Below are positions 1 through 64,000 of a stretch of DNA of 64,000 bases, one piece after another. The stretch's first letter is position 1. Every line of letters begins with the position of its first letter. Made by a program: the position numbers and the translations under genes. The notes below the pieces were generated by a model. That model was not told the origin of the DNA. It worked only from the letters and a program-made list of their open reading frames with translations, and made no database searches. The stretch spans positions 186,001 to 250,000 of the forward strand of contig NZ_JAQQTF010000004.1 in assembly GCF_028561275.1 (NCBI RefSeq), in the 5' to 3' direction. Source of the stretch: Aureisphaera galaxeae. GTDB lineage: Bacteria > Bacteroidota > Bacteroidia > Flavobacteriales > Flavobacteriaceae.

Positions 1-14
1 TAGGTTTTCTTCAT
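1..14 (-). CDS. First codons of a gene continuing outside the window (probably DUF4350)
   Basis: On the minus strand the stop TAA of the DUF4129 gene overlaps an ATG (TAATG), followed by AAG AAA ACC before the window ends. The Lys-rich start looks like the beginning of a signal peptide or membrane anchor. In Bacteroidota the gene after SpoIIM and DUF4129 genes is usually a DUF4350 protein, followed by MoxR and DUF58 genes. The identity is inferred from context only; just four codons are visible. Confidence 0.35.
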
Positions 15-757
15 TAGGCCACTTTCTTTATGAGATTGTCGAAATTACCCTTCGCCTTTCCGTATTGCGACTCGTTAATGGGAAATTCACCATACCAAAT
101 GTAATTGTACAAGTATGAGGTATAGGAAAAGCCTTTGCTGAAGGGTTGCGATTTTATTTCGTCGTAGTACTCTTCGTTTGTTTTATCATCTTCGAGCTTA
201 ATAAAATTGTTTATGCTCAAGGTTTTAAGTACGAGAATGTAGTAATACCGAATGGCCAAGCGATAATCTCCATCTTGTTCTGCCTTTTGAATGAGGGACC
301 GGATATCGATTTGCCCAATATTTTCGACGGTAAGTTCCTCTTCACCATTTATTTTGCGATCACGTTTGGAAGAAAAAAGGCCTTGGCCTCCATCGTTCAA
401 TAAAACAAAGATGAGATAGAGTACTGCAATGACCAGAACTATAATAAGTAACCACTGTATGATATTTCCTGAAAACGGAGAGTCGACTTCTATTACAGTC
501 TCATTGTTCTGTTCTTCGAGTTTGGGCTTGTCCTCTGGATCGAATTCTGCAAAACGTCCACTGCCATTTCTCGAATTACGAACTACTTCTTTTCCCTCAT
601 AATTAAAACGATTGTTAGAATACCGTTCTTTAAAATCGTCATCGAACTTGCGTTCGGTATCAATGGAAGTATCCCCTGTATTTTGAGCATAAGAAGGGGA
701 TGCCGTATAAAATAAGGTTGCTATTAGGACAAGTATGAAAAATAGGTTCCGTTTCAT
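14..757 (-). CDS. DUF4129 domain-containing membrane protein
   Basis: This 247-residue protein starts with a signal-like segment (residues 1-24, ending SYAQ). A polar, low-complexity stretch follows, then a single hydrophobic helix at about residues 99-121. The C-terminal cytoplasmic domain contains the DUF4129 hallmark of an 'AIRYYYILVLKTL' helix and a 'YNYIWYGEF' segment near the end. The start overlaps the stop of the SpoIIM-like gene by 4 bp (ATGA), so the two are translationally coupled. Proteins of this family sit in Bacteroidota clusters with SpoIIM, DUF4350, MoxR AAA and DUF58/VWA genes and are presumed to take part in envelope stress or secretion. The molecular function is unknown. 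Confidence 0.8.
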   Translation of the reverse strand: MKRNLFFILVLIATLFYTASPSYAQNTGDTSIDTERKFDDDFKERYSNNRFNYEGKEVVRNSRNGSGRFAEFDPEDKPKLEEQNNETVIEVDSPFSGNIIQWLLIIVLVIAVLYLIFVLLNDGGQGLFSSKRDRKINGEEELTVENIGQIDIRSLIQKAEQDGDYRLAIRYYYILVLKTLSINNFIKLEDDKTNEEYYDEIKSQPFSKGFSYTSYLYNYIWYGEFPINESQYGKAKGNFDNLIKKVA

Positions 758-1740
758 AACATATCCGCACTAAGCATTTCGTTCTGTGTTTGTCGATGCA
801 CTTTGAAGGGATAGACCAGATAATAATAGCTGATTATACCCAAGGTAGTGAGGATGATTCCTACCGAAAGCCAATTAGGCATGACGTTGGAATATCGGGT
901 TACGAAACCTTCTAAAAAGCCAGCAGAAAATGTAAAGGGAAAGGTGCTAATAAGAATCTTAACCCCCACTTTCACACCGTTTTTAAAGGATTCCATCCTC
1001 GAATAAGTTCCCGGAAAGAGAATACTCGCTCCTAGGATCAATCCAGCAGCAGCTTCAATGACAATGGCAAAGATTTCCATAGAACCATGAATCCAAATCC
1101 CCCGAACACTTTCCCAAAGCACTCCTTTATCGTAAAAGAAGTATTGGAAGGAGCCCAACATAACGCAATTTCGGAAGAGTACCCAAAGAGTTCCTATTCC
1201 ACCAAATACCCCTAGGATAAAGGCAATTAGGCCAACTTTCAGGTTGTTTAGGGTAATGCCAATAAAGCTTCCCCAGTTGCTTCCACTTTTATACACCGCA
1301 ACGGGGTCTCCAGCTTCGATGTTTTCTAAGGTCATGTCTACGTATGAATCACCCAGAATAGAGCGTACAAATTCTCCGTCATTGGCTGCAGAAATTACTC
1401 CAATGGCCGTAAAAAGGGAAAAAATGATAAAGGCTATGTAAATGTATTTTCGGTACTGATACGTCAATAACGGAACTTCGGTTTTCCAAAAATGAATAAA
1501 ACGATTGGAGTCTTCCCGCTTGGTTTTATAGATGTTTTGGAAGGCTTTTGCAGCAAGTTGGTTAAGGTAGATGACCACCTTACTTTTGGGATAGTAGGTC
1601 TGGGCGTAAGATAAGTCGTTGATTATCTGGACATATTGCGAGGCTAACTGATCCGAATCCTCGAAATCATTATTAAAAATCGCCTTTTCAAAGCTGAGCC
1701 ATTTTTCTTTATTTTGCTTGATAAATGCAACCTCCCTCAT
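754..1740 (-). CDS. Stage II sporulation protein M (SpoIIM/DUF95) family membrane protein
   Basis: The protein has 328 residues. A soluble N-terminal region of about 95 residues is followed by four to five membrane helices (about 97-118, 165-200, 219-245, 263-283, 293-312). The 'HGSMEI' motif before the middle helix matches the HG..E motif of the SpoIIM family, whose members occur widely in non-sporulating bacteria. It is the first gene of the cluster that continues leftwards with DUF4129. The RDD gene diverges from it 24 bp away, an arrangement often seen for this cluster in Flavobacteriia. Its biochemical role in this group is not established. Confidence 0.8.
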   Translation of the reverse strand: MREVAFIKQNKEKWLSFEKAIFNNDFEDSDQLASQYVQIINDLSYAQTYYPKSKVVIYLNQLAAKAFQNIYKTKREDSNRFIHFWKTEVPLLTYQYRKYIYIAFIIFSLFTAIGVISAANDGEFVRSILGDSYVDMTLENIEAGDPVAVYKSGSNWGSFIGITLNNLKVGLIAFILGVFGGIGTLWVLFRNCVMLGSFQYFFYDKGVLWESVRGIWIHGSMEIFAIVIEAAAGLILGASILFPGTYSRMESFKNGVKVGVKILISTFPFTFSAGFLEGFVTRYSNVMPNWLSVGIILTTLGIISYYYLVYPFKVHRQTQNEMLSADML

Positions 1741-1764
1741 AAGCGAGTTAAATTAAGAAAGAAT

Positions 1765-2484
1765 ATGGCAGAGATACAAATTAACACCACCCAAAATGTG
1801 AAAATAAATTACACAGCAGCGGGAGCGGGGGAACGTTTGTTGGCGTATATCATAGATGTTGCTATAAAATGGGGGTATTTAATCCTTGTTGGGAATCTTT
1901 TTGGTGCCTTCGAAAACATGGACGAATGGTCCCAGATAGCCATTAATTCAATTTTAAGTTTACCTGCTATTTTCTATACACTGGTGCTCGAATTGCTGTT
2001 GGGAGGACAAACCCTGGGTAAGAAGGCCATGAAAATACGGGTGGTTAAGATTGATGGCTATCAAGCGACCTTGACCGATTATGTGGTGCGTTGGTTTTTC
2101 CGTATCGTAGATGTGTATATCTTCGGAATTGGTTTCTTCTTCATTGCCTTTACCAAACAGTGCCAACGAATAGGGGATATGGCCACAGGGACTTCGGTAA
2201 TTTCACTTAGGGATCGGGTGAATATTAGTCATACCATACTTGAAAATTTGAAGGAAGGATTTAAGCCTACCTATCCTACTGTTATTAAGCTTTCCGATAA
2301 TGATGCGAGAATCATTAAAGAAACGTTTACCAATGCAAGGGATGCCAAGGATTATCCAACGCTTATCAAGCTACGGAATAAAATCATGGAAGTGGCCGAA
2401 ATCAAGGAACGCAAGCATAGCAACGATATCGAGTTCATCGATACCATTTTAAAGGATTACAACTACTATACCCAAGCGATGTGA
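1765..2484 (+). CDS. RDD family membrane protein
   Basis: The RDD domain is recognised from the early Arg in 'GERLLAYIIDVAIKWG', the 'GQTLGKKAMKIRVV' loop and an aromatic second half, with three to four membrane helices in the first 150 residues. A C-terminal tail of about 90 residues is soluble and helical. The start at 1765 (MAEIQIN...) is chosen over an in-frame ATG at 1714 because the longer form would run across the divergent SpoIIM start and add a polar, non-conserved leader. A possible -7 element (TTATTTTG, 1709-1716) would leave a leader of about 40 nt. RDD proteins are proposed transporters or ion exchangers; the substrate is unknown. Confidence 0.82.
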   Translation: MAEIQINTTQNVKINYTAAGAGERLLAYIIDVAIKWGYLILVGNLFGAFENMDEWSQIAINSILSLPAIFYTLVLELLLGGQTLGKKAMKIRVVKIDGYQATLTDYVVRWFFRIVDVYIFGIGFFFIAFTKQCQRIGDMATGTSVISLRDRVNISHTILENLKEGFKPTYPTVIKLSDNDARIIKETFTNARDAKDYPTLIKLRNKIMEVAEIKERKHSNDIEFIDTILKDYNYYTQAM

Positions 2485-3095
2485 GCCTTTTCCTTCTCAT
2501 AGACATATTGGGAACCATTGCCTTCGCGGTTTCTGGGGCTTTGGTCGCTATGAAGAAGCGACTTGATCTCTTCGGTATCTTCATCATTGCCTTTGTAACC
2601 GCTTTGGGTGGAGGAACCTTACGGGATATCTTAATAGACGCACCCGTTACTTGGATGCGTGATCTCACTTTTGTCTATGTAATCGTAGGAGCCACCATAG
2701 TGGCTATTATTTTTAGAAGAAAACTGAATTACGTACGCAGATCCCTTTTTCTGTTCGATACCATTGGAATTGCCCTGTATACCGTCATTGGCGTGGAAAA
2801 GGGAATCGCGGCCGATCTACCACCCTTGGTTTGTATCGCTTTGGGGACCATGTCCGCTTGTTTTGGTGGGGTGATACGTGATATTCTATGTAATGAAATC
2901 CCGATCATCTTCCGAAAGGAGATCTATGCCACGGCCTGTATCTTGGGAGGAACTGTTTACTTTCTGTTGTTGGAAACCAGTTTGTCGCAGGACTTCATTG
3001 TATTTATTTCGGGGGGTATTGTGATTGCTATTCGCTTGTTGGCGGTACTGTTCAATCTTTCGTTGCCGAGTATTTACAGTGCAGAGAAAGACTGA
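2481..3095 (+). CDS. TRIC/UPF0126 family membrane protein (YicG-like)
   Basis: This 204-residue protein consists of two repeats of about three membrane helices. Each repeat carries a glycine-rich motif: 'GGGTLRDILID' in the first and 'FGGVIRDILCNEIP' in the second. These are the signatures of the UPF0126/TRIC (trimeric intracellular cation channel) family, whose bacterial members form K+-permeable or amino-acid-related channels. The start is GTG at 2481, overlapping the RDD stop (GTGA), so the two genes are probably co-translated. The stop at 3095 abuts the stop of the convergent peptidylprolyl isomerase gene with no intervening base. Confidence 0.85.
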   Translation: MSLFLLIDILGTIAFAVSGALVAMKKRLDLFGIFIIAFVTALGGGTLRDILIDAPVTWMRDLTFVYVIVGATIVAIIFRRKLNYVRRSLFLFDTIGIALYTVIGVEKGIAADLPPLVCIALGTMSACFGGVIRDILCNEIPIIFRKEIYATACILGGTVYFLLLETSLSQDFIVFISGGIVIAIRLLAVLFNLSLPSIYSAEKD

Positions 3096-3827
3096 TTACT
3101 CTATAATCTTTACTGAGATATACACATTTTGCAACGGCCAATCGCCTTCGTCATGTGGAAGGTTGGCAATAGTTTCTACCGCTTTCATTCCACTGGTAAC
3201 CCTGCCGAAGATGGTATATTTATCATTGAGGTGCCCTGTAGAAGATTGTGGTCCTAAGAAGATGAAGAACTCATAGGGGGCGGTCCGATTGTCTGGATTT
3301 TCCCGATATTCTTTAGAACCCGATACAGTTCCGTATTTGTGCTTTCGCCCATTGCCCAATTCGGCAGGAAGGAGATAATCTTTCCCCAATATATGACGCT
3401 TTCGCGGCGTGGTTCTTAAATCGCTATTTCCTCCTTGTATGATGAAGTTAGGAACAATTCTATGGAAGAACGTGTTTTCAAAATAATTCTGTTTTACCAG
3501 ATAGATGAAGTTGGCACGGTGTAGGGGAGTGTCTTCGTAGAGTTCTATGTCAATATCCCCATAGGAGGTGGAGACGCGTACTTTAGTTTCTGGGTTTTCC
3601 TTTCCGTATGCTGTGAAGAATTCCACCGCATTTTCGTTGGTGATTTTAGGATAGGAAGGATCGGTAACCAAACTTTCTTTTTTCTTCTCTGCTGGAACCG
3701 AGTCCTTTGGCTTTTCTTCCTTTACTTCTTTTACGACAGGTGCTTTTTCTTGGGATTGCTTTTTGTTATCTTCACAACTTGCAAAAAGCATACACAGGAT
3801 ACAGAACAAGGAAAACCATAGTTTCAT
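3096..3827 (-). CDS. Cyclophilin-type peptidylprolyl isomerase, lipoprotein
   Basis: The preferred start at 3827 gives a lipoprotein signal ending 'CMLFASC'. An in-frame ATG at 3968 would bury this signal inside a 47-residue leader overlapping the neighbouring gene. A Lys/Glu-rich linker follows, then a cyclophilin domain with 'FFHRIVPNFIIQGG', which holds the catalytic Arg, and the 'GTVSGSKEY' and 'FGRVTSGMKAVE' segments. It probably assists proline isomerisation of envelope proteins at the periplasmic face. Its start lies only 2 bp from the divergent CoA pyrophosphatase start. Confidence 0.88.
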   Translation of the reverse strand: MKLWFSLFCILCMLFASCEDNKKQSQEKAPVVKEVKEEKPKDSVPAEKKKESLVTDPSYPKITNENAVEFFTAYGKENPETKVRVSTSYGDIDIELYEDTPLHRANFIYLVKQNYFENTFFHRIVPNFIIQGGNSDLRTTPRKRHILGKDYLLPAELGNGRKHKYGTVSGSKEYRENPDNRTAPYEFFIFLGPQSSTGHLNDKYTIFGRVTSGMKAVETIANLPHDEGDWPLQNVYISVKIIE

Positions 3828-3829
3828 AA

Positions 3830-4471
3830 ATGCAATTTTCAGAATTTCTACAACAGATTGTAAATGTAAAAAAAATGGAGCTTCCCGGGGAGGAATATCA
3901 CCTGCGAATGGCTCCCATACAACGTTTGCTGGAGTTGAAGCGAAAGGCAAAAGAGATGGAAACTGCAAAGAAGGCAGCGGTACTGTGTTTGTTTTACCCT
4001 AATGAAGAGGGAGAGACCTATTTCATTCTAATTCTCAGGAAAACCTATAAGGGGGTGCATTCTGCCCAAGTGGGATTTCCAGGGGGTAAGATTGAAGAAG
4101 AAGATACCTCTATGGAACAAACGGCACTGCGTGAAACCGAAGAAGAAGTGGGTGTTCCTATGAAGGATGTCACCGTATTAAAGCAGCTCACTGAAGTTTA
4201 CATTCCGCCCAGCAATTTTTTTGTGCAACCTTTCATGGGAATTTCAGAGACTACGCCGCATTTTGTGGCTCAAGAAGATGAGGTGGAAGCTTTAATAGAA
4301 GTTCCACTGAGTGAGTTTACGGCTGAGGCTGCTAAGGTGACCAAAACAGTATCAACCAGTTATGCAATAGATATTGAAGTCCCTGCTTTCAAATTACAGG
4401 GACATATTGTGTGGGGAGCTACGGCCATGATGCTCAATGAGGTACGTGAAATACTGAAAATACTGGCCTAA
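3830..4471 (+). CDS. CoA pyrophosphatase (NUDIX hydrolase)
   Basis: This 213-residue protein carries the CoA-pyrophosphatase signature just before the Nudix helix ('FILILRKTYKG', then 'GFPGGK') and the catalytic helix 'ALRETEEEVGV' at about residues 99-109. The Glu residues of the REXXEE core bind the divalent metal. Family members hydrolyse CoA and related nucleotide derivatives to phosphopantetheine and 3',5'-ADP. The length and N-terminus ('MELPGEEYHLRMAP') are typical for Bacteroidota orthologues, which supports the start at 3830 even though it leaves almost no room for a separate promoter. Confidence 0.88.
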   Translation: MQFSEFLQQIVNVKKMELPGEEYHLRMAPIQRLLELKRKAKEMETAKKAAVLCLFYPNEEGETYFILILRKTYKGVHSAQVGFPGGKIEEEDTSMEQTALRETEEEVGVPMKDVTVLKQLTEVYIPPSNFFVQPFMGISETTPHFVAQEDEVEALIEVPLSEFTAEAAKVTKTVSTSYAIDIEVPAFKLQGHIVWGATAMMLNEVREILKILA

Positions 4472-4553
4472 GTATGCTTTTTTAGTATCTTTACCGCCCG
4501 ATTTTGTAATCTTTTGCTTAGGCAGGACGACAGAATCCAAATAGATCGATCGT

Positions 4554-5357
4554 ATGGGGCTATTCAAAAAAAACCCTTTTGGACATATACTTTTCCTGAA
4601 ACTGTGGCTAATCCGCATATTGGGAGCCATGACGCACAGACGCTTTAAGGGCTTTAATCAATTGCAGATTGAAGGCAGTGAAATTATCAAGAACCTTCCA
4701 GAAAACAATGTGCTTTTCGTTTCCAATCACCAGACCTATTTTGCAGATGTGGTGGCCATGTTCCATGTGTTCAATGCGAGCTTAAGCGGTAGGGTAGACA
4801 GTATTAAAAACATAGGTTATTTATGGAGGCCCAAACTCAACGTATATTTTGTAGCCGCCAAAGAAACCATGAAAGCTGGATTGCTACCCAAAGTATTGGC
4901 TTATGCCGGATCTGTGAGTATTGAAAGAACTTGGAGGTCCGAAGGTAAAGAGGTAAATCGGCAAGTGAAGATGAGCGATGTGAGCAACATTGCCAAGGCC
5001 TTGCAAGATGGTTGGGTGATCACCTTTCCACAGGGGACCACCAAACCTTGGAAACCCATTCGCAGAGGAACTGCCCATATCATTAAAAGGAACAAGCCTA
5101 TTGTTGTTCCCATTGTAATCGATGGATTTAGGCGCTCATTCGATAGAAAGGGAATCCGAATCAAGAAGCGCGGAATTCTCCAATCTATGGAAATCAAACA
5201 GCCTTTGGAAATCGATTATGAAAACGATTCCATCGAGAAAATCGTAGAGCAATTGGAGTATGCCATAGAGCAGCATCCATCTTTCCTTAAAGTGATTTCA
5301 CAGGAAGAGTTGAAGAAAGAGGAAGAGCTTAATAAAACCCGCCAGTGGAGGTATTAA
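4554..5357 (+). CDS. 1-acyl-sn-glycerol-3-phosphate acyltransferase-like (PlsC family)
   Basis: The 267-residue protein has an N-terminal hydrophobic anchor and the LPLAT domain. The first motif is 'SNHQTYFAD' (H59 and D65), so His and Asp are separated by five residues rather than the usual four. The third motif reads 'FPQGTTKP' instead of FPEGT. The distal 'PIVVPIVIDGF' strand is present. It should transfer an acyl chain to a lysophospholipid or related acceptor at the inner membrane. The altered motifs suggest a distinct Bacteroidota subfamily. It overlaps the convergent gene by 4 bp. Confidence 0.8.
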   Translation: MGLFKKNPFGHILFLKLWLIRILGAMTHRRFKGFNQLQIEGSEIIKNLPENNVLFVSNHQTYFADVVAMFHVFNASLSGRVDSIKNIGYLWRPKLNVYFVAAKETMKAGLLPKVLAYAGSVSIERTWRSEGKEVNRQVKMSDVSNIAKALQDGWVITFPQGTTKPWKPIRRGTAHIIKRNKPIVVPIVIDGFRRSFDRKGIRIKKRGILQSMEIKQPLEIDYENDSIEKIVEQLEYAIEQHPSFLKVISQEELKKEEELNKTRQWRY

Positions 5358-5995
5358 ACCTCAATTTTTTTCAATTCGTTGTAATTCCTTTTTAGCCTTT
5401 TCATCAATAGTCCATATAGGAGCCAGTAGAATAGCATTAGCAATCCTAGGCATATTACTCCAGCCACGAATTGTCCTATAAAGAAAGAAGAAAAGAAGGC
5501 TTCAGGTGGAACTCCCGGAAGCTCATCTTGGGCGAAGAGTTCGTATAATTTTTCCTTGTTGAAGTAGTAGTAGATATTGATCCCTATCATAAGTAAAGCC
5601 GCCATACCTATATTGTAATACACAAAGTAACGGACCGTCTTACGAGTTCTCAAGATATTCCCCATCAATTCCTTAACAGTACTGGTAACCTGAATTTTTA
5701 CATAATTTCTATAGAAGAGATATATGAAAACGGCTACTACCGTATAGCTTATGATATTGAGTACAGTATAAATGGTTTTTAATCCCATTTCGTTGTTGAA
5801 CTCATTAATGGAATCGGGAATTAAAAAGGTCAATAAAGTCCAGAAGGCGATCTCGCATATGCTTATGATGACGATCCATTTAACGATGGACGAGGATTTT
5901 TTCAAGAGCATGGGGTAGATCTGCTCGGCCGTGAATTTTGGAAACACCTGCTCCCTGGACTGCCATTCCTTTTTTAATGCTTCTAGTTGATCCAT
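5354..5995 (-). CDS. Membrane protein paired with ECF sigma factor (possible anti-sigma)
   Basis: The protein has 213 residues: a cytoplasmic N-terminus ('LEALKKEWQSREQVFPKFT') and four predicted membrane helices at about 38-60, 75-97, 121-143 and 167-195. The gene lies 4 bp downstream of the ECF sigma gene and is surely co-transcribed. Flavobacteria often carry such a small four-helix protein after an ECF sigma; it is sometimes labelled beta-carotene monooxygenase without basis. The N-terminal helix could hold the sigma factor at the membrane, but no ZAS or RskA motif is visible, so anti-sigma activity is inferred from position only. Confidence 0.6.
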   Translation of the reverse strand: MDQLEALKKEWQSREQVFPKFTAEQIYPMLLKKSSSIVKWIVIISICEIAFWTLLTFLIPDSINEFNNEMGLKTIYTVLNIISYTVVAVFIYLFYRNYVKIQVTSTVKELMGNILRTRKTVRYFVYYNIGMAALLMIGINIYYYFNKEKLYELFAQDELPGVPPEAFFSSFFIGQFVAGVICLGLLMLFYWLLYGLLMKRLKRNYNELKKIEV

Positions 5996-5999
5996 GGTA

Positions 6000-6494
6000 T
6001 TAAGGGTTCAATATAGTTCTTAACTTTTCTTTTATTCGGTTCATTTTAACTCTTGCATTCACTTCGGTTATACCCAAAGTGCCCGCAATTTCCCTGTAAT
6101 TCTTATTCTCTAAATAAAGGAATACAAGGGCTTTGTCGATATCGTTCAACGTCTTTACAGCGTCGTACATTAATTTTAACTGATCTTCGACCGTACTGTC
6201 ATACTCTTCCGAAGTCATCTTAAAGCTGATACCTTCAAAATCTTGGGTCTGTACCTTGCGCTTATTCTTACGATACAGCGTAATAGCGGTATTTAACGCC
6301 ACACGGTACATCCAAGTACTAAACTTGGAATCACCCCTAAATTTTGGATAAGCACGCCAGAGCTGGATGGTTATTTCCTGAAATAAATCATTGTGCGACT
6401 CACTGTCGTGGGTATACAAACGGCATATCTTGTGCACAATGTTTTGGTTTTGCTCTAACTGGCTCACAAAACTATGTTCTAGTTCTTTGGTCAA
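6000..6494 (-). CDS. ECF-type RNA polymerase sigma factor
   Basis: This 164-residue sigma-70 family protein has region 2 ('DLFQEITIQLWRAYPKF', then 'FSTWMYRVALNTAI') and region 4 with a helix-turn-helix ('REIAGTLGITEVNARVKMNRIKEKL'-like). No ATG is available in frame. The start is TTG at 6494, giving 'MTKELEHSFVSQLEQNQN', which fits the usual N-terminus of this flavobacterial group. A near-consensus -7 element (TTAATTTG on the minus strand, 6545-6552) lies upstream. The membrane protein gene directly downstream is its likely regulator. Confidence 0.88.
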   Translation of the reverse strand: MTKELEHSFVSQLEQNQNIVHKICRLYTHDSESHNDLFQEITIQLWRAYPKFRGDSKFSTWMYRVALNTAITLYRKNKRKVQTQDFEGISFKMTSEEYDSTVEDQLKLMYDAVKTLNDIDKALVFLYLENKNYREIAGTLGITEVNARVKMNRIKEKLRTILNP

Positions 6495-6577
6495 TGTTAT
6501 TTTGTTAGCTTGTCTAATTAGTGGAGGGTTGCCATTAATTGTTACAAATTAAGATAAAAATAGCATTAAAAAATATC

Positions 6578-6604
6578 ATTTTAGGCCATCGGATCGTAAA
6601 TTTG
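6578..6604 (+). promoter_or_regulatory. Bacteroidota promoter for the NDH-2 gene
   Basis: TAAATTTG at 6597-6604 matches the Bacteroidota -7 consensus TAnnTTTG in full. A T-rich -33 region (ATTTTAGG, about 6578-6585) lies upstream at roughly the right distance. Transcription would start around 6611, leaving a leader of about 11 nt before the ATG at 6622. Confidence 0.6.
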
Positions 6605-6621
6605 TAGTACAACTTACCCAT

Positions 6622-7899
6622 ATGAATATTCCCGAAACCTCATTACCCCGAATCGTCGTGATAGGGGGAGGATTTGCGGGTATTTCGTTCATTAAAAATC
6701 TACGAAATGCCCAAGCTCAGATCGTATTGTTCGATCGCCGAAACTACCATACTTTTCAACCCCTTTTGTATCAGGTATCTACCGCTGGATTGGAACCCGA
6801 TTCCATTGCTTATCCGCTGCGCAAAATTTTCAGGAAACATTCCAATTTTCACTTCAGGATGGCAGGGGTGGACTTTGTCGACCTTCAAAAGAAAGAGGTG
6901 CAAACTCCCATTGGAAACCTGTCATTTGATTATCTGGTCATCGCAACGGGTACGAGGACGAATTTCTTCGGAAATGAGAGCATCCAGGCCCATAGTATGC
7001 CCATGAAAAGTGTTCCCCAAGCACTGAATATTCGAAGTCTGATCCTTCAGAATATTGAAAAAGCAGACATTTCTGAAACCCTAGAGGAGAAAAAACGATA
7101 CTTAAATTTTGTTATTGCGGGTGCAGGACCTACAGGAGTGGAATTGGCCGGAGCCATTGCCGAATTCAGAAAAGGAATTTTGCATAACGATTATCCTTGG
7201 TTGAAAAAGGAGGATATGGAGGTGCATTTGGTAGAAGGATCGGATCGCGTATTGGCACCCATGCAACCAAAATCCTCAAAAAACGCCGATCGTTCTTTGG
7301 AGAAGTTGGGAGTACATGTACATCTTAACACCTTTGTAAAAGATTATGACGGTACGACCGTCACAACACAAGATGGTAAAACCTTCGAAACGAAAACCTT
7401 TATCTGGGCTGCTGGGGTTACTGGGGCACCGGTTAATGGAATAGAAGGGGATGCCTTGTTGGATCGAGCCAATAGATATAAGGTAAATAGATTCAGTCAG
7501 GTAGATGGGTATGAAAACATCTTTGCCTTGGGCGATATTGCCTATATGGAAACCGAGGTCTACCCCAAAGGACATCCACAGGTGGCACAGCCAGCGATTC
7601 AGCAGGGGAAACATTTGGCGAAAAACCTAAAAGCCTCGTGGAAGGGAAGGGCCATGAAACCCTTTGTGTATTTCGATAAAGGGACCATGGCAACCATTGG
7701 GAGGAACAAGGCGGTATGTGATATCGGCAATCGTTCCTTTGGCGGTGCCTTCGCCTGGTTCCTATGGATGTTTGTACACCTTTGGTTCTTGGTGGGCTTC
7801 CGTAATAGGGTGGTCACCTTTTTCAATTGGACCTATAACTACATTAACTACGATCGAGCGGCACGACTCATTATAAGGCCTTTTAGACCGAAAAATTGA
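6622..7899 (+). CDS. ndh: Type II NADH:quinone oxidoreductase (NDH-2)
   Basis: The 425-residue flavoprotein has two Rossmann folds. FAD binds through 'VVIGGGFAGIS' at residues 12-22 and NADH through 'VIAGAGPTGVELAGAIAEF' near residue 165. The 'FALGDIAYME' segment closes the FAD site. The C-terminus has amphipathic and hydrophobic helices ('FAWFLWMFVHLWFLVGF') that dock the enzyme on the inner face of the cytoplasmic membrane. It passes electrons from NADH to menaquinone without pumping protons. It is monocistronic with its own clear promoter. Confidence 0.88.
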   Translation: MNIPETSLPRIVVIGGGFAGISFIKNLRNAQAQIVLFDRRNYHTFQPLLYQVSTAGLEPDSIAYPLRKIFRKHSNFHFRMAGVDFVDLQKKEVQTPIGNLSFDYLVIATGTRTNFFGNESIQAHSMPMKSVPQALNIRSLILQNIEKADISETLEEKKRYLNFVIAGAGPTGVELAGAIAEFRKGILHNDYPWLKKEDMEVHLVEGSDRVLAPMQPKSSKNADRSLEKLGVHVHLNTFVKDYDGTTVTTQDGKTFETKTFIWAAGVTGAPVNGIEGDALLDRANRYKVNRFSQVDGYENIFALGDIAYMETEVYPKGHPQVAQPAIQQGKHLAKNLKASWKGRAMKPFVYFDKGTMATIGRNKAVCDIGNRSFGGAFAWFLWMFVHLWFLVGFRNRVVTFFNWTYNYINYDRAARLIIRPFRPKN

Positions 7900-7972
7900 A
7901 TGTTTCAACTCCAGTTTTGTTGATACCACAATGAACTAACATTATTGGTAATACATCTTATTTCCCTATTTC

Positions 7973-8440
7973 TTAGAAATCATACAGTATTGGCAGTTCG
8001 AGATTCCATGGGCCATTCTCCTTTAGATAATGAAATTGTTTTCCCCATCCATTTTCCATAACCAAAATTCCATATTTAGCGTTGAAAAGGATTGGACCCA
8101 TACCATCTACAATCGGTTCCGTCTCGTATTTATCGAATGCTACTTCCTTTACTAGATATTTCCTTTCCTTTAAAGTAAATTCATTAGGCCCAAAATATAG
8201 TAGGTCTTTATATTTTAGGAAGCTAAATACCATATTCTTTGTAGAGTCAACTAAGTTTTTATACTTAAAGAGAATGATACTATCCTTTTCAATTCTGGTC
8301 AACTCACATTGATTTTCGCGAATTAACTTATCATAATCATAGACTATTAAGTCTCTATGCTCTTTTTCAACAAAGTCTTTTCTTTGCGATTCAGAACAGC
8401 AGGCGAGTACCAAAATCCCGAGGTAAAATAATCTTTTCAA
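7973..8440 (-). CDS. Hypothetical lipoprotein
   Basis: This is a 155-residue protein with a short signal ending in 'LVLACC', a plausible lipobox with two adjacent cysteines. The rest is soluble, Lys/Glu-rich and shows no family I recognise. It follows the small repeat protein gene (8461-8805) by 20 bp on the same strand, so the two may be co-transcribed, although their relationship is unknown. Confidence 0.65.
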   Translation of the reverse strand: MKRLFYLGILVLACCSESQRKDFVEKEHRDLIVYDYDKLIRENQCELTRIEKDSIILFKYKNLVDSTKNMVFSFLKYKDLLYFGPNEFTLKERKYLVKEVAFDKYETEPIVDGMGPILFNAKYGILVMENGWGKQFHYLKENGPWNLELPILYDF

Positions 8441-8451
8441 ATGTATAATGG

Positions 8452-8472
8452 CTTATTGCCTTATTGCCTTAT
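8452..8472. repeat. 8-bp tandem repeat (CTTATTGC x 2.6) across a stop codon
   Basis: The unit CTTATTGC occurs twice, followed by CTTAT, across the end of the 8461-8805 gene. On the minus strand the stop TAA lies inside the repeat. Gain or loss of one 8-bp unit would change the spacing to the next gene or the C-terminus. Confidence 0.6.
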
Positions 8473-8805
8473 AGTCACTGGGATAGGGTTTCCATTGGTA
8501 ATCCAACTTCCACCAATCTCGTCGATGTTTACATCCAATTCGTCGCTGGTGTCGATGCTCTTTATATTCACCTTCATTTCATCGTAGGTATCCACACTTT
8601 TTATGTTTACGTTCAATTCGTCGTAGGTGTTAATATCTACAATTCGAACGTCGATAGTTTCTACTGGAGCAGAGAGATTGTTCGTTTCCACATTGTTTTC
8701 GGCAGCATAGGCTTTCGGTACCAACTCTAGGTCTTTGGCTACGTTGAAGGTTAAACATGCGGCAATAATAGTTAATAACGTCTTAGTGTAAAGATCTGTT
8801 TTCAT
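8461..8805 (-). CDS. Small exported protein with three 13-residue repeats
   Basis: This is a 114-residue protein. The N-terminus ('DLYTKTLLTIIAACL') resembles a group of short exported hypothetical proteins from several phyla that begin with a similar YTK..LTIIA segment (from memory). After a possible cleavage at 'AYA', residues 57-95 consist of three tandem 13-residue units built around 'VDTYDEMKVNIKS'. The tail 'GGSWITNGNPIPVTIRQ' ends the protein. The regular alternation of acidic and beta-forming residues suggests a short beta-solenoid or ladder. The function is unknown. Confidence 0.6.
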   Translation of the reverse strand: MKTDLYTKTLLTIIAACLTFNVAKDLELVPKAYAAENNVETNNLSAPVETIDVRIVDINTYDELNVNIKSVDTYDEMKVNIKSIDTSDELDVNIDEIGGSWITNGNPIPVTIRQ

Positions 8806-8837
8806 GTTGAAGAATTTTATGTGATGGAATTAGGGCA

Positions 8838-9938
8838 TCAATTTTCGTTCCGAAAGGTCACTAAACCAATTTCGGAAGCCTTGCCCTTTAGTTTTTGCTT
8901 GCCTAAGGGTTCTCTAACAATGCCCTCTGGAAGGCTTGGGAGTACATTCGAAAAATCTTCTGAAGAAAGAATGGAAACTCCCAATTCGTTGCATTTGGCC
9001 TGTATACGGGCAGCAGTATTGAGAACATCTCCAGAAAATGCAATGTCTCGTTTTATCTGCCCCAATTCGCCTACCATGACCGATCCGAAGTGATACCCAA
9101 CCTTAAACTCAGGAACCACATTGTACTTTTTCATATACCGATCCGCTTTTTTGGCGATAAGCGATTGCATGATGTAAAAACAACTCAATGCATTAGCGTC
9201 TTTTAATCCTTGCTTCATTTTCCAGGTGATGACCACCTCGTCGCCTACATATTGGTAGATTTCCCCACGGGTTCGTACTATAGCAGGACCAATATCCTTA
9301 AAGAAATCCTTTAGCAGATGAAAGTACTTCTCTTCGCCCAAGGTTTCTGCGATTCCCGTGGCGTTTTTAATATCGGCAAACATAAAGATGCGCCGCTCGC
9401 GTTTGGGCTGAAAATACCTTCCCAAGAGATAATCGCGAAACACACCGGGGCCGTACTTGTCATTGATCATTAATACAATGAGCGTACAGAGGACAATGAA
9501 CAACCAAATGATAAAGTTCTTTAGAAAGCGCCAATCACCAAAGATAAAGCCTGCTTCCTCAATGACTTCTTCGTTCCACATGGGAAGTTGAAAATCGACA
9601 CTGGCCAAGTAGGCCGCACCTATAAGACTAATGACGATGGAAGTTGCACAGTAAATGAATACGATAAGCACCAAAGCTTTCCAGAAAGCGTACTTCCGTA
9701 ACCAATATTCCATGAGGTTTACGGTAAGTAGTCCTCCGATCACGCCGGCAGATATGGCCACGACCAAATTGGCAAAGAAGGCCGAGGTAAAATCGTAATC
9801 ACTACTCAGCGCTCCGGCATTGGAAAGTGAAATAAAATCATAGAAAAAGATAAGGTTGGCAATAAGCACCCATGCGATCAAGATCCAAAATGCCCTGTTG
9901 GCATAGAACCGAACCCTTCTATTACTGAAGAAACCCAT
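8838..9938 (-). CDS. Class III adenylate/guanylate cyclase with membrane N-terminus
   Basis: The 366-residue protein has four predicted membrane helices in residues 13-165 and a C-terminal class III cyclase domain. Metal-binding Asp residues are seen in 'FMFADIKNAT' and 'YQYVGDEVVITW'. The 'FSGDVLNTAARI' motif supplies the Asn and Arg of the transition-state pair. It should make a cyclic nucleotide from a purine triphosphate at the cytoplasmic face. The substrate cannot be fixed from the motifs alone. The YdeI-like gene lies 6 bp upstream. Confidence 0.85.
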   Translation of the reverse strand: MGFFSNRRVRFYANRAFWILIAWVLIANLIFFYDFISLSNAGALSSDYDFTSAFFANLVVAISAGVIGGLLTVNLMEYWLRKYAFWKALVLIVFIYCATSIVISLIGAAYLASVDFQLPMWNEEVIEEAGFIFGDWRFLKNFIIWLFIVLCTLIVLMINDKYGPGVFRDYLLGRYFQPKRERRIFMFADIKNATGIAETLGEEKYFHLLKDFFKDIGPAIVRTRGEIYQYVGDEVVITWKMKQGLKDANALSCFYIMQSLIAKKADRYMKKYNVVPEFKVGYHFGSVMVGELGQIKRDIAFSGDVLNTAARIQAKCNELGVSILSSEDFSNVLPSLPEGIVREPLGKQKLKGKASEIGLVTFRNEN

Positions 9939-9944
9939 TCAGGA

Positions 9945-10541
9945 TTAGCAGTTTCTGTATTTGTCGTTTAGACCAATACCGTCCAAAACCATCGGGGTGA
10001 TTTTCTCTAGGCGACTCATTTTGGTGGCCTCCCGTTTGGCTTCGGAAATGTATTCGGCATATTCTCGCTGCTTTCCTGGGGTGAGGTTGCCAAAAGCGGT
10101 TTTAAAGGATGTATTTTTTCCGAATGCTGCTTCCAATTCTGGTGGAATGGTCACTCCTTTTTTACGTTCGGGTTTAATTTCTTTTCCGGCCAGACAATTC
10201 TCTATGGCTTCTTGTACGTAATCCAGTAAGACATCACCCTCTATGGCTTCCCCTTTTTCCATACGCCATTGTCGTAAGCCTTTGGTTTTACCTTCTTGGG
10301 CATTGACCAATTTCTTCTTAAGGTCTTTTAAAAACACCCCTTGGTGAAACCAAACCCCTAAGTGATTCTTAAAAGCGCCAATACCCACTACATTCTTTCC
10401 ATTTAAGGTATAGGTAGGTGCGCCCCATTTAATTTCTTCATTGAGTTCTGTCTTGGCAAGCAAATCCCGCAATTCTTGGATTTCCGAATTCCAATCGGGA
10501 TGTTTCGATATATATTCTTCAATGGTTTTTGAATACTGCAT
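9945..10541 (-). CDS. DUF1801 + YdeI/OmdA-like protein
   Basis: The 198-residue protein has an N-terminal DUF1801 (YdhG-type) domain, seen in 'EEIKWGAPTYTLNGKNVVGI' and 'LGVWFHQG'. Its C-terminal part is YdeI/OmpD-associated: 'IPPELEAAFGKNTSFKTAF' and 'KREYAEYI'-like helices ending 'EATKMSRLEKI'. It is cytoplasmic. The domain pair is common in Bacteroidota, where it is annotated as bacteriocin-protection or YdeI family, but no activity is known. It is one of three OmdA-type proteins in this window. Confidence 0.8.
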   Translation of the reverse strand: MQYSKTIEEYISKHPDWNSEIQELRDLLAKTELNEEIKWGAPTYTLNGKNVVGIGAFKNHLGVWFHQGVFLKDLKKKLVNAQEGKTKGLRQWRMEKGEAIEGDVLLDYVQEAIENCLAGKEIKPERKKGVTIPPELEAAFGKNTSFKTAFGNLTPGKQREYAEYISEAKREATKMSRLEKITPMVLDGIGLNDKYRNC

Positions 10542-10670
10542 GGTTGTAGGGTATAGGTGTTTTATAAAAGCTAAATATAACTATTTACATTGGGTTCTAT
10601 TAAAAAGGAATAGGGTCCTGGGTTAAAAATACTTTAAACATTTCACCCAAAGAAGTATGTAAACTAAAAA

Positions 10671-10688
10671 CTCCCGCCGAAGCGGGAG
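10671..10688 (-). terminator. Rho-independent terminator of the 10718-11215 gene
   Basis: A perfect hairpin, CTCCCGC-CGAA-GCGGGAG, is followed on the minus strand by TTTTTAGTTT. It lies 30 bp after the stop of the hypothetical exported protein. Confidence 0.85.
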
Positions 10689-10717
10689 CATGAAGGTTTG
10701 TTTAAAAGTTCTTACCA

Positions 10718-11215
10718 CTAATAATAGCGACAGTACCCATTGATTACGATACCGCAAATTACTCCAGAATTGAACTGACTGCAGAAACCGTTAGGGAAAG
10801 GGAAAGTACCTTCCCTGCACGCTTGAGCTCCTTTGCTAATGGCTTCCATAGTGTCGGCATTCATTTCAATGTAGTTGTACTCATTGTTAGACACTTCTTC
10901 GGCCGTAGTCTTAAAGTACTCAACTACGGTATCTCCATTGGGGTTGATTCCGTGAACGGCATAGTAATAACCGTTTGTGTCATTAAAATGAACATCTACT
11001 TTCATGACATCGGCTAGGAATGTATGAAATTGCGTTTCGAACCGATTCTCCAAAGCGTCATTGTTAAGTGAGCATAGAAAATCTTTTGCGAAAACGCTTA
11101 CATACTCGGTGGCCGGATCTTCTGGGATTTCGAAGTCATTGCGATTGTCGATCGAGAAACTTACAATGGTTAAGGCAAGTAAACAGACGGCAAATAAATA
11201 AATGAATTTTTTCAT
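10718..11215 (-). CDS. Hypothetical exported protein
   Basis: This is a 165-residue protein with a clear signal peptide ('LFAVCLLALTIVSFS'). The mature part contains six cysteines, four of them clustered in the last 40 residues ('ACREGTFPFPNGFC', 'VICGIVINGYC'), which would form disulfides in the periplasm or outside. No family is recognised. It is monocistronic, with a strong terminator just downstream. Confidence 0.65.
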   Translation of the reverse strand: MKKFIYLFAVCLLALTIVSFSIDNRNDFEIPEDPATEYVSVFAKDFLCSLNNDALENRFETQFHTFLADVMKVDVHFNDTNGYYYAVHGINPNGDTVVEYFKTTAEEVSNNEYNYIEMNADTMEAISKGAQACREGTFPFPNGFCSQFNSGVICGIVINGYCRYY

Positions 11216-11389
11216 GATGGATAAAATTTTTTGTAGGGTTAATAATAGTATGAAGTTATTGATTCTTAGCTAATAAAGATTGAGGTTTGACCAGAAATAA
11301 AGAACAATTAAACAGTAGGAAAAGTAGCGATACATGGGCAGTTCGAGCCTAATGGATTATTTAAAATGGGATACCTTATCTTGGTTTTT

Positions 11390-11427
11390 ACAATTCATCC
11401 ATGGAAAACTACAATTCAGCAAGATTC
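11390..11427 (+). promoter_or_regulatory. Predicted LytTR operator upstream of TonB receptor
   Basis: ACAATTCA occurs at 11390-11397 and again exactly 21 bp later at 11411-11418, a perfect 8-bp direct repeat. A third degenerate half (AAGATTC, 11421-11427) follows 10 bp on. A -7-like element (CATCTTTG) lies at 11454-11461. The same arrangement recurs at 13666 and 16319. LytTR regulators such as AgrA are known to bind 9-bp direct repeats about 21-22 bp apart. Confidence 0.65.
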
Positions 11428-11486
11428 ATATAATGGATGTAACGGAACCATTGCATCTTTGACCTATGAAACAAATAGCTCGAAAA

Positions 11487-13661
11487 ATGAAACCCGCCAA
11501 AAAAACAACCATTACCTTCTTACTATTTTTATTATTGTCCACCTTTTCTTTTGGGGTGTATGCCCAATCTGAAATCTCGGGGACCGTACTTCAGAAAAAT
11601 GGAACCCCCGTTCTGGGAGCCAATGTATACCTTGATGGAACCTACGATGGAGCCTCCACCGATGCCAATGGAAAATTTTCGTTCACAACCGAGGAAACTG
11701 GGGTGCAGACCTTGGTCATCTCCTATGTTACCTACGAAACCTTTATGATGGCTGCCGATGTGAGTCAGCTTAAGAACGTGTCCATTACCCTTAAGGAAGA
11801 TGTGAATTCCTTGGATACCGTTGTGATCTCTGCTGGTACCTTTGAAGCGGGTGACAATAGTAAAGTATCTGTGTTGAAGCCTTTAGATGTGGTTACCACG
11901 GCCAGTGCTCTGGGGGATTTTGTAGGTGCTTTGCAGACGCTACCAGGAACTACAACGGTAGCTGAAGATGGACGTCTTTTTGTACGTGGTGGAGATGCTG
12001 GGGAAACCCAAATCTTTATCGATGGGATTCGAGTATTTACACCCTATACACCCACCACCAATAATATACCGACGCGAGGAAGATATAGCCCATTCCTATT
12101 CGATGGAATTACCTTCTCTACAGGAGGATACTCTGCCGAGTATGGACAAGCACTTTCTTCCGTATTATTATTGAATACCATAGACGAACCCGACCAGGAA
12201 AAGACAGATATTGGTGCGATGAGTGTAGGAGCTTCTTTAGGAAATACCCAAAAATGGGAGAAAAGTTCTTTGAGTTTTAATGGGACCTATATCAACTTGG
12301 CACCTTACATTGCTGCCTTTCCCGATAGAAACGACTGGGAGAAACCTTTTGAAGGGTATGCCGGGGAGACCGTGTTTCGAAGAAAATTTGATAAGGGATT
12401 ATTGAAGTGGTATGCCGCTTTCGATGGCACCAACTTTGAATTGACCCAAGAAGATATCAATTTAGAGGACGGACTTAATTTCAAACTGAACAACAACAAC
12501 TTCTACACCAATGCCAGTTACAGTGGTGATTTAGGGGAAAGCTGGAAAATTCGTGGAGGAGGAAGCTTTACCTACAGCAAAAATGATATCGGAATTATAG
12601 ATAGCGATATCGACAATACCGAAAAGTCGTTTCACTTAAAACTGAAATTGCGCAAGCGTTTTAGCAATCGATTCAAATTGAGCGTAGGTGCTGAGCAGTT
12701 CTTCACGGACTTCGATGAGGATTTTCAAAATCCTTTTGCACAGGCCAACTACGGATTTAATAATGATATTTCAGCTGTATTTGCAGAGGGGGATATCATT
12801 TTCTCCAAGAAATTTGCCATGAAGCTTGGGGTTCGTGGGGAGTACAGTGCTTTATTCGATGATGCAACGATTTCTCCAAGAGCTTCTATTGCCTACAAGA
12901 CAGGGAAGTCCAGCCAGATATCTTTGGCCTATGGGGATTTCTATCAGCAACCCTTTAATGATATCCTAAAATTTCAACAGGATTTAGAATCGCAAAAGAC
13001 ACAGCATTATATCCTAAACTATCAGTACTCAGCCAAAAACCGCATATTCCGTGCAGAAGCCTATCGAAAAGAATATAGTAGTCTCATTACCTATGATACG
13101 CAAGATCCCACCTTCGACAGTAATTACGGAAATGGTGGTGACGGATATGCACAGGGAATCGATGTTTTCTGGAGGGATAACAATTCCATCAAGAACGTGG
13201 ATTACTGGATAAGCTACTCGTTTTTGGATAGTGAGCGAAAGTTCAACAACTATCCGGAAAGAACCCGACCTCCCTTTGCCAATACGCATAATCTTTCGGT
13301 AGTGGCCAAATGGTTCATTAGCGATTGGAAGAGTCAGATAGGGTTTAGCCATCAATACGGAAGTGGTCGTTCCTATACCAATCCCAATATCCCAGGATTT
13401 TTGCAAGAGCAGACCCGTGACTACAATAGTACGAGTGTAAACTGGGCCTACCTTATTTCGCAACAGAAGATCTTGTACTTCTCTGTGAACAATGTATTCG
13501 GATTCAACAACATTAACGGATATCAATATGCAAGTACTGCCGATGTGAATGGAAACTTCAACAGAAGAGCGTTGTTGCCGGCAGCAGATCAGTTTTTCTT
13601 CGTCGGATTCTTCATGACGATAAGTGAAGATGGAACCGACAATCAGCTGGATAATCTATAG
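11487..13661 (+). CDS. TonB-dependent receptor with carboxypeptidase-like N-domain
   Basis: The protein has 724 residues from this start. A signal peptide ending 'GVYAQ' is followed by a CarboxypepD_reg-like domain ('ISGTVLQKNGTPVLGANVYL'), a plug with 'GGDAGETQIFIDGIRVF', and a 22-strand-type barrel to the C-terminus ('FFFVGFFMTISEDG'). An in-frame ATG at 11466 is possible. The start at 11487 is preferred because it gives a cleaner signal and lies 59 bp from the operator, matching 59 and 60 bp at the two sister sites. It probably imports or senses a ligand for the LytS/LytTR system encoded downstream. Confidence 0.85.
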   Translation: MKPAKKTTITFLLFLLLSTFSFGVYAQSEISGTVLQKNGTPVLGANVYLDGTYDGASTDANGKFSFTTEETGVQTLVISYVTYETFMMAADVSQLKNVSITLKEDVNSLDTVVISAGTFEAGDNSKVSVLKPLDVVTTASALGDFVGALQTLPGTTTVAEDGRLFVRGGDAGETQIFIDGIRVFTPYTPTTNNIPTRGRYSPFLFDGITFSTGGYSAEYGQALSSVLLLNTIDEPDQEKTDIGAMSVGASLGNTQKWEKSSLSFNGTYINLAPYIAAFPDRNDWEKPFEGYAGETVFRRKFDKGLLKWYAAFDGTNFELTQEDINLEDGLNFKLNNNNFYTNASYSGDLGESWKIRGGGSFTYSKNDIGIIDSDIDNTEKSFHLKLKLRKRFSNRFKLSVGAEQFFTDFDEDFQNPFAQANYGFNNDISAVFAEGDIIFSKKFAMKLGVRGEYSALFDDATISPRASIAYKTGKSSQISLAYGDFYQQPFNDILKFQQDLESQKTQHYILNYQYSAKNRIFRAEAYRKEYSSLITYDTQDPTFDSNYGNGGDGYAQGIDVFWRDNNSIKNVDYWISYSFLDSERKFNNYPERTRPPFANTHNLSVVAKWFISDWKSQIGFSHQYGSGRSYTNPNIPGFLQEQTRDYNSTSVNWAYLISQQKILYFSVNNVFGFNNINGYQYASTADVNGNFNRRALLPAADQFFFVGFFMTISEDGTDNQLDNL

Positions 13662-13665
13662 GATT

Positions 13666-13703
13666 ACAATTCAGTCTCGATTTTCTACAGTTCGGTAGGA
13701 TTC
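13666..13703 (+). promoter_or_regulatory. Predicted LytTR operator upstream of DUF2141 gene
   Basis: ACAATTCA (13666-13673) and ACAGTTCG (13687-13694) are direct half-sites 21 bp apart, with a third half (AGGATTC) at 13697-13703. A -33-like TTTTC (13704-13708) and a -7 element GAATTTTG (13728-13735) follow directly, so a bound activator would touch RNA polymerase. The site is 59 bp from the start at 13763. Confidence 0.65.
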
Positions 13704-13762
13704 TTTTCAAAGATTGCCCATTTCAGTAGAATTTTGAATCACTAACTCAAAAGAACAACACA

Positions 13763-14176
13763 ATGCATACCGTACTAACTTTTCTAGCTTTACTGATCGC
13801 CGGGATGGTGGCACAAGCACAGAATACGATAGAAGTGACCATAACCAAGTTTAAAAACAACGATGGAAGCGTAAGGGTAGGTCTTTACGATGATAAGGGA
13901 AAATGGTTGGATAATACCTACAAATCGCTTTCCTCAACCATTGAGAACCAAGAAGCCACCGTAATCTTTACCGATGTGCCCGATGGTGTCTACGCTATTT
14001 CCTGTTACCACGATAAAGATGATAATGGCCAACTGAATATGTTCATGGGGACTTTTCCATCAGAACCTTATGGCTGTTCCAACGGAGCTCGTGGATTTTT
14101 CGGTCCGCCCACATGGGAGGATGCCCATTTTGAGGTAAATGATCAGGAAACCCGTAAACTCGATATACGATTATAA
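13763..14176 (+). CDS. DUF2141 domain-containing exported protein
   Basis: This is a 137-residue protein with a signal peptide ending 'MVAQAQ'. The mature part fits DUF2141: 'GSVRVGLYDDKGKW', 'FTDVPDGVYAISCYHDKDDN' and 'YGCSNGARGFFGPPTWEDA'. The DKDDN(G) loop resembles a calcium-binding turn. DUF2141 proteins are small periplasmic beta-sandwiches, frequent in Bacteroidota near TonB receptors and sensor kinases. Here the gene starts the second transcription unit of the LytTR island. Confidence 0.85.
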   Translation: MHTVLTFLALLIAGMVAQAQNTIEVTITKFKNNDGSVRVGLYDDKGKWLDNTYKSLSSTIENQEATVIFTDVPDGVYAISCYHDKDDNGQLNMFMGTFPSEPYGCSNGARGFFGPPTWEDAHFEVNDQETRKLDIRL

Positions 14177-14194
14177 CCGCAACATCTAGAAATC

Positions 14195-14308
14195 ATGTTA
14201 GGGATTATTTTACGATTATTGGGGAGAAACAAGTCCATTAAAGTGCTTACACTGGTATTTACAACACTGTTGATAATGGGCATAGGAATACAAGTCTTTT
14301 TGTCTTAA
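14195..14308 (+). CDS. 37-residue single-helix membrane peptide
   Basis: An ATG-initiated frame of 37 codons lies between the DUF2141 and TPR-like genes on the same strand. The product begins 'MLGIILRLLGRNKSIKVLTL' and continues as a hydrophobic helix ending 'IQVFLS', giving a positively charged N-side and one membrane span. Its place in an operon with a sensor kinase suggests a small accessory membrane protein. No homologue is recognised, and without conservation data it could be fortuitous. Confidence 0.45.
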   Translation: MLGIILRLLGRNKSIKVLTLVFTTLLIMGIGIQVFLS

Positions 14309-14344
14309 TTACTATATAAACGCTAAATAACTTAAATTGTCATC

Positions 14345-14974
14345 ATGAAAAAATTACTTCTTATTACCGTTGCACTATTGTCCATTAATGCTTTCGGGCA
14401 AGGCAAATACGAAAAAGGAATGATGAAGGCTTTCGATCTTTGGAAAAACGGAAAGTCTTCGGAAGCCTCTAATTTGTTCGAAAGAATTGCACAAGCAGAG
14501 CAGGATAACTGGTTGCCGCCTTTTTACGTGGCCCAAGTGAATATCTTCAATAGTTTCAACGAAAAGGATGAGGAAGTACTAACAGCTCAATTAAAGAAAG
14601 CACAAGACTTCCTGAACGATGCCAAGGCCATTTCTAAGGACAATCCAGAGATTTTGGTTGCACAAGCACAATTGTATACGGCTTGGGTGGCTTTCGATGG
14701 ACAACGTTTCGGAATGACCTACGCGCCTAAGATCGCTCAACTGTATGAGGAAGCCTATAAATTAGAGCCGGGGAACCCACGTGTTGCCTTCGGTAAGGTG
14801 GAATGGGATTTGGGAACAGCCCGATTCTTCGGTCAGGATACATCTACCTTCTGTGAAGATTTAGCGTCTGCTGTTGCTTTGTTCGAAACCTACGAGCCCA
14901 AAGGAGAGTTTCATCCAAGGGGTGGAGGCGATTATGCCAAGCAATCGCTAGAACAGAATTGTAAAAAAGAATAA
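14345..14974 (+). CDS. Exported TPR-like protein of the LytS/LytTR island
   Basis: The 209-residue protein has a signal peptide ending 'NAFGQ'. The mature part is an array of TPR-like helical pairs ('AFDLWKNGKSSEASNLFERI', 'LYTAWVAFDGQ', 'LYEEAYKLEPGNPRVAFGK'). A C-terminal Cys pair (in 'STFCEDL' and 'EQNCKKE') could form a disulfide. It sits 9 bp before the histidine kinase gene and probably acts in the periplasm as a partner of the receptor or the kinase. This is inferred from context. Confidence 0.75.
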   Translation: MKKLLLITVALLSINAFGQGKYEKGMMKAFDLWKNGKSSEASNLFERIAQAEQDNWLPPFYVAQVNIFNSFNEKDEEVLTAQLKKAQDFLNDAKAISKDNPEILVAQAQLYTAWVAFDGQRFGMTYAPKIAQLYEEAYKLEPGNPRVAFGKVEWDLGTARFFGQDTSTFCEDLASAVALFETYEPKGEFHPRGGGDYAKQSLEQNCKKE

Positions 14975-14983
14975 ATTAAGCAG

Positions 14984-16309
14984 ATGAAATTTCTGAAAGA
15001 ATTTGGCAAAGCCTTTTCCATTGGTGTCCTTGTCTTTTTAGTCATAGGGCTCATCCAATATTTGAATGGTAATGTGATAGAGAAGGACCGCTTGTTAAAG
15101 TACTTTGTGTACAATCAATTGTATTCCGTAGTGCTTTATATGGTCAATATCTACTTCTTTCAGTTTTTATGGAAAAGATACGGGCCTCGTTTATTTACAC
15201 GAAGAATATTTGTTAGGGGCGCATTTGGGGTATCGCTAGTCACTATAGTGGCTTTGGTCTTTCTTGAGATTGTAACCTCCATTCTTATCGAAGGGCATAC
15301 ATTGTCAAGCTTCATAGAGCACCAGAGTGTTCAGTCCTACTATCCTGGCTTTACCATATCTATGGTAATTACTGCCATATTTTATACGGTATTCTATTAC
15401 CGCCATAAGCAGGAACATAAGGTAAAGGAGCAAAAGATCATTGCGAAAACGGCTTCTGCCCAGTTCGACGCCTTAAAGAATCAATTAGATCCGCATTTTC
15501 TATTCAATAGTCTCAATGTGCTTACAAGTCTTATTGAAGAGAATCCGGTGGCGGCAACGAAGTTCACCACTTCCCTTTCTAAAGTGTACCGCTACGTGCT
15601 GGAGCAGAAGAACAAGGAGCTTGTGACGGTAGAGGAGGAGCTGAAATTTGCCAAAATCTATATGTCGTTGATTAAGATGCGATTCGAAGACAGCATTGTC
15701 TTTACCATTCCCGAAAATATAAACAACCCTGAAGCGAAAGTGGTGCCACTTTCGCTTCAGTTGTTGCTGGAAAATGCGGTGAAACACAATATGGTAACCC
15801 CTTCGCGAAAACTACACATTTCCATTGTTGAAGAGAACGGCAATTTGGTGGTGAGGAATAACGTTCAGCCCAAGAAAGTAGTGAAAGAAAGCAGTGGAGT
15901 GGGACTTCAGAACATTCGACAGCGTTATTATCTGATCACAGATCGCCCGGTAGATATTAAAGACGACGGGCGGCAGTTTTCGGTGGCCATTCCCTTGCTC
16001 ACCCAAAATGTTTCAAGAGCTAAAGAGACTCAGGATACTTACATTTCAGCAAAGAAATACGATCGGGCCAAGAAGAAGGTGGAAGAACTAAAAGGGTTCT
16101 ATATCCACTTCGGAATTTACTGCATTATGGTTCCGGTATTCATATATCTTAATGTGATAAGCACAGGTTTCCCTTGGGCGCTATTTCCTATTATTGGATG
16201 GGGTGCTGGGGTAGGAGGCCATGCAATGGAGGTCTTTGGTTACAACCCACTCCTTGGGAAAAACTGGGAGGAACGTAAGATTAAGGAGCTCATGGATAAG
16301 GATCGGTAA
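14984..16309 (+). CDS. LytS-type histidine kinase with C-terminal 2TM domain
   Basis: The 441-residue protein has four N-terminal membrane helices (about 10-30, 45-62, 78-100, 118-136) and a His_kinase (PF06580) core with 'QLDPHFLFN', where H171 is the phosphorylated residue. The ATPase domain has the N-box 'LLLENAVKHN' near residue 264 and 'GVGLQNIRQRY'. Residues 355-441 form a 2TM domain of two helices ending 'NWEERKIKELM'. The same domain is repeated in the next four genes, so the kinase may assemble with them through this module. Confidence 0.88.
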   Translation: MKFLKEFGKAFSIGVLVFLVIGLIQYLNGNVIEKDRLLKYFVYNQLYSVVLYMVNIYFFQFLWKRYGPRLFTRRIFVRGAFGVSLVTIVALVFLEIVTSILIEGHTLSSFIEHQSVQSYYPGFTISMVITAIFYTVFYYRHKQEHKVKEQKIIAKTASAQFDALKNQLDPHFLFNSLNVLTSLIEENPVAATKFTTSLSKVYRYVLEQKNKELVTVEEELKFAKIYMSLIKMRFEDSIVFTIPENINNPEAKVVPLSLQLLLENAVKHNMVTPSRKLHISIVEENGNLVVRNNVQPKKVVKESSGVGLQNIRQRYYLITDRPVDIKDDGRQFSVAIPLLTQNVSRAKETQDTYISAKKYDRAKKKVEELKGFYIHFGIYCIMVPVFIYLNVISTGFPWALFPIIGWGAGVGGHAMEVFGYNPLLGKNWEERKIKELMDKDR

Positions 16310-16318
16310 TCCGTTTAT

Positions 16319-16356
16319 ACGATTCATCCCAAACATTCTACAGTTGGGTCCAATTC
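16319..16356 (+). promoter_or_regulatory. Predicted LytTR operator upstream of the 2TM array
   Basis: ACGATTCA (16319-16326) and ACAGTTGG (16340-16347) are half-sites 21 bp apart, with a third half CCAATTC at 16350-16356. A -7-like TACTTTTA lies at 16382-16389, in the same relative place as at the two sister sites. The site is 60 bp from the ATG at 16417. It overlaps only the few bases after the kinase stop, so the 2TM/regulator genes can be transcribed separately from the kinase. Confidence 0.65.
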
Positions 16357-16388
16357 ATTGTTACGAAACCACCTTTCAGACTACTTTT

Positions 16389-16411
16389 ATAGTGTAATTA
16401 TTAAACACTAT
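16389..16411. promoter_or_regulatory. 7-bp dyad just upstream of first 2TM gene
   Basis: ATAGTGT and ACACTAT are perfect inverted arms separated by nine A/T bases, ending 5 bp before the ATG at 16417 and next to the predicted -7 element. It could be a repressor operator or an mRNA leader hairpin covering the start. Confidence 0.4.
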
Positions 16412-16416
16412 TAATC

Positions 16417-16716
16417 ATGAAACTTTTAGAAAATAGCGAACAAGAACGTTACCTCCGAGCCAAGAAACAGGTAGAAGAAATGAAAGGCTTTTATATGCAT
16501 CTTACCATTTACCTCATTTTTGTGTTTATCTTTATTTGGATAAACGTGAGAACCACTTCATTTCCTTGGGCCATTTTCCCAATTACAGGTTGGGGATTGG
16601 GGATATTGGGCCATGCTGCTCATACCTTTAACTTCTTTCCATTTTTAGGAAGGGACTGGGAGCAAAGAAAGATCAAGGAGATCATGGAGAAGGAAAAGTC
16701 TTCAATGAAATGGTAG
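16417..16716 (+). CDS. 2TM domain-containing protein 1
   Basis: This 99-residue protein consists almost entirely of one 2TM domain (PF13239 type). An N-terminal amphipathic helix ('RYLRAKKQVEEMKGFYMH') is followed by two membrane helices (about 28-45 and 53-72) and a cytoplasmic end 'DWEQRKIKEIMEKE'. It is close in sequence to the C-terminal domain of the preceding kinase, sharing the 'FPWAxFPIxGWG' segment. It starts the four-gene 2TM array. Confidence 0.85.
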   Translation: MKLLENSEQERYLRAKKQVEEMKGFYMHLTIYLIFVFIFIWINVRTTSFPWAIFPITGWGLGILGHAAHTFNFFPFLGRDWEQRKIKEIMEKEKSSMKW

Positions 16717-16739
16717 ATCAATTAAAAAACAACTTCGTC

Positions 16740-17060
16740 ATGGAACTGGATAGCAAAGAGAACAAGCAGAACAAATACCTACGTGCCAAGGAGCAAGTAG
16801 CGGAGATCAAGAAGTTTTATACCAGCTTGATGTTCTATGTGGTATTTATCGGGTTTCTTGCTTACCTAAATTACTATTCCAATCAATGGAGGTATATGTG
16901 GTTCCTTTGGGCTGCCTTAGGATGGGGAATAGGCTTGGTATTTCAAGCACTAAAAGCCTTCAGATGGACTCCTTTCATGAATAAGGACTGGGAAGAGCGC
17001 AAGATCCGTGAGTTCATGGATAAAGAAGAAGAAAAAGAAAGAAGAGACCGATGGAGTTAA
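16740..17060 (+). CDS. 2TM domain-containing protein 2
   Basis: The protein has 106 residues with the same layout: 'KYLRAKEQVAEIKKFYTS', two hydrophobic helices separated by an aromatic loop ('SNQWRYMWFLW'), then 'DWEERKIREFMDKEEE' and a basic end 'RRDRWS'. An in-frame ATG at 16710 overlaps the previous stop, but it exists only because the preceding protein ends in Trp (aATGGtag). The ATG at 16740 follows an A-rich leader like those of the other two downstream array genes, so it is preferred. Confidence 0.82.
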   Translation: MELDSKENKQNKYLRAKEQVAEIKKFYTSLMFYVVFIGFLAYLNYYSNQWRYMWFLWAALGWGIGLVFQALKAFRWTPFMNKDWEERKIREFMDKEEEKERRDRWS

Positions 17061-17071
17061 TAAACAATACT

Positions 17072-17413
17072 ATGGAACCCAACAGCTACGAGAAATACGA
17101 AAGAGCCAAAAATAGAGTAAAGGAGATAAGAGGATTTTACAGTCATATCATAATCTTCTTTATCATAAACACATGCATCTATGTCTTACGGTTTTATTTA
17201 TTGCCCAAGTGGGGTGTTATAAGTGACGATGAAGGCTTTCAAAATTGGTTGAACTGGAATACATATCTCTTACCACTTTTTTGGGCGGTAGGGATCGCTA
17301 TCCATGGCATTTGGACCTACCGACACAAGTTTGTCAACATTAAAAAATGGGAAGACCGCAAGATTAAAGAATTTATGGACGAAGAAGACAAGGAAACACG
17401 AAGATGGAAATAA
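17072..17413 (+). CDS. 2TM domain-containing protein 3
   Basis: The protein has 113 residues with the 2TM layout: 'KYERAKNRVKEIRGFYSH', a first helix ('IIIFFIINTCIYVL'), a longer loop of about 30 residues than in proteins 1 and 2, a second helix ('YLLPLFWAVGIAIHGIW') and 'KWEDRKIKEFMDEED'. An ATG at 17051 lies within the end of the preceding gene (RW codons). The ATG at 17072 is preferred for the same reason as in the neighbouring 2TM genes. Confidence 0.82.
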   Translation: MEPNSYEKYERAKNRVKEIRGFYSHIIIFFIINTCIYVLRFYLLPKWGVISDDEGFQNWLNWNTYLLPLFWAVGIAIHGIWTYRHKFVNIKKWEDRKIKEFMDEEDKETRRWK

Positions 17414-17424
17414 TAAACAACAAC

Positions 17425-17757
17425 ATGGAATATTTTGATAAAGATAAATACGAACGCGCTAAGAAGCGCATGGAAGAGATCAAGGGCTTCTATACGCACC
17501 TGGTAGTTTACATAGTCATTAATGTGGCCCTATTTTTAGTAAACCTAGGAATTTTTACCAAAGGTTGGATGGGAATTGAATTTCCCGGATGGGCTGTTTT
17601 TTCAACACCCTTTTTCTGGGGAATAGGATTGGTAGGCCATGGACTGTATGTATTCCAGGACAAATTCAAGTTCTTTAAAGATTGGGAAGAGCGAAAGATC
17701 CAAGAATACATGGATGAAGAGGAAGAAGAATTTAAAAAGACATCCCGTTGGGATTAA
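17425..17757 (+). CDS. 2TM domain-containing protein 4
   Basis: The protein has 110 residues: 'KYERAKKRMEEIKGFYTH', two membrane helices ('LVVYIVINVALFLVNLGIF' and 'FFWGIGLVGHGLYVF') and 'DWEERKIQEYMDEEEE'. The alternative ATG at 17404 arises from the Trp codon that ends protein 3. It is followed 30 bp later by the LytTR regulator gene, so the array and regulator are probably one transcription unit. Confidence 0.82.
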   Translation: MEYFDKDKYERAKKRMEEIKGFYTHLVVYIVINVALFLVNLGIFTKGWMGIEFPGWAVFSTPFFWGIGLVGHGLYVFQDKFKFFKDWEERKIQEYMDEEEEEFKKTSRWD

Positions 17758-17787
17758 TGTATAATTTTACCTGAAAAAGCACCTTAG

Positions 17788-18543
17788 ATGAACGTACTCA
17801 TTATAGAAGACGAAAAACCCTCTGCAAGAAGATTGCAGCGTATGTTAGAACGCCAAAATGTGGATGTGGATACCATGCTGCATAGTGTAGGCGAATCGGT
17901 GGAGTGGTTTGCTAATAATCCACACCCGGATCTTATTTTTTTGGACATCCAATTAAGCGATGGCCTTTCTTTTGAGATTTTCGATGAGGTGGAGGTAAGC
18001 AGTGCTATTATATTTACGACGGCCTTCGATGAGTACGCCCTACAGGCCTTTAAACTGAACAGTATCGATTATTTACTGAAACCCATAGATGAAGAGGAAC
18101 TGGAGGCTGCAGTTGAAAAATACAAGGCCCGTGCGCCTCAACAACAGAACGTTCAGTTAAATTTCGATGACATTAAGAAACTACTCACCAATCCAGTGGA
18201 GCGTGAATACAAGAAGCGCTTTACCACCAAGATCGGGCAACACATTAAGATGATCCCTGTAGACGAGATCGAATGTTTTTATTCCGAAAACAAGGGCACC
18301 TATGCCCATACGGTCGATGGTAGGGACTATCTGCTGGATACGACCCTAGAGAACTTGGAAGGGGAAATCTCTCCCGAGGTGTTTTTTAGGATCAATCGTA
18401 AGTTCTATGTGAATATCAACGCCATTCGGGATATCATTAGCTATACCAACAGCCGACTGCAATTAAAACTGAATTCTTATAAAGAGCAGGATGTTATTGT
18501 AGCTCGGGAGAAGGTGAAGGATTTTAAGCTGTGGTTGGAGTAG
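17788..18543 (+). CDS. LytTR family response regulator
   Basis: The 251-residue protein has a receiver domain (residues 1-115) with the acidic pair in 'IIEDEKPSARR', the phospho-acceptor D53 ('LIFLDIQLSDG'), the 'FTTAFDEYALQAF' switch region and 'DYLLKPID'. A linker is followed by a LytTR DNA-binding domain (about 140-251), seen in 'IECFYSENKGTYAHTVDGRD' and 'FFRINRKFYVNI'. It is the cognate partner of the kinase at 14984. It is the natural candidate to bind the 21-bp-phased repeats at 11390, 13666 and 16319. Confidence 0.9.
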   Translation: MNVLIIEDEKPSARRLQRMLERQNVDVDTMLHSVGESVEWFANNPHPDLIFLDIQLSDGLSFEIFDEVEVSSAIIFTTAFDEYALQAFKLNSIDYLLKPIDEEELEAAVEKYKARAPQQQNVQLNFDDIKKLLTNPVEREYKKRFTTKIGQHIKMIPVDEIECFYSENKGTYAHTVDGRDYLLDTTLENLEGEISPEVFFRINRKFYVNINAIRDIISYTNSRLQLKLNSYKEQDVIVAREKVKDFKLWLE

Positions 18544-18561
18544 TCTTCGGCCATTTTCATA

Positions 18562-19440
18562 TCACAACTCATTTATTCCATAATTTTTCAAGGTATTTTT
18601 AATCCAACCTGAGTGTTTTCTCCAGGAATCATCCTGTTTCAGTTTAGCAATAACGATGTCGCGATAATCCTTCCGTTCACTTTCCAGTAGGGTTTCAATG
18701 AGTGAATTCAAATAAATAATCTCACTTTCTGTTTTGAATCTTGCTCTAGGAAAGTCTATCGTAAAATATTTTTCCATTCGCTCATCATATCGACTGGAAT
18801 AATTTTTCCTCAAATACTCGAAGGCATAAGAGTTATTTTGTTTGAAAGCTAAGTCCTCGATTCTAGAAAGGTAACTCTCTTTGTGTTTTCTGTTTTTAAA
18901 TACCCTGCGATAAAGTAGCCAATACGCCACGTGTCTATTGTGAATTACAACACTGTCCAATCGCTCCATCATAACATCGGTTTCAAGTGCTCTTTTCATG
19001 GCCTGCTCTTCTTCATAGAGCCCATCTCTGGCCTTATTTCTGGCTTCTATTCGTATTTTATTCCAATACTCGTGATAGAGGATGGAAGAGATTGGATCGA
19101 AATCCATAAGGCATCCCTCAAAAGTTCGGACCCTTTCGTTCTTTCGTAATTCCTGGGCTAGGAGTTGCACCAAATCACCTTTTCCAGATTGTACCAATTC
19201 GTTTAGGGCATATGTCCTGAGTGTTGGATTTTCGTGCTTTGAAAGTGTGTTTAATTCCTGTTCGGAAAGTAAGCTCTTTAGAGTTTGAAAGTTATTGTAT
19301 TGCTTAGATGGCATGCAACCATATCCTATGCAGTCCGATTCTACTATGTTTACCTTAATGATGGAGTCGATAAGTTCCTGTTTGGTTTGGGAGATGGAAT
19401 GTGTGGTGAGGAGAAATAGGACTATTGATAATTTCCACAT
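18562..19440 (-). CDS. Hypothetical exported helical-repeat protein
   Basis: The 292-residue protein has a signal peptide ('LSIVLFLLTTHSISQ') and an alpha-helical mature part. The segment 'LSKHENPTLRTYALNELVQS' looks like one HEAT-type repeat, and Cys residues occur in 'DCIGYGCMPS'. The family is not recognised. It stands alone between the LytTR regulator (convergent) and the small DUF6934 module. Confidence 0.65.
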   Translation of the reverse strand: MWKLSIVLFLLTTHSISQTKQELIDSIIKVNIVESDCIGYGCMPSKQYNNFQTLKSLLSEQELNTLSKHENPTLRTYALNELVQSGKGDLVQLLAQELRKNERVRTFEGCLMDFDPISSILYHEYWNKIRIEARNKARDGLYEEEQAMKRALETDVMMERLDSVVIHNRHVAYWLLYRRVFKNRKHKESYLSRIEDLAFKQNNSYAFEYLRKNYSSRYDERMEKYFTIDFPRARFKTESEIIYLNSLIETLLESERKDYRDIVIAKLKQDDSWRKHSGWIKNTLKNYGINEL

Positions 19441-19527
19441 AATATGAAGTTAGTTCTTAGTACAACGCTACTTTTTTTGAAATAGTAGCGAACCATTGAA
19501 AATTTAGTAGCAGTGTAGAAAACAAAA

Positions 19528-19553
19528 AAACGCAAGCCTTTCGACTTGCGTTT
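19528..19553 (-). terminator. Rho-independent terminator of the 56-aa gene
   Basis: AAACGCAAG (19528-19536) pairs with CTTGCGTTT (19545-19553). On the minus strand the hairpin is followed by TTTTTTTG, 27 bp after the stop of the 56-residue protein. Confidence 0.8.
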
Positions 19554-19579
19554 CCGTATATCGTTGTGATTCGTTTTTT

Positions 19580-19750
19580 CTAAATAGGAAGGGATTTCAG
19601 GTTGCTCAGCGACTTCTTAGCCAAATCTACCTTGTCTGCAAACAGCTCCTTTCCCTTAATCTCTTTGGCCACAGTAGCGATACGCCCCTTTGTCGATTTG
19701 GACATGGAGAGTACTTTTTTGGCCTTTAACAACTGCTTTTTCCGTTTCAT
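19580..19750 (-). CDS. 56-residue basic protein paired with DUF6934
   Basis: An ATG frame of 56 codons on the minus strand lies 14 bp after the DUF6934-type gene and ends before a strong terminator. The product ('MKRKKQLLKAKKVLSMSKST' at its start) is very Lys-rich with a regular heptad of Leu, Val and Ala in the second half ('LFADKVDLAKKSLSNLKSL'), suggesting one or two amphipathic helices. Its spacing and terminator show a two-gene operon. No family is known to me. A nucleic-acid-binding or antitoxin-like role is only a guess. Confidence 0.6.
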   Translation of the reverse strand: MKRKKQLLKAKKVLSMSKSTKGRIATVAKEIKGKELFADKVDLAKKSLSNLKSLPI

Positions 19751-19764
19751 ACTACAAAATTAGA

Positions 19765-20307
19765 TTATTTTTTTCTAAATATCAAAATACCAATATATTC
19801 ATTTCCAGGTACATATTGCACAAAATCGGGGAAATCCCCACCCGTGAGCCCAAAGAATACGTATTCTTTACTTAAATCAACGAAATGCTTATTTACATAG
19901 TATCTATAGGTCTTTATTCTTCGGTTAAAGTTACGGCAGGTTTCATTGCACTTCTTATTACAGGTAGGTTCGCATAGGACTTTATAATCTTCTGCACTGT
20001 CACTTCCCTGCACCCAAATAGCTGCTTTTTTATTTTCACGGAAGAACACAGGTACTGTATTCAATACCGTGCTAAAGACCTTCCACATATCTCCGTTATT
20101 GCTATTTACGTCATCAAGGAAAGTGCCAGTTTCCTCGTCATAATCCCCAAAACCTAGATTATATATGGTCCGGCCATCCCTTCGGGCGACTGGGGTATAC
20201 TCAATCACTTTGATGATAGAACGGTTTCCTGTACTCTCGAACAGGTATTGTACCTTCTTGGTCCTTGTGTTAAGGGATTCGGTTTTATAGGCAGGTATGT
20301 TATTCAA
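19765..20307 (-). CDS. DUF6934-like protein with Cys-rich insert
   Basis: This is a 180-residue cytoplasmic protein. The 'YNLGFGDYDEETG' and 'SNNGDMWKVFSTVLNTV' segments and the late 'NKHF...FFGL' part resemble DUF6934 proteins of Bacteroidota. An unusual insert carries Cys at 112, 116, 120 and 124, a CX3CX3CX3C pattern that could form a metal site. It is co-directional with the 56-residue basic protein 14 bp downstream. DUF6934 has no assigned activity; compact pairs like this recall toxin-antitoxin modules, but this is not demonstrated. Confidence 0.65.
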   Translation of the reverse strand: MNNIPAYKTESLNTRTKKVQYLFESTGNRSIIKVIEYTPVARRDGRTIYNLGFGDYDEETGTFLDDVNSNNGDMWKVFSTVLNTVPVFFRENKKAAIWVQGSDSAEDYKVLCEPTCNKKCNETCRNFNRRIKTYRYYVNKHFVDLSKEYVFFGLTGGDFPDFVQYVPGNEYIGILIFRKK

Positions 20308-20358
20308 AAATGTAGGTTTTTATCATGGTTTCAGCAACGATCGGGGAAGGTCGTATTG

Positions 20359-20751
20359 CTAGTTTGCTTTTATATATTTTTCCGAACAGGCCTCAATACA
20401 GGGGTAAAGCACCTCCAAAACCCCATCGGTTAGGGAATATCTTGTTTTCATTACTTGGTTAATGCAACGATCACTCTCAATGATGCCGTCCTTGACGGAA
20501 TAAGTGCCTTTTGTAGCTTTTGGGTCACCAGTCCCCATAGCACAGAAAGACCCAGTGGTGGTTACACTACCATCTTCATAAAAGGTGATGTATTTCTCTT
20601 CTTCGGCTTTGTAATAGGTGCCAGAACCATCACCAATATCTACCAATACTTCGGTAAGCTTCCATTTGCCAATCAAGGCATTATCATTTTGGGAGGTCTT
20701 GCATGCGACAAAAAATGCCATGGCCAAGACGAGTAGGCAGGCTTTTTTCAT
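20359..20751 (-). CDS. Lipocalin-like lipoprotein
   Basis: The 130-residue lipoprotein has a signal ending 'FFVAC'. The mature part starts with the lipocalin-like 'LIGKWKLTEVLVDIGDGSG', continues with 'KYITFYEDGSVTTTGSFC' and a ladder of beta strands, and has four further Cys. Such single-domain lipoproteins are abundant in Flavobacteriia and may bind small hydrophobic ligands. No particular ligand is indicated. Confidence 0.75.
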   Translation of the reverse strand: MKKACLLVLAMAFFVACKTSQNDNALIGKWKLTEVLVDIGDGSGTYYKAEEEKYITFYEDGSVTTTGSFCAMGTGDPKATKGTYSVKDGIIESDRCINQVMKTRYSLTDGVLEVLYPCIEACSEKYIKAN

Positions 20752-20800
20752 TTGTAATTAGGTTTGTTAGGTTAAAGATAGGATTTCTAGCCTAGAACTT

Positions 20801-21571
20801 TTATGATTTTTTCAAGAACTCAGAGATTGTTTGATCTAAATTGTGCAGATCTTCTTGGGCATTTATAAGCCCATCCATTTTCCTATCTCCCATATTTTGA
20901 ATACGATAATTGGGAAGTTGATCCTTGAATAATGCAGTTACAACATTATCTATTAACCGTTCTTTCAGTCCATGCGAAAGTTGATAGGTTTGTACGATCG
21001 ATTCCTCAACACCAATATGGACGATTTCATGTATGATCGTATTTGCAGGATTTTCGTAATTCATAAATCCTCCTTCCGTATTGGTAAATAGTGTAATGGT
21101 TCCCGTGTCTGGATCATAACTTCCGCCAGTACCATAAAGCGTGAATACCACGGTGTAGGTGGGATACATTTTGAAATCCCAATTCCACTTATGTTGTTCC
21201 GTAGAAAGCTGCCGTAGCATCTTTTGAATGGCAGGAGCTTGTGTTTTTACCTTTTTAAAAGCCTTTTCATAGTCACTTTCTTGATATACCTTCGATTCCA
21301 AAAGATTGAAAATGGTTGGATAATCTTCATTTCCGAAGGTTTTGGCTTTCGATTTTGCAATTAGGGAATCGATTACAGGATCGTTGGGCAATTGAATATT
21401 GTACCCCTGTTGCTCAAAAAAAGCAATGTCGTTAATGGTTCTCCAAATAGAAGTGGCTTCCTGTTCTATGGAAGGAATCTGCACTACAATTTCTGATGAA
21501 GGTTCCTGCGCCTTACAGGAAAGTAAGGAGAATGCAATAATAATGGAGCTTATGTATTTAAGGGAGTGCAT
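20801..21571 (-). CDS. Putative zinc metallopeptidase lipoprotein
   Basis: The 256-residue protein has a lipobox 'SLLSC' (Cys19). The domain around 'ANTIIHEIVHIGVEE' contains an HExxH site (H181, E182, H185) with downstream acidic residues E189/E190, typical of a gluzincin-like fold. 'TLFTNTEGGFMNYENP' lies just upstream. It would act at the envelope surface or in the periplasm. The third zinc ligand cannot be fixed by eye. The gene follows the exported VOC protein gene with no gap. Confidence 0.65.
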   Translation of the reverse strand: MHSLKYISSIIIAFSLLSCKAQEPSSEIVVQIPSIEQEATSIWRTINDIAFFEQQGYNIQLPNDPVIDSLIAKSKAKTFGNEDYPTIFNLLESKVYQESDYEKAFKKVKTQAPAIQKMLRQLSTEQHKWNWDFKMYPTYTVVFTLYGTGGSYDPDTGTITLFTNTEGGFMNYENPANTIIHEIVHIGVEESIVQTYQLSHGLKERLIDNVVTALFKDQLPNYRIQNMGDRKMDGLINAQEDLHNLDQTISEFLKKS

Positions 21572-22045
21572 CTATTTTTCGAACAATTGAATTCGGTTAC
21601 CATCGGGATCCTTTACAATGACCATTTGCTTGCCTGAAACGGGATCGGTTACTACATTTCCATGAATATTGGCCTCCTTTGCCTCTAAGTGCTTTACCCA
21701 AGCATCCAAATCGGAAACCTTCATCCCAAATTTAAAGAATCCACTAATCCTACTCCTTTTAGGATGGCCTTCCAACAAGGTTTCTGGGCTAAGGGTCCCT
21801 TTTATTTCAATGAGTTCTATATGAACGCCCCCATGCTTTAGATTTTTTTGTTGAAAACCCATGTCCACATTTTGGGTTTCATTCAAAATTTTGAATCCCA
21901 ATACATCTGTGTACCATCGGGCAGCTACCTCCATATCTGTAACGATAATGGCCGAAAAAGAGGCTTCGGGAGGAGAGAGTTTGGTTTCTTGAGAGAACCC
22001 AAGTAGGGACGCACAAACGAAAAGGAAGAATAGATGTTTTTTCAT
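21572..22045 (-). CDS. Exported VOC (glyoxalase/bleomycin-resistance) fold protein
   Basis: The 157-residue protein has a signal peptide ending 'LLGFSQ', which is unusual for this mostly cytoplasmic fold. The VOC domain is seen in 'FSAIIVTDMEVAARWYTDVL', 'HIELIEI' and the closing 'VIVKDPDGNRIQLFEK'. The His, Glu and terminal Glu are the likely metal ligands. It directly precedes the metallopeptidase lipoprotein gene (stop and next start adjacent), so the two are made from one transcript. Confidence 0.78.
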   Translation of the reverse strand: MKKHLFFLFVCASLLGFSQETKLSPPEASFSAIIVTDMEVAARWYTDVLGFKILNETQNVDMGFQQKNLKHGGVHIELIEIKGTLSPETLLEGHPKRSRISGFFKFGMKVSDLDAWVKHLEAKEANIHGNVVTDPVSGKQMVIVKDPDGNRIQLFEK

Positions 22046-22159
22046 AATACTGGCTTACGGTCGCGTCAATGGTTGTGTAGCAACTAAAAATACGAATTAC
22101 ATCATTGCCTCTTTATAATTTTGTGTTAATGAAATTAGCAACGTGTAAGCTTTTAAAGG

Positions 22160-22729
22160 TCATGTGTTTTTTAGGTGATAGGCTGCGAAGACAAATGTGG
22201 GAACCAAAATAACACCCATGGCAAATACCGTGATGCCCGCGCGAATATCTTCGGTAGGGGCCAATGTGCCAATTCGCATCAGTGCATAGATGCTAAAGGG
22301 GATGAAAAGAAACAATCCCGTAACGGCTCCTGGGTTATACATTTTCAGGGAGATCCAGAGAAAGGAATGCAATAATCCATTCAACAAAGAGACACCTAAT
22401 AAGCCCATCGCAAGCGCTAGTTGTGCTTCGTGAGTTATGGCAGAATACAGGTAAACGGTCCAGGCCAAACCAATATTGACAAGAATAATCCCAGCATTGC
22501 TTAACGGATTTTGGGTAAGGAAGCTTTTATTCCAAATGTTTTCGTTGTAGAACCGTTTGAATCCGCCCGGATAGGCATACTCTTCAAACTGATGTAGTAA
22601 TAATAGCGCGAAATGCAACCATAACAACAATTGAATTTCTGTGAAATCCATAAAAAGACATGCGATTACAATGGCAATAGCACCAAGCCCACCGATTTTT
22701 GCCCAATATGTAAGGATCCATTTCATCAC
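22160..22729 (-). CDS. HXXEE domain-containing membrane protein
   Basis: The 189-residue integral membrane protein has five to six helices. The motif 'LLLLHQFEEYAYPGGF' carries the H-x-x-E-E signature that names the family. A second conserved-type His occurs in 'LLNGLLHSFLWIS'. The family is thought to be membrane enzymes with a metal centre, but no reaction is known. It is monocistronic. Confidence 0.78.
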   Translation of the reverse strand: MMKWILTYWAKIGGLGAIAIVIACLFMDFTEIQLLLWLHFALLLLHQFEEYAYPGGFKRFYNENIWNKSFLTQNPLSNAGIILVNIGLAWTVYLYSAITHEAQLALAMGLLGVSLLNGLLHSFLWISLKMYNPGAVTGLFLFIPFSIYALMRIGTLAPTEDIRAGITVFAMGVILVPTFVFAAYHLKNT

Positions 22730-22789
22730 TGCTATCCTAAGATACCGAATTTAAGCGGAAAAAGAGGTCGTGATTTATGAAGGCTTTGG

Positions 22790-23977
22790 TCAATCTTCCT
22801 CAACACGGTTCTCATGAAAGGCAGAAGGAAGCAATTTGGGAATCAACTTTACGAACAAAGGAAGCAGTATGGCACCTCCGGGAAGCATGAAAATGGCCAA
22901 CGAAGGAATACTTTTAAAGATGTCCAATAACTGTCCCTTCATTTTGGTTTTCTCTTCTTTTGTTAGGTCTCGTTGTGTGGATTGACTGATCAGCACCAAT
23001 AATTCACCACTTTCGTTCAGTTCCTTAAGCAAGCGGTTTTTATTGCGCAGGATAAGTCGTTTTACCGTTTCGGTAGATTGCTTGTATAGTTGTTTTACGG
23101 GGTGGGTGTATTCAAATAAAATGATCTTTTCTGCATTCTGTACGGAGAACGCTGTTAGGGATCGTATACAGGCGTCCAATTGGCTTTGCGTATGTCCTAA
23201 TGTAGTACTTAGCTTCTTAAGGAAAGCCAATTCACTGGTATCCATTTCCCGATCGTCCCAAACGGCCAAACAACAAATGTCCAATAGGAATCGCTTTTCC
23301 AAAACCTTTAGTGTAGTGGATGGCTTAGGGGCATCGGCTGGGAATCCTTCCAAAAATTGCGCAGAGGAAGCCACCATATCGATCACCAATTGGTCGTATT
23401 TATTCTTTTCTTCTTTAGATTGAAGTGCCAGCAAACTATATTCCAATATGGTATATTCCAAAGCCTCTAGATAGGCTTTCAATCCTTCGGGCTGCTCTAA
23501 GTAATATGTATACCCCAATACATCTACATATAAAAGGGCGTAGGTAAGGAGGGAAGCTGCATCCGTTTTCAATAAGGTATTGCTTTCTTGAAGTCGAGCC
23601 GAAAGAATTTTTTCCAGATCTTCTGAAGGTTTTTGCGAAAAACTGAGCCGTTGCAACCATTTTTGCTTTCCGCGTTCAATTTCCTTATAAAATGAGATAA
23701 TAGATTCTATGGCTGCTTCGTGATTGGCAGTAGGATGTTTCGAAAAGTAAGTGTGCAGTAAAGCGTGAAAGAGATTTATTTTAGAATATTCCTCTTTAGT
23801 AAGCTTTAAGTGGCTTACCGGTTCATCCAACAAGGTGGAAACCGAAACCCCATAGATAAACCCAGCTTTTTTTAGTCCGTCGTAAAATACAGAGGGCGAA
23901 GTAAAGTTATCCAATAAACGGTTTTTGGGAAACTCGTTAATAAATTTATGGATCCAGCCAGAAGATGAGGGGTTCAT
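22790..23977 (-). CDS. LETM1-related biofilm-associated family protein
   Basis: The 395-residue protein is soluble and helical for most of its length. Its C-terminal 70 residues contain the LETM1-like segment 'LTKEEKTKMKGQLLDIFKSI' followed by 'PSLAIFMLPGGAILLPLFVK', one hydrophobic hairpin. This matches a flavobacterial family annotated as LETM1-related biofilm-associated. A TerB-like helical region may precede it ('WDDREMDTSELAFLKKLS'). The role is unknown; it is probably membrane-associated through the C-terminus. Confidence 0.75.
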   Translation of the reverse strand: MNPSSSGWIHKFINEFPKNRLLDNFTSPSVFYDGLKKAGFIYGVSVSTLLDEPVSHLKLTKEEYSKINLFHALLHTYFSKHPTANHEAAIESIISFYKEIERGKQKWLQRLSFSQKPSEDLEKILSARLQESNTLLKTDAASLLTYALLYVDVLGYTYYLEQPEGLKAYLEALEYTILEYSLLALQSKEEKNKYDQLVIDMVASSAQFLEGFPADAPKPSTTLKVLEKRFLLDICCLAVWDDREMDTSELAFLKKLSTTLGHTQSQLDACIRSLTAFSVQNAEKIILFEYTHPVKQLYKQSTETVKRLILRNKNRLLKELNESGELLVLISQSTQRDLTKEEKTKMKGQLLDIFKSIPSLAIFMLPGGAILLPLFVKLIPKLLPSAFHENRVEED

Positions 23978-24102
23978 TGTTTACTTTTGTTGAATAAGGA
24001 AGCAAAATTTTCGTTAACAAAAAATTAACATTATTCCCAAAACCATAGCCATACTTTCGTACGTACATAGTGGAAAGTAAAATTAACCATTATAACATTC
24101 TA

Positions 24103-24822
24103 ATGATGAAAAAAACAAAATTTTTTGCAGCCCTTGGTGGACTAGCCCTTGCAGGGATTTCCATCTTCCTAATTGCTGCGGATCACATCGACTCACCTTC
24201 GGTAGCGAACACTACGGTAGACATAGCCGATCTCTATGCTTTTGAAGGGAACAATCCCGACAATACCGTTTTTGTGGCTACATTACAAGGACCACTTAAT
24301 CCTGGCGGGGTGACCGAAAATGCTTCTTTCGATGAAGATGTATTGATCGAATTCAATATCGACAATACAGGGGATTTTGTAGAAGACTTGGTGATTCAAG
24401 CAATTAAGAGGGCAGACACTATGTATTTCTTTGGCCCAGCTATGGTAGATGCGGCCGATGCCGGAGCTTCCAGTACGATCTATAGCGATCAGATGGCAGG
24501 TCAGGTACAGATTTCGGGAGTGGGTGATACCTTCACCGCTTCCAACAATGGGATGAGCTTTTTTGCTGGCCCAAGAAGAGATTATTTCTATTTCGATTTC
24601 AATCGATTTAACGATGTTATTGCTGGAAACGTAGCCCCAGAAGGATTCTTACCCCCAGGACAGGCAGAGGACTTTTTCGAAGCCCTCAATGTACTTTCCA
24701 TAGTGGTAGAGGTGCCTAATAGCATGTTGGGAGCTGCTCCCGAGCATGTTGGAGGAGCCGTAGGGATTAACGGATTGCCCAATGCGTATAACGTATGGGT
24801 GTCGGCCAAAAGAAAACAATAA
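24103..24822 (+). CDS. DUF4331 family exported protein (N-terminal half type)
   Basis: The protein has 240 residues from ATG at 24103. An upstream in-frame GTG at 24070 would add a polar leader before the signal peptide. The signal ('FFAALGGLALAGISIFLIA') is followed by 'ADHIDSPSVANTTVDIADLYAF', the DUF4331 start. It ends at 'NAYNVWVSAKRKQ', where full-length DUF4331 proteins continue. The second half seems to be encoded by the next gene, 9 bp downstream. A -7-like TACTTTCG lies at 24052-24059. Confidence 0.8.
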   Translation: MMKKTKFFAALGGLALAGISIFLIAADHIDSPSVANTTVDIADLYAFEGNNPDNTVFVATLQGPLNPGGVTENASFDEDVLIEFNIDNTGDFVEDLVIQAIKRADTMYFFGPAMVDAADAGASSTIYSDQMAGQVQISGVGDTFTASNNGMSFFAGPRRDYFYFDFNRFNDVIAGNVAPEGFLPPGQAEDFFEALNVLSIVVEVPNSMLGAAPEHVGGAVGINGLPNAYNVWVSAKRKQ

Positions 24823-24831
24823 TAGTTAAAG

Positions 24832-25545
24832 ATGAAAACGATGAAAAGATTCAATATAAAATTTGCAATACTGGCACTTTGTACTTCCTTCCTTTTTGTA
24901 CAGTGTGCAGACGATGACGATAACGGAAACGTAATAGAACAGGTCTCTTGTACCGATGGTATCCAGAATGGAGACGAAGAAGGAGTAGACTGTGGAGGGA
25001 CTGCTTGTGCTCCCTGCGTAAGTAATGTTGACTTTAGCGGAACGTACACCCAGGAAGATATCATGGGACGTCCCGGAGTAAATACAGTGTTTAGTGGAAG
25101 TAACGATGTTAAAAACAACTTCAATACTTCTTTGGTAACCGATAGGGCTAGCTTTCAGCCTACCTTCCAAGCGACCTTGGAGCTTTATCACGATGTGTAT
25201 GCGACTTCCCTAGGAATTCCTACCGAGGATTTGGACTATGAGACCAATATATTAGGATTGGATGCTGCTACCTTTACCACCGTATTGGCACAGTTCGATG
25301 CGCTACAGGTAGCTCCTAATGCTCCAACAACCTATTTCGATGGTACCAATGTTCTTACCGGTAGAAATTTAGGGGATGATGTAATCGACATATCATTAAC
25401 ATTGATGTTCGGTGGAACCACAGGAACCCGTTTCGATGGAAACAATGGAACCCCTCAATTAACCAGTGATGGGGTAGATGCAGGCGATAGGGACTTTACC
25501 CTAGGATTTCCATATATGGAGTCCGCCTTAGAAGCGAATAACTAA
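24832..25545 (+). CDS. DUF4331-type lipoprotein (C-terminal half type)
   Basis: The 237-residue lipoprotein has the lipobox 'FLFVQC', a short Asp run and the Cys-rich motif 'DGIQNGDEEGVDCGG', common in Bacteroidota surface proteins. The main domain has 'MGRPGVNTVF', 'KNNFNTS' and 'GRNLGDDVIDISLTLMFGG', matching the second half of long DUF4331 proteins. With the previous gene it seems to form a two-chain version of the family. The terminator at 25559 follows directly. Confidence 0.75.
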   Translation: MKTMKRFNIKFAILALCTSFLFVQCADDDDNGNVIEQVSCTDGIQNGDEEGVDCGGTACAPCVSNVDFSGTYTQEDIMGRPGVNTVFSGSNDVKNNFNTSLVTDRASFQPTFQATLELYHDVYATSLGIPTEDLDYETNILGLDAATFTTVLAQFDALQVAPNAPTTYFDGTNVLTGRNLGDDVIDISLTLMFGGTTGTRFDGNNGTPQLTSDGVDAGDRDFTLGFPYMESALEANN

Positions 25546-25558
25546 ATTAACATATAGG

Positions 25559-25583
25559 AAAGAGCAACAAATTGTTGCTCTTT
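25559..25583 (+). terminator. Rho-independent terminator after the DUF4331 pair
   Basis: AAAGAGCAAC and GTTGCTCTTT form a 10-bp stem with an AAATT loop, followed by CTTTTTA. It lies 13 bp after the stop of the lipoprotein gene. It may be leaky towards the TPR gene. Confidence 0.85.
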
Positions 25584-25637
25584 CTTTTTACTTCACGGAA
25601 GAACCATTGCGTTCCTTCCAACCTAAAATAGAAACAG

Positions 25638-26927
25638 ATGAAAAAGTTTGGATTCCTAGTGTGTTTGGGGCTTATCGTCATGCTTTCCTGTAAGGAAGAA
25701 CCAAAAGATACATTTGCCATAAATCCAGCAGATTACAATACATATTTGGCCACAACCCACAATGAAAGCTATCAAGAAGCGATAGCCCAAAAAGAGTTCT
25801 GGTCCAAAAGAATGCGACCCGATAGTACTGGAGTAGGGGATTTGGCCCCTTTGGCAGGAGCGTATGAGCTTTTGTTCGAAACCACGGGAAAGGCAGATCA
25901 CTTATATGCTGCCGAAAAATTGTACCGGAAGGGAATGGAAGTTTCTGCAAATGATAAAGATGCCTTCGCAAGAGGATTGGCACATAACCTTATTTCGCAG
26001 CACCGATTTAAAGAAGCCTATGCTGTGCTGAAAGAGACCCTAGAAGGTCCTTCCAATAAACATCAGACACGATTGATGCTCTTCGATGCTGCTATGGAAG
26101 TAGGGGATTACGATGGAGCCTACGCCTATTTGAACTCGGTAAAAAACCTGAGTGACTATAATTATCTCATCCGATTGTCCAAATGGAGTGATTATCGCGG
26201 AGATTTGGATAATGCCATTAAATTTATGGAAGACGCCAAGGCAGTGGCAGAATCCCGGGACAGCAAACCCCTTAAGATTTGGACCTATAGTAATTTGGGC
26301 GATTATTATGGCCATGCTGGACGTATAAAAGACGCCTATGAACACTATGTAAAAACATTAGAACTACAACCCGACAATGCCTATGTTAAAAAAGGTCTGG
26401 CTTGGATCGCCTATTCCCATGCAAAGGATACTCAAGAAGCACATAGGATTTTAGATTCGATCATGATAGGGCATGCTATTCCGGATTATCATTTGTTCAA
26501 ATCTGAACTGTATGCCTATGAAAATGACGAAACCAATGCGGAGCAGTATGAAAATCAATTCCTTTCGGAAATTGAAAAGGGAAATTATGGCGATATGTAC
26601 AATGCCTACCGTATTGAACTGTGGGCGGATTCTCAACCTGATAAAGCCCTTGATTTAGCAAAAAAAGAGGTTGAAAATAGACCTACGCCAGAGGCCTATC
26701 ACCTCCTGGCTCTGGCAAAATTAAGGAATGGCGATACACAGGGGGCACTTCAAACCATAGAAAGCCGTGTGGAAAATAAGACGTACGAACCCATGGCGGC
26801 CTATCACAGTGCCTTGGTGTACAAAGCCAATGCGAAAAGCGATGAAATGAAGGATCTAAAAGCGGAACTTTTGGAGGCCGAATTCGAACTTGGACCTGAA
26901 TTAATAAAGAAAATAGAGGATTTGTAA
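25638..26927 (+). CDS. TPR-repeat lipoprotein
   Basis: The 429-residue lipoprotein has a signal ending 'LIVMLSC'. The mature part is made of TPR-like helix pairs, e.g. 'AYEHYVKTLELQPDNAYVKK' and 'EAYHLLALAKLRNGDTQGAL'. It lies downstream of the two DUF4331 genes on the same strand and probably belongs to the same functional unit, perhaps as a periplasmic scaffold. The partner is not identifiable. Confidence 0.78.
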   Translation: MKKFGFLVCLGLIVMLSCKEEPKDTFAINPADYNTYLATTHNESYQEAIAQKEFWSKRMRPDSTGVGDLAPLAGAYELLFETTGKADHLYAAEKLYRKGMEVSANDKDAFARGLAHNLISQHRFKEAYAVLKETLEGPSNKHQTRLMLFDAAMEVGDYDGAYAYLNSVKNLSDYNYLIRLSKWSDYRGDLDNAIKFMEDAKAVAESRDSKPLKIWTYSNLGDYYGHAGRIKDAYEHYVKTLELQPDNAYVKKGLAWIAYSHAKDTQEAHRILDSIMIGHAIPDYHLFKSELYAYENDETNAEQYENQFLSEIEKGNYGDMYNAYRIELWADSQPDKALDLAKKEVENRPTPEAYHLLALAKLRNGDTQGALQTIESRVENKTYEPMAAYHSALVYKANAKSDEMKDLKAELLEAEFELGPELIKKIEDL

Positions 26928-26942
26928 TTTTTGCAAATCCTC
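26916..26942 (+). terminator. Hairpin overlapping the TPR gene stop
   Basis: GAGGATTTG (26916-26924) pairs with CAAATCCTC (26934-26942), enclosing the stop codon TAA. The following sequence (TCATTTAT) is only weakly T-rich, so termination may be partial. Confidence 0.55.
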
Positions 26943-27016
26943 TCATTTATGAAGGAAGACAGTCATAAATAGCATTCCTTATTCAGATCGAATACATTTA
27001 TGGAAAACCCATATTA

Positions 27017-29653
27017 ATGTATCGACCAGAAAAACGCATATTATGTACTTTATTGTTTGGGTTATTTTGTTGCTTTATTCAGGCACAAAATGCCCAAAAA
27101 CTTATTTCCCAGTTTTTTGATGAATCAAATTCCAAGAAGAGCGCCCAAGAATACACGCTGCTTCGGGATGTGGTAAGTAAAACCAGTAATGTAAGGCATA
27201 TTTATTTTCAACAAACGCTCGGAGGGGTTCCCATTTTAAGCACCCAGTCGAGCCTTCATTTTTCGAACGATGGAAAATTGATTGCATCTACCGATAATTT
27301 TCTGAAAAACATAGCAAGTGCCACGCCCAAGGCTTTAAAAAAGGTCTTGCCTCCTGAAAACGCTTTGGAGGGAATTGTGAGGCAGATGGGGTATGTTTCC
27401 TTAGAATCGTTTTCGGAAATCGAAAAGACTACAGAAACACCTTATGAAATACATTATTTATACCCTTCACTTTTTGAAAGGGAGGTGAGTCTGTATCTAA
27501 ACTACGTGGAGTGGGAAGACCAAATAGTGCCTATTTGGAAGGCCCAATTTTTTGAAAGGGACTATGTACATTATTGGGAGGCATGGTACCATGCTATTGA
27601 GGGGAAACTCTTAAAGGTGGAAGATTTGGCTACGCATTGCGACTTCGAAAGTGCTGAACCCCATTTCAATTATAATGATAACTTGTATAACAAGACCAAT
27701 GAAGCAATTTCGGAAAGCGATACTGCTGTTTCCTGTGAAAATTGTTATGAGGTCTTTATGTTGCCTACCGAGAGCCCTCTGCATGGAAATAGATCGGTCA
27801 TAGAAGAACCACATAGAATAGAGGCGTCTCCCTATGGTTGGCACGATACCGATGGCATGGATGGGCCAGAATCTTTGGCTACCAATGGAAATAATGTATT
27901 TGCTTTCGAAGCAGGCGATCATTATGGGTATCAGGCATCTGGAGGTAATTCCCTCGATTTTAGCGGTTTCCCATTCAGTATGGAATATTCTGAAGAAAAT
28001 CAATTTGAAGATGCTGCCATTACCAACGTTTTCTATACCAGTAACATCGCACACGACATTTTTCATACCTATGGTTTCGATGAAGGTTCCGGGAACTTTC
28101 AAAATTATAATTATTCAGAACAGGGAGAAGATGAGGACGGGTTATTAGCTCATGTACAGAGCGAAACAAGACCCTGCAATGCATTTATGGTAACCCCAAG
28201 GGACGGAAGAAGTCCTACACTGGTTATGAATACGTGTAATAATAGGGATGGAGCTTATGATAATTTAGTGATTATCCATGAATACGCCCATGGTGTTTCT
28301 TCACGAATGACATTAGGGGATGGAAACCTAAATTATAAGGAAAGTCCGTCCGAGGGTTGGAGTGATTGGTTTGGCCTTATGTTGACGATGACAGAGGCGG
28401 ATACTGCCTTGACCCATAGAACGATTGCCACTTATTTAAGGGGACAATCTCCCGATGGTCCAGGAATAAGAAGGTACCCCTATACAACCGACATGGCTGT
28501 AAATCCTTTGGTTTTCGATGATCTGGAAGAAGGGATGTCCATACATACTGTAGGAACTATTTGGGCTACTATGTTATGGGAACTTACATGGGTTTTAATC
28601 GATACTTTCGGTTTCGATCCAGATATCTACAATTTCACGGGCGATTTAAACCAGGATGCGGGCAATGTAATTGCAATGGCGATTGTTGTGGAAGGACTTC
28701 GGTATGCTACCTCGCTCTCTGGATTGGTGCAAGCCCGGGATGGAATTTTGGTAGCGGCCCAAACCATTTATGGACCTGGGATACAATGTCTCATATGGGA
28801 AGCTTTTACAAAAAGAGGGTTGGGACTTCATGCAAACTCTGGAAGCTCCATTGTGTTGGGTGACGAAGTTTCTTCGTATGATTTTGAGGTATTGGAACCG
28901 CAATTTCGCTTGGATTTGGAGGGGATATGTAATACCACCGAAGAAATGGGTTTCATTACAGGGGGATTTCCTGCTGGTGGAGTTTATTCGGGCCCTGGGG
29001 TGCGGGATAATGGTAACGGAGTTCATTTCTCTTTGGATCCGGCCCTTGCTGGAGTTGGGATACATGAAATATCCTATAGTTTGGCAGAATCACCCTGCTT
29101 CCCAGCTTCGCAAATGACCGTTTTGGTGGAAATTAGTGCAGATACCGAGCCTCCCGTCATTCGGTGTATTGAAGACAACACACAAGCTTATGCTACACGC
29201 TTGGGCTTCGAGTTGCCAGATTATACCCAGGAGGTATTTATGAAGGATGCATGCTCTAACTTCAACTTTGCCCGAACTGCTCAAACACCAGCTCCTGGTA
29301 CATGGTTAACGCAGGGTACGGTCGATATTAACCTAGAGGTCGAGGATCTTGCAGGAAATGTTTCCAATTGCAGCTTTACTCTCACTTTAGTGGAAAACTT
29401 CGACTTAGATGGTAAGAGTTTCAAAATAGTCCCTGTTCCGGCTACCTCAGAAATCGTTCTCGAAAATCCTTTTGAGTTGCTCGTTGAGCGGTATTACATT
29501 TGGGATCTGTTGGGCAAACAAATAGTATCGGCAGGAGTGAACGCCGAAAATCCTTCCATCCCAATTTCTATTGAAAGTTTGCAAGCGGGAATGTATTTCT
29601 TATCCGTAGATTTTCGGGGTAAGCAAGAGACCTTCAGAATCATTAAGAATTAA
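27017..29653 (+). CDS. Secreted M36 (fungalysin) metallopeptidase, T9SS substrate
   Basis: The 878-residue protein has a signal ending 'CFIQAQ', an FTP-type propeptide (about 30-200) and an M36 catalytic domain. The zinc site is 'VIIHEYAHGVSS' (H421, E422, H425), with the third ligand in 'SEGWSDWFGLM'. A 'GGVYSGPGVRDNGNG' beta domain and a HYR-like domain ('DTEPPVIRCIEDNTQ') follow. The C-terminus is a T9SS type A sorting domain ending 'GKQETFRIIKN'. It is secreted across the outer membrane to degrade proteins. It overlaps the anti-sigma stop by 4 bp. Confidence 0.9.
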   Translation: MYRPEKRILCTLLFGLFCCFIQAQNAQKLISQFFDESNSKKSAQEYTLLRDVVSKTSNVRHIYFQQTLGGVPILSTQSSLHFSNDGKLIASTDNFLKNIASATPKALKKVLPPENALEGIVRQMGYVSLESFSEIEKTTETPYEIHYLYPSLFEREVSLYLNYVEWEDQIVPIWKAQFFERDYVHYWEAWYHAIEGKLLKVEDLATHCDFESAEPHFNYNDNLYNKTNEAISESDTAVSCENCYEVFMLPTESPLHGNRSVIEEPHRIEASPYGWHDTDGMDGPESLATNGNNVFAFEAGDHYGYQASGGNSLDFSGFPFSMEYSEENQFEDAAITNVFYTSNIAHDIFHTYGFDEGSGNFQNYNYSEQGEDEDGLLAHVQSETRPCNAFMVTPRDGRSPTLVMNTCNNRDGAYDNLVIIHEYAHGVSSRMTLGDGNLNYKESPSEGWSDWFGLMLTMTEADTALTHRTIATYLRGQSPDGPGIRRYPYTTDMAVNPLVFDDLEEGMSIHTVGTIWATMLWELTWVLIDTFGFDPDIYNFTGDLNQDAGNVIAMAIVVEGLRYATSLSGLVQARDGILVAAQTIYGPGIQCLIWEAFTKRGLGLHANSGSSIVLGDEVSSYDFEVLEPQFRLDLEGICNTTEEMGFITGGFPAGGVYSGPGVRDNGNGVHFSLDPALAGVGIHEISYSLAESPCFPASQMTVLVEISADTEPPVIRCIEDNTQAYATRLGFELPDYTQEVFMKDACSNFNFARTAQTPAPGTWLTQGTVDINLEVEDLAGNVSNCSFTLTLVENFDLDGKSFKIVPVPATSEIVLENPFELLVERYYIWDLLGKQIVSAGVNAENPSIPISIESLQAGMYFLSVDFRGKQETFRIIKN

Positions 29654-30441
29654 GGAGCTACAGTACCCAGCGCGTACAATTGATCCAAGGTAGGGCTCTC
29701 ACTTCCTCCTTCCGGTTCTAAAGTAATTCCGAAAGCTTCGGGAGTTGGAATGTTTTCTACTTTAAAGAATTTGCTGTCGGTTCCTTCAAAATCGGAAAGG
29801 AGACCAATGCTACTTGGTGTTAGGGGTTCCATTTTTAAGGACCAAACTTGATATACCTTCCCTTCTGGGGGCGTAGGCAAACCTTTGGCATCGATATAGG
29901 CAATGTCCTGTGTCTCATTATAATAGACGGTAACATAGGATTCTGGGGATACCGCAACATTACCAGGAAGCGTTACCGCTTTAAAATCCCTAGAACGTAC
30001 CATTTCCAATAATTCGGTAGTTTCGGCCAGCTCAACACCTTGAATATCCACTTGCTCCTTTAGCGACCTGTTTTGCGCATCGCTATAACGCAATTGTTCT
30101 TTTAGGTCGTTATTGTTTTTCATCATCCAGAATAATCCAAGGAAACAAAGAATGGCAGCGGCCCAACCGGAAAGGGAACTCCAATTTCTTTTCGGTGGGG
30201 TTTGGGATAGTGTACGAACGCCTTCGGTACGGTTTTGTATTTCGGTCCAAACCGTATCGGATACCTGCCCTCCAGTAGCTTCCGAAAGTTCCATGAGTGC
30301 TTTTTCTATTTGCTCAATTTCGGAAACAAGATCAGGATGTGAGGTAATGGCCGCTTCCACCAAGGCAATATCTTCTTGGGGAAGGGAACCAGTTACATAT
30401 AGTTCCAATAATCCGGATGCTATGATTTCCTCTTTTGTCAT
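29650..30441 (-). CDS. Anti-sigma factor (RskA-like)
   Basis: The 263-residue protein has an N-terminal cytoplasmic domain ('ELYVTGSLPQEDIALVEAA') that binds sigma, one membrane helix (about 86-106, 'LSGWAAAILCFLGLFWMM'), a coiled coil ('DLKEQLRYSDAQNRSLKEQV') and a periplasmic anti-sigma-K (RskA) domain with 'YVTVYYNETQDIAYIDAKGL' and 'YQVWSLKME'. It overlaps the sigma gene by 4 bp, a sign of translational coupling. The signal it reads is unknown. Confidence 0.85.
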   Translation of the reverse strand: MTKEEIIASGLLELYVTGSLPQEDIALVEAAITSHPDLVSEIEQIEKALMELSEATGGQVSDTVWTEIQNRTEGVRTLSQTPPKRNWSSLSGWAAAILCFLGLFWMMKNNNDLKEQLRYSDAQNRSLKEQVDIQGVELAETTELLEMVRSRDFKAVTLPGNVAVSPESYVTVYYNETQDIAYIDAKGLPTPPEGKVYQVWSLKMEPLTPSSIGLLSDFEGTDSKFFKVENIPTPEAFGITLEPEGGSESPTLDQLYALGTVAP

Positions 30442-30980
30442 ACAGTATTTTCCAATACTTGAGATCGCAGTTCACTAATGCAATTGCGTGCTCTTGTTTT
30501 TATGGTTCCTAACGGACTATTCAATTCTTTAGCGGCTTCAGATTGTGTAAACCCTTTAAAGTAAAGTAGGTCTATAATCTGAACACAAATAGGTTTCAGG
30601 GCTTCAACAAATTTTTTAATACCCAGGGCATCCATTCTTCGCGATAAATTATCATGCCCCGATAATATATCTACGAAATTTTCGGTACTTAGGTTTTTAC
30701 TGTGGTTCTTATAATCTTTGGATCGTGTCTTATCGATGGCCGCATTTCTGGCAATATTCAATAACCAGGTATAAAAACGACCTTTACCTATAGTATAGGA
30801 CTGTGAGTTGTTCCAAACTTTCACAAAAACATCCTGCAAGACTTCCTGGGTAAGATCTGTGTCCTTAAGTATTGTATAAATGACTCCTTGGATGGCACCC
30901 GAATACATTTGATAAATGGAAGAAAATGCCTTTTCATTTCCTTGCTGCATTGCTTCGATCAAATGGTTAGGTTGGGTCAT
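30438..30980 (-). CDS. ECF-type sigma factor
   Basis: The protein has 180 residues from the ATG at 30980. An in-frame ATG at 31067 would add a hydrophobic, non-sigma leader. Region 2 is seen in 'YQMYSGAIQGVIYTILKDTD' and 'FYTWLLNIARNAAIDKTRS'; region 4 is seen in 'FKGFTQSEAAKEL' and 'GTIKTRARNCISELR'. It is the partner of the RskA-like protein downstream. The pair sits between two large secreted M36 proteases, which are possible targets. Confidence 0.88.
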   Translation of the reverse strand: MTQPNHLIEAMQQGNEKAFSSIYQMYSGAIQGVIYTILKDTDLTQEVLQDVFVKVWNNSQSYTIGKGRFYTWLLNIARNAAIDKTRSKDYKNHSKNLSTENFVDILSGHDNLSRRMDALGIKKFVEALKPICVQIIDLLYFKGFTQSEAAKELNSPLGTIKTRARNCISELRSQVLENTV

Positions 30981-31353
30981 GAAAACAAATTGCTTAGGGT
31001 AGTACAAGATAATTAAAAAAAATCGAGTGGCTTGTATTATCGAATTTTTAGGATAGCGTTTCAACAATCGACGAAAAAAGTACGTGTTAAATGTTAAAAA
31101 TTCCAGATTTTGGACCTATTCAATCTTCATTTTAGGGTTATCCTATCGCTTTAGTATGGTATATTGAGTTATTTGAGGTAAAACCTCACTTTTCATGCAA
31201 AATTCTAACATTTAACAGGTTAATATGTGAGAATAATGAGAAAAATAGGAGTTGAAAATGCGAATTTTGCTTGTTACGTGCCTTCAAAAATGGTAGCTTT
31301 GCGCGAAGCTGAAACCCCTTTAAACAGTAAATTATTAATCTAAAATTCTAACT
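30981..31353. other. 373-bp divergent intergenic region between sigma and M36 genes
   Basis: It holds a full promoter for the + strand protease (31271-31301), a TGAGGT-AAA-ACCTCA dyad (31174-31188), and a 12-bp inverted pair TGTTAAATGTTA (31085-31096) and TAACATTTAACA (31206-31217). No open frame of note is present. The region is strongly AT-rich. A sigma-specific promoter for the minus strand could not be identified. Confidence 0.5.
31271..31301 (+). promoter_or_regulatory. Strong promoter of the second M36 protease
   Basis: TTG at 31271-31273 and TAGCTTTG at 31294-31301 match the Bacteroidota -33/-7 pair with a 20-bp spacer. The leader would be about 45 nt. This agrees with the codon bias of the gene, which looks like that of a highly expressed protein. 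Confidence 0.7.
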
Positions 31354-34300
31354 ATGAGAAAAGTTACCGCAAGAGTATTCTTTGCACTTATGCTATGCAT
31401 GTGTGCGACTACATTTGCACAGAATGCTCAGCAGGCAGTTTCCAATCAGGTGAACGAACTGCTTCTGCAAAACAAAATTACCCCCGAAGATTCTGAATGG
31501 GTAATTAAAGACCAGCATACGAGTAGAACCAGTGGGGTTCATCACGTATACTTTCGTCAAGTTATTAATGGAATTGAAGTAGTAGGTAGCGAGTCCAGCG
31601 TACACTTGTTATCCAATGGCGATGTTCTTAAAGCCAATACTCAGTTCATGAACTCTGGAAAATTGAAGGGAATTGCTTCTGCGACTCCTTCACTTACACC
31701 AGCACAAGCTGTTCAAAGTGCAGCGAATCACTTCAATTACACAATTACCGAAGCTATTACTGAAGTTTCTAGCCTTAACAACACAGCGCGCGAAACGGTA
31801 CTTTCTGATGGTGGAATTTCACTTGAAGACATTCCTGCACGTTTGGTATATCAGTTAGATGAAAATAAGCAGCTTCGTCTTACTTGGGATATCGCTATTA
31901 AAGCAATAAACGGACAAGACTGGTGGAATGTTTTCGTAGATGCACAATCTGGAGCAATTCAAAATCAAGTAAGTTGGATGACTAGCTGTAGCTTCGATCA
32001 CGATCACGGTGAGCACCCACTTAACTACCACGCCAACCTTTACGATATGCCTCACTATGGTGAGGAGGTTGCTGCTCCTGCGGCTCCCGTTGCGGCTAAC
32101 ACTTATGAGGTATTCCCAATGCCAGTGGAAAGCCCTTACTACACGACACCTCAGGGAACCAGAACTATTGTAACCGATCCTGCCCACCCAGTGGCTTCTC
32201 CATTCGGATGGCATGATACGGATGGTGTTGCCGGACCTGAGTTTACAGTTACTGAAGGAAACAACACAGATACGTTCGAAAATGGTGACAACACAGGATA
32301 CCAAGTAGACGGTGGAGCTACTTTGGACTTCGTAGGATACCCATTCGATATGGATTATTCTACTTCCACTCAATATGAAGATGCTTCCTTAACGAACCTT
32401 TTCTACTGGACGAATATTTGTCATGACTTAAAGTACATCTATGGTTTCGACGAAGTATCTGGTAACTTCCAGGTAAATAACTATGGAAACGGTGGTCTTG
32501 GAAATGACCCAGTAAACGCAGAATGTCAAGATGGTGCTGGAACCTGTAATGCGACTATGGGAACTCCTCCAGATGGATCTAGACCTGATATGTCTATGTT
32601 CGTTTGTGGTGACAAAGATGGTAGTTTCGACAACCTTGTAATCGTACACGAATATACCCACGGTACTTCTAACCGTCTTACGGGTGGTCCTTCTAACGTA
32701 AACTGTCTATTTAACAGTGAGCAGATGGGAGAAGGATGGAGTGACTGGTATGGTGTAGTAATGACTATCGAAGCTGGTGATGCAGGAACCGACTCTAGAG
32801 GGGTAGGAACTTACCTTTTTGATCAAGGAGCTGGTGGACCTGGAATCCGTCCATTCCCTTATAGCACAGACTTAGCTACCAACCCACAGACGTATGGTGA
32901 TATTGGAGGACTATCCATTCCTCACGGTGTAGGTTCTGTTTGGTGTACTACGCTATGGGAAGTAACTTGGGCGTTGATCGACGAGCACGGTTTCGACGTA
33001 GACTTCTTTAACTTCACAGGAGATGTTACCCAAGATGCTGGTAACGTACAAGCTATGGCTTTGGTAACTGAGGCAATGAAACTACAGGTTTGTAACCCAG
33101 GATTCGTAGATGGACGTGATGCTATCTTCGCTGCCGATGTTGCTCTATATGGTGGAGCTAACGAATGTCTTCTTTGGGATGCGTTCGCTAAGCGTGGATT
33201 AGGATTTAGTGCAGATCAAGGATCTTCGGGAAGTACTACCGATGGTACTGAGGCGTTCGACTCTCCAGTACCTGCTATTAGCACTGCAGAAGAAGTATGT
33301 GTTGGTCAAGGAGTTCAAACATACGGTGGAGGTACTCCAACAGGTGGTGTATATAGTGGTCCTGGTGTAACCGATAACGGTGACGGACTTACCTATACTT
33401 TCGATCCTGCTGCTGCTGGAATCGGAACACACACAATCTCTTACGACGTAACTACTCAGTGTGCTAGTGGAGCTGCTACCGATACTATCGAAGTAACTGA
33501 CGATATTCCTGAAATAGTTTGTCAAGATCACACGCTAGAATTGGATGCTAGTGGAATGGCTACATTGGAAATTCAAGATGTAGTTGCTAACCTTATCCCA
33601 GGTGGAATCGCTGTAGATCAGACAGGAACTTTCGCTCCTATCGACATTACAGCTACTGGAACAACAGTATCCCTAGGTGATGATGCAACTTCTGCGGCAT
33701 TGCCTGTAGGATTCGACTTCCAATTCTTCGAAAACACATATTCAGATTTCTATATTTCGTCTAACGGATTCTTATTCTTCGACGCAGGAACCGATGATGG
33801 ATGTTGTACTGGTGGAACCATTCCTAACGGAGGTGACGGTATCAACAACATCATCGCTTTTGTATGGGAAGACATTAACCCATCTGCTGGTGGAACTATC
33901 CGTTACGAAACTGTAGGAACAGCTCCAGACCGTAAGTTGGTAATGGAGTTTGACAATGTACCTTTCTTCGGAACTTCTGACGCGGTAACTACACAAGTTC
34001 ACCTATTCGAAGATTCTGGAATCATTGAAGTTCATAGTACAAACGTTCCAGCCAATGGTAATACAACCCAAGGGGTTGAGAATGCAGATGGAAGTGAAGG
34101 TATTGCTACTCCAGGAAGAAACTCTGAAGTATGGTCTGCTACAGACGACTACGTACGTTTCTTCTATGCAAACCCAACACCTCCAGAAAATTGTGGTGTA
34201 GCTACAAACATTACATTGAGCCAGTCCGACTTTGATTGTACGGACCTAGGAGATGTAACTGTAACGGTAACTATGACCGATGCTAATGGAAACACTGCTA

Positions 34301-34614
34301 CTTGTGATGCGACGGTAACTGTTACAGATCCGTTGAACGTATGTATTGCCGGTGTAAACGACAATATCCTAGATCAGCAAGTTGGATTGTTCCCGAACCC
34401 AACTACTGGACAAGTAACATTGGTTAACAACAGCAACTTGAACTTGAAAGGGGCTACCATTACCGATGTAAACGGAAGAATCATTCAGCAAATCGATCTT
34501 TCCGAGGCAGGAACCAACACTAACATCTCTCTAGAGAAGTTAGCTTCTGGATTGTACTTCGTACAAATCAACACAGAAGATTCCAGCACCGTTAAGCGAA
34601 TTGTTAAACAATAG
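31354..34614 (+). CDS. Secreted M36 (fungalysin) metallopeptidase, long T9SS form
   Basis: The 1086-residue protein has a signal ending 'TTFAQ', an FTP propeptide and an M36 catalytic domain with 'VIVHEYTHGTSNRL' (H432, E433, H436) and 'GEGWSDWYGVVM'. A 'GGVYSGPGVTDNGDG' domain follows, then a HYR-like domain that is interrupted by a second beta domain (about 745-940, 'VGFDFQFFENTYSDFYISSN'), and a T9SS type A sorting domain ending 'STVKRIVKQ'. It is paralogous to the 27017 gene but uses a restricted codon set (GGT/GGA, GTA, AAC, TTC), suggesting high expression. Confidence 0.92.
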   Translation: MRKVTARVFFALMLCMCATTFAQNAQQAVSNQVNELLLQNKITPEDSEWVIKDQHTSRTSGVHHVYFRQVINGIEVVGSESSVHLLSNGDVLKANTQFMNSGKLKGIASATPSLTPAQAVQSAANHFNYTITEAITEVSSLNNTARETVLSDGGISLEDIPARLVYQLDENKQLRLTWDIAIKAINGQDWWNVFVDAQSGAIQNQVSWMTSCSFDHDHGEHPLNYHANLYDMPHYGEEVAAPAAPVAANTYEVFPMPVESPYYTTPQGTRTIVTDPAHPVASPFGWHDTDGVAGPEFTVTEGNNTDTFENGDNTGYQVDGGATLDFVGYPFDMDYSTSTQYEDASLTNLFYWTNICHDLKYIYGFDEVSGNFQVNNYGNGGLGNDPVNAECQDGAGTCNATMGTPPDGSRPDMSMFVCGDKDGSFDNLVIVHEYTHGTSNRLTGGPSNVNCLFNSEQMGEGWSDWYGVVMTIEAGDAGTDSRGVGTYLFDQGAGGPGIRPFPYSTDLATNPQTYGDIGGLSIPHGVGSVWCTTLWEVTWALIDEHGFDVDFFNFTGDVTQDAGNVQAMALVTEAMKLQVCNPGFVDGRDAIFAADVALYGGANECLLWDAFAKRGLGFSADQGSSGSTTDGTEAFDSPVPAISTAEEVCVGQGVQTYGGGTPTGGVYSGPGVTDNGDGLTYTFDPAAAGIGTHTISYDVTTQCASGAATDTIEVTDDIPEIVCQDHTLELDASGMATLEIQDVVANLIPGGIAVDQTGTFAPIDITATGTTVSLGDDATSAALPVGFDFQFFENTYSDFYISSNGFLFFDAGTDDGCCTGGTIPNGGDGINNIIAFVWEDINPSAGGTIRYETVGTAPDRKLVMEFDNVPFFGTSDAVTTQVHLFEDSGIIEVHSTNVPANGNTTQGVENADGSEGIATPGRNSEVWSATDDYVRFFYANPTPPENCGVATNITLSQSDFDCTDLGDVTVTVTMTDANGNTATCDATVTVTDPLNVCIAGVNDNILDQQVGLFPNPTTGQVTLVNNSNLNLKGATITDVNGRIIQQIDLSEAGTNTNISLEKLASGLYFVQINTEDSSTVKRIVKQ

Positions 34615-34626
34615 CAATGAAAAAGG

Positions 34627-34652
34627 AAAGGCTTCACTACAGTGAGGCCTTT
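34627..34652 (+). terminator. Terminator of the second M36 gene
   Basis: AAAGGCTTCACT and AGTGAGGCCTTT form a 12-bp stem with one wobble pair, followed by TCTTTTC. It lies 12 bp after the stop. Confidence 0.85.
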
Positions 34653-34772
34653 TCTTTTCATTTAATTTTGGCATTTTTTTTGCTCTAAATAAAGTACAAC
34701 CTACTGTGCAGATGAAACATAAAGTAAACGCTTAGGCGTCCCTAAAAAGAAACATTTGTTATGAGGTAAAAG

Positions 34773-34794
34773 CCTTTCCAGTTTTCTGGAAAGG
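34773..34794. terminator. Bidirectional terminator between M36 and VOC genes
   Basis: CCTTTCCAG-TTTT-CTGGAAAGG is a perfect 9-bp hairpin. It is followed by TTTTTTC on the + strand and by CTTTT on the minus strand, where it ends the VOC gene 10 bp away. The 120 bp to its left have no gene, so the + strand T-tract may serve an unseen short transcript. Confidence 0.75.
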
Positions 34795-34804
34795 TTTTTT
34801 CTTT

Positions 34805-35182
34805 TTACGGTAATGACTCCGCTATAAAAATGGCGTTGTTATTGGGATCGTAGAAACCAAATTCATGGGTGTTCCAAGGCGTGTTCATTCGTAACTTTTC
34901 CTTGTTAACGGTACCACGCTCTACAAATTCTTCGAAGATGGGCTGAATCTTATCCACAAACAATCGAACCACAGAACCGCCCAATAAAGGATCGTCTTCC
35001 GTATTGGCATGCCATTGCAGATGAATGAATAGATGCTCCCGTTTTAATACGGCATAATAATCATCGGAATGAAGTACTTGGAAACCCACTTTGTTCTGAT
35101 AAAAGTCGAGATCGCGTTGCATGTCTTCGGTAGGAAGGACAGGGACAATACCCAATAGCTTAGTTTCCATAAGAGAGTTCAT
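34805..35182 (-). CDS. VOC family (bleomycin-resistance-like) protein
   Basis: The 125-residue cytoplasmic protein has 'GIVPVLPTEDMQRDLDFYQN', 'LKREHLFIHLQWH' and 'THEFGFYDPNNNAIFIAE', typical of the bleomycin-resistance branch of VOC proteins. An alternative start is ATG at 35170 ('METKLLGIVPV'). The substrate is not predictable. It is monocistronic, ending at a hairpin terminator. Confidence 0.8.
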   Translation of the reverse strand: MNSLMETKLLGIVPVLPTEDMQRDLDFYQNKVGFQVLHSDDYYAVLKREHLFIHLQWHANTEDDPLLGGSVVRLFVDKIQPIFEEFVERGTVNKEKLRMNTPWNTHEFGFYDPNNNAIFIAESLP

Positions 35183-35203
35183 TTAGATAGATAGCCAAAA
35201 AAA

Positions 35204-35232
35204 GCGTTTATTTCCCTAAAGGTAATAAACGC
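35204..35232 (-). terminator. Terminator of the superoxide dismutase gene
   Basis: GCGTTTATT and AATAAACGC form a 9-bp stem, followed on the minus strand by TTTTTTT. It lies 28 bp after the stop of the SOD gene and upstream of the VOC gene start. Confidence 0.88.
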
Positions 35233-35259
35233 CTTTCACTATATGAAGTGTGGTTATAG

Positions 35260-35844
35260 TTACTCTATAATTCCTGCACAGCTTACACGGGCTCCTGCAG
35301 CGCCACTAGGCTGCGAAGTAAAATCATCGGCTCCTTGGTGTACTACGACAGCTTTTCCCATGATGTCTTTATTATTATCGCCACAGCCAATACACCATTC
35401 GTTGGTCGAAAATTCAACTCTTCCAGTGCCATCTTCTCCAACTTCAAAATTTCCGATGTCTCCTTTGTGATATCCTGTTTCAGCTCCCCAAGCACCATGA
35501 TCCTTAAATGTAGGGTTCCAATGTCCGCCAGAGGATTTGGCGTCCGCAGAGCTACAATCTGCTTTTTCATGTAAGTGAATGGCATGTGTTCCGGCAGTTA
35601 GTCCGCTCATTTTGGCTACCATATGTACTACACCTTCCTTTTCAGAAAAACTTACGTTTCCTGTTACGGAAGATTCGCTTTTCGCTTCCAATGGAATGGT
35701 AACGGTCTTTACTTCTTTCTTGACTTCCTCGACTACTTCTTCAACCACCTCTTTTGCTTCTTCTTCCGCTTTTTTGGTTTCATTCTTGCAACCTACAAAG
35801 GCAAGAAGGGCTAAACTTAGCAAGGACAACTGTACTTTTTTCAT
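35260..35844 (-). CDS. sodC: Cu/Zn superoxide dismutase family lipoprotein
   Basis: The 194-residue lipoprotein has the lipobox 'AFVGC' (Cys19) and a charged Glu/Lys/Val linker (22-46). The SOD fold keeps the metal ligands: H90 and H92 ('HAIHLHE'), H108 ('GGHWNP'), H126 and D129 ('GYHKGD') and H169 ('VVVHQG'). C97 and C189 form the expected disulfide, and R186 guides superoxide. An additional 'WCIGC' pair (C151, C154) is present. It should remove superoxide at the outer envelope. Confidence 0.9.
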   Translation of the reverse strand: MKKVQLSLLSLALLAFVGCKNETKKAEEEAKEVVEEVVEEVKKEVKTVTIPLEAKSESSVTGNVSFSEKEGVVHMVAKMSGLTAGTHAIHLHEKADCSSADAKSSGGHWNPTFKDHGAWGAETGYHKGDIGNFEVGEDGTGRVEFSTNEWCIGCGDNNKDIMGKAVVVHQGADDFTSQPSGAAGARVSCAGIIE

Positions 35845-35912
35845 GTCGATTTGTATTAGGGTTCGTCTAAATGGTTTTTAAAGGTACTAGCTTTCTGTAT
35901 AAAAGCCAAGCC

Positions 35913-36401
35913 TTATCTGCGGTCCTTCATTATTTCTTTCATATCGGTAATGCCCAATTTCAAATTTTCAGTAAGGATCAAAGCTTTGTCTATGCGCGTT
36001 TGAGAGTTTTTGTAGCGAAGAATGGTATAGATGAGCCCACGCTTTTTTCCATCGGTTAATGCTTCAAATAATTCGTAGGCTTCCGGATCGCTATCCAATA
36101 CCGCTTGAAACTCTTCGGGCATTTCTACGCCATATTTAGAAGTATCCTCTACAAGCTGTATGTAAAAGGATTCATAGGGTTCTAAATCGATGGCCTTCTG
36201 ATTATTCTTACCGAACATAATCTGGTATTGCCCTTTTATTTTCTGAAGGGCCCCATGAAATTCATGCGATTTATCCCGTAAGGAGGCCTTAACGAGTACT
36301 CGCTTATGACCAGCGTTGGCAAAAGGTTCAGCAATAATATCGGGAATGTAGACACTGTGGTAACCTTCTACAGTAACTTCAAATTTTTCTGAAGTAAGCA
36401 T
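35913..36401 (-). CDS. DUF1905 / YdeI (OmdA)-like protein
   Basis: The 162-residue cytoplasmic protein has an N-terminal DUF1905 beta domain ('YHSVYIPDIIAEPF', 'VLVKASLRDKSHEF') and a C-terminal OmdA-type helical part ('EEFQAVLDSDPEAYELFEAL', 'KRGLIYTILRYKNSQTRIDK'). Its start overlaps the stop of the hydrolase-OsmC gene by one base, so both come from one transcript. No activity is known. Confidence 0.8.
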   Translation of the reverse strand: MLTSEKFEVTVEGYHSVYIPDIIAEPFANAGHKRVLVKASLRDKSHEFHGALQKIKGQYQIMFGKNNQKAIDLEPYESFYIQLVEDTSKYGVEMPEEFQAVLDSDPEAYELFEALTDGKKRGLIYTILRYKNSQTRIDKALILTENLKLGITDMKEIMKDRR

Positions 36402-37618
36402 TAGTCAATGGCTTTGGTAATGACTTGCACCTCATTATGCAAGGTTTTGTGAACGGGACATTTATCCGCTATTTGAAGCAAACGGGCTATTTGTTTATCG
36501 TCTAAATCTCCAGTAAATTTTATTTCCTTGTGGAAGGTGTCAATTTTAGCATTGGGATCGTCCTCGCAGGAGGCACAATCTACCGCGTAGTCTTTCGAAT
36601 AACTCACATGTACTTCCACGTTTTCAATAAGCCATCCTTTTCTACGGGCATACATTTGAAGGGTCATGGCTGTGCAAGCCGAGAGACTTCCCGCCAATAA
36701 TTCGTAAGGTGTAGGTCCAAAATCATGGCCACCTACACGAAGGGGTTCATCGGCTTTAAAATAATGGTTGCCCAGTTTGAGTTGGGTAGTGAAATCGTCT
36801 TCATCATCCAAACTGGCTACTACATCATGTGTGGTACGCACTTCCTCTTCTTCGGGAACCGGAATATAACGCGTGGCCCATCCGGCAATTACCTTTCCTA
36901 CATAGGCCGCATTTTTCCTATCCATGAGCAAATGTTCGGACCCATCGAGGGTAACAAAACTCTTAGGATGATGAGCAGCATGATAGATTTCCTCTGCATT
37001 TTTTACCGAAACAGTCGCATCTTGAGGGGAATGCATAATAAGCAACGCCTTTCTCAACTTCTTTGCGGCCTCCACACAGGAACAGGATTCCAAATCGTCT
37101 ATAAACTGCTTCTTGAAGGTGAAATCCCTACCTGCTAGGGTCACAATAGCTTCCCCTTCGCTTGCAATCTCAACGATCTTTTCTCCCAACTGTTTTTGTA
37201 CATGAACAGGGTTGCTGGGAGCACCAATGGTGGCTACCGCCTGAATACTATCAATCTCAGCGCCCGCAAAAATCGCGGCAGCACCACCCAAAGAATGCCC
37301 AACCAATAGGGAAGGGGCTTTGTATTCTTTGGCTAGAAAATCGGCCGCACAGAGCAGGTCCGAAATATTGCTGGAAAAGTTAGTGTCGGCAAAGTCTCCA
37401 TGACTATCTCCTAATCCCGTAAAATCGAATCGAAGCACCCCAAAACCTTCAGAAGCCAATGCCTTGCTAATGTTCCGTACCGCAGAGAAATCCTTGCTAC
37501 AGGTAAAACAATGGGCAAAAATGGCAAAATTGTGCGGATGCTGATCGGCGGGAAGGTCCAATCTACCCGAAAGGACTTCCCCGTGTTTGTTGGTGAAGTT
37601 GATTTTACTGGATTTCAT
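36401..37618 (-). CDS. Bifunctional alpha/beta hydrolase - OsmC family protein
   Basis: The 405-residue protein is a natural fusion. Residues 1-250 form an alpha/beta hydrolase with the nucleophile in 'LLVGHSLGGAAAIF' and the His in 'GSEHLLMDRKN'. Residues 270-405 form an OsmC domain with its two catalytic cysteines in 'AGSLSACTAMTLQMY' and 'ADKCPVHKTL'. The OsmC part reduces organic hydroperoxides; the hydrolase may free the oxidised substrate. The fusion is frequent in Bacteroidota. It is near the SOD gene, which fits an oxidative-stress neighbourhood. Confidence 0.9.
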   Translation of the reverse strand: MKSSKINFTNKHGEVLSGRLDLPADQHPHNFAIFAHCFTCSKDFSAVRNISKALASEGFGVLRFDFTGLGDSHGDFADTNFSSNISDLLCAADFLAKEYKAPSLLVGHSLGGAAAIFAGAEIDSIQAVATIGAPSNPVHVQKQLGEKIVEIASEGEAIVTLAGRDFTFKKQFIDDLESCSCVEAAKKLRKALLIMHSPQDATVSVKNAEEIYHAAHHPKSFVTLDGSEHLLMDRKNAAYVGKVIAGWATRYIPVPEEEEVRTTHDVVASLDDEDDFTTQLKLGNHYFKADEPLRVGGHDFGPTPYELLAGSLSACTAMTLQMYARRKGWLIENVEVHVSYSKDYAVDCASCEDDPNAKIDTFHKEIKFTGDLDDKQIARLLQIADKCPVHKTLHNEVQVITKAID

Positions 37619-37630
37619 AGTTACGTGTTT

Positions 37631-38341
37631 TTACCAATCCGAAGAATCGGTCTTTTTCCTTAGGTCGGTTTTAAGGAAAACTCCTAACTGCAATCGGTCA
37701 AAATTACGCCCCGTAAAATGATTTTTAAGATAACCTGCCTGTATCGCTAGGTTACTCGATACGTTATATCCAAGGGCCGCATACAAACGATTCTGCCCGA
37801 AAATGGGTTCCTGAAGATTGATGAACACCTCATCATAAGCCGTTAAGAACCAGTCGTCGTTAATAGGGTAAGTAACTCGCAAGAAATAACGGGCCCTGTG
37901 TTGGGTATCGTTTCCAGTAATAGGATGATCTATAAAACGCTGCTCAATTCGGTATCGATGACTGAACTTAAACTTCCCAACCGAGTTACGAAGTACGAAC
38001 TGTTGGTAAATTCGATTTTCAGCAATATTCTCCTCGCCATCAACATCGCCAAAATTGGTATCGGTAGTAATATTACCATATCCCAGTGTTGCCATTGCAT
38101 TGTCCGAAATATGATAGTTTAATCCACCGCGTAACAACAACTGATTAAAATTTCCGAAGGTTTCATAATAACGGGCCTGTACTTCTGCATGAATGCTTAG
38201 CTTTTCGCTCACTTTATTGGTGGTAAAAAGCATGTACCAAGCCCCGAGATCATCTTCTCCGGTTTCTTGACTTATTCCATTAAAATTAAAAATACAAACA
38301 ACGGCCAGTAACGTTAATAGTCGGTTCATTCTATTATTCAT
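37631..38341 (-). CDS. DUF2490 outer-membrane beta-barrel protein
   Basis: The 236-residue protein has a signal ending 'NGISQ', then alternating beta strands ('LSIHAEVQARYYETFGNFNQ', 'AMATLGYGNITTD', 'FSHRYRIEQRFI', 'RARYFLRVTYPIN') as in DUF2490 barrels. ATG codons at 38341 and 38329 are both possible. The first overlaps the stop of the sortilin-type gene by 8 bp. It is probably an outer-membrane protein of unknown cargo. Confidence 0.8.
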   Translation of the reverse strand: MNNRMNRLLTLLAVVCIFNFNGISQETGEDDLGAWYMLFTTNKVSEKLSIHAEVQARYYETFGNFNQLLLRGGLNYHISDNAMATLGYGNITTDTNFGDVDGEENIAENRIYQQFVLRNSVGKFKFSHRYRIEQRFIDHPITGNDTQHRARYFLRVTYPINDDWFLTAYDEVFINLQEPIFGQNRLYAALGYNVSSNLAIQAGYLKNHFTGRNFDRLQLGVFLKTDLRKKTDSSDW

Positions 38342-41300
38342 CTAATTTGAAAATTTTAGTTTCCTTAAAGGGTGATAGTTCAACTTTTTCGATTTTCTCT
38401 TTGTATTCGGGCCATTCCTTGTTAAAGAAGGCATTGGTTTTAGACAAGGCGTTATTCAATGCATCCTTGGCTTGTTTCATTAAACGGTCTTCGGTGGCTG
38501 TCATTCCTTCGGGACGGCTTCCGCTGTACCAATTAACCCCTCTAACACGTTGCATAACATTAACCTCAGGATTACGGGTAATCCCCTGTCGTTTGTCTTC
38601 TTTGCCCAAATAGATTGCAATAATAGAATCAATTTTCTTAACTACCTCGCCAGTGAGCTTTATTTCTTCTTTGTATTTCTTGTCATCGTCTTTCTTCATT
38701 CGTTTTTTGAACTCTTGGGCCACATTTTTGCTTTCTACCAATTGCTTCACCGCATCAGCAGCGGTTTGCGTCATTTCCTCTACTTCTTTTTGGTAAGCAT
38801 AACGATCGTCTATGGCTTTTTGGGTGACTTTTAATCTTGGATCGCTTTCCACTTTAATGTTGGTGGTCGAAGTCTGCTCCATATAGCTCAATTCTGCACG
38901 ATACGTACCTGGTTTCACCTCTACACCTCCTGGTTCGTTTTTACGCTCACGAATCTTACGGGAAGGGCGGTCTACTCCGGCTTCGTTCATATACCAAGTC
39001 CATTTGTAGATTCCGGTACTATCGGGAATTTTATCCTTTAGACTTCTAATCAACCGCTCGCCGTCATAAATTTTCAGATACAAGGAATCCTTGGAAGGTC
39101 CTTTGGGCTTTTCTTCCCCGTTTTCCTCTTTTTCCTCTTCATCCTTATTCTTTTCAACAGCCTCTTCGGCTTTCTTCTTTTTGAAATAATAACTGAAATG
39201 TGCCCCGTATTCGCGATTCTCACCATTGTAAAGCGCATCGCCTCCAAAGCGACTTCCCGTGGGCTGTTGATAAGCTGCTTGATAGGCAGTAGGGGGATCG
39301 AATAATTTGATGTCCGAATTCAATACGGAATTGTTTTTAGCGATCTCCCGAAGGGGACGGATGTCATCCAGTACCCAAGCAGCACGACCGAAGGTTCCAA
39401 TGACCAAGTCATGCTCGCGTTCCTGAATTACCAAGTCCTTTACTGAAGTCGTTGGGAAGCCATGGGTCCATTTTTGCCAGTTGGTACCCGCATCCACAGA
39501 AACATACAGCCCATCGTCCGTTCCCAAGAATAATAGATTTTTCTCAACAGGATCTTCTACAATGCTTAAGGTATAGCTTATGACATCGTTCGCATCGACA
39601 ATTCTAGTCCAAGTTTGTCCGTAATTGGTAGTTCTGTAGGCATAAGGCGTATAATTAAAACGTCTGTAGTCATTAGCTACCAAAAGAGCTTCCCCCATGG
39701 TTTTGTTACTCGCTTTTATTTGTACGATCCAGCTTCCCTTGGGCAATCCGGGAATGTTGTTGGTTACTTCGGTCCAGCTTTGTCCTCCATTTTGTGTGTA
39801 GTGCACCTTTCCGTCGTCGGTTCCTGCCCAAAGCATATTTCGCTCTAAAGGCGAAGGCTCTATTACGAGGATCGTGGTATGATTTTCCGCACCGGTCGCA
39901 TCCATGGTAAGTCCGCCACTTTCACTTTGTTTTTGTTTTTCAGGGTCATTGGTAGTGAGGTCGTCCGAGATCAATTCCCAAGTGAGTCCTTTATCGGTAC
40001 TTTTATGCACGAACTGACTTCCAAAGTAAATGGTGCTATTGTCGAAAGGATCGATATTAATGGCGCTGTTCCAATTAAATCGGAGTCTCATCTCTGGGTC
40101 GGGATGCGTAGGACGTACCGTGTAGTTGTTTCCAGTCATCCAATCGTAACGACTTACGAATCCCTGCTGACTCATACTCCATCCATAACGACTGTCATCG
40201 CGGTCGGGCACGACATCGAAACCGTCTCCAAAACTAATTTCCTGCCAGTAGGCATTCCTAATTCCCTGTGCCCTCCAAACGTAAGCAGGTCCGCGCCAGC
40301 TTCCGTTGTCCTGCATTCCGCCATATACATTGTAAGGGAATTCATTGTCAACACTAATATGGTAGAACTGTGCGACAGGAAGGTTTCCGATGAAGCGCCA
40401 TGTTTTTCCACCATCTTTGGTAATGTTCATTCCTCCATCGTTTCCATCGATCATGAAATCTCCATTTTCAGGATGTATCCACCAAGCATGGTGATCGGGG
40501 TGTACTCCATTGTCCACACCGTAGGCGGGCATGAGTTGAGTGAATTTCTTTCCACCGTCTTCAGAAACATTCACATAGGTGAAGATGGAATAGACCCTGT
40601 TCTCGTTTTGCGGATCCACATAAATTTCAGAATAGTAAAAAGGACGATTTCCAATATCATCGTTGTCATTTACCTTTTTCCAGTTGGCCCCGCCATCGGT
40701 ACTTTTATAGAGTGCATTCTTCTTGGCTTCAATCAGGGCATATATGATATTTGGCTTATTTCGGGCAATGGCAATTCCCATTCTTCCCAGCTCGCCTTTT
40801 GGCAATCCATCGGCATCCGTACGCTCTTCCCAAGTATCTCCACCATCATGGGTAATATACAATCCAGAACCTTCGCCACCACTTTTAAAGAACCAAGGAT
40901 CGCGCTTGTGTTCCCACATGGCAACGATAAGTTTGTTTGGGTTGGCTGGGTCCATGACCATATCGCCAACTCCGGTTTTATTATTATTGAAAAGAATCTT
41001 ATTCCAGGTTTTTCCGCCATCTGTCGTCTTATAAACACCCCGTTCTGCATGCACACCCCAAGGCGAACCTATAGCACCTACATACACCACATCGGGATTG
41101 GTAGGGTCTATAATGACTCTATGGATGTGACGGGTATTTTCCAGTCCCATCGACTTCCAAGTCTTTCCGCCGTCCAGGGATTTATAGACTCCAAAACCAC
41201 CATTTAAGCTGTTTCTTGGGTTTCCTTCCCCGGTACCTACCCAAATTACCGAAGGATTGCTTTGCTGAATGGCAACAGCACCAATAGAAGCGGTGGGTTG

Positions 41301-41543
41301 ATCATCGAAAATGGGATACCATTTAATTCCTCCACTGGTCGATTTCCATAAACCTCCTGAGGCAGTACCGACGTACATAACATCCGGGTTAGAAAGGACT
41401 ACATCGATGGCGGTGACACGTCCAGACATACCTCCAGGCCCAATATTCCTGGGTTTCATGTCTTTTAGAATGTCCATTGAGAGTTGTTGTGCGGATAGGG
41501 CGGAAGCGATGCATACAAGCATACCGAGGAGTAATTTTTTCAT
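38334..41543 (-). CDS. Large sortilin/BNR-type beta-propeller exported protein
   Basis: The 1069-residue protein has a signal ('MLVCIASALSAQ') and repeated Asp-box/BNR units such as 'SLDGGKTWKSMG', 'TTDGGKTWNKIL', 'SEDGGKKFTQLM' and 'TQNGGQSWTEV', forming one or two VPS10/sortilin-like propellers over residues 30-750. A Lys/Glu-rich coiled region follows, with no T9SS sorting domain. Proteins of this type are often called glycosyl hydrolases, but no catalytic pair is evident here. It is co-transcribed with the DUF2490 gene. Confidence 0.82.
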   Translation of the reverse strand: MKKLLLGMLVCIASALSAQQLSMDILKDMKPRNIGPGGMSGRVTAIDVVLSNPDVMYVGTASGGLWKSTSGGIKWYPIFDDQPTASIGAVAIQQSNPSVIWVGTGEGNPRNSLNGGFGVYKSLDGGKTWKSMGLENTRHIHRVIIDPTNPDVVYVGAIGSPWGVHAERGVYKTTDGGKTWNKILFNNNKTGVGDMVMDPANPNKLIVAMWEHKRDPWFFKSGGEGSGLYITHDGGDTWEERTDADGLPKGELGRMGIAIARNKPNIIYALIEAKKNALYKSTDGGANWKKVNDNDDIGNRPFYYSEIYVDPQNENRVYSIFTYVNVSEDGGKKFTQLMPAYGVDNGVHPDHHAWWIHPENGDFMIDGNDGGMNITKDGGKTWRFIGNLPVAQFYHISVDNEFPYNVYGGMQDNGSWRGPAYVWRAQGIRNAYWQEISFGDGFDVVPDRDDSRYGWSMSQQGFVSRYDWMTGNNYTVRPTHPDPEMRLRFNWNSAINIDPFDNSTIYFGSQFVHKSTDKGLTWELISDDLTTNDPEKQKQSESGGLTMDATGAENHTTILVIEPSPLERNMLWAGTDDGKVHYTQNGGQSWTEVTNNIPGLPKGSWIVQIKASNKTMGEALLVANDYRRFNYTPYAYRTTNYGQTWTRIVDANDVISYTLSIVEDPVEKNLLFLGTDDGLYVSVDAGTNWQKWTHGFPTTSVKDLVIQEREHDLVIGTFGRAAWVLDDIRPLREIAKNNSVLNSDIKLFDPPTAYQAAYQQPTGSRFGGDALYNGENREYGAHFSYYFKKKKAEEAVEKNKDEEEKEENGEEKPKGPSKDSLYLKIYDGERLIRSLKDKIPDSTGIYKWTWYMNEAGVDRPSRKIRERKNEPGGVEVKPGTYRAELSYMEQTSTTNIKVESDPRLKVTQKAIDDRYAYQKEVEEMTQTAADAVKQLVESKNVAQEFKKRMKKDDDKKYKEEIKLTGEVVKKIDSIIAIYLGKEDKRQGITRNPEVNVMQRVRGVNWYSGSRPEGMTATEDRLMKQAKDALNNALSKTNAFFNKEWPEYKEKIEKVELSPFKETKIFKLDE

Positions 41544-41676
41544 AAATAAGCCCGCTTTGCGGTGTTTTTGGTTGAATTTTATTTCAATTCATAAAGTTAG
41601 CAAAATGCGGTCTCCCTTTTCTTAAATAGGTGTTAATGCGGTTAGCGTCTCTAAGTTTTGTAGTATTTTTATATAT

Positions 41677-42837
41677 ATGAAAAAGAAAACCCCCGAACGC
41701 GATTTATCCAAAAGACCTACGGGATTCGTTTTTACCAAGCATACACCCAAGGAACAGTCTCCATTCGATCGTTTGTTCGAGATCTTTCAGGAACTCATTA
41801 CGCATACTTCTGGGGATTTCGATGAAGCCATCGATTGGCTCCGTCAATTGGATGAAGAATACGAGCTTACCACAGAGGATTATACCATCGATGATTTTAT
41901 TGAAGATTTGAAGGCTAAGGGATACATTCGCGAAGAAATAAGACCCGATGGCAGTGGGAGTGGTGACGGAAAAGGCAGCCTTAAAATGTCTGAAAAGTTG
42001 GAGCGAACTCTTCGGAAACGGGCATTGGAACAGATCTTCGGAAAACTGAAACGAAATGCGGGAGGAAATCATAAAACCAAATACACTGGTAGAGGGGATG
42101 AACAATGCGGTGAATACCGAAATTATCAGTTTGGAGATGCCTTAGAGCGTATTTCCATGACCGAAAGTTTAAAGAATGCTCAAATCAATCATGGTGTAGG
42201 AGACTTTCACCTAACGGAAAATGACCTGGTAGTTGAAGAAACCATGTTCAAAGCCCAGATGAGCACAGTGCTTATGATCGATATAAGCCATTCTATGATT
42301 CTCTATGGTGAAGATCGCATTACCCCAGCTAAAAAAGTGGCCATGGCCCTTTCAGAATTAATCACGACGCGTTATCCCAAGGATACCTTAGATATTTTGG
42401 TATTTGGGAACGACGCATGGCCCATAAATATTAAAGATTTACCCTATCTCAATGTAGGGCCTTATCATACCAATACAGTAGCTGGCCTACAACTGGCCAT
42501 GGATATGCTTCGTAGAAAACGGAATACCAACAAACAGATTTTTATGATTACCGATGGGAAACCCAGTTGTATGCAATTGCCAGACGGAAGGTATTATAAA
42601 AACAGTGCTGGACTCGATCCGCATATCGTAAGCAAATGCTACACCATGGCACGGCAAGCAAGAAAGCTTCATATTCCTATTACGACTTTTATGATTGCCA
42701 GCGATCCATATTTGCAACAGTTTGTGGATCACTTTACCGAGGCCAATCAAGGAAAGGCATTCTATACTGGTTTGAAGGGATTGGGGGAAATGATTTTTAC
42801 GGATTACGAAAACAATAGACGAAAGAGATTACGATAG
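41677..42837 (+). CDS. VWA domain-containing protein (partner of AAA ATPase)
   Basis: The 386-residue cytoplasmic protein has an N-terminal helical region and a C-terminal von Willebrand A domain. The MIDAS motif is D202-x-S-x-S ('MIDISHSMILYG'), and 'FMITDGKPSCMQLP' supplies the later Asp/Thr. Together with the downstream AAA protein it forms a MoxR/VWA-type chaperone pair, in which the VWA protein presents a metal-dependent client interaction. The target is unknown. Confidence 0.85.
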   Translation: MKKKTPERDLSKRPTGFVFTKHTPKEQSPFDRLFEIFQELITHTSGDFDEAIDWLRQLDEEYELTTEDYTIDDFIEDLKAKGYIREEIRPDGSGSGDGKGSLKMSEKLERTLRKRALEQIFGKLKRNAGGNHKTKYTGRGDEQCGEYRNYQFGDALERISMTESLKNAQINHGVGDFHLTENDLVVEETMFKAQMSTVLMIDISHSMILYGEDRITPAKKVAMALSELITTRYPKDTLDILVFGNDAWPINIKDLPYLNVGPYHTNTVAGLQLAMDMLRRKRNTNKQIFMITDGKPSCMQLPDGRYYKNSAGLDPHIVSKCYTMARQARKLHIPITTFMIASDPYLQQFVDHFTEANQGKAFYTGLKGLGEMIFTDYENNRRKRLR

Positions 42838-42843
42838 TCGGTC

Positions 42844-42865
42844 ACCTCGAGCGCAGTCGAGAGGT
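42844..42865. repeat. Flavobacterial palindromic repeat between VWA and AAA genes
   Basis: ACCTCGA-GCGCAG-TCGAGAGGT forms a hairpin with a one-base bulge. Very similar CGA..GCGCAG..TCG palindromes are scattered in intergenic sites of many Flavobacteriaceae genomes (from memory). It sits between two co-directional genes, 6 bp after the VWA stop. Confidence 0.65.
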
Positions 42866-42882
42866 CCTTTTACAAGTTACTT

Positions 42883-44346
42883 ATGAACACAAATGAGATT
42901 AAAACCTTCGGCCGGTTAAAAGCGGCCGGTTACGAACCCAAAACTATTAAGGAAGAATTGCGTCGCAATCTGCTTCAGAAGTTGATGCGAAAAGAAACCA
43001 CCTTCGAAGGCATTCACGGTTATGAATATACTGTGATTCCCGAGTTGGAACGTGCCATTCTTTCCAAACATAATATCAATTTATTGGGGTTACGCGGCCA
43101 GGCCAAGACCCGATTGGCTCGCCAGATGGTGAACTTATTGGATGAGTACATTCCCGTGGTAGCAGGAAGTGAAATTAATGACGATCCTTTTCAACCCATT
43201 TCGCGCTATGCCCGAATGCTCTTGGCTGAAAAAGGGGACGACACTCCTATATCTTGGCTACACAGGGAAGATCGCTTTGCCGAGAAACTAGCCACTCCAG
43301 ATGTGACTGTGGCCGATTTAATTGGGGATGTAGATCCTATTAAGGCAGCTAATTTAAAATTGACCTATGCGGACGATCGTGTAATTCACTTCGGAATGAT
43401 TCCGAGAGCGAATCGCTGCATTTTTGTGATCAACGAATTACCCGATCTACAAGCCCGTATTCAGGTGGCACTTTTCAATATACTTCAGGAAGGAGATATT
43501 CAGATTCGCGGGTTTAAACTACGATTGCCGTTGGATATTCAATTTGTGTTTACTGCCAATCCAGAAGACTATACCAACCGTGGAAGTATCGTTACGCCTC
43601 TAAAAGATAGAATCGGTTCGCAAATCCTTACCCATTATCCGGAAAGTCTGGAGATTGCACGCACCATTACGGAACAGGAAACTGCGGCGGCAATTTCGGA
43701 TAAGGAACATATTTATGTTCCCGAGTTGGCCAAGGATATTTTGGAACAGATCAGTTTCGAGGCACGGGAAAGTGAATTCATCGATGTAAAAAGTGGCGTA
43801 AGTGCCCGATTGAGTATTACTGCTTTCGAAAACCTATTGAGTACCGCAGAACGCAGAGCTTTACAGAACGGTGATGCCCAAACAACGGTTCGTTTGGGTG
43901 ACTTCATGGGAATTATCCCAGCCATTACCGGTAAAGTAGAATTGGTGTATGAAGGGGAACAGGAAGGCGCAGCCGAAGTGGCACAGCGACTTATAGCCGA
44001 TGCGGTAGGAACGGAATTCTTAGGGTATTTCCCAAAGATTGAAAAACTGCAAAAGGAAAGCGATGTAGATCCTTATGACGAATTGGTTTCTTGGTTCTTC
44101 GAACAAAGTGGATTCGAATTGTTGGACTCCCTGACCGACGAAGAATACAAAGAGAAACTGAACAGTATTGCACCTTTAGAGCGTTTATTGGCCAAGTATG
44201 TGCCAGATCTGGCTCCCGAGGACCGAGCGTTCTTCAAGGAGTTTGTATTATGGGCGTTGGCCGAGAATAAGAAGCTCAGCAAATACTATATGAGCAATGG
44301 GCTACGCTTTAAGGATGTCTACGGAGGCTACATTAGCGGACTGTAG
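42883..44346 (+). CDS. AAA ATPase, magnesium-chelatase ChlI/MoxR-like
   Basis: The 487-residue protein has a Walker A-like loop 'GLRGQAKTR' (residues 69-77) in which the usual Gly before Lys is Ala. The Walker B segment 'CIFVINELPDL' (about 179-189) has Asn184-Glu185 instead of Asp-Glu. Sensor-type 'FVFTANPEDYTNRG' and an arginine in 'PLKDRIGSQIL' follow. A long helical C-terminal part ends 'FKDVYGGYISGL'. With the VWA protein it should form a remodelling complex like BchI/BchD. It ends 3 bp from the convergent neighbour. Confidence 0.82.
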   Translation: MNTNEIKTFGRLKAAGYEPKTIKEELRRNLLQKLMRKETTFEGIHGYEYTVIPELERAILSKHNINLLGLRGQAKTRLARQMVNLLDEYIPVVAGSEINDDPFQPISRYARMLLAEKGDDTPISWLHREDRFAEKLATPDVTVADLIGDVDPIKAANLKLTYADDRVIHFGMIPRANRCIFVINELPDLQARIQVALFNILQEGDIQIRGFKLRLPLDIQFVFTANPEDYTNRGSIVTPLKDRIGSQILTHYPESLEIARTITEQETAAAISDKEHIYVPELAKDILEQISFEARESEFIDVKSGVSARLSITAFENLLSTAERRALQNGDAQTTVRLGDFMGIIPAITGKVELVYEGEQEGAAEVAQRLIADAVGTEFLGYFPKIEKLQKESDVDPYDELVSWFFEQSGFELLDSLTDEEYKEKLNSIAPLERLLAKYVPDLAPEDRAFFKEFVLWALAENKKLSKYYMSNGLRFKDVYGGYISGL

Positions 44347-44349
44347 ATC

Positions 44350-44928
44350 CTAACCTTTAGGTTCAAAAACCCACCACACAGTGCCCGATTTAGGCCCAAA
44401 GCTAAGCTTAAGGATGCCGAGGTCACTATAAATGATGTATTTGTTCTTAATGGTTAATTCCTTTCCATTCAACTCAGCGAAAGCAGTTCCGTCTTGGTAT
44501 TGAAAAATAATACCGTTGCTAAGGGTGAGTTTTAGATTTTTGGAACCTGGTTTTTTCTTCGAGTCCGTAAGCTCCTTACGCACAGTCACTCCATGCGAAC
44601 CATAGCTTGTGTCTTTATTTTGTGTTGGAAAGAAATCGGAGGTCAATGCTTGCTCGATAATACCTTCAGATAAAGGGAAAATATCTTGCGATTCCTTGTA
44701 ATTAGGGTATACTACTAGGGTTACAGGGCGTTCTACCTTGAAGGTCTTTTGGGCAGTATCTTGATCGAAAAGCAAATTGTTGTCTGCATCCCTAACCTCG
44801 AAACGGGTTCCCGGCGGATATGCGGTTTGATCACTACGCGATTCGTCCTTATATATCTTTAAATAGGTGTTTTGCCCAAACATCATGGCATAACCCAATA
44901 TAAAAGCCAAGGTTAAAATAGTCTTCAT
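44350..44928 (-). CDS. Hypothetical exported protein downstream of TonB receptor
   Basis: The protein has 192 residues from the ATG at 44928, with a signal ending 'AMMFGQ'. A longer in-frame start (44967) would overlap the receptor gene and hide the signal. The mature part is beta-rich, with a terminal 'LGILKLSFGPKSGTVWWVFE'. It lies 10 bp after the TonB receptor and is presumably a periplasmic accessory. No family is recognised. Confidence 0.7.
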   Translation of the reverse strand: MKTILTLAFILGYAMMFGQNTYLKIYKDESRSDQTAYPPGTRFEVRDADNNLLFDQDTAQKTFKVERPVTLVVYPNYKESQDIFPLSEGIIEQALTSDFFPTQNKDTSYGSHGVTVRKELTDSKKKPGSKNLKLTLSNGIIFQYQDGTAFAELNGKELTIKNKYIIYSDLGILKLSFGPKSGTVWWVFEPKG

Positions 44929-44938
44929 ATCTACAAAT

Positions 44939-47353
44939 TTAGTTATTGTTAATTCTATTTTGCTCATCTTCGATCCCAGTACTGCGTTTTCGGGCCTTTT
45001 TTATTTCGTTTCTACCAAAACTATAATTTAGGCTAAATCGTACCTGCCGGCTATCGCTACCGCCGTCTCCATTTATGCTAAGGTCTCCAAACTGTGTTTC
45101 ACCGCGCCAAGGAATGGTGTACAACACATCGCTAAAGGCTACCCTGAACGTCATTTTATCTTCCATGAATTTTTTCTGAAAGGCAATATCCAAAGACCCC
45201 AAGCTTTCGGTTTCATAGGTTCCACCCCAAATACTTGGCGAGTTGAACCAACCCGAAACCTCCATTCGTATCTTGGCGGGAAGTGAAAATGTGTTTTGCC
45301 CATAAAAACTAAGCGTATTTCTATTTAAGGGAATAAAATCCGGACTGGTAGCTTCAAATTCGCTTCTAAAAGCATTCAAACTTACATAAACACTCCACCA
45401 CTCATTTATTTTACCTGGATACGACACCCCGATATTGTAGACCCGTTGGTTCGCCACATTTCGGGTGATGATAAAGTTCTGGTTTTCGCCCGCTGCCTCT
45501 GTTACTTGAGCGAAGTAGTCGGAAATATAACTATAGGTAACGGAAGTGGTTAATCGATAATTGTAGGTGTGTGCCAAACGAATATTGTTGGTGTATTGGG
45601 GTTGCAAAAATGGATTCCCTTGGCGGAAAGAAAGTTCATCTATTTTGTACTGAAATGGATTTAAGGATTGATAAGAAGGCCTCTGAATCCTCCGACTGTA
45701 AGTAAGGGCAAGACTGTTTTTGCGATTCACGTTATAGGTGATTCCTCCACTAGGAAAGAAATTCGTATAGTCTCTTTTCACTACCTCGTTGTTGTTTTCT
45801 TGAGTACTGATAAGATCCCCTTCCGAAATGGTTTGTTCTACCCGTAGCCCAAATTGAAAGGTAATCTTCGTCCATTTACGATTATAATTGAAATAGGCCG
45901 CATTTATTTGTTCTGTATAATTGAAGATGTTGCTCTGATCTTCGTTAAAAATATCTACCCCGTTAAGAACATCGAAAAAGTCGAAGGTGTTTTCCGTTTG
46001 CACGTATGAAACCCGTCCACCCATTCCGAGCTTGCCTTTCAAGAAATTCTGTTCATAATCTGCTTGGGCAGCCAAAATATCTATATCGATAGGAGTGATA
46101 AAGCGAGCAATTGAACTTCGCAACGTATCGGTTTCCATTCCGTTGACGTAAATGTTGGGTTGAAAATTGGCACGATCGCTACTATACCTTCCATAATCAA
46201 GATCTACGTTTAATTCGTGTCCCAGCGTATCGGCGAATTTGTAGTTGAAGTTTCCATTGAAATTCGAAGAAACATTGTCGCTGTTGCTTTCGGCCAACAG
46301 CACTTCCTCAGGGATTCCCGTTTCTAAAGGGATGATAGGGGTTCGGCTACTGCTATTTCCGATGGAATTATTGAAATTTGCCGTAACAATGACTCCAAAA
46401 GTGTTTTTGGAATTGGCATAAAAATCGAATCCCGTTTTAATATTGTGGCTATTGTTATCCCCTCTGGAAGTGGTTTGGGCATCGAACCTCGTTCCCGATT
46501 GTCGGCGATCTAGATTAATGAAACCGTAACTATCCCCAAACCGATTGCTATAGGTACCGTATACATTGGTTTTCTTACCACGGTTGTTTAGCGTTAGGGA
46601 ACTATTTGCTCTGGGAAACCTTCCCTGAATGAATCCTGTGGTAACACTTCCATTGGTTCCAAGACTTTTATCCCGTTTCAGTTTAATATTTATGATTCCC
46701 GCATTCCCTGCGGCTTCATATTTTGAAGACGGTTGGGTAATGATCTCGATGGCATCTATATCCGTAGACTGAAGGGTTTCCAAATAATTGGTTAGGTCTT
46801 GACCCCGAAGTATGGAGGGGCGACCATCGATATAAATCTGAACCCCCGTTTTTCCTTCTACGATAATATTGTTGTTGTTATCGATAATAACACCTGGGGC
46901 TTTCCGAAGCAATTCGAAACCATTGTTTCCTGTGGCATTGATGGTTTTATCTACATTGAAAACCGTTTTATCCGCCTGTACTTCGACGATGGGTTTTTCA
47001 ACCACAATATTTACCTCCTCCAAGGATTCCGTGGATTCAGAAAGTTGAATGGTTCCCACATCTACGTCATCACCATTCACGGTAATGGGATCGGTTATGT
47101 AGGTGCGATACCCGACACTTGTGAATTTTAGCACATAGATTTCCTCCAACACCGAGTTGAAGTTAAAATAGCCGTATTCATTACTAATAGTAGCTTTTAC
47201 CAAACTACTATCATTCGCTTTGAGTAGTAATGTCGTTACAAAAGATAAGGGTTCTTGGTCGGTATCCTTGAGTTCGCCAGAAACGGAATATTCCTGAGCG
47301 GAAACGGTTCCAAATAGCAGGACGAAAAGGACAAAAAGGGTATGTGCTCTCAT
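44939..47353 (-). CDS. TonB-dependent receptor (outer-membrane beta-barrel family)
   Basis: The protein has 804 residues from the ATG at 47353. A GTG at 47365 would leave almost no leader after the predicted promoter. A signal ('VLFVLLFGTVSAQ') is followed by a CarboxypepD_reg-like domain ('VSGELKDTDQEPLSFVTTL'), a plug ('GVIIDNNNNIIVEGKTGVQI', 'SKYEAAGNAGIINIKLKRD') and a long barrel ending 'RFSLNYSFGRNE'. This subtype often lacks a C-terminal TonB-family plug signature. It diverges from a LytS/LytTR pair and may supply its signal. Confidence 0.85.
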   Translation of the reverse strand: MRAHTLFVLFVLLFGTVSAQEYSVSGELKDTDQEPLSFVTTLLLKANDSSLVKATISNEYGYFNFNSVLEEIYVLKFTSVGYRTYITDPITVNGDDVDVGTIQLSESTESLEEVNIVVEKPIVEVQADKTVFNVDKTINATGNNGFELLRKAPGVIIDNNNNIIVEGKTGVQIYIDGRPSILRGQDLTNYLETLQSTDIDAIEIITQPSSKYEAAGNAGIINIKLKRDKSLGTNGSVTTGFIQGRFPRANSSLTLNNRGKKTNVYGTYSNRFGDSYGFINLDRRQSGTRFDAQTTSRGDNNSHNIKTGFDFYANSKNTFGVIVTANFNNSIGNSSSRTPIIPLETGIPEEVLLAESNSDNVSSNFNGNFNYKFADTLGHELNVDLDYGRYSSDRANFQPNIYVNGMETDTLRSSIARFITPIDIDILAAQADYEQNFLKGKLGMGGRVSYVQTENTFDFFDVLNGVDIFNEDQSNIFNYTEQINAAYFNYNRKWTKITFQFGLRVEQTISEGDLISTQENNNEVVKRDYTNFFPSGGITYNVNRKNSLALTYSRRIQRPSYQSLNPFQYKIDELSFRQGNPFLQPQYTNNIRLAHTYNYRLTTSVTYSYISDYFAQVTEAAGENQNFIITRNVANQRVYNIGVSYPGKINEWWSVYVSLNAFRSEFEATSPDFIPLNRNTLSFYGQNTFSLPAKIRMEVSGWFNSPSIWGGTYETESLGSLDIAFQKKFMEDKMTFRVAFSDVLYTIPWRGETQFGDLSINGDGGSDSRQVRFSLNYSFGRNEIKKARKRSTGIEDEQNRINNN

Positions 47354-47375
47354 GTTATTAATCACGGTTACGAAG

Positions 47376-47383
47376 CAAAAATG
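47376..47383 (-). promoter_or_regulatory. -7 element of the TonB receptor gene
   Basis: CATTTTTG on the minus strand matches TAnnTTTG at 7 of 8 positions. The start site would be about 47369, leaving a 16-nt leader before the ATG at 47353. Confidence 0.45.
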
Positions 47384-47450
47384 AAAATCCTCTTAATAGG
47401 ATGGAAGTAGTTTCCGCTGAGTGGTCCTATAGTCCGATGAAAATGCATGG

Positions 47451-47478
47451 ACCATTCAGCCGCGCATAGGTCCATTCG
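47451..47478. promoter_or_regulatory. Predicted operator of the second LytTR system
   Basis: ACCATTCA (47451-47458) and TCCATTCG (47471-47478) are direct half-sites 20 bp apart. They resemble the ACRATTCA halves of the first system and lie directly upstream of the + strand promoter (47490-47520). The divergent TonB receptor could share the site. Confidence 0.5.
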
Positions 47479-47489
47479 TCGGAAATAGC

Positions 47490-47520
47490 TATTTAAGCTA
47501 CTGTCATTCCCTTAGTTTTG
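47490..47520 (+). promoter_or_regulatory. Promoter of the second LytS/LytTR operon
   Basis: TAGTTTTG at 47513-47520 fully matches TAnnTTTG, with a T-rich -33 (TATTTA, 47490-47495). The leader of about 70 nt contains the dyad TTGGGT-TAG-ACCCAA at 47566-47580, a possible second regulatory point. Confidence 0.6.
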
Positions 47521-47595
47521 AGTTCCATTTAAAATAGGGAAATAACCGCTCATAAGAAGATTTCTTGGGTTAGACCCAAATGGTTTTATACATTT

Positions 47596-48672
47596 ATGGA
47601 TATGTTGAAGGAATTTTTGAATCGTCGATTTTTTGGGATACGTGCTAGGGAAATCCTTATTACACTAGTTATTTATACTGTGTTTGCATTCCTATACCAT
47701 GTTACCTTATGGGTAAATCGTATGGGCTATAAGGACCCGGACGATCATCTCTTCGATATGGAATATTTCGTATTGTGCAAGGGGATGCAGTATGTAATAT
47801 TTTTTCTGCTAACCATTCCTCTCTGGTTTCTCAACTTTAGATGGTTAAAAAACTGGCCTTTACTATACAAATTGTTGTTGCACCTTGTTACCCTTCCCGT
47901 TTTTGTATTTGTTTCCCAACGCTTGTACTATGCGTATGCAGAAGCTATGGGCTATTGGCACTTGCAGGGGAGCGGACAGGTTTGGGATATTTATATTCCT
48001 GGATTGTTCTACTGTTTTCAATTTGGTCTTTTCCATGCTTATCAATACTTCACGGAAAATCAGAAGAAATTGAAATTGGAAGGTGAATTGCGAAATGCAG
48101 CCTTAAAGAGCGAGCTTTCGGCCATTAAGGCCCAGCTCAATCCACATTTTCTATACAATGTGTTCAACACCATCAATGCTTCTGTTCCTGCAGAGAATGA
48201 GAAGACCCGACATCTCATAGCGGAACTTTCAGATCTGTTTCGCTATCAGTTACAAGCTTCCCAAGAAGAAGTAGTTACCTTGGAGGAGGAACTAAATTTC
48301 GTTCAGAAATACCTGGCTTTAGAAAAAGAACGATTTGGAGATCGATTGCAAATTGAGTTGAATGTGGACAAGAATCTCTATTCTGAAAAAATACCCCCAA
48401 TGATCCTACAACCTTTGGTGGAAAATTCGGTGAAACATGGACTATCCTCTTTAATTGATGGAGGCACCATTAGCATTACCATTTTTAAGGATGGGGATAA
48501 ATTACGCTTCGAGATTGCCGATACGGGTGTGGGAGCCAAGGATAAGTCCAAACTTTTCGAAAAGGGGGTAGGGCTTACCAATACACGGATGCGCCTTCAG
48601 AAAATGTACAAAACCAATTTGGAGGTAATCGATAACCATCCGCAGGGACTTAAAATTAAATTCAGTATTTAA
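47596..48672 (+). CDS. LytS-type histidine kinase
   Basis: The 358-residue protein has four N-terminal membrane helices (about 19-38, 60-80, 88-108, 132-150) and a His_kinase core 'QLNPHFLYN' with H184 as phosphorylated residue. The ATPase part has 'LQPLVENSVKHGL', 'EIADTGVG' and 'GVGLTNTRMRLQ'. Unlike the kinase at 14984 it has no 2TM domain. It overlaps the regulator gene by one base. It likely reads a signal linked to the divergent TonB receptor. Confidence 0.88.
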   Translation: MDMLKEFLNRRFFGIRAREILITLVIYTVFAFLYHVTLWVNRMGYKDPDDHLFDMEYFVLCKGMQYVIFFLLTIPLWFLNFRWLKNWPLLYKLLLHLVTLPVFVFVSQRLYYAYAEAMGYWHLQGSGQVWDIYIPGLFYCFQFGLFHAYQYFTENQKKLKLEGELRNAALKSELSAIKAQLNPHFLYNVFNTINASVPAENEKTRHLIAELSDLFRYQLQASQEEVVTLEEELNFVQKYLALEKERFGDRLQIELNVDKNLYSEKIPPMILQPLVENSVKHGLSSLIDGGTISITIFKDGDKLRFEIADTGVGAKDKSKLFEKGVGLTNTRMRLQKMYKTNLEVIDNHPQGLKIKFSI

Positions 48673-49400
48673 TGCAGAAAGTGATTATCGTAGATGACGA
48701 GGCTTCCGGAAGGAAATTAATTACGCAATATTTGGAAGATTATCCAGAGCTCGTTGTCATTGCCCAAGCGAATAATGGAGTAGATGCCGTAAAGGAAATC
48801 AATAGGTTTAAACCCGATTTGGTGTTTTTGGATATTCAAATGCCTGGGCTTACTGGGTTCGAGGTATTGAATCATTTGGAAGAACTTCCCCAAATTATCT
48901 TTTCTACGGCCTACGACAAATATGCCCTAAAGGCGTTCGATGTACATGCGGTAGATTATTTACTGAAACCATACACCAAGGAACGTTTCAGTAAAGCAAT
49001 TGAAAAACTGGATGTTACAGAGAATCAAAAAAGCATTGGGCCACTTGCGGCCGATTTAATGCTAAAAAGCTCTTCCTATCCCGAACGGATTTTGGTCTCC
49101 TTTCAGAAAAAGCTTATTACCATTGCTACTACCGATATTCTTTGGATTGAAGCATTTGGGGATTATTCTAAACTTCATACAACCGCCGAAACCTATGTGA
49201 GCAACTTTGGAATTTCCCAATTGGAGGAAAAACTGGATCCCAAATTGTTCTTACGGGTACATCGCTCTTCTATTATCAATATCAATGGGATTGAGCAATT
49301 GGATAAATATGCCAAATCCTATGATGTGACCCTAAAGAATGGAGATGTCGTACGTGTGAGTCGCGGATATATGGACGCCGTGAAGAAACTTATATTTTAG
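48672..49400 (+). CDS. LytTR family response regulator
   Basis: The 242-residue protein has a receiver domain with 'VIIVDDEASGRKL', the phospho-acceptor D54 ('LVFLDIQMPG'), 'FSTAYDKYALKAF' and 'DYLLKPYT'. The LytTR DNA-binding domain (about 140-242) shows 'DILWIEAFGDYSKLHTTAE' and 'FLRVHRSSIININ'. It is translated from the kinase transcript (1-bp overlap) and is expected to bind the 20-bp-phased repeat at 47451. Confidence 0.9.
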   Translation: MQKVIIVDDEASGRKLITQYLEDYPELVVIAQANNGVDAVKEINRFKPDLVFLDIQMPGLTGFEVLNHLEELPQIIFSTAYDKYALKAFDVHAVDYLLKPYTKERFSKAIEKLDVTENQKSIGPLAADLMLKSSSYPERILVSFQKKLITIATTDILWIEAFGDYSKLHTTAETYVSNFGISQLEEKLDPKLFLRVHRSSIININGIEQLDKYAKSYDVTLKNGDVVRVSRGYMDAVKKLIF

Positions 49401-49410
49401 TCAACTACGT

Positions 49411-50187
49411 TTATAGCATTTTCCCCAACAATTCCTTCATCAGCTTAGCTGCCAAAAAAGCCGTCATATCCTGAAAATCTTTGGTAGGATTGTATTCCAC
49501 AATATCGGCACCCACGATTTCCGCATCGATATTGTGAAGCATATTAATGACCTGTCTGGAAGTCAATCCGCCCGGTTCGTGGTGGGAGACGCCCGGGGCA
49601 TATGCCGGATCGATTCCGTCGAGATCTATGGAAATGTACAGCGGATTTTCGAATTTGGAGATTTTTGAAAGGTCCAAATCCTTCATCTCGTGGATTTCCA
49701 CGCCAAATTTTTCGGCCTGTTCCTGTTGATGAGGGGTCAATGCCCGAATACCTACTTGCACTAATCGTACGGCTAATTTATTTTCCATGATTCTTGCAAA
49801 TGGACAGGCATGGGAATAGGGATCGCCTTCAAAATCATCATATAAATCCGAATGGGCATCGATCTGAAGGATATCCAACTTAGGATACTTTGTATGATAG
49901 GCTTTTATAATAGGGAAAGTAATGGAATGATCCCCACCAAGGGTAAGGACCTTAACGTCTTCGTTCAAGTGCTTTTTCGTGATGGTTTCAATGTCGAAAT
50001 ACTCGGATATTTCAAAATCACCTTTATCCTGAATATTGGGGTTATCTACAGAGATTCCATTTTCAGCAAAGTAATTATAGGAACCGCTGTGCAAAGCTTT
50101 CCGAATTAAAGGAGGTGCCAGACTAGGTCCTCTTTGATAGGATGATTTCTCATCGAACTGTATTCCTTGTATACTGATTTTGGACAT
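49411..50187 (-). CDS. speB: Agmatinase / ureohydrolase family protein
   Basis: The 258-residue protein keeps all manganese ligands of the arginase fold: H87 ('GGDHS'), D110, H112 and D114 ('IDAHSDLYDD'), and D188 and D190 ('ISIDLDGIDPAYAPG'). The 'PGVSHHEPGG' loop fits agmatinase more than arginase. It should cleave agmatine to putrescine and urea in polyamine synthesis, but other guanidino substrates are possible. It overlaps the upstream gene stop by one base. Confidence 0.85.
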   Translation of the reverse strand: MSKISIQGIQFDEKSSYQRGPSLAPPLIRKALHSGSYNYFAENGISVDNPNIQDKGDFEISEYFDIETITKKHLNEDVKVLTLGGDHSITFPIIKAYHTKYPKLDILQIDAHSDLYDDFEGDPYSHACPFARIMENKLAVRLVQVGIRALTPHQQEQAEKFGVEIHEMKDLDLSKISKFENPLYISIDLDGIDPAYAPGVSHHEPGGLTSRQVINMLHNIDAEIVGADIVEYNPTKDFQDMTAFLAAKLMKELLGKML

Positions 50188-50681
50188 TACTGAGTTGATT
50201 TTATGTATTGAATTAATTCGTTGCTGAAGTCGGTGCAGCTTTCACAATAAAGGACAACTTTTTCTGGATACAAATGATTGATATTGGTTTCTTCCTTAAA
50301 ATTTTCCAGTGCTATGTATATTTTATTATTCACATAGATAGAATCTATAGTACGAATGCTGTCAATTTCCTGTAATGCTCTTTTTCTAAAAGTTTCGATT
50401 TTATTTTGCAATGCGTATACTTGCTTAATCCTTTTGTCTGTTTCCTTTGGCGTATTACAACCGGGCACATTTCTTTCTAAATCGAGTAAGAGCTTTCTTA
50501 ATTTAGATTCAGCCGAATCCATTCGCTGTTCCAAAGCAATCTTCCTCTTTTGAGCCCAATGCGAAGATTCAAACACCAAATTGTGATCATAAAATCCATA
50601 GTGTTCTTGTGCAATACAGGTGAAAGTTCCGACAACGAGAAACAATAGTATATGCAGGCCCATGGTCTTCAAAGTATCCAT
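50187..50681 (-). CDS. Hypothetical exported coiled-coil protein
   Basis: The 164-residue protein has a signal ('LLFLVVGTFTCIAQ') and a helical region rich in Lys, Glu and Arg ('ALEQRMDSAESKLRKLLLDL', 'VYALQNKIETFRKRALQEID') predicted to form coiled coil. Cys pairs occur at 'VPGCNTP' and 'YCESCTDF'. No family is recognised. Its stop overlaps the agmatinase start. Confidence 0.65.
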   Translation of the reverse strand: MDTLKTMGLHILLFLVVGTFTCIAQEHYGFYDHNLVFESSHWAQKRKIALEQRMDSAESKLRKLLLDLERNVPGCNTPKETDKRIKQVYALQNKIETFRKRALQEIDSIRTIDSIYVNNKIYIALENFKEETNINHLYPEKVVLYCESCTDFSNELIQYIKSTQ

Positions 50682-50726
50682 ATTACACCATGAAACTAGG
50701 CAGATAATTGAAAAAAGTAAACAATT

Positions 50727-51494
50727 TTAAGAAAAGAATAACTCAGGAATCGCTTTTACGATAAGTAAAACACCGGCTATTACCATTATGGCAATAAGCC
50801 ATCGTCGAAAAGCCAATTTACTCATTCTAAACAATAGCCATTTACCGATAAGATTGCCTACGATAGCCCCCAATCCAAGGGCAGTGCCATAGGCCCAGAG
50901 TTTGGGCGACATCATCCCAAAGAAAACGTAACCACCTACCTGAGCCAGTCCTAAAAAGAAGGATTGAGCAGCCTTGGTCCCTACCAGATACTCTTTGTCG
51001 ATTCCCGCATTGATTAAAAATGGGTTGAGAATAGGTCCCATGCCTCCCGTAAAGGTCCCGATGATAGAAATAAGAAACCCTAGCGGAATAAAATACCACA
51101 GTTTCACAGGGAAGGAACGGTCCTTTTTCCCAAATCGATACTGAAAGATGGTACTCACTAAGAACAGGCCTACCAACAATTGAACCCAATAGATTTCCAC
51201 TTCCGAAAAGAGCCAAGCAGCGAGCACAGCCCCGGTCATAGCGGCAGGAACAAAATACCAAAAGACCTTCCAGACGATGTATTTCCAAAAGATAAGGATA
51301 CGCGTTGGGCGGCTAATGAAAGCTCCAAGATTGATGACTGGTGCCGTTTGTGAAGCTCCGATAAGAAAGTTCAATACAGGGATTTGCATCATGGCCCCGC
51401 CACCCCCGCTAATGGTAGATAGGGTAAAAGTACAGGCTCCTAAAAGAAACAATAGGAAAAAATAAAGAAAAGGTATTTCGGTGAACGTTTCCAA
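50727..51494 (-). CDS. TauE/SafE family sulfite/organic-acid exporter-like protein
   Basis: The protein of about 255 residues has eight predicted helices. The glycine-rich motifs 'TISGGGGAMMQIP' and 'GTFTGGMGPILNPFLI' mark the two TauE/SafE repeats. The only in-frame ATG (51656) lies in repeat DNA, and the residues it would add (e.g. 'INCTLLLPTENCYCQLK') are translated repeat units. TTG at 51494 ('LETFTEIPFLYFF') is the most likely true start. It probably exports a small anion across the inner membrane. Confidence 0.75.
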   Translation of the reverse strand: METFTEIPFLYFFLLFLLGACTFTLSTISGGGGAMMQIPVLNFLIGASQTAPVINLGAFISRPTRILIFWKYIVWKVFWYFVPAAMTGAVLAAWLFSEVEIYWVQLLVGLFLVSTIFQYRFGKKDRSFPVKLWYFIPLGFLISIIGTFTGGMGPILNPFLINAGIDKEYLVGTKAAQSFFLGLAQVGGYVFFGMMSPKLWAYGTALGLGAIVGNLIGKWLLFRMSKLAFRRWLIAIMVIAGVLLIVKAIPELFFS

Positions 51495-51514
51495 TACTGG
51501 AGTAAAGATAATTG

Positions 51515-51554
51515 TTTTCAGTTGGCAGTAGCAGTTTTCAGTTGGCAGTAACAG
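51515..51554. repeat. Tandem 20-bp repeat upstream of the TauE gene
   Basis: TTTTCAGTTGGCAGTAGCAG (51515-51534) is followed directly by a copy with one change (51535-51554). A third copy with two changes lies at 51770-51789. Similar 'cagttggcagt' runs are seen between genes in many Flavobacteriia (from memory). Confidence 0.75.
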
Positions 51555-51666
51555 TGTGCAGTTGATGGGTTGTGGGTTCTTTGGACTCCGAGCGGGACGA
51601 CCAGAGGGAGGGTTGTATAGAGGAGTCGGTTTGTTGGTTCCTAGTTCAAGATTCAAAGTTGAGGAA

Positions 51667-51720
51667 CTGGACGCCGAGTTTTTCGAGTGAAATGAGAAAT
51701 GTATCGAGGTGTCATTTTTT
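51667..51720 (+). repeat. 54-bp dispersed repeat, copy A
   Basis: It runs from CTGGACGCCGAG to the T-run at 51720 and matches copy B (51835-51888) at 52 of 54 positions. The outer parts are imperfect inverted repeats (GACACC ... GGTGTC in copy B), giving a hairpin. A shortened head (GGACTCCGAG) is seen near 51583. Confidence 0.8.
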
Positions 51721-51834
51721 AGTTGAGGCGTTTAACTGTTTAGTTGTTGAATCGACCTTTCTTTTTCGGTTTTCAGTTGCCAGTCGCAGTTTGCAGTTTT
51801 ACATTTTCAATGTACAGTTCTAGTTGGGCGTATT

Positions 51835-51888
51835 CTGGACACCGAGTGTTTCGAGTGAAATGAGAAATGTATCGAGGTGTCATTTTTT
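51835..51888 (+). repeat. 54-bp dispersed repeat, copy B
   Basis: Second copy of the element at 51667. Ends GACACC and GGTGTC pair with a small bulge, enclosing 'CGAGTGAAATGAGAAATGTA'. The element resembles hairpin repeats found in many Flavobacteriaceae intergenic regions; its function is unknown. Confidence 0.8.
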
Positions 51889-52007
51889 GATTTAGCCGTT
51901 TAATCGAATAAACAACTAAACAATTCAACATTTAACACCCAACACTTAGAACTTAGCACCCAACACTTAAAATTTAAAACTTGGAACTTGTTCCCTAAAA
52001 ACAAAAA

Positions 52008-52027
52008 CCCCCGCACAATGGCGAGGG
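52008..52027 (-). terminator. Terminator of the Kbp-like gene
   Basis: On the minus strand CCCTCGC and GCGGGGG form a 7-bp stem with one wobble pair, followed by TTTTTGTTTTT. It is 26 bp after the stop of the LysM protein gene. Confidence 0.82.
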
Positions 52028-52052
52028 CAACTCTTAAATATGTTGTAGCGAA

Positions 52053-52430
52053 TTAAAGATTCGGGATCGTTAATTCCTGTCCTGGATGAATCATGTCTGG
52101 ATTGTCCAAGATGTGTCTGTTGGCTTCAAAGATAGCAGTGTACTTCATAGGATCTTTGTAGTAGTGCTTTGCAATTTTGCTCAAAGACTCTCCACTAGCC
52201 ACAGTATGACGCGCATAATGAGAAGCATCGGCTACTTTAATGTCTGCTACGATATCCGCTGGGCTTTCTCCACCAGCTGCTTTAATGGCATCCCATAAAA
52301 GATTCTTTTCGTATTGATTGGCAGCAGTACCACTAATGTGAAGTACCCCGTTTTCTTCTTTTACATCTCCGTCTTGGATCTTAAGTTGCTCCCCTAGATC
52401 CAAAACACCTTGATATTTTGCTTTTACCAT
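52053..52430 (-). CDS. BON-LysM protein, Kbp/YgaU-like
   Basis: The 125-residue soluble protein has an N-terminal BON-type domain (about 1-70, 'LHISGTAANQYEKNLLWDAI') and a C-terminal LysM domain ('VASGESLSKIAKHYYKDPMK' to 'HPGQELTIPNL'). This is the layout of E. coli Kbp/YgaU, a cytoplasmic K+-binding protein, and the length is typical. It lacks a signal peptide, as does Kbp. It is monocistronic with its own terminator. Confidence 0.85.
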   Translation of the reverse strand: MVKAKYQGVLDLGEQLKIQDGDVKEENGVLHISGTAANQYEKNLLWDAIKAAGGESPADIVADIKVADASHYARHTVASGESLSKIAKHYYKDPMKYTAIFEANRHILDNPDMIHPGQELTIPNL

Positions 52431-52550
52431 GTTGTCGGTTTTTAAATAATTATAATGTTAAATTTACAAATTTCAATCAAAATGCATTCCCATTTTACGC
52501 TTTAATAAATTGTAAAGATTGGTTTTCGCCAACCCGCAGGGTTTTACCGT

Positions 52551-53618
52551 TTATTGCGTACTGGGAAACCTTCCTTCCGCTACATCTTTTATGAACGTAA
52601 TAAGCCCAGGGAAGAAGTGTTCCTGATCGTCATATTGCGACAAGTGACTTCCGTTGGGGCAATGCAGATAACGTCCATTTTGTACCTCATTGGCCACCCA
52701 TTCCATTTGCTTGGGATCCATGGTGTCGTATTGGGCGCCGATGGATAGGGTAGGGGTCGAAATTTCCTTTAAGCGATCCTTTACATCCCAGTATTTTAAG
52801 GTGGCATCTCCTTTTACCCCGAATTCACTAGGCCCTTGCATAGTGACATAGACATCGGGATTTAGATGGTTAAACCCTCGATTGATGGAATTGGGCCATT
52901 CTTCTACGGGCATTCGGATAACGTGTTTTGGGTAGTAGTGTTCTACAATAAGCCCCAAATATTCTTCATTGCCATAATCTTCTGCCTCTTCATATTTCAT
53001 AATGGTCGCCAATACCTCTTCGGGAAGCTGGGGTGCCAACACCTCTTCGTTGTATTTCATATAATCGGGGATAGAGGGTACCATATTGGAAATGATAAGT
53101 CCTTTCAGGTTCTTCTGATATTTCAACGCATATTCCATTGCCAGAATACCGCCCCACGACTGCCCAAAAAGATAGAAATTGTCCGAGGTAAGCCCCAAGG
53201 CTTTTCGAACCTGTTCCACCTCTTCCACAAAACGGGAAGTCTCCCAAAGGCTGAGGTCTTTCGGCTGATCGCTATAGTAACTTCCCAACTGATCATAGTA
53301 GTAATACTCAATGCCTTCCTGTGGGAAAAAGCCATCAAAACTCTCATAGATTTCATGGGTCATGCCGGGACCTCCATGAAGCAACAATACTTTTATTTTC
53401 GGGTTGTTCCCTACACGTTTGGTCCAGACCTTGAAATTCCCTTTTGGAGTCTCTATGGGAATCATTTTTATTCCACCGCTAAACTGATCGTCACGTCCCT
53501 CGAAGGACCAATAATCGACCGTTTCTTGGGTTTGGGTTTCTTTTTCTGAAGTTTCCGTACTCGTATTACAGGACATACCCATGGCAACCACTACCATGAG
53601 GGAGAAGATAAGTCTCAT
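52551..53618 (-). CDS. Proline iminopeptidase-like alpha/beta hydrolase lipoprotein (S33)
   Basis: The 355-residue lipoprotein has a signal ending 'VAMGMSC'. The S33 fold has the oxyanion motif 'LLHGGPGMTHE' (81-85 HGGPG) and the nucleophile S154 in 'FGQSWGGILAMEYAL'. The Asp ('GAQYDTMDP') and His ('NGSHLSQYDD') complete the triad. It should release N-terminal proline or another residue from peptides at the envelope. It heads a run of co-directional genes towards the left. Confidence 0.85.
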   Translation of the reverse strand: MRLIFSLMVVVAMGMSCNTSTETSEKETQTQETVDYWSFEGRDDQFSGGIKMIPIETPKGNFKVWTKRVGNNPKIKVLLLHGGPGMTHEIYESFDGFFPQEGIEYYYYDQLGSYYSDQPKDLSLWETSRFVEEVEQVRKALGLTSDNFYLFGQSWGGILAMEYALKYQKNLKGLIISNMVPSIPDYMKYNEEVLAPQLPEEVLATIMKYEEAEDYGNEEYLGLIVEHYYPKHVIRMPVEEWPNSINRGFNHLNPDVYVTMQGPSEFGVKGDATLKYWDVKDRLKEISTPTLSIGAQYDTMDPKQMEWVANEVQNGRYLHCPNGSHLSQYDDQEHFFPGLITFIKDVAEGRFPSTQ

Positions 53619-53621
53619 AAT

Positions 53622-54392
53622 CTATGTGTTTTTGAAGTTTTCCGATAGGTAAGTTACAACTTCCTCCTGAGATAGGGCAGAAAACTTTTCATAGCGCTTG
53701 GGGCTATGCACATCGATAATCTCATCTATTGCGTCTTTAACAAGGGCCTCGTTTTCCCAATCATTCAAAGCTGAAACCACTTTCGGAAGGCATCCTTTCT
53801 TGTAGCTAATTTGCCCAATAACATGTACCAAGGTATCCCGAACCCTTCGTGTTTCATCGTGCTGAAGGGTTTCCAAAAGGGGAAGTATGTCTTCGGGATG
53901 GGTACGTCCCCGAAGTTCGATACCGTGGCAGATTTCCCTGCGTACTTCTTTATCTGGATGATGTAAATATCCTTTCGCCCATGAAAGCGTAGGTTTAGGA
54001 TTCTTTTGCCCCATTTTCTTTAGGGAACCGATCACGGCATTTCGAACGCGATGGTGAGCATCGAACAAGGCTTCATCGAAAAAATGGACGACCTTCTCAA
54101 ACTGAAACGTGCCAATTTCACCAGCAGCATTAATCACGGTTTGGCGTATAAACTCACTTTCGTTGTTTTTAAGTTGAGTAAGGCATTGCAGTACATGAGT
54201 CCGCAAACTGGCTTGCTGATTGTAAATACGACCCATGCCCAAATAAGCAGCTTTGCGAATGTAGGTGTCCTCATAGTTAAAGTATTCCAGCATAGGGGTG
54301 TTTTCTCCCGATTGGAGCGCTTGCTGCATTTCATACTGAATGTCGGCTACCTTTTTAGCTCGTTCTTCTTTGGTTAGGTCATAAAATCCCAC
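53622..54392 (-). CDS. HEAT-repeat protein
   Basis: The 256-residue cytoplasmic protein consists of HEAT-type helical pairs ('YFNYEDTYIRKAAYLGMGRI', 'DAHHRVRNAVIGSLKKMGQK', 'HPDKEVRREICHGIELRGRT', 'DETRRVRDTLVHVIGQIS'). These scaffolds bind other proteins. It lies 3 bp upstream of the S33 gene and 2 bp downstream of the DUF3291 gene, so all three form an operon. No partner can be named. Confidence 0.8.
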   Translation of the reverse strand: MGFYDLTKEERAKKVADIQYEMQQALQSGENTPMLEYFNYEDTYIRKAAYLGMGRIYNQQASLRTHVLQCLTQLKNNESEFIRQTVINAAGEIGTFQFEKVVHFFDEALFDAHHRVRNAVIGSLKKMGQKNPKPTLSWAKGYLHHPDKEVRREICHGIELRGRTHPEDILPLLETLQHDETRRVRDTLVHVIGQISYKKGCLPKVVSALNDWENEALVKDAIDEIIDVHSPKRYEKFSALSQEEVVTYLSENFKNT

Positions 54393-54394
54393 GG

Positions 54395-54826
54395 CTAGTA
54401 ATCGCTTTTAAAAGTAAAGGCGTATTTGCTTTCTCCATGCTCCCAAAGATGTTCCAGTCGCTCTTTTCCCTCGGTTATGGTAGGGATATGTCCGTCATCC
54501 ACGTACCAAAGCACCATGTGTATTTTGGCCATTTTGGAAAACCATTCCCTTTTCCTTTTGAAGATTTCAACATGTCCAGATTGGTAAACAAATTCGAAAA
54601 GGCTTTGTTTGTCTTCCCAAACGCTCATGTTTACGATCATGGATTCATTTTCATATGCCTGAATGTCATAGGCATGATCTGCATCATCGCTCTTCAACCG
54701 CCATATAAAGCCTTTGTGATCATCGGCAAGGGCATTGAGGCGATCTATGTTGTTTACAAAATCGGCCATGACAGGGCTATCCATAGGGGCCAGCGCTTCG
54801 GCTATATTGAATTGAGCTAAGGGCAT
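54395..54826 (-). CDS. DUF3291 domain-containing protein
   Basis: The 143-residue cytoplasmic protein has the DUF3291 pattern: 'PLAQFNIAEALAPMDSPVMA' at the start, 'NRLNALADDHKGFIWRLKSD' in the middle and 'NMSVWEDKQSLFEFVYQSGH' later. It is a ferredoxin-like dimeric alpha/beta-barrel type domain resembling ABM monooxygenases. No substrate is known. It is the first gene of the operon with the HEAT and S33 genes. Confidence 0.82.
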   Translation of the reverse strand: MPLAQFNIAEALAPMDSPVMADFVNNIDRLNALADDHKGFIWRLKSDDADHAYDIQAYENESMIVNMSVWEDKQSLFEFVYQSGHVEIFKRKREWFSKMAKIHMVLWYVDDGHIPTITEGKERLEHLWEHGESKYAFTFKSDY

Positions 54827-54887
54827 TGAATGAATTTTTCAGAAAGATACTTAAAGGAGAAAAACTAGGGAAATAAAAAAAGGCACC

Positions 54888-54989
54888 TCAATTAGAGCAG
54901 TTCTGGTTGACGCAAACCTTACATTTCCGTCTGGGGAGATGACCAAAACCATAATCTTGGTGCCGATACTGTATAGTCGCTAAACTAAT
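54888..54989 (-). CDS. Possible 33-residue Cys-rich peptide or small RNA
   Basis: The minus strand has a perfect -7 element (TATATTTG, 55010-55017) about 20 bp upstream of an open frame that ends 'YGFGHLPRRKCKVCVNQNC' plus Ser-Asn. The stop is followed by GGTGCC and a T-run (54871-54880), as at a transcript end. No ATG, GTG or TTG is in frame; ATT at 54989 would be the start, which is rare. GGCACC inside the frame could pair with the terminal GGTGCC. It is either a tiny Cys-rich peptide or a structured RNA. Confidence 0.3.
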   Translation of the reverse strand: MSLATIQYRHQDYGFGHLPRRKCKVCVNQNCSN

Positions 54990-55009
54990 TTTCGTAAAGT
55001 TGAACCCAA

Positions 55010-55017
55010 ATATAAAC
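55010..55017 (-). promoter_or_regulatory. Consensus -7 element without an annotated gene
   Basis: TATATTTG on the minus strand matches TAnnTTTG at all positions. TTTCG lies near -33. The transcript would begin near 55003 and reach the T-run at 54871-54880, about 125 nt. Confidence 0.4.
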
Positions 55018-55078
55018 GAAACGAATCGAAACTAAAAATTACAGCTATTTATTTAACCATAATTCCTTTTAAATTAAG

Positions 55079-55651
55079 CTACATTCTCGATTTTATATTG
55101 GCTTTGCAAAGCCGAATAATCTCAGAAATCCGCTTTTGTCGGGTTTCTTCCCGCTTCGCACCATAAAGCCAGCTTAGATAGCTTTTTCTATACCCAAAAG
55201 CGAAGTTTTGATAGTTTTCAAAAGCCTGAGGGGATGCATCGAAGGCCTTTCGTAAATCTTCTGGAATCACTCCGTTTTCTACATCGTCCATGGCGCTCCA
55301 AGTACCGGTTTCCTTGGCCAATTCTATCATTTTCCATCCACTTTCGTGAATAAGTCCTTCCATTTCAAGGATTTCGATGTAGGATTTATTTAGCTTGCTC
55401 CATGTGCTCTTAGGGTTACGCGGACAGAAGTATTGCCTTCGTTTTCCGCCTCCCAAACTCTTTACGGTACTATCTATCCAACCAAAACACAAGGCGACCT
55501 TAACGGCTTCTTCCCACCGCATGGTAGGGATGCCCGTTTCCAGTTTATAGAAAATAAGGTATATCCCCTTAGGATAGCGGTCGTGGTTGAGCAATAGCCA
55601 CTCATGCCATTCTACATCCCTGGGAAAATACAGTTCGGGTCTTTCTTCCAT
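55079..55651 (-). CDS. YdeI/OmpD-associated (OmdA) family protein
   Basis: The 190-residue cytoplasmic protein fits the family: 'ELYFPRDVEWHEWLLLNHD', 'WEEAVKVALCFGWIDSTVKS', 'QYFCPRNPKSTWSKLNKSYI' and 'GYRKSYLSWLYGAKREETRQ'. The family is linked to bacteriocin protection in some bacteria, but the activity is unproven. The start overlaps the M1 peptidase stop by one base. Confidence 0.85.
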   Translation of the reverse strand: MEERPELYFPRDVEWHEWLLLNHDRYPKGIYLIFYKLETGIPTMRWEEAVKVALCFGWIDSTVKSLGGGKRRQYFCPRNPKSTWSKLNKSYIEILEMEGLIHESGWKMIELAKETGTWSAMDDVENGVIPEDLRKAFDASPQAFENYQNFAFGYRKSYLSWLYGAKREETRQKRISEIIRLCKANIKSRM

Positions 55652-57270
55652 TATGGGTTTATTCGTGCAGCATCTACGTAAAAGTCGATCTTAATGGAAG
55701 CTTCTTTAATAGTCGATCCAAATTCTTTAGTATTCCATTCGGCTTTGGGATACATCCATTCTTCCTTTCCATTTATCAGCATGATCACTGGCATATCGAA
55801 CTTGTCAATGATGTTTGTGTAGCGATATTTGAGGTTTTTACCGTCTATTTCATATTCTACCTTCGGAACCATGGTAGTTCTTAGATACTGCTCCCAGAAT
55901 TCGGTGAGGTCAATGCCTGTTTCCTTGCTTAGGAATGCTTCCACTTCTTTAGAGGAAACTGTTTTATGATAGAACACCTCATTCATTTTTCTGAGGATAT
56001 TCCGCCATTTCTTATCGTCTTCCAAAAGTTGTCTTAATGTATGCAGGATATTGGCGCCTTTATAATACATGTCACCACTACCTTCATTTCTCACCCCGTA
56101 GGTACCTATAAGGGGTCGATCATTCTGAATACCCCTACGGGTCCCCGTCACATATTCACTGGAAGCTACTGGCCCGAAATGATAATCTAAATAGAGATTC
56201 TCACTATAGGCTGTAAAGCCCTCGTGTATCCACATATCGGCGACATCCTTATTGGTAATATTGTTAGCAAACCACTCGTGACCTGCCTCGTGAATGATGA
56301 TAAAATCGAAGCGCAGGCCCCAGCCACTTCCGCTAAGGTCACTACCTAAATATCCATTCTCATATTTGTTTCCGTAGGTAACACTACTTTGGTGCTCCAT
56401 ACCCAAGTAAGGTACTTCTACCAGCTTAAAGCTATCTTCGTAAAAAGGGTAGGGGCCAAACCAGTATTCGAACGCATTCATCATCATAGGAACTTGTTCG
56501 AATTGAACCTCAGCCTTCTCTAAGTTTTCACGCAATACCCAATAATCTAGATCCAGCATGCCTTTTATGCCTTCGTGCTTTTCCGAAAAGTTCACATAAT
56601 CCCCAATATTCACATTCACGCCGTAATTATTGATAGGGTTTACTACCTTCCAATGCCAAGTCTTGGTTGTTCCATGATCGTCGGTTTTTTGAAGCCTTCC
56701 GTTGCCTACTGCAACCAAATGTGATGGTGCTGTAATGGCTAGATCCAAGCCTTTGTCGGGTTCATCTTCTGGATGATCCTTATTGGGCCACCAAATGCTA
56801 GCTCCAATACCCTGATTGGCAGTAGCAATAAAATCATTGCCCGCGCTATCCTTGTCCCAGGTAAATCCACCATCCCAAGGAGCACGTACAGCAACTTTTG
56901 GAGCGCCGGAAAAGTGAAGGGTAATTTTATTTACTTGTCCTTCTTTTTGCTTTTTTAGTTTGATATAATGAACGGCTCCTTCCTTCTTTATAGATAGTTC
57001 CTTTCCGTTTTGCACGGCTTTATCAATTTTCATAGGGTTTTGGAGTTCTATCTGCATCACTCTCTTGCTTTCCAAAACCGTATAGGTAATGGTATTGGTG
57101 CCTTTTATAGATTTTGTGGAAGGAAATACCTCCACGGAAAGATCGTAATGCTGAAGGTCCCACCAGGCCCTTTCTGGGGTGATGGAGCCCATAAGGCGAT
57201 CCTGTTCGCTAAAGGTTTGCGCTCCTGCAGTAATTGTGAGCAATAAAACCCATAATCGTATCAATTTCAT
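55651..57270 (-). CDS. M1 family aminopeptidase, exported
   Basis: The protein has 539 residues from the ATG at 57270 (signal 'LWVLLLTITAGAQ'). A longer in-frame start at 57378 would run into the upstream gene. The zinc site is 'IIHEAGHEWFANN' (H327, E328, H331) with the third ligand E350 ('IHEGFTAYSENLY') 18 residues later, and 'GMEHQSSVTYGNKYENGYL' is the exopeptidase-type motif. It removes N-terminal residues from peptides in the periplasm. It is short for M1 proteins and lacks the large C-terminal domain. Confidence 0.88.
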   Translation of the reverse strand: MKLIRLWVLLLTITAGAQTFSEQDRLMGSITPERAWWDLQHYDLSVEVFPSTKSIKGTNTITYTVLESKRVMQIELQNPMKIDKAVQNGKELSIKKEGAVHYIKLKKQKEGQVNKITLHFSGAPKVAVRAPWDGGFTWDKDSAGNDFIATANQGIGASIWWPNKDHPEDEPDKGLDLAITAPSHLVAVGNGRLQKTDDHGTTKTWHWKVVNPINNYGVNVNIGDYVNFSEKHEGIKGMLDLDYWVLRENLEKAEVQFEQVPMMMNAFEYWFGPYPFYEDSFKLVEVPYLGMEHQSSVTYGNKYENGYLGSDLSGSGWGLRFDFIIIHEAGHEWFANNITNKDVADMWIHEGFTAYSENLYLDYHFGPVASSEYVTGTRRGIQNDRPLIGTYGVRNEGSGDMYYKGANILHTLRQLLEDDKKWRNILRKMNEVFYHKTVSSKEVEAFLSKETGIDLTEFWEQYLRTTMVPKVEYEIDGKNLKYRYTNIIDKFDMPVIMLINGKEEWMYPKAEWNTKEFGSTIKEASIKIDFYVDAARINP

Positions 57271-57283
57271 AAATCGGTTTAAA

Positions 57284-58618
57284 TTAATTCCTAAAAGTAC
57301 CTTCTGGGAAAGCCACCACACTTTCGTGGCCATCTTTACCCACAGCGGCAACTCCGAAAAGGTAATTATCAATAACAATGCCTTCCAAGGTATAGGCTAA
57401 GACATCGCCTACAAATCTACTGTAATCCCAAGTAGGGGAGGTGGTGTCCCTCCAGTAAATTTTATATCCCACGGTACCTTCAACCTTATCCCATTTTAAC
57501 TTGGTCGAAGGTTCTACAATGCCACCAATCTTTACGTTATTTGGAGCGGGTGGGGCAGATGCCAGACTCGCCATAGTTATCGCATTAACCCCAGTAAGTT
57601 TAGCTGCATAGTCGAAGTTGACAAATTTCAGTTTATCACCGTATTCTATTCCATTTTCATTACGGATGTCTTGATGCTGCTGCGTATAGTTTTCGTGTGC
57701 TTCCATGATTCGAATACCCGGAAAGCCCACATCGCAGAACGGGCGATGATGTCCGCCTCGTCCGAAACGATCCAAGCGATAAACAAGCATAGGATTCATT
57801 TCTGGCATATAAGTTTGAGTAGTTTTATGGACATAGCGTGCCAACTGACGCGAAATACCATCTACTTCGCCACCGGTATATCGTCTTCGTTTTCTGCTGT
57901 CTTCGGACTCTGTAGGAGGAACGGGTTCACTAAAAATTCGGAAATCACGATTGCTAATCACCCCATCTACTCCAGTAATGTTTCCGATCATATCATTATT
58001 GAGTACTCCAATAATCTCCCATCCATTTTCCTTAGCGTAATTGGCAAATCCCTTTCCGCCAAAAAGCCCCTGCTCCTCACCACTCAATCCCAAATAAACA
58101 ATGCTGCTTTCGAAAGAATACTTACTCAATATACGGGCTGCTTCTATAGCTCCGGCCATTCCACTGGCATTGTCGTTAGCTCCAGGGGAGTCATCGGTAT
58201 AATTATTGGGATCGCTTACGCGGGAGTCGATATCCCCGCTCATAATGATATATCGATTGGGGTATTTGGTGCCTTTTTGAACGGCGGCTACATTCACCAC
58301 CCAAACGTCTTTGGTAATCCTTCCATTGGTACCTTCCTTTACCAAGTCCTTTTGGTAGAATACGTCCAAGCATCCATTGCATTCTTGGGAGACCTTATCG
58401 AATTCTGCCTTGATCCAGCGTCGTGCGGCTCCAATTCCTCGTGTGTCCGACACCGTATCGCTTAAGGTATGGCGCGTTCCGAAATTGGCTAAGGTGGCAA
58501 TGTCCTTTTCTAGGCGATCTGCAGAAACCCCGGCAATGATATCGTACATCTTAGGGTCTGTCTGTGCATTCAGTAAAAACGCATTCAGAATAAATAAGAG
58601 GAGTAGATTTTTTTTCAT
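57284..58618 (-). CDS. M28 family zinc peptidase with C-terminal Fn3-like domain
   Basis: The 444-residue protein has a signal ending 'AFLLNAQ'. The M28 domain shows the metal ligands in 'IMSGDIDSR', 'SPGANDNASGMAGAIEAA' and 'GLSGEEQGLFG', with 'GVLNNDMIGN' and the late His in 'RIMEAHENYTQQHQD'. A Fn3-like domain (about 355-440) ends the protein. It probably degrades peptides in the periplasm along with the M1 enzyme downstream (14 bp away). Confidence 0.85.
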   Translation of the reverse strand: MKKNLLLLFILNAFLLNAQTDPKMYDIIAGVSADRLEKDIATLANFGTRHTLSDTVSDTRGIGAARRWIKAEFDKVSQECNGCLDVFYQKDLVKEGTNGRITKDVWVVNVAAVQKGTKYPNRYIIMSGDIDSRVSDPNNYTDDSPGANDNASGMAGAIEAARILSKYSFESSIVYLGLSGEEQGLFGGKGFANYAKENGWEIIGVLNNDMIGNITGVDGVISNRDFRIFSEPVPPTESEDSRKRRRYTGGEVDGISRQLARYVHKTTQTYMPEMNPMLVYRLDRFGRGGHHRPFCDVGFPGIRIMEAHENYTQQHQDIRNENGIEYGDKLKFVNFDYAAKLTGVNAITMASLASAPPAPNNVKIGGIVEPSTKLKWDKVEGTVGYKIYWRDTTSPTWDYSRFVGDVLAYTLEGIVIDNYLFGVAAVGKDGHESVVAFPEGTFRN

Positions 58619-58662
58619 GGCTTATGTAATTCACTAAAATTAGTAAAAATTATAGCGCCAAA

Positions 58663-59109
58663 TTATTGCCTCGTTAAAACAATAAGCTCTTGAGAATTTA
58701 TGGGAGCGTTGACTCCATTATAGCGGAGGGAATCTAAGTTGTAAGAGATGCAGCAGGTTTGTTCGGTAACAGTGAAGTTAACGGTTAATGTATCCACTTC
58801 CGTTTCATCCAATTCCAAGAAATAGGTAGTTCCTGTTTCGATTTCCGGATAGCGGATATGTAATACATCGTTCTGTTGCTGAAAGGTCTTTACATATAGG
58901 GTAGTGGTGGGGGTATAAAATTTGAAGGAATCCCCCACGAAAACGGAATTTATGAGCGGGTTGCCGTCTGTGTCCTGAATGTTGATTAAAAACGAATTTG
59001 GAGGACATGTAACCGTAGTACAATTGGGAGATCTGTCTTCCTCCCCTTCACAGCTAAGAAGCAACAAGAAGGATACGAATACAAAGAAGGTATAGGAAAT
59101 GAGCCTCAT
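58663..59109 (-). CDS. Hypothetical lipoprotein
   Basis: The 148-residue lipoprotein has a signal ending 'FLLLLSC'. The mature part ('GNPLINSVFVGDSFKFYTP') is beta-rich and may be an Ig-like or prealbumin-type domain. There is a Cys pair at 'EQTCCISYNL'. The family is not recognised. It lies one base after the stop of the propeller-NTF2 gene. Confidence 0.65.
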   Translation of the reverse strand: MRLISYTFFVFVSFLLLLSCEGEEDRSPNCTTVTCPPNSFLINIQDTDGNPLINSVFVGDSFKFYTPTTTLYVKTFQQQNDVLHIRYPEIETGTTYFLELDETEVDTLTVNFTVTEQTCCISYNLDSLRYNGVNAPINSQELIVLTRQ

Positions 59110-59110
59110 G

Positions 59111-60637
59111 TTATTGTATAAACGTCACTTTGGAGATCAATCCATTTTCTACTTCATAAATGGCTATGGCGGAGTAGTTCTTTCCATTAATGGTCAAAAA
59201 CTCTTCATCGATTACCTTGTTACCAACGACAATTCTGTTTTTAATCGTGCAGTTAAGGTCGGGCGTTGCTTCAAAAAAGGATGCGTAGTTTGTCTTCATG
59301 GAAGCTTGTCCTTCGGACATAAATCGATGAGGAAAGGAATAGAGCTTAATATCGTCTGCATAGGTGGCCATGAATTCATCAATGTTCCTAGCATTATAGG
59401 CTTCTAGCTGTTTGTCTACGATGATCGTGGGGTCTTTGGAGGTTTTTTTATTGTGAATAAAGGTCATGGACTGAATACTCCCTAGTCCTGTCTCGTATAT
59501 AGTGGCTTGATGAAAAGTGTCATTGTTTACGGTGCCAGTTTCTTCGTCTACTACGACATTCTTGTAGGCGATCCTGTTTTCTACTTTGACCGTTAAATTG
59601 GAATTGTTCTTCATGAAGCGTTCATAACCCGCACGCATTTCCGCTCTTCCCATAGAAGTGGTGTCTGCGGGAAAATTACGCACTACTACATTCTCTGAAA
59701 AGGCGTTGGCAAAATCATCCAATCGTCCTTCGTTGTAAGGTGCTATATGGGCTTGTACGATTTCTGAAGGTGAAAGTGCCTCGGCTACTATGGCCAATCG
59801 CTTGCGATCCGGACTAACGGCCATACGTGTAATGTTCTCTATTTTGTAGGCCGAAAGATCTGCGAACAATTGCCATTCGCCGTCTCCGAATAAATCGTAT
59901 AGATACAATTTATTACCACTACCAATCAACATTTTAGAACCATCTAACCAAACATGATCCTGAATGCCTATGGGTAATTGTGCCACGAAAAAGCTTTCCT
60001 TTGTTTTTGTATCTAACTGATACACATCCCAATTGCCTTCCTCGTTAACGGCGGTGTAACTCATGGCATCTGTAGCGGGAACTTTATGAATGGAGCGACC
60101 CGATCGATCTAACAGGGTATCACTCTTTTGGGAGGCAATATCGCTGATGACCAAGTCCAATTGATTTCCAGACAAAACGGAGCTCAATAAAGTGTTCTCA
60201 TCGTAGTGCGCATAATAAGCTACCCTAAGGTCCTTGATGTATGCTACAGGTGCTTCTCCCGAACGATAGCGGTAGAGTCGTTGTTTCCCATCGGGATCCA
60301 AACGAACCGCGGTGAAGTCTTGAGTCGAACCTATTCTTTGCGGGGAATATTCGCCTCCGGGAGTTCCTTCGAACAACCATTGCGTTGACCAGAAGGCAGG
60401 ATCGAATACTGCTATATCTGTCTGTTCATTTTGGGTTTTGGCGTAGAGAAGAAGGCCATCTTGGGTAAATGAAGGTTGATTGTCATACCCTTCATTGTAA
60501 GAGATATTCTGAAAATTGGAGACTTTGAATTCTCGATCTTCCGTAAAAGAAAGATCCGCTAAAAACACTTCCGTATTCGTTTGACTTATCGCGACAAGCG
60601 TGCTAAGACAGCAGAAAATGGAAAAAAGGTGTTTCAA
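59111..60637 (-). CDS. Beta-propeller protein with two NTF2/SnoaL domains
   Basis: The 508-residue exported protein has a signal ('IFCCLSTLVAISQ') and a TolB/WD40-like propeller (about 35-285, blades such as 'NQPSFTQDGLLLYAKTQNEQ' and 'MAVSPDRKRLAIVAEALSPS'). Two NTF2/SnoaL-like domains follow in tandem (about 290-390 and 400-508), each beginning with a Tyr-Asn motif ('PYNEGRLDDFANAFSENVVV' and 'YNARNIDEFMATYADDIKLY'). The combination is unusual. The function may be binding of a small ligand. Confidence 0.78.
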   Translation of the reverse strand: MKHLFSIFCCLSTLVAISQTNTEVFLADLSFTEDREFKVSNFQNISYNEGYDNQPSFTQDGLLLYAKTQNEQTDIAVFDPAFWSTQWLFEGTPGGEYSPQRIGSTQDFTAVRLDPDGKQRLYRYRSGEAPVAYIKDLRVAYYAHYDENTLLSSVLSGNQLDLVISDIASQKSDTLLDRSGRSIHKVPATDAMSYTAVNEEGNWDVYQLDTKTKESFFVAQLPIGIQDHVWLDGSKMLIGSGNKLYLYDLFGDGEWQLFADLSAYKIENITRMAVSPDRKRLAIVAEALSPSEIVQAHIAPYNEGRLDDFANAFSENVVVRNFPADTTSMGRAEMRAGYERFMKNNSNLTVKVENRIAYKNVVVDEETGTVNNDTFHQATIYETGLGSIQSMTFIHNKKTSKDPTIIVDKQLEAYNARNIDEFMATYADDIKLYSFPHRFMSEGQASMKTNYASFFEATPDLNCTIKNRIVVGNKVIDEEFLTINGKNYSAIAIYEVENGLISKVTFIQ

Positions 60638-60655
60638 CGGATCTCTAAACGGTTT

Positions 60656-62386
60656 TTATTTTCGCTTCTTACGAATAATTTTTCTTCTTTTCTTTTTGCG
60701 TAGTCCATCTTCTTCAACTTCCAAGATATAGAAGCCTTCGGATAATACAACATCCCCAAGTCTTACCATAGTCGTTCCTGAAGCGGAAGTCAAGAAATTT
60801 ACGTTGTGAATAACCCTTCCTTGAAGATCATAAATAACGATTCTACCACTGGTTCCTCCAGGGAGTCCTTGAATAGAAATAGCATCTTTAAAAGGATTAG
60901 GGTAGATGATGAGCTCGTCATTCTCATGATCTACATTATTAAGGATAGGCTCATTTTCATATAGGATGACTACATCTTCCAACTCATCTATTAAGGTGAT
61001 GTCCATAGCACCGTCATTGTTTCTATCATGTAAAATAGCGCAAGAACCTGCCTGAACAGCATCATATGTAATAGGGTTGGCAAAAGTACCACCCCCTACG
61101 TTTTCATATAAGGTGAAATCACCTGACGAGAAATTGCTCGCAATGAAATCTAAATCTTGGTCTCCATCAATATCTCCAACATCTATGGCCAAAGAAAAGC
61201 TTCCAACACTGTATTCGTTATTTAAGGAAAGGTTTCCAGCACCGTCTCCCAAAAGGATACTTACTTCTCCTGAAGAAGAGTTGACCGACACAACATCAAT
61301 ATTTCCATCATTATCCATATCTCCGGCTGCTAACATCCAAGGAGATCCAGAAATGGAAACCGTATCTGTTTCGGTGAAATTCCCCTGCCCGTCATTTAAC
61401 AAGGTAAGGACATTGCTACTATTAAATCCTCCAATCACTAAGTCTTGGATTCCGTCATTGTTTAGATCTACAGCTACTATAGAAGTTTCTCCTGCGATAC
61501 TCGCATTTGTCGTGATAGGAGCATTGAAGCTTCCAGTACCATCGTTTATAAGAATGGAGTAGGTACTAGCAGTTCTGTTGGCAGTTGCCAAATCATCCCA
61601 TCCGTCTCCATTTACATCGATTACTGCAACACCACGCACTCCATTGTCTGCCGAATACCCTAATTCCGGATCGAAAATGGTTGCATTATCACCCATAAAC
61701 ACACTTACATTATTGTTCTGAATGCTTCCAATAGCAATATCGATCATACCATCATGATCAAAATCGGCTCCTTCGTTAGTACTTGGTTTACTAGCATTGG
61801 GCATATCGAATACGGTGAAATCATCGTAGCCACCCGATCCATTGTTCAAGAAAACACGGATATCTTCGGAGTCTTCGTTAATAACCACCAAATCCGAATA
61901 TTCGTCGTGGTTTACATCGCCTGCATAGGCACCATAACACTGAATAAAGGTCTCTCCTGCTTCCCTAGCTGAAAACTGATCTACCAACGTTTGATTCAAA
62001 GTCCCCGTAAGGGTCTTGATCCAATAATTGTAGGCATATCCATTTTCTAAGGCATCACCACTGTCATTTTCTATGGCCGTGGTAAGACGAACAGTTATCC
62101 ATTCCCCGTAAAAGAAATTACGTTGAGGGGTAAAAGTAACTTCGGTATTACCTGCATCTAAGCTAATGGATCCATCCATAGGTCCGGACCAACGTCCAAA
62201 TACCATAAAAGAATCTGCAGTTACCGTTGCAGGGTTCAAAGCTTGATCGAAAGAAATCGTAATGGGAGCCCCTGGTTCTGAGGCCATTGATTGTCTATTT
62301 GGGGTTGTATTTTGCACAACGGGTGATTGGGCAAAACCTAAAGAAGCTAACAGACAGAGGGTTAGGGTGCTAGTAAAAAACTTCAT
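60656..62386 (-). CDS. Secreted FG-GAP/VCBS repeat protein with Ig-like N-domain, T9SS
   Basis: The 576-residue protein has a signal ending 'SLGFAQ' and an SbsA/Big_5-like Ig domain (25-130, 'APITISFDQALNPATVTADS'). Seven FG-GAP units with calcium-type loops follow ('DVNHDEYSDLVV', 'DFDHDGMIDIAIG', 'DVNGDGWDDLA', 'DLNNDGIQDLVIG', 'DMDNDGNIDVVS', 'DIDGDQDLDF', 'DRNNDGAMDI'). The T9SS type A sorting domain ends in an unusual Lys/Arg-rich tail ('KKKRRKIIRKKRK'). It is a surface protein, possibly adhesive. Confidence 0.85.
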   Translation of the reverse strand: MKFFTSTLTLCLLASLGFAQSPVVQNTTPNRQSMASEPGAPITISFDQALNPATVTADSFMVFGRWSGPMDGSISLDAGNTEVTFTPQRNFFYGEWITVRLTTAIENDSGDALENGYAYNYWIKTLTGTLNQTLVDQFSAREAGETFIQCYGAYAGDVNHDEYSDLVVINEDSEDIRVFLNNGSGGYDDFTVFDMPNASKPSTNEGADFDHDGMIDIAIGSIQNNNVSVFMGDNATIFDPELGYSADNGVRGVAVIDVNGDGWDDLATANRTASTYSILINDGTGSFNAPITTNASIAGETSIVAVDLNNDGIQDLVIGGFNSSNVLTLLNDGQGNFTETDTVSISGSPWMLAAGDMDNDGNIDVVSVNSSSGEVSILLGDGAGNLSLNNEYSVGSFSLAIDVGDIDGDQDLDFIASNFSSGDFTLYENVGGGTFANPITYDAVQAGSCAILHDRNNDGAMDITLIDELEDVVILYENEPILNNVDHENDELIIYPNPFKDAISIQGLPGGTSGRIVIYDLQGRVIHNVNFLTSASGTTMVRLGDVVLSEGFYILEVEEDGLRKKKRRKIIRKKRK

Positions 62387-62570
62387 AGGGATAATTTTTT
62401 CAGCAATTTACAAAAAAAAGTGGTTAAAAGTGCATTTAAGAATGAGCTCTAAACCCCAGTAAATACTAGGGTTTTAATTCCTAAAAGTCTATCGATTTAG
62501 TAGTTATTAGTCTTTATGATGACAATTTCCTTACGATTTAATAAAATTTAACACGAAAATCATAAAAAAA

Positions 62571-62594
62571 ACCGCCCTCATTTCTGAAGGCGGT
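62571..62594 (-). terminator. Terminator of the acyl-CoA dehydrogenase gene
   Basis: On the minus strand ACCGCC and GGCGGT form a 6-bp stem with a 12-nt loop, followed by TTTTTTTT. It is 52 bp after the stop. Confidence 0.82.
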
Positions 62595-62645
62595 ATTCAA
62601 CTAACTAACCAAGATTCAAAAATGGAAGATAATTGAATCTTTTCT

Positions 62646-64000
62646 TTAAAACGGATAGGTATTCTCCGCTGTAACTTTTTCTGCTATCAAATTACGAAGC
62701 GCTACCACATTGGGCATGTTCTGGTACTTGGTAAAGCGTTTCAATCCCATAAGCATCATGCGTTGCTCGTCACCTTCGGCAAAAGAAACAATACCTTCCT
62801 TCGCTTTTTTGGTAATGGTATCTACCGCGTTGTATAAGTACAATTGCGTCATGGCCAACTGCTCTTTTTGAGCTTCTTCACCAAAACGCTTGATATTCTT
62901 CTCAGTACGCAAGATAGCACTTTCCGCCATATAAATCTCTATCAAGATGTCACTTGCGGCCATTAAAAGTTGTTGGTGCTCCTCAAGGGCAGGTCCGTAT
63001 TTCTGAACAGCACTTCCGGCTACCATAAGGAATACCTTTTTCAATTTTGCTAGGATGGCTTTTTCCTCGGATAATGCTTCAGAATAGTCTGGAGTGTCGA
63101 AAGAAGGAATAGAGGTCAATTCGTTGGCTACTGCCATGGCAGGTTCCAAAAGTTGTACATGTCCTTTCATCGCTTTCTTCACCAACATTCCTACGGCAAG
63201 CATTCTGTTGATCTCGTTCGTTCCTTCGTAAATTCTGGAAATACGTGCGTCTCTCCAAGCCGACTCCATAGGGGTATCGGCACTAAAGCCCATTCCACCA
63301 AAAATCTGGATCCCTTCATCGGAACAGTTTTGAATATCTTCAGAAACAGCTACTTTCAAAATGGAACATTCAATGGCGTATTCCTCTACACCTTTCAGTT
63401 CTGCTTCCTGATGGGTATTCCCTTCGCTCATTCGGATGTTGATACGATCCTCAATGTTTTTTGCAGCACGATAACAAGCGCTTTCTCCCACATACATACT
63501 TGTAGCCATTTCAGCAATCTTTGCTTTAATAGCACCAAACTTGGCAATAGGGGTTTTAAACTGAATACGCTCGTTGGCATACTTTACCGATCCGTCGATC
63601 ACTCTTCTTTGTGCATCCAGACAAGCGGCCGCTAATTTAATACGTCCTACGTTCAACGCGTTCATTGCAATCTTGAAACCGTTTCCTCTTTCCGAAAGCA
63701 TATTCTCTACAGGTACTTTGGTTTCGTTAAAGAACACCTGACGGGTAGAGGAGGAGTGAATCCCCAATTTATGCTCTTCTTCTCCTAGGGAAATTCCATT
63801 TTCGGGATCATTTTCTACAATGAATCCTGTAATATTTTTGTCGTCCTCAATACGGGCAAAAACGATGAATACATTACAGAAACCAGCATTTGAGATCCAC
63901 ATTTTCTGTCCGCTAATGCTGTAGTAAGTACCATCCTCCGAAAGGACGGCTTTGGTCTTTCCGCTATTGGCATCACTTCCTGCTCCGGGCTCTGTTAAAC
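62646..64000 (-). CDS. Acyl-CoA dehydrogenase (5' end outside window)
   Basis: The reading frame stays open from the stop at 62646 to the window edge, giving the last 450 residues. 'LTEPGAGSDANSGKTKAV' and 'GQKMWISNAGFCNVF' belong to the middle beta domain with FAD and substrate contacts, and 'SDEGIQIFGGMGFSADTP' and 'RDARISRIYEGTNEINRML' to the C-terminal helical domain. The catalytic base (Glu) falls in 'RISRIYEGTNE'. A long C-terminal extension (about 150 residues) marks the Bacteroidota 600-residue type. It catalyses the first step of fatty acid beta-oxidation. Confidence 0.9.
   Translation of the reverse strand, partial: LTEPGAGSDANSGKTKAVLSEDGTYYSISGQKMWISNAGFCNVFIVFARIEDDKNITGFIVENDPENGISLGEEEHKLGIHSSSTRQVFFNETKVPVENMLSERGNGFKIAMNALNVGRIKLAAACLDAQRRVIDGSVKYANERIQFKTPIAKFGAIKAKIAEMATSMYVGESACYRAAKNIEDRINIRMSEGNTHQEAELKGVEEYAIECSILKVAVSEDIQNCSDEGIQIFGGMGFSADTPMESAWRDARISRIYEGTNEINRMLAVGMLVKKAMKGHVQLLEPAMAVANELTSIPSFDTPDYSEALSEEKAILAKLKKVFLMVAGSAVQKYGPALEEHQQLLMAASDILIEIYMAESAILRTEKNIKRFGEEAQKEQLAMTQLYLYNAVDTITKKAKEGIVSFAEGDEQRMMLMGLKRFTKYQNMPNVVALRNLIAEKVTAENTYPF

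Follow-up and report, generated by a model that had tools for sequence, protein, structure and literature searches.

The operators of Streptococcus ComE follow the consensus aCAnTTcaG-N12-aCAgTTgAG. LytTR-family operators are described in PMC4847170 as pairs of repeats, direct (or inverse), each 9-11 nt long and with 11-13 nt between them. In the agr system of Staphylococcus aureus, the AgrA operators at P2 and P3 are direct repeats centred approximately at -60 from the start site, and the DNA-contact motif of AgrA is FFRCHNS (PMC4227749). The LytTR Regulatory Systems (LRS; HdrRM, BrsRM), in which a LytTR regulator goes together with a membrane inhibitor and which are described as distinct from two-component systems, have direct repeats whose separation is mostly 12 bp and which tend to lie 10 bp upstream of -35, and show positive autoregulation (PMC6193735).

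Here, a pair of phased repeats found before three units of a flavobacterial signalling island is described. These repeats are very probably the operator of a self-regulated kinase/LytTR system whose response regulator, encoded at 17788, would activate its targets.

Results

The island is encoded on the + strand of the window, the whole 64-kb stretch of DNA that was analysed. A TonB-dependent receptor with a CarboxypepD_reg-like domain and a plug (11487..13661) is followed by a DUF2141 protein of 137 aa (13763..14176; PF09912, E 5.9e-29), a TPR-containing protein of 209 aa (14345..14974; PF13428, E 3.4e-5) and a LytS-type histidine kinase with a C-terminal 2TM domain (14984..16309; PF06580, PF13239). 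Then come four consecutive stand-alone 2TM-domain proteins (16417..17757; PF13239 in 4/4), whose genes lie at 16417-16716, 16710-17060, 17051-17413 and 17404-17757, and a response regulator with receiver and LytTR DNA-binding domains (17788..18543; PF00072, PF04397), the proposed ligand of the operator.

The sequence-only reading had placed ACRATTCA-N13-ACARTTSR at 11390, 13666 and 16319 and nowhere else, with half-sites exactly 21 bp apart, and in all of this it was correct, the three sites being on the + strand and phased by 21 bp without exception. Operator 1 (11390..11419), before the TonB receptor, has the halves ACAATTCAT (11390-11398) and ACAATTCAG (11411-11419); operator 2 (13666..13695), before the putative DUF2141-TPR-kinase operon, has ACAATTCAG (13666-13674) and ACAGTTCGG (13687-13695); and operator 3 (16319..16348), before the predicted 2TM-LytTR unit, has ACGATTCAT (16319-16327) and ACAGTTGGG (16340-16348). 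Shuffled sequences gave a mean of 0.05 matches to this pattern and none of 100 shuffles reached three, while no fourth match was found anywhere in the 64-kb window even with one mismatch allowed.

Downstream of the operators, the -7 boxes are CATCTTTG (11454-11461), GAATTTTG (13729-13736) and TACTTTTA (16382-16389), all on the + strand, from which transcription is predicted to start at about 11466, 13741 and 16394 respectively, the -7 box lying at -12 to -5 (PMC9723704). At site 1 of the window the box is one base farther from the operator than the family norm and the T-rich stretch is missing. The first half-site is 97, 97 and 98 bp from the start codon at operators 1, 2 and 3, and the previously given distance of 59-60 bp holds only when counted from the end of the third element, with the receptor starting at ATG 11487 and not at 11466. 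The former is the more likely start, since ATG 11466 would coincide with the predicted transcription start.

Island loci of other genomes were taken from those with a kinase match at E 1e-60, found in 225 of 299 sampled Flavobacteriaceae genomes (60 loci, the best matches with enough contig). Within 61 island loci, noncoding ACRRTT pairs occur 74 times at 21 bp and 0-2 times at each other spacing between 6 and 45. A further 79 non-overlapping loci gave 46 noncoding pairs at 21 bp and at most 3 elsewhere. The count in coding DNA was also highest or joint highest at 21 bp, but low (5 in the first set and 7 in the further loci).

Promoters were then scored with a leave-one-locus-out profile. At the 0.1% threshold it recognised 33/34 TonB-receptor promoters, 53/60 DUF2141/TPR/kinase promoters and 47/58 2TM promoters, against 0/55 windows at the LytTR start and 3/61 in kinase coding sequence, and the proposal of a LytTR operator common to the three units of the island thus passed its conservation test on orthologous promoters. 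In nine of the 11 missed 2TM promoters the 2TM gene is at most 26 bp from the kinase, where no promoter is expected. At the 1% threshold 8/61 kinase-coding windows passed; these control hits scored up to 7, compared with promoter medians of 31 to 35, and most of them overlap the codons for a conserved stretch resembling KQLVTLEEEL. The H-box was discarded as the source of most of them, as the three above 0.1% sit over the KQLVTLEEEL-like codons and one lower hit over the H-box. That the three promoters are alike merely by chance has a negligible probability: that the window has few sites is all that speaks for it, against an expectation of 0.05 there, and conservation in orthologous promoters refutes it.

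For the logo, 10 of the 84 site rows (located inside a predicted ORF or with the gene start over 450 bp away) and the 3 of the window were set aside, leaving 71; several of the 10 look real. Although these sites were picked by their half-sites alone, with no use of the -7 box, the AnnTT of the AnnTTTG box is at offset 64 in 70/71 of them. Their logo displays an A-rich spacer, the proximal half and, 9 bp further on, a T-rich -33 region. As in described LytTR operators, the halves are 9 bp each with a 12-bp gap, hence the 21-bp phase of both the three window sites and the conserved peak, and they are placed just upstream of -33, with a predicted centre at about -60.5 from the transcription start. 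A third half, RATTC 10 bp on, is present in the window as had been claimed (11423, 13699 and 16352) and is not conserved: it was seen at that place in 0/71 orthologous sites and two bases earlier in 3/71, and was consequently discarded as part of the operator. Clustering the 71 sites at 70% identity over the spacer positions gave 67 clusters and, therefore, the sites are not copies of each other. Of 8 distant loci that lack every 2TM part and have a TonB-receptor hit, 7 carry the module in front of that receptor; the operator-promoter block is a conserved module in Flavobacteriaceae that reaches Cytophagales.

A scan of the whole genome of the window (4.59 Mb, 19 contigs), which the sequence-only reading had proposed, revealed one additional full site, outside the window (G000:C14:180968-181037, - strand). 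With 0 mismatches to the pattern extended by the -7 box, the same as operator 2, it is the fourth full site of this genome. ACRATTCA-N13-ACARTT itself occurs exactly four times, in the three window sites and at G000:C12:516260, which was rejected since the -7 box is absent at the right distance and the extended pattern is missed by 3 mismatches. The exact 8+6 pattern alone was also abandoned as a genome scanner, as one mismatch or fewer yields 15 hits compared with 13 in the reversed control, whereas pattern and -7 box with up to 3 mismatches yield 16 compared with 1; the four sites with 0-2 mismatches to the extended pattern were taken as real.

The gene preceded by the site outside the window is a second DUF2141 gene, which lies upstream at a distance of about 16 kb. 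In 6 genomes the operator stands before a receptor ortholog situated beyond the island locus that was fetched. Further targets in other genomes are DUF2807, ABA4-like, DUF2306 and serine-hydrolase genes. The island had been supposed to form a complete, self-regulated regulon; sites are indeed found on both the kinase and the regulator units, while completeness within the island is contradicted by the second DUF2141 gene and the other families outside.

Genomes with and without the kinase were scanned for the site. It was found in 40/40 tested genomes with the kinase, drawn from the 60 with island loci and most of which also supplied sites for the pattern, with 143 matches compared with 1 for the reversed-pattern control, and in 2/21 without a kinase match (20 of the 74 no-match genomes and G174). 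Seven family genomes that supplied no pattern sites have 2 to 5 matches each. The surroundings of 55 of the 143 matches were fetched, mostly outside island loci (one in G285, for example, was left out); L197, one of the 55, has no ORF, and L198 was left out. Most sites stand before a small number of gene families: 49 of 54 could be assigned to ten families. The sites of L196 and L197 look like chance occurrences.

These distributions also bear on the idea that the repeats are a promoter element unconnected with LytTR, or a family of repeated DNA that the island carries, to which the A-rich spacer and T-rich -33 region, as possible structural promoter features, lend something. It is very improbable given sites that show no relationship beyond the conserved columns (67 clusters among the 71), so many occurrences in the 40 genomes against a single control hit, and their concentration before few gene families. 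Across the class, 30 of 295 genomes have a match, namely 8/9 family genomes (that of the window included) and 22/286 others; the latter are nearly all single one-mismatch hits, 26 matches compared with 3 in the reversed control, and the pattern therefore says little outside the family.

The sites are accompanied by the gene for the LytTR regulator, and the two occur together with one exception, G006, which has neither kinase match nor regulator ortholog and yet has a good site before a DUF2807 gene. G051, the second kinase-less genome with a site, is assembled in fragments (190 contigs, completeness 88%), and its site seems to lie before a TonB receptor. In 5/5 genomes whose island lacks the LytTR gene although no contig end interrupts it, an ortholog with 76-81% identity is encoded elsewhere; in 4 of these no site is listed beside it, and autoregulation of the regulator is therefore not universal. 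The operator could also be bound by another of the approximately 40 LytTR proteins, or by several paralogs sharing sites: the genome of the window has 40 LytTR domains, G006 keeps its site, and one extra-island site (L184) precedes a different kinase. This is nevertheless improbable, considering that the unit of the 17788 regulator itself has a site, that site presence tracks the kinase/regulator pair (40/40 compared with 2/21) and that, by coordinates, every one of the 4 full sites in the window genome is at least 30 kb from any other LytTR gene.

In PDB sequence searches with the 17788 regulator or its alignment, all 60 matches listed (of 80 and 107) covered the receiver only; a fold search with a model of the regulator was therefore used, by which ComE and AgrA were reached. 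The best match by E-value was full-length ComE, followed by LytTR domains including DNA-bound AgrA. ComE fits loosely over the full length (TM-score 0.34 to 0.38) on a model of moderate quality (mean pLDDT 68.3). By eye, FFRINRK of the regulator corresponds to FFRCHNS of AgrA, and both of its arginines are invariant in 21/21 relatives.

Discussion

Taken together, these observations are consistent with a circuit in which the membrane histidine kinase (14984, C-terminal 2TM domain) would phosphorylate the 17788 regulator, two molecules of which would occupy the 9-bp halves ACARTTCAK and ACARTTSRG on the same face of the DNA, two helical turns apart, with the A-rich spacer lying between them. 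From its place just upstream of the -33 region, with a predicted centre around -60, the operator would then activate a sigma-A promoter at the TonB receptor, the DUF2141-TPR-kinase unit, the 2TM-LytTR unit and the second DUF2141 gene 16 kb away. Since kinase and regulator would both be targets, through operators 2 and 3 respectively, the circuit is predicted to be positively autoregulated.

A variant counted within this explanation, whereby the 17788 regulator binds and represses or only tunes basal expression, is unlikely. The sign of regulation is not fixed by sequence, but the operator lies entirely upstream of -33 and -7, where AgrA activates (about -60), and positive autoregulation is described for S. 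mutans LytTR systems whose repeats lie immediately before -35 (PMC6193735). The regulator is thus probably an activator. Its targets being outer-membrane, inner-membrane and probably secreted proteins, an envelope or surface response is suggested.

At least one stand-alone 2TM gene is present in 59/61 flavobacterial island loci, and the kinase 2TM domain and the stand-alone genes are jointly absent in 18/18 of the distant loci in which the kinase has a match (L306, L307, L309-L316, L318-L325). Because of this distribution and of the operator before the 2TM unit, it is tentatively proposed that flavobacteria extended an old Bacteroidota circuit, the stand-alone 2TM proteins possibly pairing with the 2TM domain of the kinase as induced feedback subunits. 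The old circuit would have comprised a TonB receptor, a TPR protein, a LytS-type kinase and a LytTR regulator with one operator type in Cytophagales and Flavobacteriales; in the flavobacterial line the kinase would have acquired a 2TM domain by fusion, and the operator of the regulator would have come to control several stand-alone 2TM genes, whose products would tune or switch off the kinase. To our knowledge, a homotypic membrane-domain feedback loop is not known from other two-component systems.

The literature search returned no earlier account of the operator, of a LytTR regulator paired with a 2TM-domain kinase or of any link to DUF2141, and no study of this kinase system despite its matches in most of the sampled Flavobacteriaceae; in the main text of PMC9723704, neither 'LytTR' nor 'direct repeat' occurs. 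The operator gives a defined and conserved regulon and ties the uncharacterised DUF2141, DUF2807 and 2TM families to one signalling circuit. It also provides a recognition motif for a single LytTR domain out of the 40 that one genome encodes, and with it an entry to the question of cross-talk between paralogs.

Among described systems, YpdA/YpdB of Escherichia coli likewise has a LytS-type kinase, a LytTR regulator and a direct-repeat pair at the target promoter, but differs in its repeat (GGCATTTCAT), phylum and target, yhjX (PMC4847170). The LRS resemble this locus in their repeats, which in the present case have a 12-bp gap and end 9 bp before the T-rich -33 region; membership is excluded by the receiver domain of the regulator and the LytS-type kinase encoded in the same island. 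The LRS-like repeats predicted in Bacteroides (TCCGGTATTCA-11 bp-ACCGGAAATCA) are unlike the present sites in sequence and spacing. The ComE consensus is nearly identical in halves and spacing, while phylum and target genes differ and no competence genes were seen here. With the AgrA operators, finally, are shared the direct repeats, a LytTR-type regulator and the centre at about -60 (here about -60.5 from the predicted start); unlike in agr, the promoter is of the Bacteroidota -33/-7 type, the kinase is of the LytS type with a 2TM domain, and the targets are membrane and probably secreted proteins and not the agr system, which suggests that the AgrA-type geometry of operator and promoter also serves the Bacteroidota sigma factor.

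Probable operator sites in the island of A. galaxeae

The island lies on the + strand and opens with the TonB-dependent receptor gene (11487-13661, start taken as ATG 11487), downstream of which come the genes of a DUF2141 protein, a TPR protein and a LytS-type histidine kinase ending in a 2TM domain, then those of four stand-alone 2TM proteins, placed between the kinase and the receiver-LytTR response regulator (17788-18543, + strand). ACRATTCA-N13-ACARTT sites were found upstream of the receptor, of DUF2141 and of the first stand-alone 2TM gene. The sequence-only reading had reported these three and noticed none elsewhere in the window, as was indeed the case: with the second half written ACARTTSR, a scan allowing one mismatch gave no additional match within the window, where the chance expectation of the pattern is 0.05 (mean of shuffles). 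The listed receptor ORF begins at ATG 11466, which coincides with the inferred transcription start. When taken from ATG 11487, the operator-to-start distance is 97 bp, matching the 97 and 98 bp of the other two sites, and the leader is of about 21 nt, as at the other two promoters. The receptor translation start is therefore best placed at ATG 11487.

Some other features of the window were noted. Inside the kinase gene (15461-15486), a CRRTT pair with 21-bp phase falls on the codons for the H-box region (QFDALKNQLDPHF) and is apparently a coincidence of the coding sequence. An inverted repeat of ten bases, 90% complementary and with a 9-nt loop (16386-16414), overlaps the 2TM promoter at its -7 box and leader. 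A second LytTR-domain gene is present at 49110-49394 (G000:C14:235110-235394), and the genome holds 40 LytTR domains.

Conservation in orthologous islands

A kinase match at E 1e-60 was obtained in 225 of 299 genomes sampled from the family, and 60 island loci were fetched, giving 61 with the window's own. The receptor was present on the same strand in 34 of these, DUF2141 in 24, TPR in 48 and LytTR in 55, with at least one stand-alone 2TM gene in 59 (up to five per locus). ACRRTT pairs were tallied at each distance from 6 to 45, noncoding and coding DNA apart. Noncoding pairs numbered 74 at 21 bp and 0-2 at every other distance; coding pairs numbered 5 at 21 bp, not above the count at 26. A second set, made up of 80 loci retrieved with the regulator alignment, gave 46 noncoding pairs at 21 bp (at most 3 at other distances) and 7 coding pairs (at most 4), and the noncoding counts were unchanged in the 79 loci left once L255, a duplicate of a first-set locus, was dropped. 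The phased halves are kept in orthologous promoters, as had been anticipated.

The promoters were then scored with a profile of half-sites, T-rich stretch and -7 box from which same-locus sites were excluded, the threshold being the score reached by 0.1% of 3000 Markov-resampled windows. Matches were observed at 33/34 receptor promoters, 53/60 promoters of the DUF2141/TPR/kinase unit and 47/58 promoters of the first 2TM gene, versus 0/55 control windows at the LytTR start and 3/61 inside the kinase gene (8/61 at 1%), which supports an operator common to the three units. The matches in kinase coding sequence score 7 or less, mostly over a conserved KQLVTLEEEL-like stretch, against promoter medians of 31 to 35. 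In nine of the 11 2TM misses the 2TM gene overlaps the kinase or lies within 26 bp of it, so that no separate promoter is expected; at locus L100 the 2TM gene is 441 bp away and a strict site stands beyond the tested window, and L105 is a true miss. Three of the seven kinase-unit misses (L055, L049 and L078) do hold strict sites, which stand upstream of different or more remote ORFs of the locus.

Architecture of the promoter module

Ungapped alignment of 71 non-window sites, selected by half-sites alone, displayed ACARTTCAK at offsets 0-8 and ACARTTSRG at 21-29. The spacer between them is A-rich and includes an A-tract at 14-17; a T-rich stretch follows at 39-42, and AnnTTTG occupies 64-70 (A64 in 70/71, T67 and T68 in 71/71). 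The strict sites of this logo derive from 41 of the 60 fetched loci and show no other relatedness, falling into 67 clusters when 46 spacer positions are compared at 70% identity. Because the halves alone guided the selection, the -7 box was observed independently of it. A third half-site, proposed earlier as RATTC at +33, was found in none of the 71. According to PMC9723704, the F. psychrophilum sigma-A -7 box TAnnTTTG sits at -12 to -5, which places the transcription start at offset 75, a purine in 62/71 sites. Relative to this inferred start, the half-sites would occupy -75 to -67 and -54 to -46, with a centre at about -60.5.

Sites outside the island

With up to three mismatches, the full pattern gave 16 matches in the window's genome versus 1 in the reversed control. 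Four had 0-2 mismatches, namely the three island sites and a perfect promoter-pattern copy outside the window (G000:C14:180968-181037, - strand; locus L106). This copy precedes a second DUF2141 gene, which lies upstream of the island at a distance of about 16 kb. The whole-genome scan suggested earlier yielded one further full site, and the regulon would not be confined to the island. Forty other kinase-bearing genomes were scanned with one mismatch allowed, and every one had a match (40/40; 143 matches versus 1 control), most of the 40 having themselves supplied sites to the pattern. Eight further family genomes are separate from the pattern-supplying set. Seven of them had between 2 and 5 matches, and in two of these seven there was one control match as well; G174, a genome not among the 225 kinase-bearing ones, had no pattern match.

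Outside the fetched island loci, 55 matches were inspected and 54 had a downstream ORF. This ORF was closest to the second DUF2141 in 24 cases; it was DUF2807 in nine (all Pfam-confirmed), a TonB receptor ortholog in six, a beta-lactamase-fold protein in three, ABA4-like and DUF2306 in two each, and a TPR ortholog, a 2TM protein, another histidine kinase and an S41 peptidase in one each; four were unclassified, two of which were scanned without a Pfam match. The six receptors stand from about 13 kb from the island up to a separate contig, in genomes whose fetched island is without a receptor. Their retention of the operator argues that the site itself, not its neighbourhood, is under selection.

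Link between regulator and sites

Among 21 family genomes without a kinase match, two carry one site each. In G051, a fragmented assembly, the site seems to be upstream of a receptor. In G006, which is 99% complete, the site (L229) is intact before a DUF2807-like gene, named from similarity to the nine DUF2807 genes, and no regulator ortholog was detected at E 1e-50; of all the observations, this one speaks most strongly against a sole cognate regulator. Five genomes have an island that does not run into a contig end and yet is without the LytTR gene. Each of them has an ortholog elsewhere, with 76-81% identity: in G206 it comes after a 2TM gene that has a site to itself, and the other four have no nearby site among the listed pattern matches.

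The regulator was modelled with a mean pLDDT of 68.3. Fold search gave full-length ComE as best by E-value (4.1e-10), a loose match over the full length (TM-score 0.34 to 0.38); LytTR domains, DNA-bound AgrA included, match well across the domain (0.73 to 0.82 by target). Aligned by eye, FFRINRK of the island regulator corresponds to the AgrA DNA-contact motif FFRCHNS, with R198, N201 and S202 (PMC4227749), and both arginines of FFRINRK are invariant in 21/21 aligned relatives. A table of PMC10197871 describes five coevolution lines of F. johnsoniae, each mutated in a LytTR gene, FJOH_RS09515 (two), or in the histidine kinase gene that is next to it in locus-tag order, FJOH_RS09520 (three).

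Phylogenetic depth

The second collection includes 19 loci of distant relatives (L306, L307, L309-L325), where no kinase match extends to the 2TM domain (L317 has no kinase match) and no stand-alone 2TM gene was found. The ungapped 71-bp module was present in 10/18 loci (L307, L309-L325) with scores of 20 to 40, the maximum in 36 shuffled loci being 9.3, and once in L306, titled as a Flavobacteriales MAG (28.5). In the eight with a TonB-receptor match, it stands upstream of the receptor in seven and of the TPR gene in L321. The bearers include the Cytophagales Algoriphagus, Rufibacter and Arthrospiribacter, and others are MAGs named no more finely than Bacteroidetes; no module was found in the loci titled Carboxylicivirga (Marinilabiliales), Tannerella, Marinilabilia or Bacteroidales (L310, L313, L317, L318, L324). 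Of two genomes from another family of the same order, one (L238) has a diverged site that precedes a 2TM-like gene, and the other (L239) has a weaker site upstream of an ORF. Within a single other family of the class, L217, L218 and L219, each from its own genome, carry 3-4 tandem ACNRTTCATG-like half-sites in 21-bp steps, possibly multi-site LytTR operators.

From this distribution of genes and operators, we infer an apparently older core that comprises the receptor, the TPR protein, the kinase, the regulator and the operator; the 2TM parts would then be an addition of the flavobacterial line.

Proposed circuit and comparison with known systems

The best reading is a putative classical activator circuit with positive autoregulation, in which both binding and the sign of regulation are proposed. 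That the induced 2TM proteins would in turn feed back on the kinase via its 2TM domain is an unlikely extension, drawn only from co-occurrence and co-regulation. No previous account of the island operator was met in literature searches of a collection with few subscription journals. The closest published Bacteroidota prediction found there, in Table 3 of PMC6193735, has other repeats and another regulator architecture. In the same paper, LRS repeats tend to sit 10 bp upstream of -35, compared with 9 bp here from the proximal half to the T-rich stretch, and the AgrA promoter-proximal repeats are centred at about -60 (PMC4227749), near the -60.5 given here by the inferred start. LytTR operators of such geometry are already known, and the island operator would be a further case of them.
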